A stretch of 57,995 nucleotides of DNA from Pedobacter sp. Its GTDB lineage: Bacteria > Pseudomonadota > Gammaproteobacteria > Pseudomonadales > Moraxellaceae. The translations under genes and the position numbers were made by a program. The stretch lies in assembly GCA_031119295.1 (NCBI GenBank), contig JAVHYE010000002.1, positions 1-57,995 on the forward strand, written 5' to 3'. Below, one piece after another: positions 1 to 57,995 of the stretch; position 1 is the first letter of the stretch; every line of letters begins with the position of its first letter. The notes under the pieces were generated by a model. That model saw only the letters and a list, made by a program, of their open reading frames with translations, did not search any database and had not been told where the DNA came from.

Positions 1-1
1 T

Positions 2-169
2 CTGGGTGGCGGCGCTGAAATGGGTTATCACTGGGTGACCGAATACACCCGTGCTGAAGCCACGATTGGTCTGGGTGCAGCCCTGGCGGAAAAAAATGAG
101 CAGACCGGCCATGAGCTGACTGCCGAGCCCACGATTTTCTTCAGCTTCAATATCGCCCTCGGTTATTGA
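2..169 (+). CDS. C-terminal fragment of a probable outer-membrane beta-barrel protein (5' truncated by window edge)
   Basis: Frame 2 reads LGGGAEMGYHWVTEYTRAEATIGLGAALAEKNEQTGHELTAEPTIFFSFNIALGY*; alternating amphipathic strands and a terminal aromatic residue. Confidence 0.5.
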   Translation: MGGGAEMGYHWVTEYTRAEATIGLGAALAEKNEQTGHELTAEPTIFFSFNIALGY

Positions 170-269
170 GGGCAGACGTCGGCCCGGCCCTGCGGCCGGG
201 CGGCAAAAGCTGTGCAAGCATCCCGATCCCGCGCCATCCTTGGTACTCCGTTTTCCAGAAGTCCCTGCC

Positions 270-1511
270 ATGACGCCACCGCTTCGCGTCACCTCTGAGC
301 GAGTCCTTTATGAGTCTGCCTTGCAGGCCTCGCGCAGCTGGCATTGGCGTTTGCCCTGGACGGGCCAGCTTGAAACGGATTTCCAGCAGTATTACGCCGG
401 ACGTTATCGCAGCCAGATGGTGCTGGGTCTGGTGGTTGGGGCCTTGGCCATTCTGGTGTCGGCCTTCGAGGACTTCCTCATTCCTGCGGGGCAGCGCGAA
501 ATACTGCTTTTCATTCGCCTGGGTTTGGTTCTGCCCGCCGTTCTCGTGCTTGCCTGGCTGATCTCGCGGCCGGCCTTGTCACAGTGGCAGCAGTTCATTC
601 TCATGCTGTCCACATTGGGTGGAGCCGCGGCCTTTCTGCTCATGGCTTTCTTTGTGACTTCATCCTTCGGGCGTATTTATATTGATACGTTGATGCTGAT
701 ACAGATATTCGGCCTTACGCTCTTGCGTCAGCAGTTTTCCTATGCCGCCGTTTGTGTGCTGCTTATCGTGGCTGTTGCCAGTGCCGTGCTGCTTTTGCCG
801 GATTTTCCCGGAGCACAGTCGGACAAGCTGATAGGACTCATGCTTATCGTGTTTGCCGGGCTTTTGTGTCTGGTGGCCAATTACATGATGGAGCGATCAG
901 CACGTCTGGATTATCTGCAACAGCGCTTGCTGGAGCAGGGTCAGCAGGATCTGGAAAAGGCCAACTCCCATCTGCAGCAATTGCTGCGCAGCGACGCCCT
1001 TACCGGCATTGCCAATCGCCGGCATTTTGATGCGCGACTGGATGAGGAATTCCGGCGCGCGGCGCGCAGCCATACGCCGGTGGCGCTGCTCATGGTCGAT
1101 GTCGATTCTTTCAAGCAGTACAACGACAGCTACGGCCATCAGGCCGGTGATGACGCGCTGACACGTGTGGCGCAGTCACTGGCCCTGTTTGCACGGCGTC
1201 CCGGCGATGTGGCAGCGCGTTATGGCGGCGAGGAGTTTGCCCTCATCCTGCCCGGCAGCAGCGAAGCCGATGCCCTGGCCATTGCTGAAGAAGTGGTGAC
1301 ATATGTTTACGAACAAAACATGCCACATCGCACCGCACGCGCCAGTGATCGTGTCACGGTCAGCATAGGTGTGGCCGCATTGCAGTCAGCTGAGCTTGCT
1401 GATGTGGCCGAGCTGATCGCGCAGGCCGACCAGGCCCTGTATTTTGCCAAGAGCAGCGGCCGTAACCGGGCGCGCAGCTGGAGTGCCTTGCAGCAGGGCA
1501 GCGGAGCCTGA
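270..1511 (+). CDS. Membrane-bound diguanylate cyclase (multi-TM N-terminus + GGDEF domain)
   Basis: About six hydrophobic segments followed by ALTGIANRRHF...RPGDVAARYGGEEFALILPG; GGEEF active site with RxxD I-site five residues upstream; ATG at 270 preferred over 240. Confidence 0.9.
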   Translation: MTPPLRVTSERVLYESALQASRSWHWRLPWTGQLETDFQQYYAGRYRSQMVLGLVVGALAILVSAFEDFLIPAGQREILLFIRLGLVLPAVLVLAWLISRPALSQWQQFILMLSTLGGAAAFLLMAFFVTSSFGRIYIDTLMLIQIFGLTLLRQQFSYAAVCVLLIVAVASAVLLLPDFPGAQSDKLIGLMLIVFAGLLCLVANYMMERSARLDYLQQRLLEQGQQDLEKANSHLQQLLRSDALTGIANRRHFDARLDEEFRRAARSHTPVALLMVDVDSFKQYNDSYGHQAGDDALTRVAQSLALFARRPGDVAARYGGEEFALILPGSSEADALAIAEEVVTYVYEQNMPHRTARASDRVTVSIGVAALQSAELADVAELIAQADQALYFAKSSGRNRARSWSALQQGSGA

Positions 1512-1513
1512 AA

Positions 1514-1545
1514 TGAAAAAAGCCGGCAATAGCCGGCTTTTTTCA
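1514..1545. terminator. Bidirectional rho-independent terminator between convergent genes
   Basis: tgaaaaaAGCCGGCaatAGCCGGCTttttttca. Confidence 0.85.
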
Positions 1546-1563
1546 TGCACGCAGAAACCGATT

Positions 1564-3516
1564 TCAGTTGTTGCCGAAATCTTCAGTCTGGGCGCGGTTT
1601 TCATCACCGAAGCTGCGGCGTACCTTGCGCTCTATGCGCACAGGTGGCTTGTCGCCGGCATCGCGCACCGGACGGTCGCCATAGGCGGGACGTGCGCTGC
1701 GGTCAAAGCCACCGGAACGCGGGGCAAAGCCTTCGCTGCGTGGCTTGCGGTCGCCGAAATCACGACGCGGCGGACGGTCACCAAAATTGCCGCCATCACG
1801 GGCCGGACGATCACCAAAGCTGCGGCGCTGTTCGCCAAAACCACCTTCGCTGCGTGGCTTGCGGTCACCGAAGTTGCCGCCAGTACGCGGCTTGCGGTCC
1901 AGGCCGGTGCGCTCCATGAAATCACGGCGCTGCACTTCACCAAAACCACCTTCCATGCGCGGCTGACGGTCGCCGAAATCACGACGCGGACGATCAGCAC
2001 CATCACGCGGTGCGCGATTGCCGAAATTGTCGTCACGCGGAGCACGGTTGCCGAAGTTGTCGTCGCGCGGTGCACGCTGTTCGCGATCACCGAAGCTGCG
2101 ACGCTCGCCATAACCACCTTCGCTACGCTGCGGACGATCACCGAAGTCACGGCGCGGACGGTCGCCATAAGAAGGACGATCGCCTTGCGGACGTGCAGCG
2201 CGATCAGCAAAAGGACGGTCACCCTGCGGGCGATCGGCAAACTGGGGACGATCGCCGCCTTCGCTGCGCGGAGCACGATCGGCATAGCGCTTGTTGCGGT
2301 CGTCACGGGCCTGCTTGTCCTTGTGACCCCAGCGCGGCTTGTCACCGAAGGGGCGACGCGGACCGTCGGTACGGCGCTGCGGTTCCAGGCCTTCAATGGT
2401 CAGCACGGCCAGCTGCTGCTGCGTGAACTGCTCGATACGACGCAGCACACCGCGATCACGCGGACCCACCAGCGAGCAGGCAATGCCGGTGCGGCCGGCG
2501 CGGCCGGTACGGCCGATGCGGTGCACATAATCTTCGGCATTTTTCGGCAGATCGTAATTCACCACATGGCTGATGCCGGGCACGTCGATGCCGCGAGCAG
2601 CCACATCAGTGGCCACCAGCACCTTGGTGCGACCGGTGCGCAGGCCGGTGAGGGTACGGTTACGCGAGCTCTGCTTCATGTCGCCATGCAGGGAGTCCAC
2701 GGCAAAACCGTCTTCAGCCAGCTCGTCAGCGAGACGATCGCTGTCGATACGGGTGCCGGCAAAAATGATGGCCTGATTCACATCGGGATTGGCCAGCAGG
2801 CTGAGCAAGAGCTTCTTCTTGTGCTCCATGTCGTCGGCGTAATACACGCGCTGTTCGATCTGCGTGTGCTTCACGGTGTGGCCGGCATCCACGGCAATGC
2901 GCTCGGGATTCTTCAGCAGGTTTTCGGCCAGCTTGGCCATGCGGTCTTCCACGGTGGCGGAGAACAGCAGGGTCTGACGGTCAGCGGGCATGGCGGCGGC
3001 AATCTGCTCGACGTCGTCGATGAAGCCCATGTCCAGCATGCGGTCAGCTTCGTCCAGCACCAGCATTTCCAGACGCTCGAACACGATGCGGCCACGGCTC
3101 ATGTGGTCCAGCAGACGGCCGGGTGTGGCCACCATGATGTCGTAGGGGCGGGACAGCAGCTTGTTCTGGGCCGGGAAGGGCATGCCGCCCAGCACGCTCA
3201 CGGTACGTATGCCACGCAGCTCGGAGCCGTATTTCTGGGCTGCAGAAGTGACCTGCTGGGCCAGTTCGCGGGTGGGGGTCAGCACCAGTACGCGGGGGCC
3301 GCGGCCGGGCTTGCGGGGCTCTTCAGCCAGCATGGACAGGGCCGGCAGCATGAAGGCTGCGGTCTTGCCGGTGCCGGTCTGGGCAGAAACGATAAGGTCT
3401 TTCCCTTCCAGGGCAGCCGGGATGGCCTGGGCCTGGACGGGGGTGGGTTCGGTATAGCCGGTCGCTTCAATGGCGCGTTGTAGGGCTTCATGAAGGGACA
3501 GATCGGAAAAAGACAA
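1564..3516 (-). CDS. DEAD-box ATP-dependent RNA helicase (RhlE-like) with a long low-complexity Arg/Asp/Gly-rich tail
   Basis: SAQTGTGKTAAF, PTRELAQQ, VLDEADRMLDMGF, SAT, HRIGRTGRAGR motifs; tail of FGDR/PRSEGG/RDDNFGNRAP repeats; likely TTG start at 3516 preceded by CGGAG. Confidence 0.93.
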   Translation of the reverse strand: MSFSDLSLHEALQRAIEATGYTEPTPVQAQAIPAALEGKDLIVSAQTGTGKTAAFMLPALSMLAEEPRKPGRGPRVLVLTPTRELAQQVTSAAQKYGSELRGIRTVSVLGGMPFPAQNKLLSRPYDIMVATPGRLLDHMSRGRIVFERLEMLVLDEADRMLDMGFIDDVEQIAAAMPADRQTLLFSATVEDRMAKLAENLLKNPERIAVDAGHTVKHTQIEQRVYYADDMEHKKKLLLSLLANPDVNQAIIFAGTRIDSDRLADELAEDGFAVDSLHGDMKQSSRNRTLTGLRTGRTKVLVATDVAARGIDVPGISHVVNYDLPKNAEDYVHRIGRTGRAGRTGIACSLVGPRDRGVLRRIEQFTQQQLAVLTIEGLEPQRRTDGPRRPFGDKPRWGHKDKQARDDRNKRYADRAPRSEGGDRPQFADRPQGDRPFADRAARPQGDRPSYGDRPRRDFGDRPQRSEGGYGERRSFGDREQRAPRDDNFGNRAPRDDNFGNRAPRDGADRPRRDFGDRQPRMEGGFGEVQRRDFMERTGLDRKPRTGGNFGDRKPRSEGGFGEQRRSFGDRPARDGGNFGDRPPRRDFGDRKPRSEGFAPRSGGFDRSARPAYGDRPVRDAGDKPPVRIERKVRRSFGDENRAQTEDFGNN

Positions 3517-3884
3517 AGTACAACTCCGGGGCAAGCAAAGGCCCTGTGGGTCATTTGTTAAGCAAGCCGGGGACGAGGGCTGCAAATACCCTGGAACGGC
3601 TGGCGCGAAATCGTCGCCAAACCAAAAATCGCTGCAAGATTAGAGCGTTACGCAGGCTCGACTGGCAGAGGCAGGTCAGGAACGATGAGGGAAAGTTCCT
3701 GAGAAGCCAGTCATGTGTGCTTATTGCACGATGGGGACTGTAGAAGCGCTTCGATGGAGCTTTCGGCGGGTCAGGTGACCGATCCTTGTGGTCATCACCC
3801 CGCAGCCGGGACATCCCGGCATCGGCAGAGGGCCTCTGGCTTCACAGCCGTACATCAAGGCCTTGCATATCTGTTTGAAGCATG

Positions 3885-3959
3885 TGGTGGGCGGTACTGG
3901 GATTGAACCAGTGACCCCTGCCGTGTGAAGGCAGTGCTCTCCCGCTGAGCTAACCGCCC
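3885..3959 (-). tRNA. tRNA-Val (anticodon CAC), CCA encoded
   Basis: Revcomp folds as GGGCGGT TA GCTC..GAGC A CTGCC TTCACAC GGCAG ..ACTGG TTCAATC CCAGT ACCGCCC A CCA. Confidence 0.95.
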
Positions 3960-3979
3960 ATCGCTTCAAAGAGGCGCGT

Positions 3980-4007
3980 ATCTTACTGATTTATCGGGGG
4001 GAGGCAA
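3980..4007 (-). promoter_or_regulatory. Putative sigma70 promoter of tRNA-Val (TTGCCT-N16-TAAGAT, then aCGCGCC)
   Basis: Minus strand: TTGCCT CCCCCCGATAAATCAG TAAGAT ACGCGCC. Confidence 0.6.
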
Positions 4008-4460
4008 GCCCCGTTTGCTTCGAAGCGGCATTTTGTCCGGAGCCGGCAAAAAGGTCACAAGGGGATGACCCGTCACCAGTGGCGATGGATGGAGAATTTC
4101 CGGGGGCGAAAGCTAGCACTTTCTTCTGTCTCTCTGCCTTTTCATGGTGCATTTATGGCGCTGGGCTGTGGATAAAAGAATAATTTCACTCGCGGCCGTA
4201 GTGAGTTGCCCGTCTCTTCTTCATTAATCCTGAATTACTTGGCTCAAGTTGCTGTTTTTATTGGTTAGATATTTTTTGTTTGGATAAAAAATGTTCAAGC
4301 AACAAAAAAATCATCCGATTTCAGGCTGTCAAGATTGTCAAAATGATTCAGGCGGCGTGATGATGGTCACCGTTGATTTGTGATGTGGCTCGCATTGCGG
4401 ACGAAGCTTTTTTCAGGGGGCTTCATTCCGGTGCGGCTTCGTTCAGACGGGAGAACCATC

Positions 4461-4679
4461 ATGTCGGCAGCGCATGCTTTACAGTTTGATTCGGCCTCTT
4501 CGAGCAATGTCATAGGACGCTCCTTCGTCTTGGGCTTGCCGGATCGTCATGGCCTTTACCGTATCGGTCTGGAGCGCAGTGTCTGGAAAGTGGCAGCGGG
4601 GGCCTATGCCACGGGTGATCGCGTGAAAGTGGTAGCCATTGATGAAGATATTCTGGCCGTGGAGAAAGTCCTGGCCTGA
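4461..4679 (+). CDS. Small orphan protein (72 aa) resembling the C-terminal OB-fold (NfeD-like) domain
   Basis: MSAAHALQFDSASSSNVIGRSFVLGLPDRHGLYRIGLERSVWKVAAGAYATGDRVKVVAIDEDILAVEKVLA; ATG with upstream gggaga. Confidence 0.6.
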   Translation: MSAAHALQFDSASSSNVIGRSFVLGLPDRHGLYRIGLERSVWKVAAGAYATGDRVKVVAIDEDILAVEKVLA

Positions 4680-4763
4680 TGCAGCGAGCCGCTACTCTCT
4701 GGCGGCGTGCTGATGATGTGTGTTGCGTGTATGAGTAAGTGGTTGCGTGTACGTGTGTTGTGA

Positions 4764-4799
4764 AAAGAAAAAGCCCGGCATCTGCCGGGCTTTTTCTTT
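4764..4799. terminator. Rho-independent terminator
   Basis: aaaagaaaaAGCCCGGCAtcTGCCGGGCTttttcttt. Confidence 0.85.
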
Positions 4800-4816
4800 G
4801 TCTGCGTGGTGAAGGA

Positions 4817-6559
4817 TCAGCGGCCTACCACGCGCGTCAGGAAGTCGATGACTTCGTTGCGGGCAATGTCCATGGACTCTTCGTCACGGCGCCCCTTGTA
4901 TTCCAGGGTGCCGGCATCCAGGCCCTCTTCGCCCACAACCAGACGATGCGGAATGCCGATGAGTTCGGCATCGGAGAATTTCACACCCGGGCGCTCGTTG
5001 CGGTCGTCGAAATACACGTCGTAGCCGGCGGCGGTGAGTTCGTTATAGAGCTTGGTGGACTCTTCCTGGATACGCACCGACTTGGCCCAGTTCATGGGAA
5101 TCAGGGCGATCTGGAAGGGGGCGATGGCGTCCGGCCAGATGATGCCCTTGTCGTCATGGTTCTGCTCGATGGCCGAGGCCACGACGCGGGTCACGCCTAT
5201 GCCGTAGCAGCCCATGGTCACGGTGAAGGGCTTGCCGTCCTCACCCAGCACATTGAGCTTGAGGGCTTCGGAGTATTTCTTGCCGAGCTGGAAGATGTGG
5301 CCGACTTCAATGCCGCGCTTGATGACCAGTGTGCCCTTGCCGTCCGGAGAAGGGTCGCCTTCCACCACATTGCGGATATCGGCCACGAGAGAAGGCTCGG
5401 GCAGGTCGCGGCCGAAATTCACGCCGGAAAGGTGGAAGCCTTCCTTGTTGGCGCCGCAGGTGAAGTCGCTCATGGCCGCAACGGTACGGTCGGCAATCAC
5501 GCGCACGTTTGCGCCCACATTAACGGGACCGATAAAGCCGGGCTTGCAGGCCAGGAATTCGACGATTTCACCTTCGGAGGCCAGGCGGAAATCCTTGAGG
5601 CCGGCCAGCTTGCCGGCCTTGATCTCGTTGAGCTCGTGATCGCCACGCAGCAGGAAGAGGGTGAAGTGCTTCTGCTTTGGGGCTTTTTCGTCAGCCTGGG
5701 TTTCCGAGATCACAGCTACGGCTTTCACCATGCGCGTGACAGCAATGCCAAGCAGGGCAGCCACATCGGCACAGGCTGTCTGTGTGGGCGTGCTGACTTC
5801 TTTCAGGGCTTCGGCAGCAGCAGCGCGCGGTGTGGTCGGGGCCAGTGCCTCGGCCATTTCCGTGTTGGCGGCGTAGTCGGAGGTGTCGGAGAAGGCGATA
5901 TCGTCCTCGCCCGAGCTGGCCAGCACATGGAATTCATGCGAGCCGGTACCGCCTATGGAGCCGGTATCGGCCTGCACGGGGCGGAAGTTGAGGCCGAGAC
6001 GCGTGAAGATGCGGCAGTAGGCGTCGTACATCACGTCATAGGTTTCCTGCAGGGAAGCCTGGTCGGTGTGGAAGGAGTAGGCATCCTTCATGATGAATTC
6101 GCGCGAACGCATCACGCCGAAACGCGGGCGGATTTCGTCACGGAACTTGGTCTGTATCTGGTAGAGATTCACCGGCAGCTGCTTGTAGCTGTGCAGCTCG
6201 TTGCGGGCGAGATCGGTGATCACTTCCTCGTGCGTGGGGCCCAGTACAAAGGGGCGGCCGTGACGGTCATTGAAGCGCAGCAGCTCGGGGCCGTACTGCA
6301 CATAGCGGCCGGATTCTTCCCAGAGCTCCGCCGGCTGGGTCACCGGCATCAGCACCTCGAGGGCACCGGCGCGGTCCATTTCCTCGCGCACGATGCGCTC
6401 CACCTTGGCCAGCACGCGCTTGCCCAGCGGCAGCCAGTTATAGAGGCCGGTGGCCACCTTGCGCACCATGCCGGCACGCAGCATGAGCTGGTGGGAGATG
6501 ACTTCCGCATCGGCGGGGGTTTCGCGCTGGGTGGCAAGCAGGAGGCGGCTGACGCGCAT
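4817..6559 (-). CDS. proS: Prolyl-tRNA synthetase
   Basis: [46 protein letters not shown]...[16 protein letters not shown]...[36 protein letters not shown] at 6559. Confidence 0.96.
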
Positions 6560-6790
6560 CGGTATGTCCTGTGTGGGCTGACGAGAAAAGCGGCAAGTGT
6601 CGAAAGGCCGGAATTGTAGGGGCTTGCTGGGAGGCTGGCCATGCTTGATGCCGTCTCTTTGCAGGTTGCTTGCCGGGTTTTTGATCAATACCGGCCTCGT
6701 CTCGGCAGTCGTGCCGGCCTCGGTTACACTTGACCCCAGCCCGCCCAAGACGGGCGCCGTGTTGCCCTCTGTTGCAAGGATATTTCCCCC

Positions 6791-7219
6791 ATGAGTCTGA
6801 CCGCCGCCGATATCAATGCCGTCATACGGCAAGGCCTGCCTGCTGCTGAAGGCAGCGGTTTCCAGGTGGATGCGGTGACGGAGCGGGGCGTTGTCTGCCG
6901 CCAGATTTATTCACCTTCGCAATTGCGCCCGGGAGGCACGCTCTCCGGTCCCACCATGATGGGCCTGGCTGATGCCGCCATGTATGCCGCTGTCATGTCA
7001 CGCCTCGGTCGTCTTGAAATGGCGGTGACGCAAAACATCAACATCAATTTCCTGGCACGGCCACAGCCGGCCGATCTCATTGCTGACGCTGAGGTGCTCA
7101 AGCTCGGTCGCCGCACTGTTGTTATCGATGTAAAGATTTTTTCTGAGGGCAAGCCGGATATGGTTGCCCATGCCACTGGAACGTACTCGCTGCCGCCCTC
7201 AAAAGCGGACAAAGCGTGA
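6791..7219 (+). CDS. PaaI-family hotdog-fold thioesterase
   Basis: [28 protein letters not shown]...[29 protein letters not shown]. Confidence 0.85.
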
Positions 7220-7244
7220 TTTTTTGATTTAAAGGAACGTGACA

Positions 7245-9722
7245 ATGGCCCTCGCAAAACCTCTGGCCCTGAGCCAGCTCTACAAGGCCTGCAAGGCTTC
7301 CGATTTTTCCTTCAAGACCACGAAGGACTGTGAGCCTTTCAATGATTTCCTCGGGCAGGAACGCGCCAAGGAAGCCGTGAGCATGGCGGTTGCCTTGCCA
7401 CATGACGGCTACAACATTTTTGCGGTCGGCACCGCCGGTCTCGGCAAGCGCACCACCATACGCCGCTATCTGAAGGAGCTGGCCGCCAAGCGTCCGGCAC
7501 CGTCGGACTGGTGCTATGTGAACAATTTCGCCGAGCCGCGTTATCCCGTGGCACTGGAATTTGCAGCGGGCAAGGGAGCGGATCTCAAGCAGGACATGAC
7601 GACGCTGTGGCGTGACATGTCCATGGCCGTGATTGCCTCTTTCGACAGCGAGCAGTATTTCGAACGCATGGAGCTGCTCAAGGGCGAGCTCGGCAAAACC
7701 CAGCAGGATGCCCTGCAGGGTCTGGCGGGCGAGGGCGAGAAAAAAGGCGTGAAGCTGGTGCTGCGCACGCCCGGTGGTTATGGCTTCTCGCCCATGAACG
7801 ATCAGGGCGAGGTGATGAGTGTTGAGGATTTCAACGCCCTGCCCAAAAAAGAGCAGGATCTGCTCAAGACCATCATGACCGATATGGAGACCAAGCTGCG
7901 CAAGGTGGCACGTGGTCTCAACATGGCGGAAGAGCAGAACCGCAGCAAGGTGCGTCAGCTCAATGATGAAATCACCTCGCGCGCCATTGCTCCGCATCTG
8001 GAAAAGCTGCGCAAGAAATACGGCAAGCACGAAGGCTTCCTGAAATACCTGGATGCTTTTGAAAAAGACGTGATTGAAAACGTCGATGTCATTCTCAATA
8101 CCCAGGAAGCGCAGAGTGATGTAGTGGCTGCCGTCAGTACTGACAGCGCGATTCCCTCGCGTTACCAGGTAAATGTGGTAGTGAGCAATGATCCCAAAGC
8201 CGGCGCGCCGGTGGTGTTCGAGGATTTGCCCACGCATTACAACCTCATGGGCCATGTCGAGCAGGTGACCTATATGGGTACCGTGGCTACCGACTTCACC
8301 CTGATACGTGCGGGCGCCCTGCACAGGGCTAACGGCGGTTTCCTGCTGCTGGAGGCCGAACAGGTGCTGGAACAGCCCTATGCCTGGCAGGGTCTGAAGC
8401 GTGCACTGCGCTCCAAGTCGCTGAAGCTGTCTTCACTGGAACAGATGCTTACGCTCACCGGCACGATTTCGCTGGAGCCGGACGGCATTCCCTTCAATCT
8501 GAAAGTGGTGCTCCTGGGCGACCGTGAAACCTTCTATTTGCTGCAGCAGTTCGATCCCGAGCTGGGCGAGTTCTTCAAGATGCGTGCGGATTTCGAGTCC
8601 AGCATGCCGCGCACGCCGGAAAATGAACAGAAATACGCCCACTTCCTCGCCGACTTCGTGCAGAAGGAAGAGCTGCGTCCGTTGGATAAAACGGCGGTGA
8701 TGCGTCTGGTGGAAGAAGCCTCGCGCGATGCTGACGATCAGGAAAAACTCTCCCTGCACGCGGCCAGCGTGGGTGATCTGCTGCGCGAAGCCAATTACTG
8801 GGCGGGTGAAACCGGCGCCAAGCTGATCAAGAACACGCATATCCAGGCAGCGCTGGATGGCCAGGAGCGTCGTCACGAGCGCCTGCGCAAGCTGTATATG
8901 GAAGAAATTGCCAAGGGCACCCAGCTCTTTACCGGTGAAGGTGAAGTGGTGGGTCAGGTGAATGGTCTTACCGTGGTGCAGTATGCCGATGCGGAGTTCG
9001 GCATGCCCTCCCGTATTTCCGTGACCGCGCATTACGGCCACGGTGATATCACTGATATCGAGCGTGATGTGGATCTGGGCGGCGCCATACACTCCAAGGG
9101 AGTGCTGATTCTCAGCAGCTACCTCAAATCTGTATTCGGTGCCGAACACGCCCTGCGCTTCGCCGCCAATATTGCTTTCGAGCAGTCTTATGGCGGTGTG
9201 GATGGTGACTCGGCCTCACTGGGCGAGCTCTGTGGCCTGCTGTCGGCCATCGCCAAGCTGCCGGTAAAGCAGCATATCGCCATCACCGGTTCCATGAACC
9301 AGTTCGGTGAAGTGCAGCCCATTGGTGGTGTGAACGAGAAAATCGAAGGCTTTTACGCGGCTTGCCAGCTTAAAGGATTGACGGGGCCACAGGCCGTCAT
9401 CATTCCGGTGCAGAACGTGCGTCATCTCATGCTGCGCGAAGATGTGCTGAATGCCGTGAAGGAAAAACGCTTCACGATTCATGCGGTCTCGCGTGTGGAA
9501 GAGGCCATCGAACTCTTGCTGGGCCTGCCGGCTGGCAAGCTCGACAAGGAGGGCGATTTCCCGGAAAACTCTGTTTTCGGTCAGGTGGCGGATAGGCTGG
9601 AAATCTGGCGTCATGCTGAAAAGGATGACGACAAGGATGAGGAAGACGAGAAGGACAAGCCCAAGGCCGCCAAACCGGCGCCAGTGGAACCGACCAAGCA
9701 GGGCGCACGCCGTCGGCGCTGA
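7245..9722 (+). CDS. Lon-related ATP-dependent protease (AAA + S16 Lon proteolytic domain)
   Basis: GTAGLGKRTTIRRYL (Walker A-like), GGVDGDSASLGELCGLLSAIAKLPVKQHIAITGSMNQFGEVQPIGGVNEKIEGF (Lon Ser/Lys dyad); acidic/basic C-terminal tail. Confidence 0.9.
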   Translation: MALAKPLALSQLYKACKASDFSFKTTKDCEPFNDFLGQERAKEAVSMAVALPHDGYNIFAVGTAGLGKRTTIRRYLKELAAKRPAPSDWCYVNNFAEPRYPVALEFAAGKGADLKQDMTTLWRDMSMAVIASFDSEQYFERMELLKGELGKTQQDALQGLAGEGEKKGVKLVLRTPGGYGFSPMNDQGEVMSVEDFNALPKKEQDLLKTIMTDMETKLRKVARGLNMAEEQNRSKVRQLNDEITSRAIAPHLEKLRKKYGKHEGFLKYLDAFEKDVIENVDVILNTQEAQSDVVAAVSTDSAIPSRYQVNVVVSNDPKAGAPVVFEDLPTHYNLMGHVEQVTYMGTVATDFTLIRAGALHRANGGFLLLEAEQVLEQPYAWQGLKRALRSKSLKLSSLEQMLTLTGTISLEPDGIPFNLKVVLLGDRETFYLLQQFDPELGEFFKMRADFESSMPRTPENEQKYAHFLADFVQKEELRPLDKTAVMRLVEEASRDADDQEKLSLHAASVGDLLREANYWAGETGAKLIKNTHIQAALDGQERRHERLRKLYMEEIAKGTQLFTGEGEVVGQVNGLTVVQYADAEFGMPSRISVTAHYGHGDITDIERDVDLGGAIHSKGVLILSSYLKSVFGAEHALRFAANIAFEQSYGGVDGDSASLGELCGLLSAIAKLPVKQHIAITGSMNQFGEVQPIGGVNEKIEGFYAACQLKGLTGPQAVIIPVQNVRHLMLREDVLNAVKEKRFTIHAVSRVEEAIELLLGLPAGKLDKEGDFPENSVFGQVADRLEIWRHAEKDDDKDEEDEKDKPKAAKPAPVEPTKQGARRRR

Positions 9723-9740
9723 TCAGGATGCTTCACGCAT

Positions 9741-9775
9741 AAAAAACGGCAGCCATCGGGCTGCCGTTTTTTTTC
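9741..9775. terminator. Bidirectional rho-independent terminator
   Basis: aaaaaACGGCAGCccatcggGCTGCCGTtttttttt. Confidence 0.85.
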
Positions 9776-9785
9776 ATCGTTTGAC

Positions 9786-10361
9786 TCAGAAGCCCAGAGC
9801 TTTATCCACGCCCATCAGGGTGAGCACACCCAGCACCGCAAAAATGGCGGCAGCAATCATGTGCACGGTACGTGTCGGCATGCGTTCGGCAATACGGTTG
9901 CCCAGCAATACGGCCGGCGCATTCGCAATCATCATGCCCAGTGTGGTGCCAGCCACCACCGCGATGATGGCGTGATATTTCGCGGCCAGTGCCACCGTGG
10001 CGATCTGTGTCTTGTCACCCATTTCGGCCAGGAAGAAAGCAATCACGGTGGTGATGAAAATACCGTGGCGGGTGAGGTCGCCCGCATCGTCATCAATTTC
10101 ATCCGGCACCAGCATCCAGCCCGCCATGGCGATGAAAGACACACCGAGAATCCAGCGCATGGCATCTGGTGAGAGCAGCGAGGTGATCCAGGCGCCGACC
10201 GCGCCGGCACAGGCGTGGTTCACCAGGGTCGCGACGAAAATGCCGAGGATGATGGGAACGGGTTTGCGGAATTTTGCCGCCAGCAGGAAGGCGAGCAGCT
10301 GGGTTTTGTCACCGATTTCTGCGAGGGCGACAATGCCGGTAGAGACGAGAAAGGCTTCCAC
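9786..10361 (-). CDS. TMEM165/GDT1 (UPF0016) family membrane protein, probable Mn2+ exporter
   Basis: Two E-x-G-D-K-T repeats: ALAEIGDKTQLLAFLLAAKFRKP and FLAEMGDKTQIATVALAAKYH; GTG start at 10361 with AGGAG. Confidence 0.9.
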   Translation of the reverse strand: MEAFLVSTGIVALAEIGDKTQLLAFLLAAKFRKPVPIILGIFVATLVNHACAGAVGAWITSLLSPDAMRWILGVSFIAMAGWMLVPDEIDDDAGDLTRHGIFITTVIAFFLAEMGDKTQIATVALAAKYHAIIAVVAGTTLGMMIANAPAVLLGNRIAERMPTRTVHMIAAAIFAVLGVLTLMGVDKALGF

Positions 10362-10426
10362 TTGAGACTCCTGGCCGGAATGCAGACACGATTGACCACG
10401 CAACTCCTCCGGCCAATCGGTGAGCG

Positions 10427-10608
10427 GCATGGTCAAAGGTCTTGCCAGGTGCGGGATGATTTACGACTGACTGCGCCATGATGTGCAGGGCACACCAAGT
10501 ATGTTGACGCAGACCTCTTCTGCTTTTGCCGCCTGCTTTTCTTGCTGCAGACCGGCAAAAGACCGAGAGCGGCTACTCCCCAATGACGGCCGCGATGCTA
10601 GCGGCCGT
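10427..10608 (-). promoter_or_regulatory. yybP-ykoY manganese riboswitch
   Basis: Minus strand contains CATTGGGGAGTAGCC...GCGTCAACATACTTGGTG...CACCTGGCAAGACCTTTGACC, the conserved blocks of yybP-ykoY, directly upstream of UPF0016. Confidence 0.93.
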
Positions 10609-10627
10609 TATGATTGATGTCCAGCTG

Positions 10628-12307
10628 TCAGGGAATGCTGAATTCATAAACCCCGAAGTAGGTCTGGCCGCTTACAGAAACACGGTCAAACCCTGCACGG
10701 CTATGGCCTTTGCTGTCGGTGGCAATCACCTTCATGTAATAGGTGCCAGCAGGAAGGACAGAGCTAGTGGCACTGAGGTCGGAAGTTGTACGGGAGAGCT
10801 TGATGCTGCCCGTGGCAAAGTCCGGCTGGCTGGCGATCTGCAGGGAGTAGCTCACAGCATCATTTTGCAGGTCGGTGGCTTTGTCCCAGCTCAGCACGAG
10901 ATCGGCGCCGCTAATGGTGGCGGCCTGAAAAAAAGGCATGGGCTTTTGCAGCTCGCTCATGAAACGCTGGTAATTGGTTTCCACCACGCCGCTCAAACGA
11001 GTGTATTCCGTGTTCCATTCTGTCTGGCGGCCTGCGTTGTCCGAGGCCAGCGTGGGCAGGTGATCAATGTCCGGGCTTGCCAGCACCAGCGGTTGCACAA
11101 GAGCTTTGTAGCTGTCGGTCTTGGTCTTGATCTGTGCGCTGGAAAGATAGTCGCGGCGCAGCAGGCGTACCGCATTGATGATGGCATCGAGATTGCCGGG
11201 TTGTTCGATGAAGCGCCGGTGCAGGGGAATACCCCACCAGTTGGCAAGGCCCAGCTGCCAGCTGTCATACAAGCTGCCGGCCAGTTTCACATCCGGTTGG
11301 TCTTCATAACCCAGTGAGCCGTCATAGTCCCAAGGCAGGAAATAGAAACGCTCGCCACCGGCTGGCTGATAGAGCGCGAAATTCTGGTTTTCCGTGTCGT
11401 GATTGCCCATGAGGATATTCACGGCCAGCCAGGTCAGATAGTTGTTGCGGTTGAAGTAATGACTGAAGGTGGTATTGAAGTCGGTGCTTTCATCATTGAC
11501 CGCATCAATCATGCTGAGCAGGGTGCGGTGGTCAGTACCGTTTTCAATTTCCAGCACTTTCTCGAAGTTTGCCTTGCTCACTGGTGCGCCGCTGCCATCC
11601 ACTGCCAGCCGGCTATCCGGAACGAAGATGAAGTCGGCCGCCTTGTAGATATTCGAGCTGGTATTGAAGCCGCGATTGCTGAGGTATTCCTTGCCCATTT
11701 TTTCCACATGGGTGTAGAGGCCATAGTCCACGTCAGGAGTCGCCGCATTGGCATCATCGTCAAAGCTGATATGGACGAACTGGGTGCGCAGACTGGAAAG
11801 ATAGGGAATGTCGCAAAAGAGATCGAAGGCCAGCTTGTTGCGTACGCGGCTCAGGTCAAAAGGATGTTTGTTGAGCTGCAGGGTTTGTTCGCCGCGCCAG
11901 AGTGCTGCCGTGCCGGCCAGCTTGACCCGATAGGACTTCTGGTCCCCCAGACGTGAGCTGTTGCCGCGTATGCGCAGCTTGGCATTATTGCTCTTGCCAT
12001 CGTCCGGATAATCATTCGCCGTGAAATGAACCTTGATTTCAGGCTCGTAGCCGTCGTTCGGATCGGTGTCCGAGTTGACGTCGGCAATCGTGTAGGTATC
12101 GCCGGCAACGGCCTTGAGCTGGACATTCAGGACATTGAGCGGAGCACTGTAGTGGCTGGCTGGATCGACAATATCGTTGGCATCAGCCACGAAGGGCGAA
12201 ACAATCGGCGCTTCCTCGTTTGTGTTGGCGACAGGGCTGTCACTGCTGCCACAGGCAGTCATCAGTAGTGTTGTGGCAACAAGCCAGACAGAGTAATGGG
12301 CCTTCAT
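10628..12307 (-). CDS. CotH-family (spore-coat-kinase-like) lipoprotein
   Basis: Lipobox LLMTACGSS; KLRIRGNSSRLGDQKSYRVKL...LPWDYDGSLGYEDQ typical of CotH; Fn3-like C-terminal region. Confidence 0.85.
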   Translation of the reverse strand: MKAHYSVWLVATTLLMTACGSSDSPVANTNEEAPIVSPFVADANDIVDPASHYSAPLNVLNVQLKAVAGDTYTIADVNSDTDPNDGYEPEIKVHFTANDYPDDGKSNNAKLRIRGNSSRLGDQKSYRVKLAGTAALWRGEQTLQLNKHPFDLSRVRNKLAFDLFCDIPYLSSLRTQFVHISFDDDANAATPDVDYGLYTHVEKMGKEYLSNRGFNTSSNIYKAADFIFVPDSRLAVDGSGAPVSKANFEKVLEIENGTDHRTLLSMIDAVNDESTDFNTTFSHYFNRNNYLTWLAVNILMGNHDTENQNFALYQPAGGERFYFLPWDYDGSLGYEDQPDVKLAGSLYDSWQLGLANWWGIPLHRRFIEQPGNLDAIINAVRLLRRDYLSSAQIKTKTDSYKALVQPLVLASPDIDHLPTLASDNAGRQTEWNTEYTRLSGVVETNYQRFMSELQKPMPFFQAATISGADLVLSWDKATDLQNDAVSYSLQIASQPDFATGSIKLSRTTSDLSATSSVLPAGTYYMKVIATDSKGHSRAGFDRVSVSGQTYFGVYEFSIP

Positions 12308-12654
12308 GCGACTCCTCCACTGTTTCTGCTCATGGTCTTGTCTATCTGGAGAATGAGCTCCAGCAGACGACTGCCATCAATATCACTGCGTCCTGCCAAG
12401 TGATGCTCTGCCAGGGGATGGATATTGCAGTTGCCGGGCAGCTGGCCGCGCGCATCGATGAGCGCTCGTGTGCGCGGGATGAAGACCCATTGCAGCCACT
12501 CATACGACTTCAGGGTGTCGTACATGAAGGGCATGCGTGATGCCATGGCTTCGGGTGAGGGCGGATAGCTGGCCCAGAGGCCTTGCCGCCGCATTTCGGC
12601 TTCCACTTCTTGCATCAGGGTCAGCATTTGCTGATGGAGTTCGGCTTCTTGCAT
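12304..12654 (-). CDS. yqcC: YqcC-family protein (DUF446)
   Basis: MRRQGLWASYPPSPEAMASRMPFMYDTLKSYEWLQWVFIPRTRALIDARGQLPGNCNIHPLAE; 4-nt overlap with the next gene. Confidence 0.85.
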   Translation of the reverse strand: MQEAELHQQMLTLMQEVEAEMRRQGLWASYPPSPEAMASRMPFMYDTLKSYEWLQWVFIPRTRALIDARGQLPGNCNIHPLAEHHLAGRSDIDGSRLLELILQIDKTMSRNSGGVA

Positions 12655-12656
12655 GC

Positions 12657-14462
12657 TCAGAGCCCGTACTCGTTCAGATGCGCGAGGAAATCCTCAGCAT
12701 TTTTTTCGCCGACAATCCGCGCCTGCGTTTGCTCATTGCCGTTCTTGTCAAAGAAGATGATGGTGGGCGGACCCAGCAGGGAAAAGCGTTTGAGCAGGGC
12801 GCGGTCATCGGCGTTATTGGCAGTGACATCGGCCTGCACCAGATGCAGCTGGGCCATACGTGTGGCAACTTCCGGTTTGCGGAAAACATGGCGCTCCATC
12901 ACCTTGCAGCTCACACACCAGTCGGCATAGAAATCCAGCATCACGGCTTTGCCCTCGGCGGTGGCTTTGGCGATTTCCGCATCCAGTTCGGCATTGTTTT
13001 TTACGCGAACAAATGGCGTGGCGGTGGCAGCCTGCGGCTGTGAGCTGATTTGTGCCAAGGGACGCAGCGGGTCATCGCCGCCACTGGCAGCGCCAGCCAC
13101 AAGAGCAGCGGCATAGGCCATGACACAGAAGGCCACGGCACGGGCCAGCAGTCCCAATGCCTTGCCATTGCCGAGGCGCCATAGCCAGAGACCGGTAGCA
13201 GCCGTGCAGAGACCATAAAGTGCCAGCGCCATGGGCTCGGGCACCATGCGTGTCAGTAATTCCGCTGCCACGAAAAGCAGCAGCAGGCCGAAAAAGAATT
13301 TCACCTCATCCATCCAGGCACCAGCCTTGGGCAGCAGACGGCCTTCGGTAGCACCCAGCACCAGGAGCGGCACGCCCATGCCCAGTGCCATGAGGAAAAG
13401 CGAGAGTGCACCGAAGAGGGCGTCGCCGGTGGTGCTGATATGCAGCAGCACACCGAAGAGCGGCGCCGAAACGCAAGGCGATACCACCAGCGCGGAAAAC
13501 ACGCCGATCAGGAAGCTGCCCACCATCACGCCGCCTTGCTGGCGCCGGCTCATGTCGTCAAAGCGGGATTGCAGGGCTGCCGGCAGGCGCAATTCATAAA
13601 GGCCGAACAGACTGAGCGCCAAGGCGAAAAACAGCAGGGCAAATACCACCAGCACGGCCGGGTGCTGGAAGAGGCCGGGCAGATTGATCTGCTGGCCGAA
13701 AAAGCCGACTACAAAGCCCATGGCCGCGTAAACGGCGCCCACGCCGATCACATAGCTCAGTGCCAGCAGAAAGCCGCGCAGCGCGGAGCTGGTGTGCTGG
13801 CGGGCAATGATGCCGGCCAATATGGGCAGCATGGGCAGTACGCAGGGCGTGAAAGCCAGGCCCAGCCCCAAGGCAAACATGATGAAGAGCTGGGTGAGAC
13901 GGCTGCTGTCCGCTTTCAGGGGGGAGTCATTGCTGGCGCCATTGCCATTTGTGCTGCTGTTTGTGGCCGTGGCTGTTGCCGCTACATCACCAAAGCCCAG
14001 TAGCTGGTCCTGCGGCGGATAGCAGAGGCCCGCATCGGCGCAGCCTTGCCAGACCACTTTCAGCTGCCCATTGCCTTTCACCGGCAGGCTGACCTGCACA
14101 TCTTCGTGGAAAACTTTGACGCGTCCGAAGGTGGGGTCGTCCTTCCATTCGCCTTCGGTGGCGAAAGCCGGCGTGCCGATCTCAAGCCCGGCGCCTGTCG
14201 CGACAAATTTGAAGCGATCCAGATAGAGGTAGTAGCCGGGCGTGACGCGGAAGGTGAGGGTCAGGCCCTCGGCGGTTTCGGCGGTTTCCAGGCGGAAGGC
14301 CTGGTCGGCGGTCAGGAAGCTGTGCTGGCGGGCACCGCTGCTGAAGCTCTTGAGCTCGGCATGGGCCGGGGCCAGCAGGCTGAGCAGCAGGACAAGGGCG
14401 CTGGCCAGCTGCCAGAAAGCAGGGCGCCAAAAAGCAGGGAAGTAGGGCTGGGAACGGCTCAC
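12657..14462 (-). CDS. dsbD: Thiol:disulfide interchange protein DsbD
   Basis: N-terminal DsbDalpha-like domain, central TM domain with CVLPMLPI, C-terminal thioredoxin motif DFYADWCVSCKVMERHVF; GTG start at 14462 with GGAG. Confidence 0.93.
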   Translation of the reverse strand: MSRSQPYFPAFWRPAFWQLASALVLLLSLLAPAHAELKSFSSGARQHSFLTADQAFRLETAETAEGLTLTFRVTPGYYLYLDRFKFVATGAGLEIGTPAFATEGEWKDDPTFGRVKVFHEDVQVSLPVKGNGQLKVVWQGCADAGLCYPPQDQLLGFGDVAATATATNSSTNGNGASNDSPLKADSSRLTQLFIMFALGLGLAFTPCVLPMLPILAGIIARQHTSSALRGFLLALSYVIGVGAVYAAMGFVVGFFGQQINLPGLFQHPAVLVVFALLFFALALSLFGLYELRLPAALQSRFDDMSRRQQGGVMVGSFLIGVFSALVVSPCVSAPLFGVLLHISTTGDALFGALSLFLMALGMGVPLLVLGATEGRLLPKAGAWMDEVKFFFGLLLLFVAAELLTRMVPEPMALALYGLCTAATGLWLWRLGNGKALGLLARAVAFCVMAYAAALVAGAASGGDDPLRPLAQISSQPQAATATPFVRVKNNAELDAEIAKATAEGKAVMLDFYADWCVSCKVMERHVFRKPEVATRMAQLHLVQADVTANNADDRALLKRFSLLGPPTIIFFDKNGNEQTQARIVGEKNAEDFLAHLNEYGL

Positions 14463-14652
14463 GGTGAGCTCCGCGGGAAGACGGCGCTTATTGTCTGTGC
14501 TGCACCGCACCTTCACAAGGCAGGCGGGCGCTGACAAGTGTTCCGGTTTCGTACATGCTCGGCGCGCATCCGGCTGAAAACCGCCCACGCCGACTACCTT
14601 ATCCATGTTTTCCGGGGGTCTTTAATTGCTCATCAATAACCAGGGAAGAACC

Positions 14653-15456
14653 ATGCCCAGCCAGATTGTCCGTGCCCTTGTGGGCGGCTTCGTTGTCCTT
14701 GTCGTGTTCTGGATACTCAACCCATTCGTTGTCATCGGCGCCGGCGAGCGTGGCGTGGTCATGAATTTCGGGGCCGTGCAGAAGGACATCCTGGGTGAGG
14801 GCCTGCATATGCGCGTGCCCATCATGCAGAAAGTCGTGATCATGGATGTGCGTGTGCAGAAAGGTGAGGGGCAGGGCGATGCGGCCTCCAAGGACCTGCA
14901 GCAGGTCACTACCAATGTGGCGCTCAACTATCACCTTGATCCGGCACGCGTAGCCGAGACCTATCAGACTGTGGGTACGCTGGCTGCCGTGGGCGACCGC
15001 ATCATCCTGCCGGCCGTGCAGGAGTCGGTAAAAGCGGCGACTGCGCTTTACACCGCTGAAGAGCTGGTCTCACGCCGTCAGGAAGTGCGCGACAAGATAC
15101 GTAATCACCTGCGCGACCGTCTGGTGAAAAACGGTGTGATCGTCGATGAATTCTCCATCGTCAATTTCTCCTTCTCGCGCGAATTCAATGTCGCCATCGA
15201 GTCCAAGACCACGGCCGAACAGCTCAAGCTGAAAGCCGAGCGTGATCTCGAGCGTATCCGCATCGAGGCCGAGCAGAAGGTGGCGGCCGCCAAGGCCGAG
15301 GCCGAGTCCCTGCGCCTGCAGAAGGAAATCGTGACCGAGAACCTGATCAAGCTGCGCCAGATCGAGATGCAGCAGAAGGCCATCGACAAATGGGATGGCC
15401 GCCTGCCCCAGGTTACGGGTGGTGCCACCCCCTTCATCGATATCAAGCCGCAGTGA
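14653..15456 (+). CDS. SPFH/prohibitin-family membrane protein
   Basis: NPFVVIGAGERGVVMNFGAVQKDILGEGLHMRVPIMQKVVIMDVRVQK...coiled-coil ERDLERIRIEAEQKVAAAKAEAE. Confidence 0.9.
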   Translation: MPSQIVRALVGGFVVLVVFWILNPFVVIGAGERGVVMNFGAVQKDILGEGLHMRVPIMQKVVIMDVRVQKGEGQGDAASKDLQQVTTNVALNYHLDPARVAETYQTVGTLAAVGDRIILPAVQESVKAATALYTAEELVSRRQEVRDKIRNHLRDRLVKNGVIVDEFSIVNFSFSREFNVAIESKTTAEQLKLKAERDLERIRIEAEQKVAAAKAEAESLRLQKEIVTENLIKLRQIEMQQKAIDKWDGRLPQVTGGATPFIDIKPQ

Positions 15457-15471
15457 TGAGCCTTTCTCTTC

Positions 15472-15708
15472 ATGCCGCATGAGTCTGACACTCCTCCGGT
15501 GCGGGAGGGGCTCCTGGCCTTGGTCGTCATCATTGCTTGTCTTCTGGCAATGGTTGGCGGCCTGGGCTTGTTGGTTTCCCTGATCAAGCGGGACTGGTTT
15601 GTAGCGCTGAATCTGGGACTCTTTCTGATTGTCTGCCTGAAGGGCTTGCAGCTTGCCTGGCAGGCGTATCAGCAGCGGCACAATGCCTCGGGCTCGGGGC
15701 ATTCCTGA
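15472..15708 (+). CDS. Small two-TM hypothetical protein
   Basis: 78 aa, two hydrophobic segments, follows SPFH gene by 15 nt. Confidence 0.5.
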   Translation: MPHESDTPPVREGLLALVVIIACLLAMVGGLGLLVSLIKRDWFVALNLGLFLIVCLKGLQLAWQAYQQRHNASGSGHS

Positions 15709-15946
15709 GCCTCAGTGGCTCTCCGGTCAGCCTTCGCGTTAACAAATGCGGCCCAGATGCATACACTTGGGCACCCTGTGCGCCGGCCCGGGCGTTCGCT
15801 AGGGCCTTCCAGTCCTTGAATACCCGGCATCCCACAGTGCGCCGCAGCCTGCTGTCCCTGCTTCTCCGGGACCTGACTTTCCTTGTCATTAGCCGGCAGG
15901 CTACCGCCTGGTCATACAGGCACCATCCCCACTACGGAGATCACTC

Positions 15947-18097
15947 ATGATTTATTCGGGATCAGCCATCAGCGTTTCTCAGCTGAACGATGGCATCGCT
16001 GAACTGAAATTCGATCTCGCCAACGAATCCGTCAACAAGTTCGATCGCGCCACGCTCCTTGAGCTGGCCGCCGCAACTGACGCGATCAAGGCGGACAAGA
16101 ATGTGAAGGGCGTGATTGTCACGTCCGGCAAAGGCGTGTTCATCGTCGGCGCCGACATCACTGAATTCGGCGAACTCTTCGCCGGTGGTGAGGCCCAGAT
16201 CGCCGAGTGGGTGATCAATGCCAACAAGGTCTTCGCGGCCTTTGAAGATCTGGATGTGCCGAAAGTTGTGGCCATCAACGGTTTCGCCCTGGGTGGCGGC
16301 CTTGAAATGTGTCTGGCCTGCGAATACCGCGTGATGTCAACCGCTGCCAAGATCGGCCTGCCGGAAACCAAGCTGGGCATCATGCCGGGCTTCGGCGGCA
16401 CTGTGCGCCTGCCGCGCGTGATCGGTGTGGACAATGCTGTCGAGTGGATTGCTGCCGGTGCTGAAAAGCGTCCGGAAGTGGCCCTGAAAGACGGTGCTGT
16501 CGATGCTGTTGTTGCGCCTGAATTGCTGCGTGATGCCGCTATCGACCTCGTCAAGCAGTGCCTCGCCGGCAAGCTGGACTGGAAGGCCAAGCGTGAAGAA
16601 AAGCTGGTCCCGCTCAAGCTCAACAATATGGAACAGATGATGGCTTTCAACACGGCTTCTGCCGCTGTTGCTGCCCAGGCTGGTCCGAATTATCCCGCGC
16701 CCAAGCTGGCCGTGCAGAATATCCAGGCTTCTGCCAATTCCGGTCGTGAAGAGGCGATTGCCAACGAAGCCAAATTCTTCGCCAAGGCAGCGGTCACGCC
16801 GCAGGCCAATGCTCTCGTCGGTGTTTTCCTTGCTGACCAGGCTGTGAAGAAGGCCGCCAAGAAATACGAAAAGGGCAGCCAGAAAGACATCAATATGGCC
16901 GCCGTGCTCGGCGCCGGCATCATGGGTGGCGGCATCGCCTACCAGACGGCCAGCAAGGGCACGCCCATCTTCATGAAGGACATCGCCTCCAAGGCGCTGG
17001 ACCTCGGCATGAGCGAGGCCACCAAGCTGCTGTCCAAGCAGGTGGAGAAGGGTCGTCTGACCCCGGCCAAGATGGGCGAGACCCTGTCGCGTATCCGCCC
17101 GACGCTGAACTATGGCGACTTCAAGGAAGTCGACATCATCATCGAAGCCGTGGTGGAAAATCCCAAGGTCAAGACCGCCGTGCTTTCCGAAGTCGAAGGT
17201 CTGGTGAAGGAAGACACGATCATCGCGTCCAACACTTCCACCATTTCCATTTCCTTCCTGGCTGAATCGCTGAAGCGTCCGGAAAATTTTGTCGGCATGC
17301 ATTTTTTCAACCCGGTGCACATGATGCCCCTCGTTGAAGTGATTCGTGGCAAGAAATCTTCCGAAGCCGCTGTGGCTGCCACCGTGAAGCTGGCCGGCAA
17401 GATGGGCAAGTCCGCCATCGTCGTGAACGATTGCCCGGGCTTCTTCGTCAACCGCGTGCTCTTCCCCTACTTCGGCGGTTTCGATCAGCTGGTGCGTGAC
17501 GGCGCCGATTTCCAGGCCGTCGACAAGGTCATGGAAAAGTTCGGCTGGCCCATGGGCCCGGCCTATCTGCTCGACGTGGTCGGTATCGACACCGGCGTGC
17601 ACGCGGCCAATGTGATGGCGGAAGGTTTCCCCGATCGCATGAAGCCTGACTACAAGTCCGGCACCGTGGCCATGTTCGAAAACAATCGCTACGGCCAGAA
17701 GAACGGCAAGGGCTATTACGTTTACGAACAGGACAAGAAGGGCAAGCCGCAGAAGAAAGTGGACCAGACCACTTACGATCTGCTCAAGCCCCTCGTTGCC
17801 GAGCGCCGCGAATTCGATGCCGACGAAATCATTGCCCGCTGCATGATTCCGCTGGTCAACGAAGTGGCTCGTTGCCTGGAAGAAAACATCGTTGCCTCGC
17901 CGGCTGAAGCCGACATGGCACTGCTCATGGGCATTGGCTTCCCGCCGTTCCGCGGTGGCGCCTGCCGTTATGTCGACCAGATCGGTGTCGCGAATTACGT
18001 CGCCCTCTGCGAGAAGTACGCGTCGCTGGGCAAGGCCTATGAAGCGCCGAAACTGCTCAAAGACATGGCAGCTGCCAACAAGAAATTCTTCGGCTAA
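15947..18097 (+). CDS. fadB: Fatty oxidation complex alpha subunit (enoyl-CoA hydratase/3-hydroxyacyl-CoA dehydrogenase)
   Basis: [69 protein letters not shown]. Confidence 0.95.
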
Positions 18098-18119
18098 GGC
18101 CCAACGAGATCGGAGTTAA

Positions 18120-19301
<1,182 letters not shown>

Positions 19302-19330
19302 TCTGCAGCGCTTCGATCCGGAGCAAGCAG

Positions 19331-19370
19331 AAAAGAAAAAGCCGCGGCCACAAGCCGCGGTTTTTTCTTG
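19331..19370. terminator. Rho-independent terminator after fadA
   Basis: aaaagaaaaaGCCGCGGccacaaGCCGCGGttttttcttg. Confidence 0.85.
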
Positions 19371-19475
19371 GGCGGTCGGTGGCACATACAGGCTGTCGCC
19401 CGCTCGGCCGGGGGATGACTGTCTGGGCTTGCCCCTTGTTATGATGCGCCGGCTGCCGTCCCCAGCCTGGCCATC

Positions 19476-22400
19476 ATGAAAACAATAAAAACCATGCCCC
19501 GCCTCTTGCCGCTTCTGGCCTGCTTGTTACCAGTTGCCGGTCTGGCCTATACGCCGGATGCGGAATACAACAGCCAGCCTGGTCTCGCGGCCATCAAGGC
19601 CGGCGCTGCCTATGATCTTGGGATCACAGGTGCGGGTATACGCATAGGCATAGTCGACTCCGGTATCAGTCCCCTGCATGAGGCTTTCGCCGGGGCTATT
19701 GCGGCCGGTTATAACTTTCGTACTGGTAGCGATCTGCTGGACGATTACGGCATTGGTCATGGTAGCCATATCTCCGGCATTGCCGCGGCGCGCCGTGACG
19801 GTAGTGGCATGATGGGTGTTGCCTATGGTGCAGAGCTCGTGGTGGCTGCCACCGACTTCAGCAGTGGTGAATTGTCAGCCGGCATCAATTTCGCACTCAG
19901 CAATGGCGCTCGCATCATCAACAATAGCTGGGGTTATGGCGGCAGTACGGTGCTGGATTTTTCTGCAGAGTCCATCAGCGCGACTTATCCTGATCTTCTC
20001 GATGCCTTGCACAATGCTGTTGCCGCCGATGCCATCGTGGTATTTGCCAATGGCAATGATGCTCTCCAGCAGCCCCAGGTCATGGGTGGCTTACCCTATT
20101 ACTTTCCCGAATTGCAGCGCAATTTTATTACGGTGGTTGCTTCCACCAATGATGCAAAATATTTCTCGCCTTACAGCAACCGCTGCGGCGTAGCGGCGGC
20201 CTGGTGCGTGGCAGCACCGGGCGGCTATGGCGGCTATGACACCGGTGAGAACGCGCCCGACAGCAGCACGACATCCGGCTACACCAATCGCTATGGCACT
20301 TCCGAAGCCACTGCCATGGTCTCGGGCTCACTGGCCCTGCTTGCCGAACGCTTTGCCTATATGACTGGTGAGCTACTGGTGGGTGTGCTGCTCACGACTG
20401 CAGCCCATGGCACGGATACGGTTCTTTCCACGATATACGGTCGTGGTGAGGTCGATATTGCCAAGGCCATGAAAGGACCGGCGGCACTGGAATTCGACTA
20501 TGACGTGAATGTCACGGTCGATGACAGCTGGTCCAATAACATCATGGGCACGGGTGCCCTCATCAAGCGCGGCAGCAGCACGCTCACACTTTCCGGCAGC
20601 AATACTTTCAGTGGCGGCGTCACTGTGGCGGATGGTCAGCTGCGTATTTCAGCTGACAGCAATCTTGGTGCGAGCACGGCGGACTTCACCTTGTCCGGCG
20701 GTGTGCTGGAAATCAGCAATGATGTTAGCTTGGCACGCAGTATCAGTGTCACAGGCACTGCAGGAGGCGTGGATACCGGTACTTTCCGCCTGACATTGAC
20801 CGGCAATCTCACGGGTGACGGTGTTCTGGAAAAGAATGGTAGCGGCACGCTGTCCCTGCAGGGCAGCAGCGATTTTTCCGGGACCACATATATTCTTGCC
20901 GGTACCGTCGAAACCTCAGCGGCTCATTTCAGTGGCGATGTCGTGGACGATGCCACGCTACTCTTTGCCCAGGATGTCAACGGTGTTTTTTCAGGTGCCA
21001 TCAGTGGCGGCGGCAGTCTCATAAAGGCGGGTACAGCAGATCTGCATCTGACTGGCAGCAACAGTTTCACGGGGGAGATTTCTGTGCAGGCCGGTTCACT
21101 CAGTGGTGACAGTGCTGCGCTGAATGCCGACATTATCAATGATGCCACCGTGATTTTTACCCAGGATATTGATGGCGAATATGCTGCGGCCATGAGCGGT
21201 GCAGGGCGCCTGATTAAATCCGGCAGTGGCCGCCTGCATCTGGCCGGCAGCAATAGCTATAGCGGTGGCACAGAAATATCGGCCGGTGTGTTGGACGGTG
21301 ACGCCAACTCCTTGCAGGGAGATTTCAGCGGTGCTGGTACATTGGCTTTCAATCAAAGTGGCATCGGCAATTTCAATGGCAGCCTGCATGATCTGGCGGC
21401 GCTGGAAAAAACCGGAACGGGTACCCTTTATCTTCAGTCTGCTGGCAATTCCGCAGTCACAACCACAGTAAAAAATGGTTTTTTGGTTCTGCCAGCGGGC
21501 TTGGCATCGAATGTAGTGGTCGCGGGAGGAGCATTGGCCGCACCCGGCGGTGTACAGGGCAGTCTTGAAGTAGACGATGGTGGAAAATTGCTGGCTGGCG
21601 GTGATGCCGGTGCCCTTCAGGTAGATGGTCAGCTGACGGTGAAAGCGGGCGCCCAGCTTGCCTTGCAGCTGTCGTCGACTGGCAGTACGCCATTACTCAA
21701 TGTGACAGGACCGGTGCAATTGCAGGGGGGAACGGTGCTGGTGAATGCAAGCGCTGCACCCGTGCTTGCACGTTATGTGCTGCTGAAATCTGACAGCAGC
21801 TTGCAGGGCCAGTTCGATGCTCTGAGTACCAGTCCTTCGCTGCGAGCTTTTCTCCGATACGATGAAAATTCCGCCGCACTGGTGCTCTCGCGCAGCGATG
21901 CCCTGTTTTCATCCCGGGCAAATGACCGCAACAGCGTGGCCGCGGCAGCTGCGCTGGAGGAAGAACTGGCCAGCGGATTCTATTCCGACTCTTTTGCCGC
22001 CAGCGTGAATGCTCTTGCTGCTGCAGCGCCGACGGCACTGGATGCGCTTTCCGGCGAAGTGGTGGCAGATACCGGTCCTGCTTTGACCCGCTTGCTGGAT
22101 GGTGTGCTGTGGAGTGCTTTGGCGGCGCAGCAGAGCCCTGTGCTTTCTTCACTGGGTTTTTCAGCTGTCCCCCGATTTTCCTATACCGCTCCGGCATCCG
22201 CCTCGGGGCCGCGTGCCTGGATTTATGGTAATGGCCGGCGCAGCAAGGTTGATGGTGTTGATGCCGCTGGCTATGACTACGATCAAAGCCTTCTCGTCGC
22301 CGGTGCGGATGCAGCGCTGGGCGCCGGCTTACGTCTGGGCTTCATGCTGAGCCAGGGCAGCCAGTCCCTCAGTCGTGATGGCTCAAGCGATACGGCAGAC

Positions 22401-23030
22401 TCCGATGTATTGGCAGCGGGAATTTATTTGCGTCATGACAGCGAACGCGTGGCGCTGGTATCAGCCTTGACCGCAGGTCATGCCGATACGGAAAGCCGGC
22501 GCAGTCTTCCCATGGGCGGTGAGGCCGTGGCGGAAAGCAGTACCCGTCTTTTGGCTTTGGATCTGCTCATGCGTTATCGCTGGCTGCAGCGCTCCTCCTG
22601 GCAGCTCAATCCTCTGCTGGCACTGAACTGGACGCAGCTGGATACGCCGGCATTTTCGGAGTCGGCACCGGGCATGCTCGGCTTGTCCTATGCCTACAGC
22701 ACACAGCAGTCGCAAATCATTTCTGCCGGTGCTGAACTTCTGCCCGCAGCAGCAATACTCCCGGAAAACTTTTCCTGCCAAGCCAGCCTGCTCTGGCGTC
22801 ACGACTTCAGTGATGAAGACGATTACGCCGTGGCCGCCAGTTATTCGCAATTGCCGGGCAGTGGTTTTGAAATACGACCAGCGCTGGCCGGCAGTGATAC
22901 TGCGCGTCTGGCCCTGGGTCTTGCATATGGCTTCGATTCCGGTGCACAGCTTGGTTTGCAGGGCATGCTGGAAGCTGGCAGCGGTTTCAGCTCGGCGGGG
23001 CTTACCTTGGGGCTGGATTGGCGGTGGTGA
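19476..23030 (+). CDS. Subtilisin-like (S8) serine protease autotransporter with PATR-type passenger repeats
   Basis: Signal peptide; catalytic motifs IVDSGIS (D), GHGSHISG (H), GTSEATAMVSG (S); repeated LIKxGxGxLxLxGSNxFSGGxxVxxGxL units; C-terminal autotransporter barrel ending LTLGLDWRW. Confidence 0.92.
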   Translation: MKTIKTMPRLLPLLACLLPVAGLAYTPDAEYNSQPGLAAIKAGAAYDLGITGAGIRIGIVDSGISPLHEAFAGAIAAGYNFRTGSDLLDDYGIGHGSHISGIAAARRDGSGMMGVAYGAELVVAATDFSSGELSAGINFALSNGARIINNSWGYGGSTVLDFSAESISATYPDLLDALHNAVAADAIVVFANGNDALQQPQVMGGLPYYFPELQRNFITVVASTNDAKYFSPYSNRCGVAAAWCVAAPGGYGGYDTGENAPDSSTTSGYTNRYGTSEATAMVSGSLALLAERFAYMTGELLVGVLLTTAAHGTDTVLSTIYGRGEVDIAKAMKGPAALEFDYDVNVTVDDSWSNNIMGTGALIKRGSSTLTLSGSNTFSGGVTVADGQLRISADSNLGASTADFTLSGGVLEISNDVSLARSISVTGTAGGVDTGTFRLTLTGNLTGDGVLEKNGSGTLSLQGSSDFSGTTYILAGTVETSAAHFSGDVVDDATLLFAQDVNGVFSGAISGGGSLIKAGTADLHLTGSNSFTGEISVQAGSLSGDSAALNADIINDATVIFTQDIDGEYAAAMSGAGRLIKSGSGRLHLAGSNSYSGGTEISAGVLDGDANSLQGDFSGAGTLAFNQSGIGNFNGSLHDLAALEKTGTGTLYLQSAGNSAVTTTVKNGFLVLPAGLASNVVVAGGALAAPGGVQGSLEVDDGGKLLAGGDAGALQVDGQLTVKAGAQLALQLSSTGSTPLLNVTGPVQLQGGTVLVNASAAPVLARYVLLKSDSSLQGQFDALSTSPSLRAFLRYDENSAALVLSRSDALFSSRANDRNSVAAAAALEEELASGFYSDSFAASVNALAAAAPTALDALSGEVVADTGPALTRLLDGVLWSALAAQQSPVLSSLGFSAVPRFSYTAPASASGPRAWIYGNGRRSKVDGVDAAGYDYDQSLLVAGADAALGAGLRLGFMLSQGSQSLSRDGSSDTADSDVLAAGIYLRHDSERVALVSALTAGHADTESRRSLPMGGEAVAESSTRLLALDLLMRYRWLQRSSWQLNPLLALNWTQLDTPAFSESAPGMLGLSYAYSTQQSQIISAGAELLPAAAILPENFSCQASLLWRHDFSDEDDYAVAASYSQLPGSGFEIRPALAGSDTARLALGLAYGFDSGAQLGLQGMLEAGSGFSSAGLTLGLDWRW

Positions 23031-23040
23031 AATGAGGGCA

Positions 23041-23075
23041 ATAAAAAACCGCGGCACAAGCCGCGGTTTTTTATT
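23041..23075. terminator. Bidirectional rho-independent terminator
   Basis: ataaaaaACCGCGGcacaagCCGCGGTttttttat. Confidence 0.85.
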
Positions 23076-23096
23076 GGACACTTTTTGGGTACAGCT

Positions 23097-24488
23097 TCAG
23101 ATTTTCCAGTTCAGGCCAACCGCTGCGGACCAGGTGCTGCTTTCGGAATTGCCGTTGGCCTGGCTGTAGCTGGTGTTCACATCGCCGTCATTCACATCCG
23201 AATCGAAGTCCAGGGTCTTCTGCAGGCCGGCATCCAGTGCCAGTGCGGGACTGAAGGCGTAAGTCAGGCCGATGGAGATGGCCTTGAAGTCGTCCAGAGG
23301 GAAGGAAATATTCCGGCTTTCATCAGGGACGGGGCTCTGGTCCCAGGCAAGACCAGCACGTAGCGCCAGCTGTTCCGTGGTCTGGTATTCGCCGCCCACG
23401 GCCACACGCCAGTTGTTCTTCCAGTTTTCTTCCTGTGTGACATCGCCCTCACCGGATGCGGTTTTGATATCCAGTGCTTCAAAACGGCTCCAGCGTGTCC
23501 AAGTGACATCAGCTTGCAGGTTGAATTTCTCGTTGAGCTGGTGAAATGCGCTCAGAGAAAGCGATTCCGGTGTGGTGAGATCGAATTTCGCACTTTCGCT
23601 GTGTGTGCTGAGGAAAGGGCTGACCATAGAGGTAACAGGCTCCACAGCGGCGGGAATCTGAACGCTGGCAGAGCCTTCCAGCTCGTTCTTGATGGCGCTG
23701 CGGTAAGCAAAGCCCAGACGCGTGCTGTCGTTCAGGTTGTACAGCAGGCCCAGCGAATAGCCGAAAGCGATGTCGTCACCTTCGTATTTCACGCGCCCAT
23801 CCTGATCTGGCGTGCCGGCCGTACCGCAAGTGGGCAGGACTCCACCACTCATCGCGCTGCCGATGGAGCAGTAGCTTGCACTGTCGATGGCATTGGTGAT
23901 GGAGCCTTCCATGCGCTGCACGATGAGGCCGAGACCCACACTGAAGGCTGGCGAAATTTCCTGGCCCAGACTGAGGGTGAGGCGGGCGCCAGTGACTTCA
24001 GACTCCAGTGACTGATAGCGCACGACAGAGCTGGAGCCGTAATCGGTACTGCTGGCAAAGGGTGCATTCAGTGCTATGCCCAGCACAGTACCTTCGCGCA
24101 GTGGCGTGGCGAAATAAAGATTGGGTACTGCATCACTGCTGCTGCTTTCGGCGCCATTACCAATCACAGGAGCGTTGCCTGTGCCACTGCCGCTGGTATC
24201 GGAGGGATCGAAGGTGATGGCAGTGCCGGTGAACTCCACTTTGGTAGTAAGCACACTGACACCACCGGTGAGCTCGGTCTGTTTCAGTCGCACAAGGCCT
24301 GCCGGGTTGTAATGCGTGGTGCTGGCATCACGTGCCTCAGCGGCACCGCCGGAGAAAGCATCACCGAGTCGTCGCGCGGACTGCTCATCAATCTGGTAGC
24401 CCTGGGCAAAGGCCTGGCTGCTGAGTGCGGTCATGGCCAGGGCCAGCGCCTTGATGGCAAATCCCGACACCTTCTTTTGTGTGTTCAT
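23097..24488 (-). CDS. fadL: FadL/OmpP1 family outer-membrane long-chain fatty acid transporter
   Basis: AFAQGYQIDEQSARRLGDAFSGGAAEARDASTTHYNPAGLVRLKQTELTGGVSV. Confidence 0.9.
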   Translation of the reverse strand: MNTQKKVSGFAIKALALAMTALSSQAFAQGYQIDEQSARRLGDAFSGGAAEARDASTTHYNPAGLVRLKQTELTGGVSVLTTKVEFTGTAITFDPSDTSGSGTGNAPVIGNGAESSSSDAVPNLYFATPLREGTVLGIALNAPFASSTDYGSSSVVRYQSLESEVTGARLTLSLGQEISPAFSVGLGLIVQRMEGSITNAIDSASYCSIGSAMSGGVLPTCGTAGTPDQDGRVKYEGDDIAFGYSLGLLYNLNDSTRLGFAYRSAIKNELEGSASVQIPAAVEPVTSMVSPFLSTHSESAKFDLTTPESLSLSAFHQLNEKFNLQADVTWTRWSRFEALDIKTASGEGDVTQEENWKNNWRVAVGGEYQTTEQLALRAGLAWDQSPVPDESRNISFPLDDFKAISIGLTYAFSPALALDAGLQKTLDFDSDVNDGDVNTSYSQANGNSESSTWSAAVGLNWKI

Positions 24489-24536
24489 GGAGCTCCCTCG
24501 TATTTACCTGTGGTTTGAATAAAGTCTTTAGTGCTC

Positions 24537-25328
24537 TCAGAACAGGCTTTTGACGTTGTAAAGCACGCCGGCACTGAGTTCAAAATAATTGCGCTGGTCT
24601 GTCATGGGACTGGCTTCCATGTCTGTACTGAATTTCTTCCAGGCACCATCAGCAAAAAGCACGAGATCGCGCGACAGCGGCTGGGCAATGGTGAGGCCGA
24701 GATCAAGACGGCTGCCAGCTTCCGGATGGTATTCGGCAATGCCGGAGCGTGTGGCCTCGGCCGCGCTCACGCCGAAGTAGTAATCCATGAAGCCTTCCTG
24801 GAAATACGTCCAGGTTACGCGCGGCACGATTTGCGTGTAGCTCTTTTCAATACTGAAAACATGATTGGCATGCACGCTTGCCAGCGTGGACTTATGGCGG
24901 CCCAGCACATCCGTCATCGCGGCAATGCGGAAAGTGTCTTGCGGCGTGATTTTCCAGCTGGCTTCGAGACCGCCATTCCAGCTGTCGCGTCTGTCATCCA
25001 GTTTTTGCAGTGATGGTGTGACGGCATCTTCTGCCGTAAACGACAGCAGATCGTTGAGAACGATGGCATTGAATTTCACCGGGCCAGCCGTGAAGAGGCG
25101 CATGCCGAAAGTGTCGCCACGCAAAAGCAGGCGATCACCTTCGTAATCACCCACCGGCATGATGGTGGTGGCGGACTGGCTGATATAGGGGCCGTCGCGG
25201 TGATACCAGGCGAGGCCGAGATAGAGGCCGGGCTCTTCGGCAGCGGTATCGGTTTCGGAAGCCCATACGGGCGTAAAGGCTGACAGGCTGGCCGTCAGCA
25301 ACATCAGGAGCCGTGAGCGCATGGCCAC
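24537..25328 (-). CDS. MipA/OmpV family outer-membrane protein
   Basis: Signal peptide; YLGLAWYHRDGPYIS...LPVGDYEGDRLLLRGDTFGMRLF-type barrel; ends FELSAGVLYNVKSLF. Confidence 0.7.
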   Translation of the reverse strand: MAMRSRLLMLLTASLSAFTPVWASETDTAAEEPGLYLGLAWYHRDGPYISQSATTIMPVGDYEGDRLLLRGDTFGMRLFTAGPVKFNAIVLNDLLSFTAEDAVTPSLQKLDDRRDSWNGGLEASWKITPQDTFRIAAMTDVLGRHKSTLASVHANHVFSIEKSYTQIVPRVTWTYFQEGFMDYYFGVSAAEATRSGIAEYHPEAGSRLDLGLTIAQPLSRDLVLFADGAWKKFSTDMEASPMTDQRNYFELSAGVLYNVKSLF

Positions 25329-25446
25329 CCCTCCAGCATTGCCGGCTCACCGGATGGTGACCGGATGTTCTTGTTGTAGTTGGCACGGTTGTACCACAGG
25401 CTTTGCAGCTGTACACCCCCTCGGGCGATCAGAAGCTGATATTTAT

Positions 25447-26334
25447 TCAGGATGTGAAGTGGGCCGCCAGAAACTCCACCAGAGCCCGTACGCGGGCTGG
25501 CTGGTACTGGCGACTGGGCATGACGGCATAGAGCGGATAAGGCTCCTGCTCCCAGTCCGGGAAGAGGGGCAGGAGCTTCTTGCCGGCCAGTTCGACACCA
25601 ATATCCAGCCAGGATTTGAAGGCGATGCCGGCACCATCCACGGCCCATTGTTTGACGAGGGCGCCGTCATTGGCGGCACGGTCGCCGCTGACCTCTACAT
25701 CGCGGGCGACGCCGTCTTTCACGAAGCGCCAGTGGCTGTGCAACTGGCCATTGCGATACAGGCGCAGGCAGTTGTGCCGGGCCAGCTCTTCCAGGGTGTG
25801 CGGTGTGCCGTGTCGTTTCAGATAAGCCGGCGAGGCGCAGGCCACCACGCGGTTGTCGGCCAGTTTGCGCGCCACCAGTGAAGAGTCCTGCAACAGGCCA
25901 TAGCGCAGGCTGAGATCGATATGCTCGCGATAGAGGTTCTGCATGCTGTCCGAGAGATGCAGGGTGAGCATGATGCCGGGGTAACGCTCCTGGAACTCGT
26001 TGAAGGCGCCACGCAAGACATTGCGGGCCAGATCGGAAGGCGCCGCCACATGAATCATGCCGGAAAGATTCTCGCGGCCCTGTTTCACGCTGGCGCGGCC
26101 TTCGTCCAGCAACTCCAGCGCTTGTCGGCAATAGCCGAGAAAGCTTTCACCGGCCTGCGTGAGGCGCAAGGAGCGGGTGGAGCGCTCGAAGAGTGTGGCC
26201 TCAAGTCCGGCTTCCAGACGCTTGATGGCAGCACTGGCGGCGGCTGGTGTAAGGCCCAGCTGGCGTGCCACTTCGCTCATATTGCCGGTATCAGCCACGC
26301 GCACGAAAAGCTGCAGATCGGTGAGGGCATGCAT
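25447..26334 (-). CDS. LysR-family transcriptional regulator
   Basis: MHALTDLQLFVRVADTGNMSEVARQLGLTPAAASAAIKRLEAGLEATLFERSTRSLRLTQAG. Confidence 0.95.
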   Translation of the reverse strand: MHALTDLQLFVRVADTGNMSEVARQLGLTPAAASAAIKRLEAGLEATLFERSTRSLRLTQAGESFLGYCRQALELLDEGRASVKQGRENLSGMIHVAAPSDLARNVLRGAFNEFQERYPGIMLTLHLSDSMQNLYREHIDLSLRYGLLQDSSLVARKLADNRVVACASPAYLKRHGTPHTLEELARHNCLRLYRNGQLHSHWRFVKDGVARDVEVSGDRAANDGALVKQWAVDGAGIAFKSWLDIGVELAGKKLLPLFPDWEQEPYPLYAVMPSRQYQPARVRALVEFLAAHFTS

Positions 26335-26469
26335 GGTGGTCGGCTCCGATGCTCATGGCATATTTTCAAAAAGTCATTGAAAGATATTCCTTGGATGCTG
26401 GAATTATCAATCCTCATGAGCGCCACTAGACTGCAAGCCTGAATTGATCACGCCCCCGGAGGGTCTGCC

Positions 26470-27483
26470 ATGAAAGCCGTTGCCTACCAGAAGAGTCTGC
26501 CCATCAGCGATGTTGCCGCCTTGCAGGATGTAGAGCTGCCCGCTCCCCAGCCCGGGCCGCGCGATCTGCTGGTGCGTGTGAAGGCCGTGTCGGTAAATCC
26601 GGTGGATACCAAGGTGCGCCGCAATACACCGGCGCCTGAAGGCCAGTACAAGGTGCTGGGCTATGACGCGGCTGGTGTGGTGGAGGCGGTGGGTGCTGGC
26701 GTCACGTTGTTCAAAGCTGGTGATGAAGTTTTCTATGCCGGTTCCATTTCCCGCCCCGGTACGAATTCCGAGCTGCATGTGGTGGATGAGCGCATCGTCG
26801 GCCACAAGCCGGCCAATCTGGATTTTGCGGCGGCAGCGGCTTTGCCACTGACCGCACTCACAGCATGGGAGCTGCTGTTTGATCGCTTGGGTGTCAGCGC
26901 AGACCGTACAAAGAAGGGAGAAGCCTTGCTGATTACCGGCGCCGCCGGTGGTGTGGGTTCCATCCTCGTGCAACTGGCTCGACAGCTTACGGGCCTTACG
27001 GTTATCGGCACGGCCTCACGTCCTGAAAGCGCCGAGTGGATAAAAAATCTCGGTGCTCACCATGTGATTGATCACAGCAAATCACTGGTGGAAGAGCTGA
27101 AGCGTATTGCTGTGCCGCAGGTGACGCATGTGGCCAGCCTCACGCATACGCATGATTACTACGCGCAATTCATCGAGGTACTGGCGCCGCAGGGCAAGTT
27201 GGGTCTGATTGATGATCCGGAAGCGATAGACCTGCGCCAGCTCAAGCGCAAATGCCTCTCCCTGCACTGGGAGTTCATGTTTGCGCGGGCCATGTATGAA
27301 ACCGCCGATATGGTGCGTCAGCATGAAATCCTGGATTCCGTGGCCACCCTGATTGAACAGGGCGTGCTTAAGGGCACGGCCAGCGAAAGCTTTGGCCGTA
27401 TCAATGCGGAAAACCTGCGACGCGCCCATGCCCTGCTGGAAAGCGGAAAGGCCCGCGGCAAGATTGTGCTGGAAGGCTTCTGA
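26470..27483 (+). CDS. Zinc-type alcohol dehydrogenase-like (MDR superfamily) oxidoreductase
   Basis: VLGYDAAGVVEAVGAGVTLFKAGDEVFYAG...LLITGAAGGVGSILVQLARQL. Confidence 0.93.
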   Translation: MKAVAYQKSLPISDVAALQDVELPAPQPGPRDLLVRVKAVSVNPVDTKVRRNTPAPEGQYKVLGYDAAGVVEAVGAGVTLFKAGDEVFYAGSISRPGTNSELHVVDERIVGHKPANLDFAAAAALPLTALTAWELLFDRLGVSADRTKKGEALLITGAAGGVGSILVQLARQLTGLTVIGTASRPESAEWIKNLGAHHVIDHSKSLVEELKRIAVPQVTHVASLTHTHDYYAQFIEVLAPQGKLGLIDDPEAIDLRQLKRKCLSLHWEFMFARAMYETADMVRQHEILDSVATLIEQGVLKGTASESFGRINAENLRRAHALLESGKARGKIVLEGF

Positions 27484-27554
27484 GAAGAACGCCCCCTTTG
27501 TTCAGCAGGCCTGCATGCAGAATCACTAACATGTCCGAAGCAAGTATCATCTGT

Positions 27555-27577
27555 GAGGGCAAGCAGAGCTTGCCCTC
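27555..27577. terminator. Perfect 10-bp hairpin with AGA triloop after the MDR gene (terminator-like, no U tract)
   Basis: GAGGGCAAGC aga GCTTGCCCTC. Confidence 0.45.
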
Positions 27578-27584
27578 CAGCGGC

Positions 27585-27846
27585 CTGCTGCACCTACGGC
27601 CCGAGCGCAGTAAAAAGCACAGAAGCTGATCGCGAGTCGCGAATGCGCGAGCACCACCCGGATGCCATTAGCTAAAGCAATGATCAGAGCCCATTGAAGG
27701 GCGCTCCGCAGGAGTCGCATTTCCTTTGCTTACTTTCCTTTGGCGAGACAAAGGAAAGTGAGGCCCCGCCGGCAGGGCGCACCGCCCTCGCAGAGAAACA
27801 GCCGGTGCAACCACGTCGGAGCACCTCACCAAATCCCCGATAACGC
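27585..27846. repeat. Dispersed intergenic repeat, copy 1
   Basis: Aligns with 57532..57790: shared CCTGCTGCACCTACG, GCGAGTCGCGAA, GCGCGAGCACCACCCGGATGCC, CTCCGCAGGAGTCG, GTGAGGCCCC...CGCCGGCAGGGCG, GAGCACxTCACCxAATCCCCGA. Confidence 0.85.
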
Positions 27847-28087
27847 CAAAATCCCCGCACTCCCGGGCCACGCAAAAGCAAAGCCCAGCACTTGAACACA
27901 GCTGCAGCGAAAAGAAGCGCTTTCTAATGCAAAACATGAAAGAGCTTCGCATTAAGCCGCCTCCCGTCGGACCTGATTACATCGGTCAACCCACGAGCAT
28001 TTTGGTCATAGGTTTCAATCAGGCTGCTTCGTACCATGCGCGCCGCCGACCGCAGAGTCGGCATCCTTTTCCGTATAGGGGGCGCAC

Positions 28088-29359
28088 ATGCATTCGGCCA
28101 GCAGTACGACCGGTGAACCCATTCGCATTCCGGGCGAATTCCATTACTGGCAAAACCGCGACAAGCCGCATGTAAAACGTGCGCGCCTGCTCTTCAAAAC
28201 CCTTTTCCGTTTTGATCCCGAACTGCCACAGGACGTGATCGAAACCTACGCCTCCTCTTTCTACACCGCCGATCCTGTCGCCGAAGATTTTGTAGATGAG
28301 GTTTATCTCAAAGGCGATCCCGTCAAAGGCCGTGCCATGCTGGATAAAGCCCTGGAAGAAGGCATCGATGCCGTGCCCGATGCACCGGCCTCCATGAAGC
28401 GTCTTTTTGCCGAACGCGAAATTGCCCCGGAATGGCTGGATCAGGAAAAAGTGGCCTATGGCGCGAAGATTTTCCGTCGCTACGGCCCCGAGCTTTTCAC
28501 CTTCTTTGGCGCCATCACGCTGGAAGGCTATAGCAATAATTCAGTCGTGAAACCGCTGATCCTAACCGGCGCCTATGCCGGTGGCACCACCAAGACGCGC
28601 TTTCTCGAAACTGCTGCTTTCTGGAACGACGTATCCGAACTGGATGCGTTGGTGCCAGGCGGGGCCGGCTGGAAGACCTCCATGCGTGTACGCATCATGC
28701 ATGTCTTCGTGCGCCGTCGTCTGATCAATCATCCGGAATGGAATGAACGCGAGTGGGGAGTGCCCATCAGCCAGGGTGATGCATTGATTACGCTCATGGC
28801 GGGCTGTATTGCGCCGGGCTTTGTGCTGCGTCTGGCCGGGTTCCGTACCAGTGAAAAAGATATCGAAGCGCTCATGCATTTCTGGCGCTATGTGGGTTAT
28901 CTCATGGGCGTGCAGCCGCCCTGGTTTCCGAGCACGGTGAAAGAGGGCCTGCAGTTTTCCTTCCTCGCCTATGCCGCTGGCGCCAATCAGGCGGGTGAAG
29001 ACGGCACCAATCTCTGCAGCTCTTTCAATGATGCTTTCGCTCCCAAAGAGGAGCAGTTGAAAGGCTGGCGTCAGAAGTTGCAGGCGCGTCTGGATCATGG
29101 TGTGCACCGTGGTTTCGTGAGCTTTTTCGTCTCGCCCGCCACGCGTCAGCAAAGCGGTATTCCGTTTGCCGGCCTGTGGGCGGCACTGCCCCTGGCCAGT
29201 GCACCGGCCGTATTCGCTACAGAAACTCTGGTGCGTCGCTTTCCGCGTCTGGATGAGGCAGTGGACAAGCTGGCCCGTCGCCGTCGCCAGAGCTGGTTGG
29301 ATCGCCATATGGGCAAACGGAAGGCGGAATACACGGCAGTGGCGCATTTCACACGCTAG
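28088..29359 (+). CDS. DUF2236 / MpaB-family (latex-clearing-protein-like) oxygenase
   Basis: RRYGPELFTFFGAITLEGYSNNSVVKPLILTGAY...EREWGVPISQGDALITLMAGCI...LMHFWRYVGYLMGV. Confidence 0.8.
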   Translation: MHSASSTTGEPIRIPGEFHYWQNRDKPHVKRARLLFKTLFRFDPELPQDVIETYASSFYTADPVAEDFVDEVYLKGDPVKGRAMLDKALEEGIDAVPDAPASMKRLFAEREIAPEWLDQEKVAYGAKIFRRYGPELFTFFGAITLEGYSNNSVVKPLILTGAYAGGTTKTRFLETAAFWNDVSELDALVPGGAGWKTSMRVRIMHVFVRRRLINHPEWNEREWGVPISQGDALITLMAGCIAPGFVLRLAGFRTSEKDIEALMHFWRYVGYLMGVQPPWFPSTVKEGLQFSFLAYAAGANQAGEDGTNLCSSFNDAFAPKEEQLKGWRQKLQARLDHGVHRGFVSFFVSPATRQQSGIPFAGLWAALPLASAPAVFATETLVRRFPRLDEAVDKLARRRRQSWLDRHMGKRKAEYTAVAHFTR

Positions 29360-29383
29360 TCCCAAAGCCCGACCTCCTGCTCT

Positions 29384-29416
29384 GAAAAAGCCCGGCTTCG
29401 TCGGGCTTTTTCTTTT
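29384..29416. terminator. Rho-independent terminator
   Basis: gaaaaaGCCCGgcttcgtCGGGCtttttctttt. Confidence 0.8.
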
Positions 29417-29529
29417 CCCCCCTTTAGAGGGGATGGCGTCCGACCCCGCCTGGCCTAGCATGGGCTCTTGCTCCGGTCTTGCCGGGGTTTTTCCAGACAG
29501 GGTTGTTCACAAAGGAATCAGGGGTTGCC

Positions 29530-29880
29530 ATGAAAATCATCAAAGCAGTGGGTATTGCAGGGGCCTTGTTGTTGTCGTCTCTGGCTGTTGCCGAAGCGCC
29601 GATCGCCATCGTGCCGACCGAAGGGGCAGCACCGGTGGTGCAAGCGCCGGCTGAAGGGGCCGCTGCTCCCGTGGTCAAGCTTTCCGCCGAAGGCGATCAC
29701 GTCGTGAAGGTGAATACCGGTAATGAAACGGCCGATGCCCTGGGCAATCTGGCCTCAAAATGTGCCGAGCGCACTGCGGCCTTCAAGACCTGCGACAGCA
29801 TGGGCGGTTTCAAGGCCATGGGCTGCCGCAAGATGGCGGAATTCCGCTACAAGGAGCCGCTGGACTGCCCGCAGCTCTGA
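29530..29880 (+). CDS. Small exported hypothetical protein, Cys-containing C-terminus
   Basis: Signal peptide MKIIKAVGIAGALLLSSLAVAEA; P/E/A linker then CAERTAAFKTCDSMGGFKAMGCRKMAEFRYKEPLDCPQL. Confidence 0.65.
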   Translation: MKIIKAVGIAGALLLSSLAVAEAPIAIVPTEGAAPVVQAPAEGAAAPVVKLSAEGDHVVKVNTGNETADALGNLASKCAERTAAFKTCDSMGGFKAMGCRKMAEFRYKEPLDCPQL

Positions 29881-29896
29881 GCGGTCTTTCTGGTCA

Positions 29897-29928
29897 CACA
29901 AAAGCCCGGTCATGCCGGGCTTTTTCAT
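29897..29928. terminator. Rho-independent terminator
   Basis: acaaaaGCCCGGtcatgCCGGGCtttttcatg. Confidence 0.8.
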
Positions 29929-29934
29929 GCGACC

Positions 29935-30597
29935 ATGCGCCGCATGAAAAAAACCGATCCCGCTTCTGCTCGCCCGGCGCGCCGTCATTACGGTGGCAAG
30001 GCAGCGGAAGACCGCAGCGATGAACGCCGGCGCAAGCTGCTGGCGGCCGGTCTTGAACTCTTCGGGACGCAGGGCTATGCCGCGACTTCGGTAAAGGCAC
30101 TGTGCACCGAGGCCGGTCTCACCGAGCGCTATTTCTACGAATCTTTCCGCAACCGCGAAGATATTTTCATGGTGGTGGCGGGGCGCTCGGCTGCCGGCCT
30201 GGCGCGCCAGCTGGCACCCTTGATGCTGCAGGCACCGCAGAATGTAGAGGATCAGGTGCGCGATGGCCTGCGCATCGTTTTCCAGTGGTTTCGCGATGAT
30301 CCGCGCCGTGCGCGCGTGCAGCTGATAGAACCGCTCACCATAGGTCCGCAGATGACGGAAATGTATCGCCAGGTCACCGGCGGTTTCATTCTCATGCTGC
30401 GCGATATGGCGGTGAAATGGTTTGGCGAAGCACTGCAGCAGCAGAAGCTGGATGCCCAGCTGTTATCGACGGCCATGGTCGGTGCTGTGGTGGAAATGAC
30501 CAAAGCCTGGGTGCTGGAAGGCTGCCCGCAGCCGGTGGAGGAAATGGTGCATAACGCCATGGCCATCTATACGGCCTTCAGTGAAAAGCTGGGTTAA
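29935..30597 (+). CDS. TetR-family transcriptional regulator
   Basis: RRRKLLAAGLELFGTQGYAATSVKALCTEAGLTERYFYESFRNREDIF. Confidence 0.93.
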   Translation: MRRMKKTDPASARPARRHYGGKAAEDRSDERRRKLLAAGLELFGTQGYAATSVKALCTEAGLTERYFYESFRNREDIFMVVAGRSAAGLARQLAPLMLQAPQNVEDQVRDGLRIVFQWFRDDPRRARVQLIEPLTIGPQMTEMYRQVTGGFILMLRDMAVKWFGEALQQQKLDAQLLSTAMVGAVVEMTKAWVLEGCPQPVEEMVHNAMAIYTAFSEKLG

Positions 30598-30675
30598 AGC
30601 TTCCTTATGGCGTTGCCGCCGCTATTCGCGGTAGCAACACGTTCCGTCGCAGGCGCTTGAGTGACTTCTGAAAAG

Positions 30676-31539
30676 TCAGGCTTTGCCGCTGTCGAATGTA
30701 TTGCAGCTATTGAGATCACCGGAATTCATGCCGGTCTTGAACCAGTGCACGCGTTGCGCCGAGCTGCCGTGGGTGAAGGAGTCGGGCACGGCATAGCCAC
30801 GAGCCTGTTTTTGCAATGTGTCGTCGCCTATGGCAGTGGCAGCGGTCAGGGCTTCTTCGATATCTCCCTCTTCCAGCAATTGCCGTGAGCGTTGTGCGTG
30901 ATAGGCCCAGACGCCGGCGAGACAATCCGCCTGCAATTCCAGCTTTACCGAGAGGGCATTGCCCTGGGCTTCGCTGAGACGCTGCCGTGCTTTTTGCACC
31001 TTGCCGGAAATGCCCAGCAGATGCTGCACGTGATGCCCGACTTCATGGGCAATCACATAGGCCTGGGCAAAATCACCGGGGGCTTTGAAGCGGTTCTGCA
31101 ATTCATCGTAGAAGCCGAGATCGATATAAACCTTTTCATCGGCTGAGCAATAAAACGGGCCCATGGCGGCCTGTCCGGTACCGCAGCCGGTGGACGTGGC
31201 ATCGCGGAACAGCACCAGTGTCGGTTCACGATACTGGCTGCCGCCCGCAGCAAAAATCGCTTTCCAGGTGTCTTCCGTGTCGGCCAGTACGACGGCCACG
31301 AGCTCACGGGCTCTTTTCTCTCTGGCGGATTCCGTAACCGGGCCGCTTTCCTGTGCGGGTGCACTGCTCTGCAATTGCTGTGTGCCCTGCATGACGATGC
31401 GCGGGTCTATGCCGAAATAGGCGGCGGCCAGCGCCAGCACGATGACGCCTATCCCCATGCCACCTTTACCGCCACCGGGGAAACGGCTGCCGCGACGGTC
31501 TTCGATATTGCTGCTCTGACGCTGATTATCCGTGCGCAT
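30676..31539 (-). CDS. ypfJ: Neutral zinc metallopeptidase (YpfJ family)
   Basis: RGSRFPGGGKGGMGIG N-terminus; YVIAHEVGHHVQHLLGI; LELQADCLAGVWAYHAQ. Confidence 0.92.
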   Translation of the reverse strand: MRTDNQRQSSNIEDRRGSRFPGGGKGGMGIGVIVLALAAAYFGIDPRIVMQGTQQLQSSAPAQESGPVTESAREKRARELVAVVLADTEDTWKAIFAAGGSQYREPTLVLFRDATSTGCGTGQAAMGPFYCSADEKVYIDLGFYDELQNRFKAPGDFAQAYVIAHEVGHHVQHLLGISGKVQKARQRLSEAQGNALSVKLELQADCLAGVWAYHAQRSRQLLEEGDIEEALTAATAIGDDTLQKQARGYAVPDSFTHGSSAQRVHWFKTGMNSGDLNSCNTFDSGKA

Positions 31540-31598
31540 GATGGCTTTCCTTGCAGACGCAGGCGGCGGCAGAAGTGCTGCCGTCGCCTGCGGAAAGA

Positions 31599-33923
31599 TC
31601 AGAGGTTTTCGTAGCGGTTCATGTCCAGGATGGCGGTTTCCACGGGCTCGTGCTCGCGGATGTAGGCAGTGTAGTCGTGGAAATAGATCCAGAAGTCCGG
31701 ATGCGTGCGGCGCACGCCCCAGCGCTGCACGATGGCCTCGAACTGGGTCTTGTTGCTTGCCGCCTGCATGGCCAGGGCAAAATCGCTGATCTCGGCCGCG
31801 GGCACATTGAAAGCGAAGTTGGGATAGCTCGTGAGCACGCCGGGATAAATCGTCAGGGTGTCACGGTCAGGCTGGTAGCGCAGGGATTCGGCCGCCATAT
31901 AGGCCACATTGCTGTGCGCACGATTGCGCAGGATGGTGTAGATCTCGCGCTCGCCGTCTTTCTTGTAGACGCGCAGCATGGTGGATTCAGGCAGGAAATT
32001 GATGGCGGGCATGCCCTTGCCGGGGCGTGCGGCCAGCCGGCTTACCGCCTGATCCGCCTTGCGTATCCATTCCGGCTGGTCCTTGCGTGCGCAGTTGCCA
32101 TCCGTGCAGCGGTTGATGGGATCGGGGCGCGCGTTCAGTTTCTCGAAGCGGCCTAGCAGCAGATTGGCAAACTCCCGCTTTTCGTCCTCGGCATTTTTAC
32201 TGGTATAGGCAATGGCACTGGGGCTGTCCGTATCCAGGCTGGGGTAATACAGCCACATCTTCAGCTTGCCACTGTTCTGGTACCAGTCGCTCATGAGGGG
32301 TTTGCGTGCGGTGGCCGGCAGCAGGCGCAGGAAATTGGTTTCTGCGCCATGACGGATAAGGTCGAAATACAGGCGGGTCTGCGCCTGATGCGAGACCGTG
32401 TCGTAAACATTGAAGTTCACCACCAGGCTGTAATAGGTGCGCTCGAACAGCGGGTAGTCCATCCACCACAGGGTTTGCGGAATTTCACCCCAGAGGCCTT
32501 TGCGCACCGAGGCGCTGTCGTGATGGCGGTAAATGGAAAGAATGGCGTTGTCGTTCGTGCCATCACCATTCCAGATGTCGCTGAATTTTGCGCCCTTGGG
32601 CTCATGACGCAGATAGTCTTCAGTGCGGAAATCGGTGTATTCGTTACGCAGCTTGGTGTACTTGGTCCACTGCGGAAAGAGATCACGCATTCTTTCTTTT
32701 TGCCCCGGCACACCCAGCATGGGGTCCACTTTGTGGCGGTGCTCGGCATTGGTGATGTAAAGATCGCTGTCGGGTGACTGGAAGAAGGTCCAGAAGTTGT
32801 CGCGTATCACGTCGGTCGCGATATTGCCGCGGCAGACCGGGCCGCGAATGAAGGTGCGCACGAAGTATTCGGCGTTATCCAGCATGAACTGGTAACGGGC
32901 TCGTGCCGGAATGGCCGAGAAGGTGATGAAGGGATTGGCGCGCTCATCCGTGCCATAGCCGGGCAGCTTGTCCACTTTCCAGTTGCTGCTGAAAAAAAGC
33001 TGCTCGATGCGGGCGATCTTTTCGGCATTCAGGGCGTGGGTGATATGCGTCTTGTGCACGATGCTGCCCTGTACCGGGCGCAGGCGATAATAGAATTTTC
33101 CAGCCGGGTCATCATTGGGCTGGGCAGTGGCAATGACGGAAATGGTCTGACCGGGCGGCGTGCGTGAGCGCACGACTTCAAAGAACTGGCTGTTCTTGAT
33201 GTTGTCGAAATACAGATGCGCCAGGAAAAGATGCTCATACAGCCAGCGTGCCACCAGCTGCTCGCGTAGGCTGGAGCGGTTCAGCAGTTTTTCCCAGTCG
33301 GCAATGGCTACATTTTCTTCAGCGGTGGCCACGCGTGGTTCGCTGTCTACCTTGGCGCCTTCGGCCAGCCATTTTTTCAGGGTGTTGTATTCGGTATTGG
33401 TAAGGCCGGTCACGCCCAGTGGCATGCCGCGCTCCGGATATTTCTTCTGGAATTTTTCCCATTCGCCTTCATCCAGCGGACATTGATTGCTGACATCCGT
33501 GCCGATGGGAATGCTGGCCGGCAGTTTGCTGTTCTGCTCCGGAATATTGGCGTGGCCCAGTTCTATCATCCGGGCCAGCAGTGAGGCTTCGGGGTTGCCG
33601 TTGCCCAGAACAGACGTGAAGCCCTTTTGCTGCCATTCAGCCAGACCATGTGCATCGGTAAAGAGACGGGTCGGATACTGGGTTTTTGTGCGTGTACCGT
33701 CATATACCTTGATCTTGGTGGCTCCGCGCAGCACACCTTCGCCACTGCCGAGATTGAGCTGGCAGGGCGCATCGTTGCAGGCATGGCAGGCCACGCATTT
33801 GTTTTCAAACAGCGGCTGTATGCTGGCTTTGTAGGAAACGTCGGCCTGCAGATTGGAGCTGGCCAGGGAAAGGAAAATCAGGGAGAGCAGCGGGAACAGA
33901 CGGTGCAGGGCAGTTCGGCGCAT
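31599..33923 (-). CDS. cti: Fatty acid cis/trans isomerase (periplasmic, c-type heme)
   Basis: Signal peptide; CVACHACNDAPCQLNLGSGEGVLRGATKIKVYDGTR; full-length Cti-like protein. Confidence 0.9.
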   Translation of the reverse strand: MRRTALHRLFPLLSLIFLSLASSNLQADVSYKASIQPLFENKCVACHACNDAPCQLNLGSGEGVLRGATKIKVYDGTRTKTQYPTRLFTDAHGLAEWQQKGFTSVLGNGNPEASLLARMIELGHANIPEQNSKLPASIPIGTDVSNQCPLDEGEWEKFQKKYPERGMPLGVTGLTNTEYNTLKKWLAEGAKVDSEPRVATAEENVAIADWEKLLNRSSLREQLVARWLYEHLFLAHLYFDNIKNSQFFEVVRSRTPPGQTISVIATAQPNDDPAGKFYYRLRPVQGSIVHKTHITHALNAEKIARIEQLFFSSNWKVDKLPGYGTDERANPFITFSAIPARARYQFMLDNAEYFVRTFIRGPVCRGNIATDVIRDNFWTFFQSPDSDLYITNAEHRHKVDPMLGVPGQKERMRDLFPQWTKYTKLRNEYTDFRTEDYLRHEPKGAKFSDIWNGDGTNDNAILSIYRHHDSASVRKGLWGEIPQTLWWMDYPLFERTYYSLVVNFNVYDTVSHQAQTRLYFDLIRHGAETNFLRLLPATARKPLMSDWYQNSGKLKMWLYYPSLDTDSPSAIAYTSKNAEDEKREFANLLLGRFEKLNARPDPINRCTDGNCARKDQPEWIRKADQAVSRLAARPGKGMPAINFLPESTMLRVYKKDGEREIYTILRNRAHSNVAYMAAESLRYQPDRDTLTIYPGVLTSYPNFAFNVPAAEISDFALAMQAASNKTQFEAIVQRWGVRRTHPDFWIYFHDYTAYIREHEPVETAILDMNRYENL

Positions 33924-33999
33924 GGGGCAGGGTTCCTTCTGCAAAACAATGCCGCGAGTCTAACAGCCCGTGCTGGCGGGAAAACTACCGTCCGGGCAT

Positions 34000-34028
34000 A
34001 AAAAAGCCCGGTTATCCCGGGCTTTTTG
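34000..34028 (-). terminator. Rho-independent terminator
   Basis: aaaaaAGCCCGGttatCCCGGGCTttttgt. Confidence 0.75.
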
Positions 34029-34045
34029 TACACATCCTGCTGGGC

Positions 34046-35947
34046 TCAGAGCTCAATCTGCGTGCCCAGCTCCACCACGCGGTTGGTGGGAATCTGGAAG
34101 AAGTCGGTGGCTGCCGCCGCATTGCGCGACATGCCCACGAACAGCTTTTCCCGCCACATGGCCATGCCTGGTGCCGGCGTGGCGATGATGCGTTCGCGCG
34201 AGAGGAAGAAGCTGGTGTCCATCATGTCGAATTCCAGCTTTTGCGGGCCACACTCTGCCAGCAGCGCAGGCACATCCGGTTGCTCCTTGAAGCCGTAGTA
34301 ACCGGTGATGAGGAAGAAGTTGTGCGAGATTTCCGAGACGGTCACGCGCTCGCTTTCATCGACAAAAGGAATGTCGCGCGTCACCAGCGTCAGCAGCACA
34401 TTGCGCTCATGCAGGATCTTGTTGTGCTTCATATTGTGCAGCATGGCGTGCGGCACATATTTGTGGCTGCCGGTCATGAACACCGCCGTACCCGGCACGG
34501 TTTGCACGCCGGCGCCGGCGCCACCAATCGAATTCACGAAGAGACCCAGCGGCATGGTCTCGTTGGCCAGACGCTCGAAGAGCAGTTCGCGGCCGCGCTT
34601 CCAGGTGGACATGATGGTGAAAACGATGAGGCCGATGAGCAGGGGGAACCAGCCGCCCTGCAGGACCTTCAGCGAGGTGGAGCCGAAAAAGGCCAGGTCC
34701 ACGATGAGGAAGGGCGCGCCGATGAGTGTGGCCACGAAGGGATTCCAGTTCCACAGCTTGCGGGCCACCACCATGGCGAGAATGGTGTCGCAGATCATGG
34801 TCATGGTGACGGCGATGCCGTAGGCCGAGGCCAGATTGCTGGAGGACTTGAAGGTCAGCACCAGCAGGATGATGGCGGCCAGGAGGGCCCAGTTCACGGC
34901 CGGCACATAGATCTGGCCGATTTCACGGGTGGAGGTGTGCTGGATGTCGAAGCGCGGCAGATAGCCCAGTTGCACCGCCTGACGGGTGATGGAGAACACG
35001 CCGGAGATGACGGCCTGCGAGGCGATCACCGCGGCCAGGGTGGCCAGGATCACCAGCGGATAGAGGCCCCATTCCGGCACCAGGCGGTAGAAAGGGTTTT
35101 CCACGGCTGTTGGATCAGACAGCAGCAGGGCGCCCTGGCCACAGTAGTTCAGCAGCAGGGCCGGGAAGACCATATAGAACCAGGCCAGGCGTATGGGCTT
35201 GCGACCGAAGTGGCCCATGTCGGCATAAAGGGCTTCGCCGCCGGTGATGGTCAGCACCACGGCACCCAGGGTGACGAAGGCGATGAACTGGTGCTCGGCA
35301 ATGAACTGCACGGCCCAGACCGGGTTGATGGCGCGCAGCACATCCGGGTGATGGCCGATATTGATGAGGCCCAGCACGGCCAGGGTGGCAAACCACAGGA
35401 ACATGACGGGGCCGAAGAGCTTGCCCATGGAGCCCGTGCCATGGCGCTGTATCACGAAGAGCGAGATCAGCACCGTGATGGTGATGGGCAGCACATAGGG
35501 GCCCAGCACCGGCGTGGCCACCTTGAGGCCCTCCACCGCAGAAAGCACGGAAATGGCCGGGGTGATGATGCCGTCGCCAAAGAAGAGGGCGGCGCCGAAC
35601 AGGCCTGTGGCCACCAGCAGGGCGCGCCGGCGCGGATGCTTGTGCTCGCTGCGCAGGGTGAGCGCCAGCAGGGCCATGATGCCGCCTTCGCCGTTATTGT
35701 CAGCACGCATGATGAAGGCGATGTATTTGAGCGAGACGACGAGGGTGATGGACCAGAAGATCAGGGACAGGATGCCCAGCACGTTTTCCGGCGTGATGGC
35801 GATGCCATGGGCAGCGTGGAAGCATTCCTTGAGCGCATAGAGCGGGCTGGTACCGATGTCGCCAAAGACCACGCCCAGCGCGCCCAGTGTGAGGGCCGCG
35901 GTGGACGATTTGTGACCGTGATGCTCGGTCGCTTGCATGGAGGACAT
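34046..35947 (-). CDS. kup: Kup low-affinity potassium transporter
   Basis: [26 protein letters not shown]...[16 protein letters not shown]...[20 protein letters not shown]. Confidence 0.96.
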
Positions 35948-36166
35948 CCCCTGTAATGCCCGGTGCCAATGAAAAAAGCCGGCCTGACTCCCCCTCCGGA
36001 AGTGCTGTTCAGTAAAGCAGGAGAGGGGCGTGGCGGCTTTTCGGTGTCTGGCTTTTGAGCAGAGCGTGCATCTTACTCCGGCCTGTGCCGGGAAGCAGCT
36101 ATTGACGGTCCGACAGACTCGGGCTAGCCGGTCCCGGCGGTCCTCGCAAAAAGTCCCCGCCCGGCT

Positions 36167-36194
36167 TTGCCTTTATGGGGCAGTCGTATATCAT
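36167..36194 (+). promoter_or_regulatory. Putative sigma70 promoter of tRNA-Ser (TTGCCT-N16-TATCAT, then gCGCGCC)
   Basis: TTGCCT TTATGGGGCAGTCGTA TATCAT GCGCGCC. Confidence 0.65.
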
Positions 36195-36229
36195 GCGCGC
36201 CTCGCGACGGTAGCCCGTCGCGATTCCCT

Positions 36230-36320
36230 GGTGAGGTGGCCGAGCGGTTGAAGGCGCACGCCTGGAAAGTGTGTGTACGTTAATAGCGTACCGAGGGTTC
36301 GAATCCCTCCCTCACCGCCA
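36230..36320 (+). tRNA. tRNA-Ser (anticodon GGA), CCA encoded
   Basis: GGTGAGG TGGCCGAGCGGTTGAAGGCGCACGCCTGGAAAGTGTG + variable arm + GAGGGTTCGAATCCCTC CCTCACC G CCA. Confidence 0.97.
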
Positions 36321-36323
36321 GAC

Positions 36324-36365
36324 AAATAAAAAAGGGCCCTGCATCGCAGGGCCCTTTTTTATTTG
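36324..36365. terminator. Rho-independent terminator of tRNA-Ser
   Basis: aaataaaaaaGGGCCCTGcatCGCAGGGCCCttttttattt. Confidence 0.9.
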
Positions 36366-36373
36366 TCCGTCGT

Positions 36374-36489
36374 GAGCGGTCGGACGAGAACACGAGCGGG
36401 TTCGACAACAGGGCAAAGCCCTGTTGAACGCCAGCTTTGCTGGCGGCCCCGAAGGGGCGAGGCCGCAGGCCGAGTAATCCCGACCGCTC
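36374..36489. repeat. tRNA-Ser-adjacent multi-hairpin element (outer 10-bp stem enclosing four triloop hairpins)
   Basis: GAGCGGTCGG (36374-36383) pairs CCGACCGCTC (36480-36489); inner stems 36406-36426, 36429-36445, 36446-36458, 36461-36471, loops aaa/ttt/gaa/gca. Confidence 0.8.
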
Positions 36490-36645
36490 TCCGCTTCAAC
36501 ACCCTACTTGTTTATGCACCTCTTTGGATGTTCTCCCGGCGCAGCCACTTTTCGCTGCCACAGCCCATCGACTGTCGAATGTTCTTCATCTGTTTATAGG
36601 CGCTGGACTTCATAACGATCTCTGCGTTCGCCAGAGACACTAAAA

Positions 36646-36676
36646 AGAAAAAGCCCCCAATGAAGGGGGCTTTTTG
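36646..36676. terminator. Rho-independent terminator
   Basis: agaaaaAGCCCCCaatgaaGGGGGCTttttgct. Confidence 0.85.
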
Positions 36677-36707
36677 CTTATTGCCTGACGGACAGCTCGA
36701 AAATGGT

Positions 36708-38240
36708 TCAGTTCTCCATCGAAGCCATGCCGATACCCCCGGCGCCCTTTTGCGATGGCGGGAAGTCCTTCATGCTTTTCTCGAACGTCTCGATATAGGG
36801 GGCAAGGATGGGAATGATCCAGCTGCGCTGTTGCTGCCAGCGGAAGTGGTCACCGGTCTCGGGAGAGCGTTCGTAGGGGTCAAGCTTGATATCGATCACC
36901 AGCCCGCCGGGAATCTGCTTGGCAGCCTCCATCCATTTCTCTTTGACGGCCGTGTGTATCTTCCATTCGTCTACACGCACTGCATTCATGCTGGTTTCGG
37001 CAAAGAAGAAAAACTCATGCCGTTTGGATTTGCCATCCGGCTTGGTCAGCATGTCGATCTGGTTATAGCCATCGAGATGATTCTTGAAGGTTTTGCCGCC
37101 GACAGAGAGACCCGTCAGCAATTGCGATTTCACATCCGTTTTGCCTGCCGCTGCCATCAGGGTGGGCAGCCAGTCTTCGGAGGTCATGAATTCTCCGGTC
37201 CAGGTGTCAGCCTTGATATGCCCCGGCCAGCGCACCAGCATGGGCACGCGAAAGCCACCATCCCAGGTCAGCCCTTTTTCGCCGCGGAAGGAGGCGGAGC
37301 CGCCATCCGGCCAGTGCGCGAGGTTCACGCCATTGTCGGATGTGAAGATGACAATCGTGTTCTTGCTCAGGCCCTCTTTATCCAGTGTATCGAGCAGCTT
37401 GCCCACCAGTGAGTCGAGTTGCAGCAAGGCGTCGGTGTATTCGGTGTGCCCGCTCTTGCCCAGCCATTGTTTGCTGACGTGAATCTTCTGGTGCATGCGT
37501 GAGGGGTTGAACCACAGGAAGAAAGGCTTTTTGGCCGCTTTCTGTTTTTTCACCCAGTCTATCGACATATCGGTGAAGGTATCGTCGATGGTTTTCATGC
37601 GCTCGATAGTGAGGGCGCCTTCATCGCTGATTTTCTGCTTGCCCACACGGCCCCAGCGTGGCTCTTCGGTGGCGTCATCCGTGCTGGTGGCTATGGCATG
37701 GATCATATTGCGCGGAATGCCGGGGAATTTCGGGTCTTTCGGGAAATTGGTCATTTCCGCAATTTCCATCACGTTCAGGTGATAGAGGAAACCGTAGAAC
37801 TCGTCGAAGCCGTGTACGGTCGGCAGGTATTCATTGCGATCACCGATATGCGATTTGCCGAACATGCCTGTTGCGTAGCCTTCGGCTTTCAGCAACTGGG
37901 CGAGGGTGACATCGCTGTCCTGTATGCCGACTTTGGCGCCGGGCTGCCCCACGGCCGTGAGGCCGGTGCGGACCGGATACTGCCCTGTGATGAAGGCGGC
38001 GCGCCCTGCCGTGCAGCTGGGCTGGGCGTAATAATCCGAAATCATCATGCCTTCCTTGGCGATGCGATCGATATTGGTCGTGGTCACGGCGCCAACGCCG
38101 CGGTGATAGGCCGATACATCCATGGGCGCCATGTCATCCACCATGATGACCACGATATTGGGTTTGTCAGCCGCCTGGGCTGAGCCAAGCGCCACAAAGG
38201 CGAGGCCCAGGCTGAGTAGGGCAATTCTCAAAATGTGCAT
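36708..38240 (-). CDS. Exported arylsulfatase (S1-type, C-x-A-G-R variant of sulfatase signature)
   Basis: Signal peptide; KPNIVVIMVDDMAPMD; QPSCTAGRAAFITGQYPVRTGL; SDNGVNLAHWPDGG. Confidence 0.92.
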   Translation of the reverse strand: MHILRIALLSLGLAFVALGSAQAADKPNIVVIMVDDMAPMDVSAYHRGVGAVTTTNIDRIAKEGMMISDYYAQPSCTAGRAAFITGQYPVRTGLTAVGQPGAKVGIQDSDVTLAQLLKAEGYATGMFGKSHIGDRNEYLPTVHGFDEFYGFLYHLNVMEIAEMTNFPKDPKFPGIPRNMIHAIATSTDDATEEPRWGRVGKQKISDEGALTIERMKTIDDTFTDMSIDWVKKQKAAKKPFFLWFNPSRMHQKIHVSKQWLGKSGHTEYTDALLQLDSLVGKLLDTLDKEGLSKNTIVIFTSDNGVNLAHWPDGGSASFRGEKGLTWDGGFRVPMLVRWPGHIKADTWTGEFMTSEDWLPTLMAAAGKTDVKSQLLTGLSVGGKTFKNHLDGYNQIDMLTKPDGKSKRHEFFFFAETSMNAVRVDEWKIHTAVKEKWMEAAKQIPGGLVIDIKLDPYERSPETGDHFRWQQQRSWIIPILAPYIETFEKSMKDFPPSQKGAGGIGMASMEN

Positions 38241-38341
38241 GATGGAGCCTCATCTGCGGTTGAGAGAGAAAACATCTGAAGCAAGGGCAGTTTAAAAATC
38301 CTGAATCACCGGGTGCGGTGATTCAGGAGTGATTTGGATGC

Positions 38342-39805
38342 TTACTCCACCAGCTCGAAATCCGGCAGCTTGAAGGATTTATCGAAAAGGGCCTGTGTGC
38401 CGCCGTAGAAGCGCATGGCGGGCAGGGGGCGCAGGCCGGTAGTGGGTATCCAGTTGGATTCCAGTCCGGCCGGCGCTTTCGGGCCGACATAAATCGTTAC
38501 GCCACCATCGGCGTTCTTCTTCATTTTTCCGATGTCGTAGGAGGACAGCGTGGTGCGACCGCTGTCGCTGTAGATGAAGGACATGGTGGCGCGGTTATAG
38601 ACCGTCAGCGCCCAGAATTGTTTGACCGGCATATTCGCGGGCACATCGATCTTGTAGAGCTTGCCGGCCTCCAGAAGTTTTCCGTTCTTGTCCGCCATGG
38701 CCATCATGTATTGCGTGGCGGGCGTGTCGCTCAATTCCTTGGGCATATATGTGCACCAGAAATATTCGGCGGCACGATTGATCAGGTCGATCTTGTCGTC
38801 ATAGACGAAAGTGAAGCGCTTGTTCTTGTCGGTCATCAGCAAGGAGGCGTAATGCCGGTCCTGCCAGTAGAGTCTGTCCCTGGGAATATTGTCGAACCAG
38901 TGCTGCAGATAGAACCAGGCATCGATGACGGCCTGGCGCATGGCGCGTTTGGTGGTTTCGTCAGGCGCAAAGGGTTTTCCCTTCTCGATACCGAGTGAGG
39001 CCAACATGCCCATCATCACCTTGTCCTGGGGATTGGAAGGCTCGACGCTCATGACGGCATACATATCGTCGAAGTGGCGCTCATCGTAATAGGGCAGCGT
39101 CGGGTAGCGCTGGTTGATGGGATCGACGAAGCGTTGCTGGGGCGGGTTTGCCGCTTCAGACAGGTAATACATGCGCAGCTTTTTGGAGTATTGATAAGCG
39201 TCAGCCACGCTCTTGCCGGGTGCAGGGATGGAGCGGAAGGCAAAGGCAATACGGAAATTGGGCGAGGCGACCCGGATATATCCTTTCGGCACTTTTCCCT
39301 TGTAACCGGGCGGCGTGAACAGGAGCTTTCCGCCTTTGCCTTTGTCCAGGCCTGAGGGGCCGACATCGGCAATCGTGAATTGCCAGGCATCCACCACCTG
39401 ACCGTAGATGCTGCCCTCCGCACCGGCAACAGGTACTTCCAGTACTACGGGGCCTTTTCTCAGATCGGTATAGGCAGCGATATAAGGGGTGGAGCTGTTG
39501 GCCGTGATGGCTTCGAGTTTGGGCGTGGCCGTGCCGGAATAGGCAATGATGTCATTGTCTTTCAGTCCCAGTTCTTCAAAGGCGCCGCGGCGCAGGCTGT
39601 AGATCGAGATTGCCGGCATATTCCAGAGCACGGCTTCAAAGGCGCGCTGGTATTTGATCTGGTAATCGAAATCCTTGATGGAGGATGCAGAGCCTGCTGG
39701 CGGTTGTCCGCCATTGGGTAGGGTGCCGTCCTTCGCCATGCTGCTTGTTGTGGTCAGCAGGGCAGCAAGCCCGAGTGCGGCGACTGATTTATGAAGTGAG
39801 CGCAT
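38342..39805 (-). CDS. DUF1254/DUF1214-domain exported protein
   Basis: Signal peptide; VLWNMPAISIYSLRRGAFEELGLKDNDIIAYSGTATPKLEAITANSSTPYIAAYTDLRKGPVVLEVPVA; KQFWALTVYNRATMSFIYSDSGRTTLSSYD. Confidence 0.85.
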   Translation of the reverse strand: MRSLHKSVAALGLAALLTTTSSMAKDGTLPNGGQPPAGSASSIKDFDYQIKYQRAFEAVLWNMPAISIYSLRRGAFEELGLKDNDIIAYSGTATPKLEAITANSSTPYIAAYTDLRKGPVVLEVPVAGAEGSIYGQVVDAWQFTIADVGPSGLDKGKGGKLLFTPPGYKGKVPKGYIRVASPNFRIAFAFRSIPAPGKSVADAYQYSKKLRMYYLSEAANPPQQRFVDPINQRYPTLPYYDERHFDDMYAVMSVEPSNPQDKVMMGMLASLGIEKGKPFAPDETTKRAMRQAVIDAWFYLQHWFDNIPRDRLYWQDRHYASLLMTDKNKRFTFVYDDKIDLINRAAEYFWCTYMPKELSDTPATQYMMAMADKNGKLLEAGKLYKIDVPANMPVKQFWALTVYNRATMSFIYSDSGRTTLSSYDIGKMKKNADGGVTIYVGPKAPAGLESNWIPTTGLRPLPAMRFYGGTQALFDKSFKLPDFELVE

Positions 39806-39981
39806 GAGGTGTTCCTTCTTGTGAGGCATCCAGAGTGCATTCCGCTTATATCAGACGACGAAGACAGGATAGCAAGTGGTTCCAGGTGACGAAGCGGTCA
39901 AGTCCGGAAACTGTTGTACGGTGTTTCGATAACAGGGAGCGGTTGCGTTTAACACCGGTTTTATCGGCCGCTGTGACTGAT

Positions 39982-40013
39982 ATCAAAAAGCCCGCACAAA
40001 GCGGGCTTTTTGA
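39982..40013. terminator. Rho-independent terminator
   Basis: atcaaaaAGCCCGCacaaaGCGGGCTttttgat. Confidence 0.85.
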
Positions 40014-40071
40014 TGGGCTAACACCGGAGGGCAATGCAGGCGAAACATCCGGCTTTCATTGCCTGCTCAGG

Positions 40072-41709
40072 TCAGCGCGGATCTCCTCCCACGCCCAGTC
40101 CGATGTCCTTCTTGGGATATTTCTTGAAGGTGGCCGCATGCATGGACTGCAACTGCAGGATGGGGCCATAGACCCATTCATAGTCGCCATTGCTGCGGCT
40201 CAGGCGCTCTTTGGGATCGCGATAGATATCGAAGATCCACGGGGCTACGCCCACCGGCACAAAAGTCGACATGCTGATATTGGAGAAGGGCTGATCAAAA
40301 GGCATGACCTTGAAATAGGCCTTGAACTCGCCCCAACGCAGACCGGAAAACTCGGCCTGGTTGTAGCTGAATACGGCCTGGCGTGCCGTTTCACCGGTAT
40401 CGGACAGCAAGAAGCCGGTCTGGTTGACGCCGTCGATATAGCGTTCTTTGGGAATCTTTGATTCAACACCGCCCAGCGCTAGCGAAGTGTTGAACAAATC
40501 CATGAGGTCGAATAATCCATCGCTGACACGGCCGGCCTTGATCATGCCGGGCCAGTAGGCAATACCGGGAACACGCACGCCACCTTCCCAGGTTGTGCCT
40601 TTGCCGCCACGGAAAGGGGTGTAACCCGAGTCGGGATAGGAGTCTTCTTCCGGGCCGTTGTCCGAGGTGAAGAAAACCAGCGTATTGTCATCCAGCCCGT
40701 TGTCTTTCAGCGTTTGCATAAGGCGGCCGACAATATCATCCACTTCTACCACGGCATCCTTGTAAGGCAGTTTCGACGGACTCTTGCCCTGATAGCCGTC
40801 AGCCGGGTAGTTGTCGAAATGCACTTTGGCAAAAGCGTGCACCAGATAGAAAGGCTTTTTGGCTTCGGCTGAACGCTTGATGAAATCCACAGACCAGTTG
40901 GCAAAGTCCTGATCCACATTACCCATCTGTTTTGGCGTTTCCAGCGGATACACGATCTTGAGATCGCCGCCTTTCTTGCCTTCGACCACCGCGTTGTACT
41001 CACTCTGGCCCTTGAAGGTTTTCAGACGATCAGGGTTCAGCATGAGCTGCGGATATTTCGCGCCATTCATGTACAGGGTGTATTCGCTGACCACGGAAAG
41101 GAAGCCGTGGAATTCGTCAAAACCCACATCCTGAGGCTGCATGCCCTTGCCTTCACCGATATGCCACTTGCCGGACAGGCCGGTGACATAGCCATTCTTG
41201 CTGAGCAGATTGGCGGCGCTCATTTCATCCGCCCAGGGATTCTTGGTGGGACGATCCGATGCCAGCAGGGGGCGAGTGAGGCCGCTGCGTGCCGGAATAC
41301 GGCCTGTCATCAAGGCCGCGCGCGAGGGTGTGCACACTGGTGTGGTGTAGGTTGAAGTGAGTTTCAGGCCCTGCGCGGCAATACGGTCGATATTGGGCGT
41401 CGGTGCGCCCGCCATTTCACCGCCACCAAAAGCGCCCGGGTCGCCATAACCCATGTCGTCCACAAGAATGATGAGGATATTGGGCTTGCGGCCGGTTTTG
41501 GCTTCAAGCTGTTTCAGTTTTTCCTGTACGGCCTTGTCCTGTTCCGGATGCGGAATGGCGGGCTCAAGATAGTCCGCTACGCGTACCGTGCGGTCCCAGC
41601 CTTGCGGCGCGGCTGGGGCGGGGGGCGGCTTGGCCGCCATGCTGAAAGAGCTGGCTAGCAGGCATGTGCCTGCCAGTACATGAATCAAGGAGCCTCTGAC
41701 ATAACGCAT
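40072..41709 (-). CDS. Exported arylsulfatase (canonical C-x-P-S-R signature)
   Basis: KPNILIILVDDMGYGDPGAFGGG; TTPVCTPSRAALMTGRIPARSGL; FTSDNGPEEDSYPDSGYTPFRGGKGTTWEGGVRVPGI. Confidence 0.95.
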   Translation of the reverse strand: MRYVRGSLIHVLAGTCLLASSFSMAAKPPPAPAAPQGWDRTVRVADYLEPAIPHPEQDKAVQEKLKQLEAKTGRKPNILIILVDDMGYGDPGAFGGGEMAGAPTPNIDRIAAQGLKLTSTYTTPVCTPSRAALMTGRIPARSGLTRPLLASDRPTKNPWADEMSAANLLSKNGYVTGLSGKWHIGEGKGMQPQDVGFDEFHGFLSVVSEYTLYMNGAKYPQLMLNPDRLKTFKGQSEYNAVVEGKKGGDLKIVYPLETPKQMGNVDQDFANWSVDFIKRSAEAKKPFYLVHAFAKVHFDNYPADGYQGKSPSKLPYKDAVVEVDDIVGRLMQTLKDNGLDDNTLVFFTSDNGPEEDSYPDSGYTPFRGGKGTTWEGGVRVPGIAYWPGMIKAGRVSDGLFDLMDLFNTSLALGGVESKIPKERYIDGVNQTGFLLSDTGETARQAVFSYNQAEFSGLRWGEFKAYFKVMPFDQPFSNISMSTFVPVGVAPWIFDIYRDPKERLSRSNGDYEWVYGPILQLQSMHAATFKKYPKKDIGLGVGGDPR

Positions 41710-41893
41710 AAGTCGTCCTTGCCACTTGGCAGTCAGGTGTTTTTTTATGACAAAAAAGGGTGGAGCTGGCCTTCAAATCAGCTGAGGGCGCTAGCGTGTA
41801 TAGCCTCCCGGGGGCAGATTTGCTAGAGCCATGCGCGGCTTTATCTGAGCCGACGATCGCCTTATTGCTAACGCATGGAGCAGGCTGTTTTTC

Positions 41894-42124
41894 TCATTCC
41901 TCCAGCAGCTCTTTCGGTACCTCATTCTTCAGCATCAATCCGCACTGCTCATTCAAGGGATTGAACACAATCACCGCTTCTCCACGTGTCAGCGCGCGAC
42001 GTGCCCTTTCCACGCGTGTGGCCAGCGGTGTGTCATCACCATTGTCCGTGCCATCGCGGGTGACGAAGTCTTCCAGCAGACGGGTCAGGGTATCGGGGTC
42101 CAGCATATTGGGAGGGATGATCAC
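41894..42124 (-). CDS. yheU: UPF0270 / YheU-family protein
   Basis: From GTG 42124: VIIPPNMLDPDTLTRLLEDFVTRDGTDNGDDTPLATRVERARRALTRGEAVIVFNPLNEQCGLMLKNE. Confidence 0.8.
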   Translation of the reverse strand: MIIPPNMLDPDTLTRLLEDFVTRDGTDNGDDTPLATRVERARRALTRGEAVIVFNPLNEQCGLMLKNEVPKELLEE

Positions 42125-42185
42125 GGGATATGAGTCCGGCTGCAGGGAGACGCGGATTATTGCGTGAATGCGCTGGGCGGAATAC

Positions 42186-42764
42186 TCAAACCCCGAATAA
42201 AGGCAGGGTACGGTTTTCCAGACGGCGTTTGCCGGAGACTTTTTCCGGCGCGGCATCGTCACGTGCGCCTTCATGCACCAGCAGCCAGTGTTTGCGCGGC
42301 AGGCCGCCGGCATAGCCGGTCAGGCTGCCGTCACTGCCGATAACGCGGTGGCAGGGCACGACGAGGGCGACAGGATTACGCGCATTGGCACTGGCCACGG
42401 CGCGTATGGCTTCGGGCTGACCTATGGCCTGGGCAAGCTGCGCATAGTTCCAGGTTTGTCCGGCGGGAATGCGCCGCAGGGTCTGCCAGACCTGTTGCTG
42501 GAAGCGGGTACCGGAAGCGTGCACGGGAATATGATCCAGCGCGGTGATTTCGCCAGCCAGATAAGCCAACAGGGCATCGTGGATTTCTTCAGGCAGGCGG
42601 CGCTGTTCGCTGGGCACATGGCCGAAGCGACGAGCGAAATACTGGCGAAAGCGGGTTTCGTAATCCTGGAAATCAAGTGCGCAGAGATGGCCGCCGCCAT
42701 GGGCCAGCAGCAAGGTGCCCAGCGGGGAGGGCAGTCTGTCCAGAAAGATCGGGGGCTGATTCAT
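42186..42764 (-). CDS. ogt: Methylated-DNA--[protein]-cysteine S-methyltransferase
   Basis: GTRFQQQVWQTLRRIPAGQTWNYAQLAQAIGQPEAIRAVASANARNPVALVVPCHRVIGSDGSLTGYAGGLPRK. Confidence 0.95.
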   Translation of the reverse strand: MNQPPIFLDRLPSPLGTLLLAHGGGHLCALDFQDYETRFRQYFARRFGHVPSEQRRLPEEIHDALLAYLAGEITALDHIPVHASGTRFQQQVWQTLRRIPAGQTWNYAQLAQAIGQPEAIRAVASANARNPVALVVPCHRVIGSDGSLTGYAGGLPRKHWLLVHEGARDDAAPEKVSGKRRLENRTLPLFGV

Positions 42765-42877
42765 GGCGGCACTCCTCTGTCGTCATGATTTTCTTGTGAG
42801 AGGCGTTTTACAGCAGTGTCACCGCTGAAGATGACAGTCTGTAGCCGGGCTCTGTTGGGGCTTTGTTGCGGCTTTAT

Positions 42878-42908
42878 AACCCCGGGCAGTTTGTCTGCCC
42901 GGGGTTAG
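42878..42908 (-). terminator. 13-bp perfect hairpin downstream of the porin, putative operon end
   Basis: TAACCCCGGGCAG tttgt CTGCCCGGGGTTA; weak U tract. Confidence 0.65.
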
Positions 42909-42919
42909 TCACAAGCCCC

Positions 42920-44272
42920 TTAGCGCATCAGGTCGAGCTGGGCGCTGAGCTGGATACGCGTGGCATCGCGGTCAGAGCCATCCTTGAGCTCCAGCGTGCC
43001 ATGCAGGACTTCCATCCCCATGGTGAGGCGGGTATTGGCCGGGCTCCAGAGCAGGTTCAGAGACGCATACTGGTCCTTGTGCAGGGCATCGGCAGCCTGG
43101 CCGGCGCTGTTGTCCACCTGCAAATTGCCGTAGACCAGCGAGCTGTTCCACTGCTCGGTCCAGTAATGCTGGTAAGCCACATAGCCGCCCACGCTCTTCA
43201 GCGCTTCCAGTTCGCCATTGGCATCAAAGCCGGCGTCCTGGGAGCCGCCATTCAGATCGGAAAAATAGTGGCCGAGGCCTTGGCCACCAGTGAAGCCGAA
43301 CTGCACGGAATCCGAGCCCACAACTTTCACTACGCCGGTGATGCTGGCGCCACCACCCATGACGGAGTCGTCGTTGCCGGCGCCATCGTCGTAGGCGACA
43401 TCACGCAGTACGGCACCCAGTTGCACATGGCCACCGGTGGATTCCCAGCGGACACGGCCCACGAAGTCGGGCATGGGTGTGCTGGCATCGCCGGTAACAG
43501 TGCCACCGCCAGCGTAATCAATTTCCGAGGCTGGTCTTTCAATAGCGAAAGCGATATTGCTGCCTTCACTCAAGGCCTTGGAAAAACGCAGCTGCGGTGT
43601 GAACAGGAAGACCGCACCACCGGGGCCGGCAAAGTCCAGGGTGTTGGGCAGGGAATCAGCATCCATGAAGGTGGAGTAGGTGTAACCACCGAGGATGTTG
43701 TTCACCTGTGCGAAAGCATGGCGCAGACGGTAGTTGGTGCTGCCACCGGAACCGAAGAAATCGTTTTCGATCAGGATACGCAGGGGACCCAGCGTATCGT
43801 TGGTGGGGCGACGGATTTCAAAATTGATACGCGTCTGTTTGGCATGCATATGGAACTGGTTGTCAGCACCAGTTGCCGGCAGGGCCGAGACGATGAACTG
43901 GTCGGGATCACCGGTGGGGTCCAGATCGTAAATCGCATCCAGCTTCAGATAGCCGCCTATGCGCATCACGCTTTGCGTATTGGGCAGTTTGAAAAAGCCG
44001 GACAGATCATCGCCATAGGTAGCGTTGTCGATACGGGCAGCAGCACTGGCAGCATCATTGATGGTGCGACGCACCAGCAGGGGCGCTTCCTTGTAGGCTG
44101 TCTTGATTTCATTCTGCGTAGACACAATGGCAGCCGAATTCTGGCTGGCCTGTTTTTCCAGTGCATCAATACGGGCACGCAGGGCATCCAGTTCACTGTC
44201 ATTGGCGGCCAAGGCGCTACTGCCGGCCATGGCCAGCAGTATGGCAGCACTCAGTTTGTGCATGGTGTTCAT
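42920..44272 (-). CDS. DcaP-like outer-membrane porin with coiled-coil N-terminus
   Basis: MNTMHKLSAAILLAMAGSSALAANDSELDALRARIDALEKQ...GYLKLDAIYDLDPTGDPDQFIVSALP...FELRRPT-like, FGSGGSTNYRLRHAFAQV; 18 nt after upstream gene. Confidence 0.8.
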   Translation of the reverse strand: MNTMHKLSAAILLAMAGSSALAANDSELDALRARIDALEKQASQNSAAIVSTQNEIKTAYKEAPLLVRRTINDAASAAARIDNATYGDDLSGFFKLPNTQSVMRIGGYLKLDAIYDLDPTGDPDQFIVSALPATGADNQFHMHAKQTRINFEIRRPTNDTLGPLRILIENDFFGSGGSTNYRLRHAFAQVNNILGGYTYSTFMDADSLPNTLDFAGPGGAVFLFTPQLRFSKALSEGSNIAFAIERPASEIDYAGGGTVTGDASTPMPDFVGRVRWESTGGHVQLGAVLRDVAYDDGAGNDDSVMGGGASITGVVKVVGSDSVQFGFTGGQGLGHYFSDLNGGSQDAGFDANGELEALKSVGGYVAYQHYWTEQWNSSLVYGNLQVDNSAGQAADALHKDQYASLNLLWSPANTRLTMGMEVLHGTLELKDGSDRDATRIQLSAQLDLMR

Positions 44273-44290
44273 GGTTTTCTCCTTGGCCAA

Positions 44291-46588
44291 TCAGGCCTTC
44301 TTGTTTTTCAGGCAGCAGACTTCGTAGTGCACGCCCTTGTCATCGCGCTTGATTTCAAGGCCGTGGATTTCCGTTTCAAAGCCGGGGAATTGTGAATCCA
44401 GATCGCGGCAGTTTTTCAGGTAATCAAGAACCGCGGGCTGGTCGAACTTCTCACCGGGCATGATGACGGGAATGCCGGGCGGGTAGGGCACCAGCATCAC
44501 GGCCGGAATGCGGCCGGCCAGCTTGTCCATGGGCACGAGCTCGACTTCATTGCGCACCAGTTTGTCGTAGGCATCGCAGGGCAGCATCACCGGCGTGGGC
44601 AGGTCGGTGTACATGTCCTCCATGAGCTTGAGCGTGCTGTGGTCCTTGTAGAACTTGTGCAGCTTCGCGGCCAGGTCCTTGATGCCTATGCCGGCATAGG
44701 TGCCCGGATTCTGTTCGGCCAGGTCGGGGAAGACCTGTTCCACCGGTGCATTGCGGTCGAAGAGCTCCTTGAAGCGGAACAGTTCGGCCAGCAACGAACC
44801 CCATTTGCCCTTGGTGATGCCGATGGAGAACAGCACGAGGATGGAATAGAGGCCGGTCTTTTCCACCACGAGACCATGGCGCCAGAGATAACGGCTCACC
44901 AGTGCAGCAGGAATACCTTCGGCCTGCAGCTTGCCGTTGATGTCTATGCCGGGCGTGAGGATGGTGACCTTGATGGGGTCCAGCATGGCGTGGTCTTTGG
45001 TCACATGCTTGAAGCCATGCCATTTGGCATCGGCTTTCAGCATGAAGTCCTTGGCATCCACATCGATGGTGGCCAGCGGTGCCACCTTGGCATTCTTGCT
45101 GTCAGCAATTTTTTCCGGCTGCCAGGCATTGAAGAACCACTCGCCGCGGCCTTTCATTTCCTGATGCGTTTTTGCAATCTTGCGGCGGAAAGCCATGGCT
45201 TCGGCAATCGCATCTTCAATCAGCGCACGGCCGGCGCCGCCGGCCATCATGCGGCTGGCCACATCGCAGGAGGCAATGATGCTGTACTGCGGTGAGGTGG
45301 AGGTGTGCATCATATAGGACTCATTGAAGCGCGCATGCGAGAAGTCACCTTCCGCATTGTTCTTCACATGAATCATCGACGCCTGCGACAGCGCCGCCAG
45401 CAGCTTGTGCGTGGAATGCGTGGTGAAGGTGACTGGCTCGCCCGGCTTGGGTTTGGCGCTGGCGGCCATGCCGTAGCGGCCTTCGTAGAAGGGGCTGAAG
45501 CGGGCATAGGCATACCAGGCTTCGTCGAAGTGCAGTACTTCCACCTGCTTGGCCAGCGCCGTGCGTATGGCGGGAGCGTTATAGCAGAGACCGTCATAGG
45601 TGGAGTTGGTCACTACAGCCAGACGGGGCTTCTGTTTCTTGTTCTTGATCAGTGGCGAATCGTCGATTTTCTTCTGTATGGCTTCCGGCGTGAATTCCGC
45701 TTCGGGAATGGGGCCGATGATGCCGTAGGGATTACGCGTGGGGCGGAAATACACCGGCACTGCACCGGTCATGATCATGGAATGCAGGATGGATTTATGG
45801 CAGTTGCGGTCGGCTACCACGATGTCGCCACGCGAGACCGAACCATGCCAGACCATCTTGTTGGCGGTGGAGGTGCCGTTGGTGACGAAGTAGGTGCGGT
45901 CGGCGCCGAAATTGTCCGCCGCTTCACGCTCGGCCTCGCCCACCACGCTGGTGTGCTCCAGCAGTGAGCCCAGTTCCGGCACGGAAATGGACAGGTCGGA
46001 ACGGAAAGTGGTTTCGCCGAAGAAATCAAAGAAGGCACGGCCCACGGGTGACTTCAGGAAAGCCACGCCGCCGGAGTGGCCGGGTGTATGCCAGGAGTAT
46101 TTGTGCTTCTCGGTATGCGTGACCAGCGCCTCGAAGAAGGGTGGCAGCAGTTTGGCGAGATAGGCTTCGAGAGCCTCTTCAAGACGGCCGGCAATGAAGG
46201 CGGCGGTGTCTTCCAGCTTGTAGATGAAGCCGGTGAGCTGGGAGATCAGTTCCACCGGCAACTCGTCCAGGGCGCTCACGGAGGAGTCCATGAAAATGCC
46301 CACACGCGGATAGCGACTGCGGAAGCGCTGAATGGCGACAGCCAGATCGGCCACCGGCAGATGCGCCACCGTGGAGTGGTTGACCACGATCACGCCGATC
46401 TGCGGATTGGCGATGATGCGCGCTGCACCGTCTTCAAAATCATCCGCTGTCATTACATCGATATCGTTCTCGATCAGCACCGAGATGATGTCGCGTATGG
46501 CACGACCGCCCGCGTTATCGGCGTTCAAGTCCTGATCGATGATGAGGACGGGAAATTTTTCGCGCAGAAAATCCTGTGCACTGGCCAT
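44291..46588 (-). CDS. Arg/Lys/Orn-type PLP-dependent amino acid decarboxylase (fold type I, wing domain)
   Basis: N-terminal wing domain; GVAFLKSPVGRAFFDFFGE; TNGTSTANKMVWHGSVSRGDIVVADRNCHKS; FDEAWYAYARF; THSTHKLLAALSQASMIHV. Confidence 0.92.
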   Translation of the reverse strand: MASAQDFLREKFPVLIIDQDLNADNAGGRAIRDIISVLIENDIDVMTADDFEDGAARIIANPQIGVIVVNHSTVAHLPVADLAVAIQRFRSRYPRVGIFMDSSVSALDELPVELISQLTGFIYKLEDTAAFIAGRLEEALEAYLAKLLPPFFEALVTHTEKHKYSWHTPGHSGGVAFLKSPVGRAFFDFFGETTFRSDLSISVPELGSLLEHTSVVGEAEREAADNFGADRTYFVTNGTSTANKMVWHGSVSRGDIVVADRNCHKSILHSMIMTGAVPVYFRPTRNPYGIIGPIPEAEFTPEAIQKKIDDSPLIKNKKQKPRLAVVTNSTYDGLCYNAPAIRTALAKQVEVLHFDEAWYAYARFSPFYEGRYGMAASAKPKPGEPVTFTTHSTHKLLAALSQASMIHVKNNAEGDFSHARFNESYMMHTSTSPQYSIIASCDVASRMMAGGAGRALIEDAIAEAMAFRRKIAKTHQEMKGRGEWFFNAWQPEKIADSKNAKVAPLATIDVDAKDFMLKADAKWHGFKHVTKDHAMLDPIKVTILTPGIDINGKLQAEGIPAALVSRYLWRHGLVVEKTGLYSILVLFSIGITKGKWGSLLAELFRFKELFDRNAPVEQVFPDLAEQNPGTYAGIGIKDLAAKLHKFYKDHSTLKLMEDMYTDLPTPVMLPCDAYDKLVRNEVELVPMDKLAGRIPAVMLVPYPPGIPVIMPGEKFDQPAVLDYLKNCRDLDSQFPGFETEIHGLEIKRDDKGVHYEVCCLKNKKA

Positions 46589-46601
46589 GATTATCTCCTT
46601 G

Positions 46602-48134
46602 TCACGGTGTCGTTGAGGCAGATGGTGTTGAGGATGGGGCAGGTGTTACGGGTGCGGCGGCAGGCGCTGCACCTTGGGCTTGCTGTTCGTTTTTCTGTTC
46701 TTGTTGCTGCTCTTGCTGCTCTTGCTGCCTCTGCGGATCGGCATGTTCTATCCAGCTGCCGCCCAGGGCCTTGTAGAGATTGATGACGGCAATCACGGTG
46801 TCAGCCTGCGACTGTGCATGCGAGAGCTGCACGGTGAAAAGGCTGCGCTCGGCATCCAGCACATCGATATAGCTGGTGTAGCCGCCGTCATAGCGCATAC
46901 GTGCCAGCTTGGCGTAGCGCGACAGTGCGCCCACCTGACGGGTCTGCGCTTCCAGTCGCTCCTGCGTGGTTTGCACCTGCGAGAGCGAGCGGTCGGTATC
47001 GGCAAAGGCGTTCTGTATGGCGCTCTGGTAGACCGCCAGCAACTCACGCTGACGTGCATGCGCCGCGTTGACCTGGCCCTTGATGGCACCGAAACGGAAA
47101 ATCGGTCCGGTAATGCTGCCGGCATAGCGCCAGGTGCGTGAAGGCGCATCGAAAAGATTGTCGAAATCGTTGCTGGTACCGCCGAACAGACCGGTCAGGC
47201 TGATCTGGGGGAAGTACTGTGAACGCGCCTCACCAATACGTGCATTGGCGGCAATCATGGCTTGTTCGGCACTGCGCAGGTCAGGGCGACGCTCCAGCAA
47301 TTCCGAAGGCAGGCCTTCCGGTGGTGCGGCCAGTCTGAGCTGGTCTATGGCCTTGCCGCGCGGAATTTGCGCGCTGCTGCGGCCGGTGAGCACGGCGAGA
47401 TTGTTTTCGGCAATGGCAATGGCCTGGCGCGCATCGGGAATGGCGGCGCGGGCAGCTTCGTATTCCGATTCCTGCTGCGCGTATTCCACGCCGGAAACCA
47501 CACCGCCCTCATGGCGACGCCGGAAAAGATCGAGTGCATCTTCACGGGTCTTGGCGGTGTTGATGGCGATTTCCAGCTGCAGGTCCAGGCTGCGCAGATT
47601 CACATAGCCGGCGGCCACTGATGTCACCAGGGAAAGAATCACGGCCTGGCGGTTTTCTTCGCTGGACAGTAATTCCGCCTTGGCGGCATCGCTGGCGGAG
47701 CGAACCCGGCCGAAGAGATCGATTTCCCAATCCGCGGTAAGGCCAGCATTGAGACGCGTAGTGGCGCCCAAAGGTGGAATCTTGTCGCGGCCCGCACCAG
47801 CGGCGTAGCCGATTTGCGGGAAGTAGGCGCTGCGCGTGGTTTGCAGTGTGGCGGCAAACTGGTCGACACGGGCGGTGGCGCGCAGCAGGTCCTGGTTGTT
47901 TTTCAGGGCATCATCAACCAGACCGTTGAGCACGGGATCACCTAAGTCTTCCCACCAGCGATCCTTGATTTGTTCATTGCCTTGTTCCGCACTGCGCTCC
48001 GTCTTTGTATCGCCGAACTGACGGAAATTCGCATCGGTTTTGGCGTCAGGGCGGTTATAGACCGGCGCCAGCGAGCAGGCAGACAGCAGCAGGCAGGCAG
48101 AAATGGAGGAGGCGAGCAGAGACTTGCGCATCAT
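46602..48134 (-). CDS. RND efflux outer-membrane lipoprotein (NodT/OprM family)
   Basis: Lipobox [36 protein letters not shown]; duplicated OEP domains; Gln/Glu-rich C-terminus. Confidence 0.94.
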
Positions 48135-51100
48135 GCGTCCTCCCCATTGTCATGTTTGTCGTGTTCCGGATTGCTGTGCCCATGCTTGGCCGCTTCAGCC
48201 GCGGCTTTGGCTTCTTTCTTTTTGGCAGAGCGCTCCGACAGCGACTCCAGTCCCCAATAGAACATGGGGATGAAGAAGATGGCGATGACGGTAGCACCCA
48301 GCATGCCGCCTATCACACCCGTCCCCAGAGAGTGACGGCTGGCCGAGGAAGCGCCACTGGCGATGGCCAGCGGAATACAGCCCAGCGTAAAGGCCAGAGA
48401 GGTCATGATGATGGGGCGCAGGCGCAGTTTGGCGGCATGCAGGGCTGCATCCAGCGGCGACAGTTTTTCTTTTTCGCGCATTTCCACCGCGAATTCGAAA
48501 ATCAGGATGGCGTTCTTCGCCGCCAGCGCAATCAATACGGTAAGACCGATCTGGAAATACACATCGTTTTCCAGGCCGCGCAGCAGGATGGCCACCAGAG
48601 CGCCGAAGATGGCAAAAGGCACGGCCATGATCACGCCGAAGGGCAGGGTCCATTTCTCGTACTGTGCCGCCAGAATCAGGAAGACCATGATCATGCCGAA
48701 GATGAAGACCACGGCAGCCGTAGAGCCCGCTTTCTTTTCTTCATAGGCCTGGCCGCTCCAGGCATTGCCGAAATCGGAAGGCAGCACTTCGGCGGCAATT
48801 TCTTCCATGGCCGCCAGCGCCTGACCGGAGCTGTAACCCGGTGCGGGTCCGCCACTGATTTTGGCGGCCGGGAAGTTATTGAAGCGGGTAACGATGTCGG
48901 CACCGGTCACATAACGCGTGGTCACCATGGAGTTGAGCGGCACCATGGCATTGTCGCGGTTACGCACATAAATCTGGTCCAGACTTTCCGGGCGCACGCG
49001 ATAGGAAGGCTCGGCCTGCAGGATGACCTGGAAGAGTCGGCTGTTCTTGGGGAACTGGCTGACATAGAGCGAGCCGAACATGGTCTGCAGCGAGGAATAG
49101 ATATTCTGGATGGGAACACCCTGGGCTTCGGCGCGTTCTCTGTCCACATCCACCATGAGCTGGCGCGAGCGGGTATTGATGGTGGAATTGACGCCGGCAA
49201 GCTCCGGGCGTTGCCGGGCTTTCTGGATGATCTGGTGCACCACATCTTCCATTTTTGACAGCGGCGCATCGCCCTTGCTCTGCACCCAGAATTCAAAACC
49301 ACCGGTGGTGCCGAGACCGGGAATAGAAGGGGGATTCACCGGCATCACAATGCCTTCTTTATAACCGGCAAAAGTTTTCATGCCGCGCGCGATCAGGGCG
49401 TCGGCCTTGGCCTCGGCTTCCTGACGCTCGGCAAACCCCTTGAACGATACGAAGGTAGTCGCGGCATTGCCCTTGTTCTGGCCGTCGATAAGGCTGTAAC
49501 CGGCAATGGAGGCCACGGCATTGACGCCGGGCTGTTTCTGGAACCACTCCGAGGCCTTGTCAGCGAGATCTTCGGTGCGATCCAGGCTGGCTGCATCCGG
49601 CAGCATGACCACATTGAAGATATAACCCTGGTCTTCCACAGGCAGGAAGGAGCTGGGAATTTTGGCGAACAGGCCCACGGTCAGCACCAACATGCCGCCG
49701 ATCAGCAGGAAGGCAACCATCAGGCGCTTGATGGCTATTGCGCTGATGCGCGTATAGCCCTCGGTGAGTTTTTCAAAGCCATTATTGAAGGCTTTGAAGA
49801 AGCCTTTCTTTTCGCCATGGCCCGGCTTGAGCAGGATGGCGGAGAGCGCAGGGGAGAGCGTGAGCGCCACGATGCCGGAGAGCACCACGGAAATCGCGAT
49901 GGTGACAGCGAACTGTTTATAAAGCTGGCCGGTGATGCCGGAGAGGAAGGTCACTGGAATGAATACAGCCAGCAGGACCAGCACGATGGCAATCACCGGC
50001 CCGGTCACTTCATCCATGGCCTTTTTGGCCGCCTCTTTCGGTGAAAGACCGAACTCGGCCATGTTTCGTTCGACGTTTTCCACCACCACGATGGCATCGT
50101 CCACGACAATACCGATGGCTAATACCATCCCGAATAGCGTGAGCATATTGACGGAATAGCCCAGCGCACTCATGCCGATAAAGGTACCGATAATGGATAC
50201 CGGCACGGCCAGAATGGGAATCAGGGTGGCGCGGAAGCTTTGCAGGAAGAGGAAGACCACGATGATGACGAGGATCACGGCTTCGATGAAGGTGTGTATC
50301 ACTTCATCAATGGATTCCTGCACGAACTCTGTGGTGTCGAGGGCGACAGAATATTCCATGCCCTTGGGGAAGGATTTTTTCAGCTCGGCCAGGGTGGCGC
50401 GTACATTCTTGGAAACTTCCAGTGCATTGGCGCCGGGCTGCTGGTAGACGGCAATCACGGTGGCGATCTTGCCGTTGTATTTGCTGCGTATGGAATAATC
50501 CTTGGAACCCAGTTCGGCATGACCGATATCGCGTACCCGCACCAGCGAGCCATCACCTTCACCGGCGCGCAGGATGATGTTGTCGAATTGCGAGGGCTCG
50601 GTCATGCGGCCCGAGGTGGCCACCGGGAAGGTCTGTTGCACGCGGCCTTCGGTGGGCGATTGCCCAAGGCGGCCGGCGGCGTACTGCTCGTTCTGTTCGG
50701 AAACGGCGTTCTGCACATCGGTAGCGGTGAGGCCCAGCGCCGCCATGCGATCCGGCTTCAGCCAGATACGCATGGCGTAATCCGGCGTGCCCATGATGGA
50801 GGCCTGGTTGGCGCCGGGAATACGCTTCAGCGCATCCAGCACATAGATATTGGTGTAGTTGGCGACATAGGTCTGGTCGAAGCTGTCATCCGGTGAATAC
50901 AGCGCAATCACCATCAAGAAAGCCTGCGAGCGTTTCTGCACGGAAACACCCTGGGCCTGCACTTCATCCGGTAGCTGTGGCAGGGCAAGGTTGGCGCGGT
51001 TCTGCACGTCCACCTGGGCCAGCGCAGGATCGGTACCGATTTCAAAAAAGGCAGTGATGGTGGTGTTGCCGGTGGATGAGCTGGTAGAGCTCATATACAT

Positions 51101-51331
51101 CATGTCGTCGGCGCCGTTGATCTGCTGTTCCAGCGGTGCGGCCACATTTTGTGAAACCACTTCAGCGCTGGCACCGGGATAGGTGGCGCTGACGGTGATG
51201 GTGGGAGGAGAAATATCCGGGAATTGCGCAATGGGCAGGTTGACCATGGCCACAAGGCCGGCAATCACCAGAACAATGGAAATGACCGAGGAGAAAATCG
51301 GCCGATCGATGAAGAAATGCGAAAACTTCAT
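48131..51331 (-). CDS. RND efflux inner-membrane transporter (HAE1, AcrB/MexB-like)
   Basis: [96 protein letters not shown]. Confidence 0.97.
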
Positions 51332-51341
51332 ATCGGCTGTC

Positions 51342-52538
51342 TCACGGGGTCTTGCCGGCAACAGACGGTGCTGCCGGTGCGGCTGCATCGACGGCAGCCG
51401 CTGCTGCTGAAGCAGGCAGAGCCTTGGCCGGTGCATCCGGCGCCAGCTTCATGAAGCCGTCGATGATGACCACATCACCATCTTCCAGTCCCTGACGTAT
51501 CACCCAGTTGTCACCCGCCCATTCGCCGGTCTGCACCGGACGCTGCTGGGCTTTGCCATCCTTGATCAGCCAGACGAAAGTGCCGCGCGGCCCTTGTTGC
51601 ACGGCGCGTTGCGGCACCATGAAGGCGTTGGGGCGGCTGATGCCGGAAACGGACACACGTACGAACTGGCCCGGACGCAGCGTGCTTTCCGGATTCGGGA
51701 ATTCCGCACGTATCAGGAAGCTGCCAGTGCTTTCATTGAAGGCCGCATCGGAAAAGGTGATATGGCCGTCGTGCTTGTAGATGCTGCCATCGGCCAGTTT
51801 GATCTTGACGACGAATTTGCTTTTACCCGGTGTGCTCAGCTCGCCTTTTTCCTGCTCGCTGCGCATTTTCAGCACTTCGTTTTCCGAAATGCTGAAATTC
51901 ACCCGCATGGGATCCAGTGCTGCCACATAGGTGAGCAGGCTGTTGCTGGCATTGATATAGGAGCCGGGCTGTTGCTTGGAAAAGCTGGAAAGGCCGCGCA
52001 CCGGCGAGGTGATATAGGTGTAGGAAAGATCCAGTTCGTTCTGCAGCACCTTGGCCTTGGCGGCTTCGACGGCAGCCGCAGCAGCAGATTCACTGCCGAT
52101 GGCATCGTCCAGTTCTTTTTTACTGATGGCGTCCTGCTCGGCCAGCGGCTTTACACGCTTGAGGTTGGAGCGGGCTGTGCCCAGCCGTGCCTGCTGTTCA
52201 GCGAGCTCGGCTTTTGCCGAGGCCAGCTGGGCCTGGAAAGGTTTGGGATCAATCTGGAAGAGGGGCTGGCCGGCTTTCACCAGCGTGCCTTCATCGTAGA
52301 GGCGCTTGTCCAGATAGCCGGTAACGCGGGCCCGGATTTCCACCTGCTGTGAGCTTTCTGTCTGGCCCACGAATTCCTGGGCCACATCCACGCTACCCGC
52401 TTTCAGGGTAATGGCGGGTACTTCGGCTACGGGCGGTGTTTTTTTCTCGGGTGTTTTATCGCCGCAAGCTGTCAGCAACACGGAGCCCAATAAGAGGCCC
52501 ACTGCACCGGCACTGATTCCGCCTTTCCATTCACGCAT
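51342..52538 (-). CDS. RND efflux periplasmic adaptor (MFP, AcrA/MexA-like)
   Basis: Lipobox [60 protein letters not shown]. Confidence 0.95.
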
Positions 52539-52553
52539 TACATCCCCCAAACA

Positions 52554-54803
52554 TCACTCTTTCACCACATAAGTGTGGAAACGGATCTGGTCATCGACCA
52601 GCTCCTGGTAAACCCCCTGCACTTCATAAGAGAAGCCGGGGAAAAGGTTGCAGCCTTCCTCGAAGGTGAGGAAGTAATCAATCATGGGTTGCGCGGCCGT
52701 GTCGTAGCGCTCACCCGGCACCACAATGCCGATGCCGGGCGGGTAGATGAGAGCCAGCGTGGCCGCAATACGGTTTTTCACCTGGGACATGGGCAGATAG
52801 TCCACATCACCGCCGGTAAGCTTCTGCATGGCATCGCGCGCCGGCAGCACCTGCTCCGGGAAGGATTCGTAGCGGAAGGAGAGGCGCTGCAGCTCTTTCA
52901 CTTTACGGTCGCGGAAAAAGCCGTGCATTTCATGGCAGAGCTTTTTCAGGGTGTAGCCGCGGTAGCGCTGCTCATAAACACTGTAAAGACCGGGCACGAC
53001 TTTCTGCAGCGGCGCATCGCTGTCATACAGGTCCTTGAAGCGCTCCAGTGCCGCCAGCAGCATGGCCATCTTGCCTTCGCCCACCGCCGGGGTCATGAGG
53101 AAGAGGATGCTGTTGAGATCGTTCTTTTCCGGAATGATGTGGTTTTCACGCAGGTAATTGGCGAGCACCGTGGCAGGAATGCCAGTGTCTTCATAATTGC
53201 CGGTGGCCGCATCTATGCCCGGTGTGATGAGCATGAACTTGGTGGGGTCCACCATGGCGGCATCGGGGCCCAGATGTTTGTAGCCATGCCAGGCAGCACC
53301 GGGTACCAGCTGCCAGTATTTCTGTTCGCGTGCCAGTTCCTCGGTGGGCACATCTTCCCAGTGCACCTGCTTGCCCTGGTATTCCACCATGTCTGGCACG
53401 AAGGGGGTGATGAAGCCAGAAAAGCGTTTGCGCACGGCTTTGCGCGCCTCGATCCCCAGCTTGACCATATCGTCCCAGAGCACGCGACCAGCGAGATCGC
53501 CGTGCATCTGTGCATTTACGTCGAGGCTTGAGAAGAGGGGATAGAAGGGCGAAGTGGACGCCTGCAGCATGAACATTTCATTGAAGCGTTTGTGATTCAC
53601 GCGCCGTGGTTGGCCATCGATATGCGCATCACGCACATGAATCTGCGAGGCTTGCGAGAAACCGGCCAGCTGTTTGTGCGTGGATTGTGTGGCGACAATG
53701 CCGGGGTCTTTTTCCGTGAGCGTGAGGCCCATGGAAAAGTGGTCTTTCATCAGCGGATGGAAAGCACCGAAGCCGGCCCAGGCTTCATCGAAATGGATGT
53801 ATTCGCAGAGATGGCCGATACGTTCCAGTACCTTGCGGGCGTTGTAGACAGTACCGTCATAGGTACATTGCTCGATGATGGCGCAACGTATGGGGCGTTC
53901 TTTTTTCCAGGCATCCGTACCCTTGAGGCGCGGATGGTTTTTCAGTTTTTCGCGTATGGATTTCTCATCCAGTGCTGCCCAGTCGATAGGGCCCACCATG
54001 CCGAAGCCGTTGCGATCAGCTTCCAGATAGACCGGAATGGCGCCAGCCAGCACCAAGGCGCCGTGATGATTGGATTTGTGGTTATTGCGGTCGAAGAGAA
54101 CGATATCGCCTTCACGCAGCAGGGCGGTATTCACCACCTTGTTGGAAGCCGAGGTGCCGTTCAGCACGAAATAGGTACGGTCAGCACCGAAAACCTTGGC
54201 AGCGGCTTTCTGTGCGGCCAGCGCCGGGCCTTCATGGATGAGCAGATCGCCCATGGAGACCATGGCATTGCAGATATCGTCGCGGAAAACATTTTCACCC
54301 ATATGGCCGAAGAAGAGCCGGCCGATGGGGTGACGCTTGAAGAGCTGGCCGCCCTGATGGCCGGGGCAGGCCCAGGTGCGGTTGGCGTCGTAATCGTATT
54401 GCATGAGCTTGCCGAAGAAAGGCGTCATCAGGCTCTGTACATAATCTTCGACAGCCGCCAGCAGGCGCTTTTCATAGAATTCGCGTGACTCCAGCTCGGA
54501 GATCACCACGGCATCCAGGGATTTCAGATAGGGCGCGAAGAAGGTGTCGCTGCTGCGCTTGCTCAGCATGAAGACCGGCATACGCAGGCCACGGGCATCA
54601 CGTGCAGCGATAACCGCTTCGGTGTGATCGCTGGCGACCACGATGGCGCCGATATCGGAGCCATAGCTGATTGCTTCAGCGGCTTCTTCTGGGGAGACGA
54701 CCGTGGTGGCGAAATCCAGCTCATCCTCGATGATTTTTGCCACGAATTCGTATGCATGGCCTACCAGCAGAATGCGGAAATAATTCTGTACCGGAAAATT
54801 CAT
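52554..54803 (-). CDS. Ornithine decarboxylase-like PLP-dependent decarboxylase (second paralogue, wing domain)
   Basis: CPGHQGGQLFKRHPIGRLFFGHMGENVFRDD; NGTSASNKVVNTALLREGDIVLFDRNNHKSNHHGALVLAGAIPVYLEADRNGFG; TQSTHKQLAGFSQASQIHV. Confidence 0.92.
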   Translation of the reverse strand: MNFPVQNYFRILLVGHAYEFVAKIIEDELDFATTVVSPEEAAEAISYGSDIGAIVVASDHTEAVIAARDARGLRMPVFMLSKRSSDTFFAPYLKSLDAVVISELESREFYEKRLLAAVEDYVQSLMTPFFGKLMQYDYDANRTWACPGHQGGQLFKRHPIGRLFFGHMGENVFRDDICNAMVSMGDLLIHEGPALAAQKAAAKVFGADRTYFVLNGTSASNKVVNTALLREGDIVLFDRNNHKSNHHGALVLAGAIPVYLEADRNGFGMVGPIDWAALDEKSIREKLKNHPRLKGTDAWKKERPIRCAIIEQCTYDGTVYNARKVLERIGHLCEYIHFDEAWAGFGAFHPLMKDHFSMGLTLTEKDPGIVATQSTHKQLAGFSQASQIHVRDAHIDGQPRRVNHKRFNEMFMLQASTSPFYPLFSSLDVNAQMHGDLAGRVLWDDMVKLGIEARKAVRKRFSGFITPFVPDMVEYQGKQVHWEDVPTEELAREQKYWQLVPGAAWHGYKHLGPDAAMVDPTKFMLITPGIDAATGNYEDTGIPATVLANYLRENHIIPEKNDLNSILFLMTPAVGEGKMAMLLAALERFKDLYDSDAPLQKVVPGLYSVYEQRYRGYTLKKLCHEMHGFFRDRKVKELQRLSFRYESFPEQVLPARDAMQKLTGGDVDYLPMSQVKNRIAATLALIYPPGIGIVVPGERYDTAAQPMIDYFLTFEEGCNLFPGFSYEVQGVYQELVDDQIRFHTYVVKE

Positions 54804-54842
54804 GCTGCCCCCTGCTTGTCCTTGTGCAAACGTCCTTGTTTC

Positions 54843-54876
54843 AAAAAGAGACAGGCCGGGCTTTGCGCCCGGCCTG
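54843..54876 (-). terminator. Rho-independent terminator/attenuator between the exported protein and the decarboxylase operon
   Basis: Minus strand CAGGCCGGGC gcaaa GCCCGGCCTG tctcttttt. Confidence 0.8.
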
Positions 54877-54884
54877 CTTTTCTT

Positions 54885-55358
54885 TTACTTGCCGGAAGCT
54901 TTCTGCTTTTCGGCGGCCAAGCGTTTGGAAAACTCCGCCTGTATCAAGTCCTTGTATTTGTTCATATTGGGGCCGAGCAGGGCGATGGCGCCAAAATCTC
55001 CCACCGGCCAGATGCCGGCGTGGAGATTGATGCCGCGCGGCAGACTGCTGCGATAGCGGCTGATCATGGCATCGCGGTCGGCCTTGTTATTGAACTGGTG
55101 GAAGTGGCCGACATCGGGATTGTCCGGATTGCTTTTGGTGCAATCCGGCGCCATTTCCACCCAGACCGAGACAATGGTGCCGTGCCAGGACGAGACTTTC
55201 GGGTTTAGTTTTTCCACGCGGCAGGATTGCAGGCCGGCGGCGCCCAGGAATTCCTCGATCTTGGCGACAGTCACTTCGCGTGGTGTGGGATCAGCCGCAT
55301 GAGCGCCGGCGGTGGCCAGCAGGGCAGCAGCGAGAAGGGTGCGCAATGTATTTTTCAT
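54885..55358 (-). CDS. Uncharacterised exported protein (about 157 aa)
   Basis: Signal peptide MKNTLRTLLAAALLATAGAHAA; KIEEFLGAAGLQSCRVEKLNPKVSSWHGTIVSVWVEMAPDCTKSNPDNPDVGHFHQFNN; 17 nt after antiporter gene. Confidence 0.75.
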   Translation of the reverse strand: MKNTLRTLLAAALLATAGAHAADPTPREVTVAKIEEFLGAAGLQSCRVEKLNPKVSSWHGTIVSVWVEMAPDCTKSNPDNPDVGHFHQFNNKADRDAMISRYRSSLPRGINLHAGIWPVGDFGAIALLGPNMNKYKDLIQAEFSKRLAAEKQKASGK

Positions 55359-55375
55359 GTCAGTCTCCTTCGCAC

Positions 55376-56812
55376 TCAAGCGTGCTTTTCCTGGTTCTTC
55401 TGGGCCTTTTCTTTCCATGAGTCCTTGCGGAAAAGCAGGAAGAGGAAAGGCGTGAAGGCCAGGGCGACCGTGCCCAGAATCATGATGGTCACGTAGATGG
55501 TGGGCGTGGTGAAGTCCATGCCGGAAGGCGGCAGCATGCCGAAATAACCGGCCAGCAAGAGTGCAACGAGACCCGTGCCACCGATGATCCACACACCTGC
55601 TGTGCCGCCGGGAATGCGGTAGGGACGGGGTTTGTCCGGATTGCTGTAACGCAGCTTGATGACGGCGCCGAAAATCAGGATGTACATGATGACCAGCACT
55701 TCAGTGGTCATGGCCGACATGATCCAGTAAGCGGTGTTCACCGAAGGAATGGAGATATAGGCAATGGTGAACAGGGAGCCGATCACGCCTTGCAGCATCA
55801 TCACGCCCACCGGAATGCCCTGTTTGTTGTAATGGCTCCACATGGGCGGCAGCAGGCCGTCTTTGGCGACCACACCAAGACCCAGCGCCGGGCTCACCAT
55901 CCACGCGGTCATCAGTGCCACACCGCCCACACCCAGCATGATGGCCATGATGGGGCTCATCCAGTGCAGGTTGAGACCGTCGAACATCACGCCCAGCGCC
56001 TGGATCACACCGGCATTGAGATCGATTTCCTTGGAGGGCACGACCCAAGCCAGGGCCAGTGTCGGCACCACGGACATGATGAAAATGATGATGGCCGCGA
56101 GGAAGGTCGCCTTGGGGAAATCCTTCTGCGGATTTTTCACGTCCTTGGCGTAGTAGCCGCACATTTCTATGCCGGCAAACATCAGCACCATGGAGGCCAC
56201 GAAAGGCAGGTTGCCAAGGGACAGATCAGGGATCAGGGCTGCGGTGGAGAAGGGAATGGCGTTGTGCTTGCCCAGGCCCATCCATACCAGCCAGAGGATG
56301 ATGATGAAGGCGCCGGGGATCAGGGTGCCGACGATCACGCCCACGGAAGAGAGTTTGCTGGTCATCTGCGTGCCGCGCAGATTGATGAGGATGGTGCCCC
56401 AGAAAATCCCCAGCATGACGACGAAGTTGTAGAGCTTGTTGGCCCCCAGCGAGGGATCTATCGCCGAGGCAAAAGACACCGCGATATAGGACAGCACGGT
56501 GGGGTACCAGATCAGGTTCTGCGAAAAGGCACACCACACCGCCACGAAGCCCCAGCGCTCGCCGAAGGCTTCTTTCACCCAGACATAGACGCCACCGTCT
56601 TCCGGCCAGCCCGAAGCCAGTTCGGCAGCGGCCAGCGAGAGCGGAATGATGAAGAGCAGGGTGCCGATGAGATACCAGGCGATGGAGGACCAGCCATACA
56701 CCGCCATGGTGGGGTAGTTACGCAAGCTGAGTACGGCGGCCACGCTGATCATGGCCAGCGCAAACACGCCTATATATGACTTGCCGGGTGCGCCGGCAGC
56801 AGATGTGGACAT
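55376..56812 (-). CDS. APC-superfamily amino acid permease/antiporter (GadC-like group)
   Basis: LRNYPTMAVYGWSSIAWYLIGTLLFIIPLSLAAAELASGWPEDGGVYVWVKEAFGERWGFVAVW; about 12 TM segments. Confidence 0.9.
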   Translation of the reverse strand: MSTSAAGAPGKSYIGVFALAMISVAAVLSLRNYPTMAVYGWSSIAWYLIGTLLFIIPLSLAAAELASGWPEDGGVYVWVKEAFGERWGFVAVWCAFSQNLIWYPTVLSYIAVSFASAIDPSLGANKLYNFVVMLGIFWGTILINLRGTQMTSKLSSVGVIVGTLIPGAFIIILWLVWMGLGKHNAIPFSTAALIPDLSLGNLPFVASMVLMFAGIEMCGYYAKDVKNPQKDFPKATFLAAIIIFIMSVVPTLALAWVVPSKEIDLNAGVIQALGVMFDGLNLHWMSPIMAIMLGVGGVALMTAWMVSPALGLGVVAKDGLLPPMWSHYNKQGIPVGVMMLQGVIGSLFTIAYISIPSVNTAYWIMSAMTTEVLVIMYILIFGAVIKLRYSNPDKPRPYRIPGGTAGVWIIGGTGLVALLLAGYFGMLPPSGMDFTTPTIYVTIMILGTVALAFTPFLFLLFRKDSWKEKAQKNQEKHA

Positions 56813-57143
56813 GTGATGTTCTTCCCCTGAACCAGCCCTTGCGATCCCTCAAGTCACCGTGCGGCGGGCTGGTACCGGCCTCCCGGTGCGGGTGCAGAAA
56901 CTGTTGCCGGGCAATGGCGGCCGGCAACAGACAAAAGCGCCATTCAGACTAGCCGAGAATCATGGCTTAACAAGCCATCAACAAAAAAAAATATGCAGAA
57001 TCAGGCAATTGGGCATTTTTTATACAAAACGCTCAAGAAATATCCGGGTCCTTGTTCCCGGCTTTGGTTTTGACGGCCTAGCCCGTATACTGCGCGCCCG
57101 CTCAGGTCCCAGGGATCTCTCTCAGGACTTCGGCGGCTCGCTG

Positions 57144-57253
57144 TGGCAACCCTGCCGGTTCCCCCGCAACGCTAAGCAGCAAACCCCGCCAGGTCCGGAA
57201 GGAAGCAACGGTAGTTGTGATGTGTGTGCCGGGGTAGGGCTGGCAGGGGGGCC
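57144..57253 (+). ncRNA. ffs: 4.5S / signal recognition particle RNA
   Basis: Conserved CCCGCAACGC...GCCAGGTCCGGAAGGAAGCAACGGTA...TGTGTGCCGGGGTAGGGCTGGCAGGG core; ends approximate. Confidence 0.92.
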
Positions 57254-57264
57254 TCTCTCTTCCG

Positions 57265-57331
57265 GGTTTGTGGTGATACATCCTTGTCTCACCACAAACC
57301 ACGCAAAGTCCGGTACACGCCCGGACTTTGC
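57265..57331. repeat. Two adjacent perfect inverted repeats downstream of SRP RNA
   Basis: GGTTTGTGGTGA (57265-57276)/TCACCACAAACC (57289-57300); GCAAAGTCCGG (57303-57313)/CCGGACTTTGC (57321-57331). Confidence 0.85.
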
Positions 57332-57531
57332 TCCGCCGCTGGCGCAGGCGGGCATCCAGCCCGCCTTGTTCGCCGATCTGCGTGTAGCGGCTTTTTCCCC
57401 GCCGCCCTTCGTTCCAGTCCATAGCAATAGACTTCCAGGCGTGCTGCTAGTTCCTTCTTCCGACTTTCCAATGGCCTTCCAACGGAATCCGTGAAGGGAG
57501 CTAGGGCCAATGGTCTTGTTCTCATCCCAGT

Positions 57532-57790
57532 CCTGCTGCACCTACGCCGCCGACGGAGGCAAGAAAGCCACAGGTAGTTGCGAGTCGCGAACGCGCGAGC
57601 ACCACCCGGATGCCCTCAGCAATAGCAATGAACGGAAGCTGTTGCAGGGCCCTCCGCAGGAGTCGGTTTTCTTTGCTCACTTTCTTTGCCGAGGCAAAGA
57701 AAGTGAGGCCCCCGCCGGCAGGGCGTACCGCCTGTGCGTAACAGGCAACGAGGCAACATTATCAGAGCACTTCACCGAATCCCCGACGCC
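57532..57790. repeat. Dispersed intergenic repeat, copy 2
   Basis: See copy 1 at 27585..27846; palindromic core CACTTTCTTTGCC(ga)GGCAAAGAAAGTG at 57678-57705. Confidence 0.85.
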
Positions 57791-57966
57791 CTGAAAGTCT
57801 CCACGCCAGCCTTTTGGGCATTGGAGCTCCACATTTTCCCGGATCATGTCTCGTGCTGAGGCCGCCAATTCTGAATGCTTGTTGCTGCAGGCTTGTGCCA
57901 GATCAATCCGACTGGATGGCAAACGGGCTCATATTTCCGGCTTGTCAGACAGACAGGCTTGAGTCT

Positions 57967-57985
57967 ACAAATGAAAATCATTATC
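57967..57985. promoter_or_regulatory. Putative Fur box
   Basis: ACAAATGAAAATCATTATC vs consensus GATAATGATAATCATTATC (15 of 19 positions by eye). Confidence 0.7.
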
Positions 57986-57995
57986 ATCCGCGCCC

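Follow-up and report, generated by a model that had tools for sequence, protein, structure and literature searches.

The most likely explanation for the element that follows the tRNA-Ser(GGA) gene in the window (the whole 57,995-nt stretch of DNA analyzed here) is a cassette inserted into a tRNA T-loop. We regard it, with a probability of roughly 0.55, as a decayed representative of a widespread cassette of hairpins, ∼62 to 90 bp long, which would insert 3′ of the sequence [T/G][C/T]GA, would have moved as single-stranded DNA (ssDNA), and would later have been amplified. The cassette is of the same superfamily as the Escherichia coli RtT RNA and the Aggregatibacter AaHKsRNA22. Sequence comparison showed where the cassette inserts and that the target is not duplicated; it also showed that the copies are homologous, share a conserved four-hairpin fold, and carry tRNA 3′ ends matched in isotype.

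The sequence-only reading of the window had proposed an outer 10-bp stem (P1) enclosing four triloop hairpins, together with an insert that splits a tRNA T-arm into two halves, all located behind tRNA-Ser(GGA) and its terminator. All stems read as proposed, the insert had exactly the predicted boundaries between GGGTTCGA and ATCCC, and a long terminator-like hairpin lay between the tRNA gene and the element (Table 1). Together, the four hairpins spanned positions 36406 to 36471; the cassette terminated 3′ in GAGTA, an instance of the conserved motif GARTA, and the ATCCC half of the T-arm began at position 36477. The predicted fold of the element was very stable both as RNA (minimum free energy of -69.9 kcal/mol, z = -6.1) and as DNA (z = -5.7), with none of 200 shuffled sequences equally good in either case. 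The split T-arm had been assigned to tRNA-Ser. Its reading as part of a tRNA was borne out by better-preserved copies elsewhere, but the Ser likeness of the window copy had decayed, its 3′ arm being identical to the adjacent tRNA-Ser(GGA) at only 10 of 18 positions. A weak match to our covariance model R1 (described below) at positions 2468 to 2538 of the window (17.7 bits, E = 0.04) was perhaps a degenerate copy or a chance hit.

Table 1. Positions of the element, its parts, and the preceding tRNA gene in the window.
Feature	Position	Strand	Basis
tRNA-Ser(GGA), host tRNA	36230-36320	+	ARAGORN; Rfam tRNA, 58.2 bits
Long terminator-like hairpin GACAAATAAAAAAGGGCCC-TGCATCGCA-GGGCCCTTTTTTATTTGTC, between tRNA-Ser(GGA) and element	36321-36367	+	Sequence
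P1 5′ arm, GAGCGGTCGG	36374-36383	+	Sequence; arm comparison
T-arm copy, 5′ half, GGGTTCGA, equivalent to nt 51-58	36398-36405	+	Sequence; split-tRNA alignment
Hairpin cassette insert, 71 nt, between T-loop positions 58 and 59	36406-36476	+	
Hairpin H1, CAACAGGGC-AAA-GCCCTGTTG	36406-36426	+	Sequence, fold, covariation
Hairpin H2, CGCCAGC-TTT-GCTGGCG	36429-36445	+	Sequence, fold, covariation
Hairpin H3, GCCCC-GAA-GGGGC, C(GAA)G triloop; best conserved of the hairpins	36446-36458	+	
Hairpin H4, GGCC-GCA-GGCC, C(GCA)G triloop	36461-36471	+	
3′ arm (ATCCCGACCGCTCTCCGC), decayed copy of tRNA-Ser 3′ end; contains P1 3′ arm	36477-36494	+	
P1 3′ arm, CCGACCGCTC	36480-36489	+	Sequence; pairs with 36374-36383

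Further copies were sought by a pattern search of 369 genomes of the class and by a scan of named genomes, taken as the matches listed. At least 129 copies were collected and scored with R1, a covariance model whose four seed copies came from the window's genome (three copies) and from a second genome in its genus (one copy). The impression that relatives occur near tRNAs in other gammaproteobacteria proved right, with copies behind many tRNA types in other genera. Loci among the matches listed came from Marinobacter, Rheinheimera, Alteromonas, Thioalkalivibrio, Salinisphaera, enterobacteria, Zetaproteobacteria, and others. The searches were keyed on conserved motifs, and the named scan also demanded ATCC after GARTA, which favors tRNA-like ends, though not tRNA adjacency. 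The counts include tandem copies, and many copies are related; the numbers given here therefore refer to elements and not to independent events.

A structured RNA had also been suggested, with covariation as the check, and covariation across the copies was indeed strong. In the 129 collected copies, 94% of pair cells were standard and 26 of 28 pairs had changes on both sides; the covariation score was 0.52, compared with 0.137 after shuffling and at most 0.073 after sliding, in an alignment that leans toward R1 because it was fitted to this model. The four hairpins occurred in a conserved order, and the unpaired motifs GAACG, CCGAAGG, and GARTA were kept across tRNA types and at non-tRNA sites. 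Insert length ranged from 62 to 90 nt, with modes at 68 to 69, 73 to 74, and 81 nt.

A tRNA gene on the same strand was present within 800 nt upstream of 101 of the 129 collected copies. Six copies had a tRNA downstream only, three had any tRNA on the opposite strand, and for 22 no tRNA was detected, the fetched stretch ending too early in several of these. In the 90 testable copies, the 18-nt 3′ arm matched its own tRNA at a mean of 16.1 of 18 positions, versus 10.4 for other isotypes; it was a perfect copy of the tRNA's own 3′ end in 60 and matched its own tRNA strictly best in 78, with 17 anticodons involved among the collected copies. In relatives, the tRNA 3′ end often reappeared, inverted, at the position of the P1 5′ arm: the complementarity of this upstream arm to the 3′ arm scored the equivalent of at least 8 bp in 43 of 115 copies (mean score, 13.6, versus 10.5 against the arms of other isotypes). 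A GAAC box was found upstream of 72 of 115 copies, compared with 13 in a control stretch. The window's genome itself held two further copies, each after a tRNA-Glu gene, as expected of the tRNA-derived repeat family that had been proposed. Their 3′ arms repeated their own tRNA over 13 nt (AATCCCTGTGGGG) and 12 nt (ATCCCCGTGGGG) and tracked the difference between the two tRNA paralogues. At many loci (L019, L099, and L162 among others), the stem of the post-tRNA terminator reached, still as an inverted repeat, into the 3′ end of the tRNA itself, resulting in a trailer with the order tRNA end, terminator, inverted tRNA end.

The sequence-only reading had also considered an insertion-site scar, and several copies did split recognizable tRNA genes, in each case between nt 58 and 59: tRNA-Ser(GCT) in L150, tRNA-Arg(CCT) in L244, tRNA-Arg(ACG) in L175, and tRNA-Tyr in L165 and L168. 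When the flanks were joined without the cassette, ARAGORN called tRNA-Ser(GCT) in L150 and tRNA-Arg(CCT) in L244, and the remaining three gave continuous but decayed alignments to tRNA-Arg or tRNA-Tyr. The window-type element looks like an insertion, beyond a mere scar. Joining the flanks of L174 (280 to 368) yielded a chimeric tRNA with a Gln-type 5′ part and a Ser-like 3′ part, as if the cassette had brought its tRNA 3′ end to a new target. Insertions into the D-loop of tRNA-Ser were located at GGTTGA^A or GGCTGA^A (L092, L162, and L076). Overall, the left flank of the cassette was TCGA in 97 cases, GCGA in 7, and TTGA in 6.

Beyond what had been proposed, the family was found to include the E. 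coli RtT RNA and the Rfam family AaHKsRNA22 (see below), and non-tRNA palindromes were targets as well. Three copies in the window's genome lacked a tRNA and lay inside a dispersed palindrome, CTTACTTTCCTTTGG-CGA[..]ACCAAAG. The same palindrome was empty in the sister genome G005, where it read TTACTTTCTTTTGGCGAACCAAAAGAAAGT with similar flanks. Comparison of the empty form (TTTTGGCGA^ACCAAAA in G005) with the filled form (GGCGA[..]ACCAAAG in G000 and G006) revealed that the latter equals the former plus the cassette at CGA^ACC (GGCGA^ACC), with target duplication absent. Palindromic repeats with the cassette in their loop were seen in G000 and G006 at L005, L007, L008, L059, L063, L065, and L067; the dispersed palindrome was conserved for about 40 bp before and about 60 bp after the cassette and is possibly a MITE of its own. 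In addition, a 43-bp cassette core was present at the 3′ end of a tnpB fragment (L020, 1501 to 1619; G010 C78), at GGA^ATCC. A role of this core as a TnpB omega-RNA guide scaffold was rejected, as homologous tnpB copies (G011) were hairpin-free. Because homologous tnpB ends show an empty GGAATCC-type site, we read L020 as another insertion.

In cmscan, the window matched AaHKsRNA22 (RF02902) with 52.3 bits, above the curated gathering score of 39.8. It matched RtT (RF00391) at full length (1 to 130) with 32.8 bits (E = 2e-4), below the cut-off of 45; as it falls short of this curated score, we do not assign the window copy to the RtT family proper. R1 recovered all four rttR units of E. coli with E values of about 1e-7 to 1e-6. 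With rttR found by R1 and both AaHKsRNA22 and RtT matched by the window, the two Rfam families meet in this element, and the R1 matches establish common descent of the window element with E. coli rttR. RtT, a by-product of the E. coli tyrT operon, has been puzzling for decades and is regarded as a small RNA (sRNA) of tRNA operons or as a repeat. The parts of rttR in E. coli K-12 followed the same order as in the window, namely, the outer arm (GGGGAAGGAT), GGTTCGA, the hairpins, CCCGAAGGG, GARTA, and ATCCTTCCCCCACCACCA. RtT of tyrTV shares with the window copy its location downstream of a tRNA, the outer stem, GGTTCGA, the hairpins with CCCGAAGGG, and GARTA, and further has a copy of the tRNA 3′ end with CCA after GARTA, as well as tandem units. 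In contrast, the window copy follows tRNA-Ser, its perfect hairpins are longer, its tRNA end has decayed, and a terminator-like hairpin precedes it. The rttR array of E. coli is dynamic, since matching genomes contained 1 to 14 RtT-like places (median, 3; rttR, L025 867 to 1037), and 715 of 5426 genomes had no match. In enterobacteria, RtT-like elements also lie upstream of gatY, rbfA, and cvpA (PMC2965389).

AaHKsRNA22 has the same hairpins and the same GAACG and GARTAA motifs as the window. It differs in G412 (12 matches), where most copies start at a AAAGTGCGGTCA-like sequence and where, for most, no tRNA was detected within the fetched stretch. We take the AAAGTGCGGTCA-like start to resemble the Pasteurellaceae DNA uptake signal. 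The AaHKsRNA22-like copies in G412 (2.0 Mb) were located at L236, L241, L243, and L245 to L253. A literature search yielded no description of AaHKsRNA22 function.

Ranked second, together with a purely RNA-based or terminator function, and in our view unlikely, is a functional structured RNA of tRNA operons, i.e., an RtT-type sRNA processed by tRNA enzymes, whose fold and tRNA-like CCA 3′ end would be kept because the RNA acts in the cell; a part in the stringent response, for instance, has been proposed for the E. coli RNA. Consistent with such a role, rttR is annotated as ncRNA in E. coli and had a match in 4711 of 5426 genomes, and P1 of the window pairs perfectly, yet both of its arms have diverged from the tRNA sequence. 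G-U exceeded A-C at paired sites of the sense strand (120 versus 42; 57 versus 35 without the H3 closing pair), which also fits selection at the RNA level. The cassette was in sense orientation in every case seen; since TTCGAA is palindromic, a pure sequence target should yield both orientations, yet only sense copies were seen. However, a terminator-like hairpin precedes the window element, and of 75 first copies, 32 were scored as having a clear T-run terminator; transcription would thus often be expected to end ahead of the element. Moreover, the same cassette occurs in non-tRNA palindromes, at a tnpB end, and beside uptake-signal-like sequences, and the exact empty sites are not predicted by a conserved RNA. 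In minimum-energy RNA folds, from which loops were counted, 175 of 260 triloops were GNA and 235 of 260 were closed by C-G, whereas the GNRA and UUCG tetraloops were almost absent.

Far less probable is a template-switching relic of tRNA duplication, in which a fold-back at the terminator hairpin would have copied the 3′ end first inverted and then direct, with the hairpins as further snap-back products and no mobile element involved. In its favor, at the tRNA-Ser(GGA) locus of G001 (L226) the unit is accompanied by another tRNA 3′ end and terminator, so that the order runs from the tRNA 3′ end and its terminator through an inverted T-arm and a direct T-arm half to a 3′ end and terminator again, versus the empty locus of G003 (L224), which has no copy before apparently the same next gene; the recurrent GAAC/TTCGAA box upstream would fit as well. 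Against this reading, the hairpin order and the motifs GAACG, CCGAAGG, and GARTA recur both behind different tRNA types and at non-tRNA sites, an outcome that independent snap-back events would not produce. Also highly improbable is an integration footprint left by a tyrosine recombinase (phage or island), with the hairpins as part of the attachment site. The 3′ ends of tRNA genes are common integration sites of tyrosine integrases and become duplicated in the process, and the duplicated 3′ end here begins in the T-loop. However, the cassette ends at the dispersed palindrome share no core longer than CGA, one cassette serves 17 anticodons, and the window element had no match in 50,697 phage and 72,556 plasmid records. 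Given these missing matches, a phage or plasmid origin was rejected as well.

For the preferred reading, a mobile hairpin cassette, the target is usually a hairpin loop; in most cases this is the T-loop of a tRNA, which the cassette enters between nt 58 and 59. The cassette would move as ssDNA folded via its stable C(GNA)G triloop hairpins, and an HUH/Y1-type enzyme (IS200/IS605- or REP-like) would cut and join it in trans. GNA triloops are described as exceptionally stable DNA minihairpins (Yoshizawa 1997, as cited in PMC6479982), and IS200/605 transposases bind ssDNA hairpins, with a target tetranucleotide flanking the left end (PMC6006769). This helper enzyme is putative, since no Y1 gene adjoins copies and the occurrence of Y1 genes in the genus does not parallel that of the copies: the window's genome (G000, gene C99) and G006 have one Y1 gene, and none was found in the copy-carrying G001 and G007. 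No transposase genes were found adjoining copies, a Y1 transposase as neighbor gene was rejected, and R1 gave no convincing match at any Y1 gene of this genus. Insertion would inactivate one copy of a duplicated tRNA gene. Simple insertion leaves unexplained why the full unit also contains the tRNA 3′ end in inverted form. This unit, made up of an inverted T-arm and TTCGA, the cassette, and a tRNA 3′ end with its terminator, would then have been amplified in tandem by recombination between tRNA 3′-end repeats, and the same recombination may keep these repeats identical to the functional tRNA. Without an intervening terminator, as in E. coli tyrTV, the unit would be cotranscribed and appear as RtT RNA, which would be one transcribed member of the cassette family.

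Insertion of IS200/IS605 elements does not involve target duplication. The cassette resembles them in its strand-specific insertion, 3′ of a fixed short target, in one orientation and without target duplication, and in its hairpins near the ends; hairpins near the ends and a short target sequence are also found in IS200/IS605 (PMC6006769). It differs in being noncoding and in having no transposase gene beside its copies. REP/REPIN elements, associated with Y1 transposases (RAYT), are likewise small nonautonomous hairpin repeats and are thought to move as ssDNA (PMC6006769, PMC8266576), with a GTAG (PMC6006769) or GTGG tetranucleotide at the hairpin foot. In contrast, REP-type GTAG feet were absent from the cassette, whose 5′ flank is TCGA, GCGA, or TTGA; its target is [T/G]YGA, with tRNA T-loops preferred, and it has four hairpins in fixed order and no adjacent Y1 gene. 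A literature search retrieved no description of insertion into a tRNA T-loop or of a T-loop target. We tentatively suggest that the cassette may represent a new class of nonautonomous ssDNA transposable element with a preference for the T-loop (nt 58/59), which is spread through many gammaproteobacteria and has RtT and AaHKsRNA22 as members.

The target rule and the empty sites make the mechanism directly testable. If the copies are insertions, RtT, AaHKsRNA22, and many unannotated post-tRNA repeats would form one mobile family with a very specific target within essential genes, and this would explain the copies of tRNA 3′ ends found behind so many tRNA genes.
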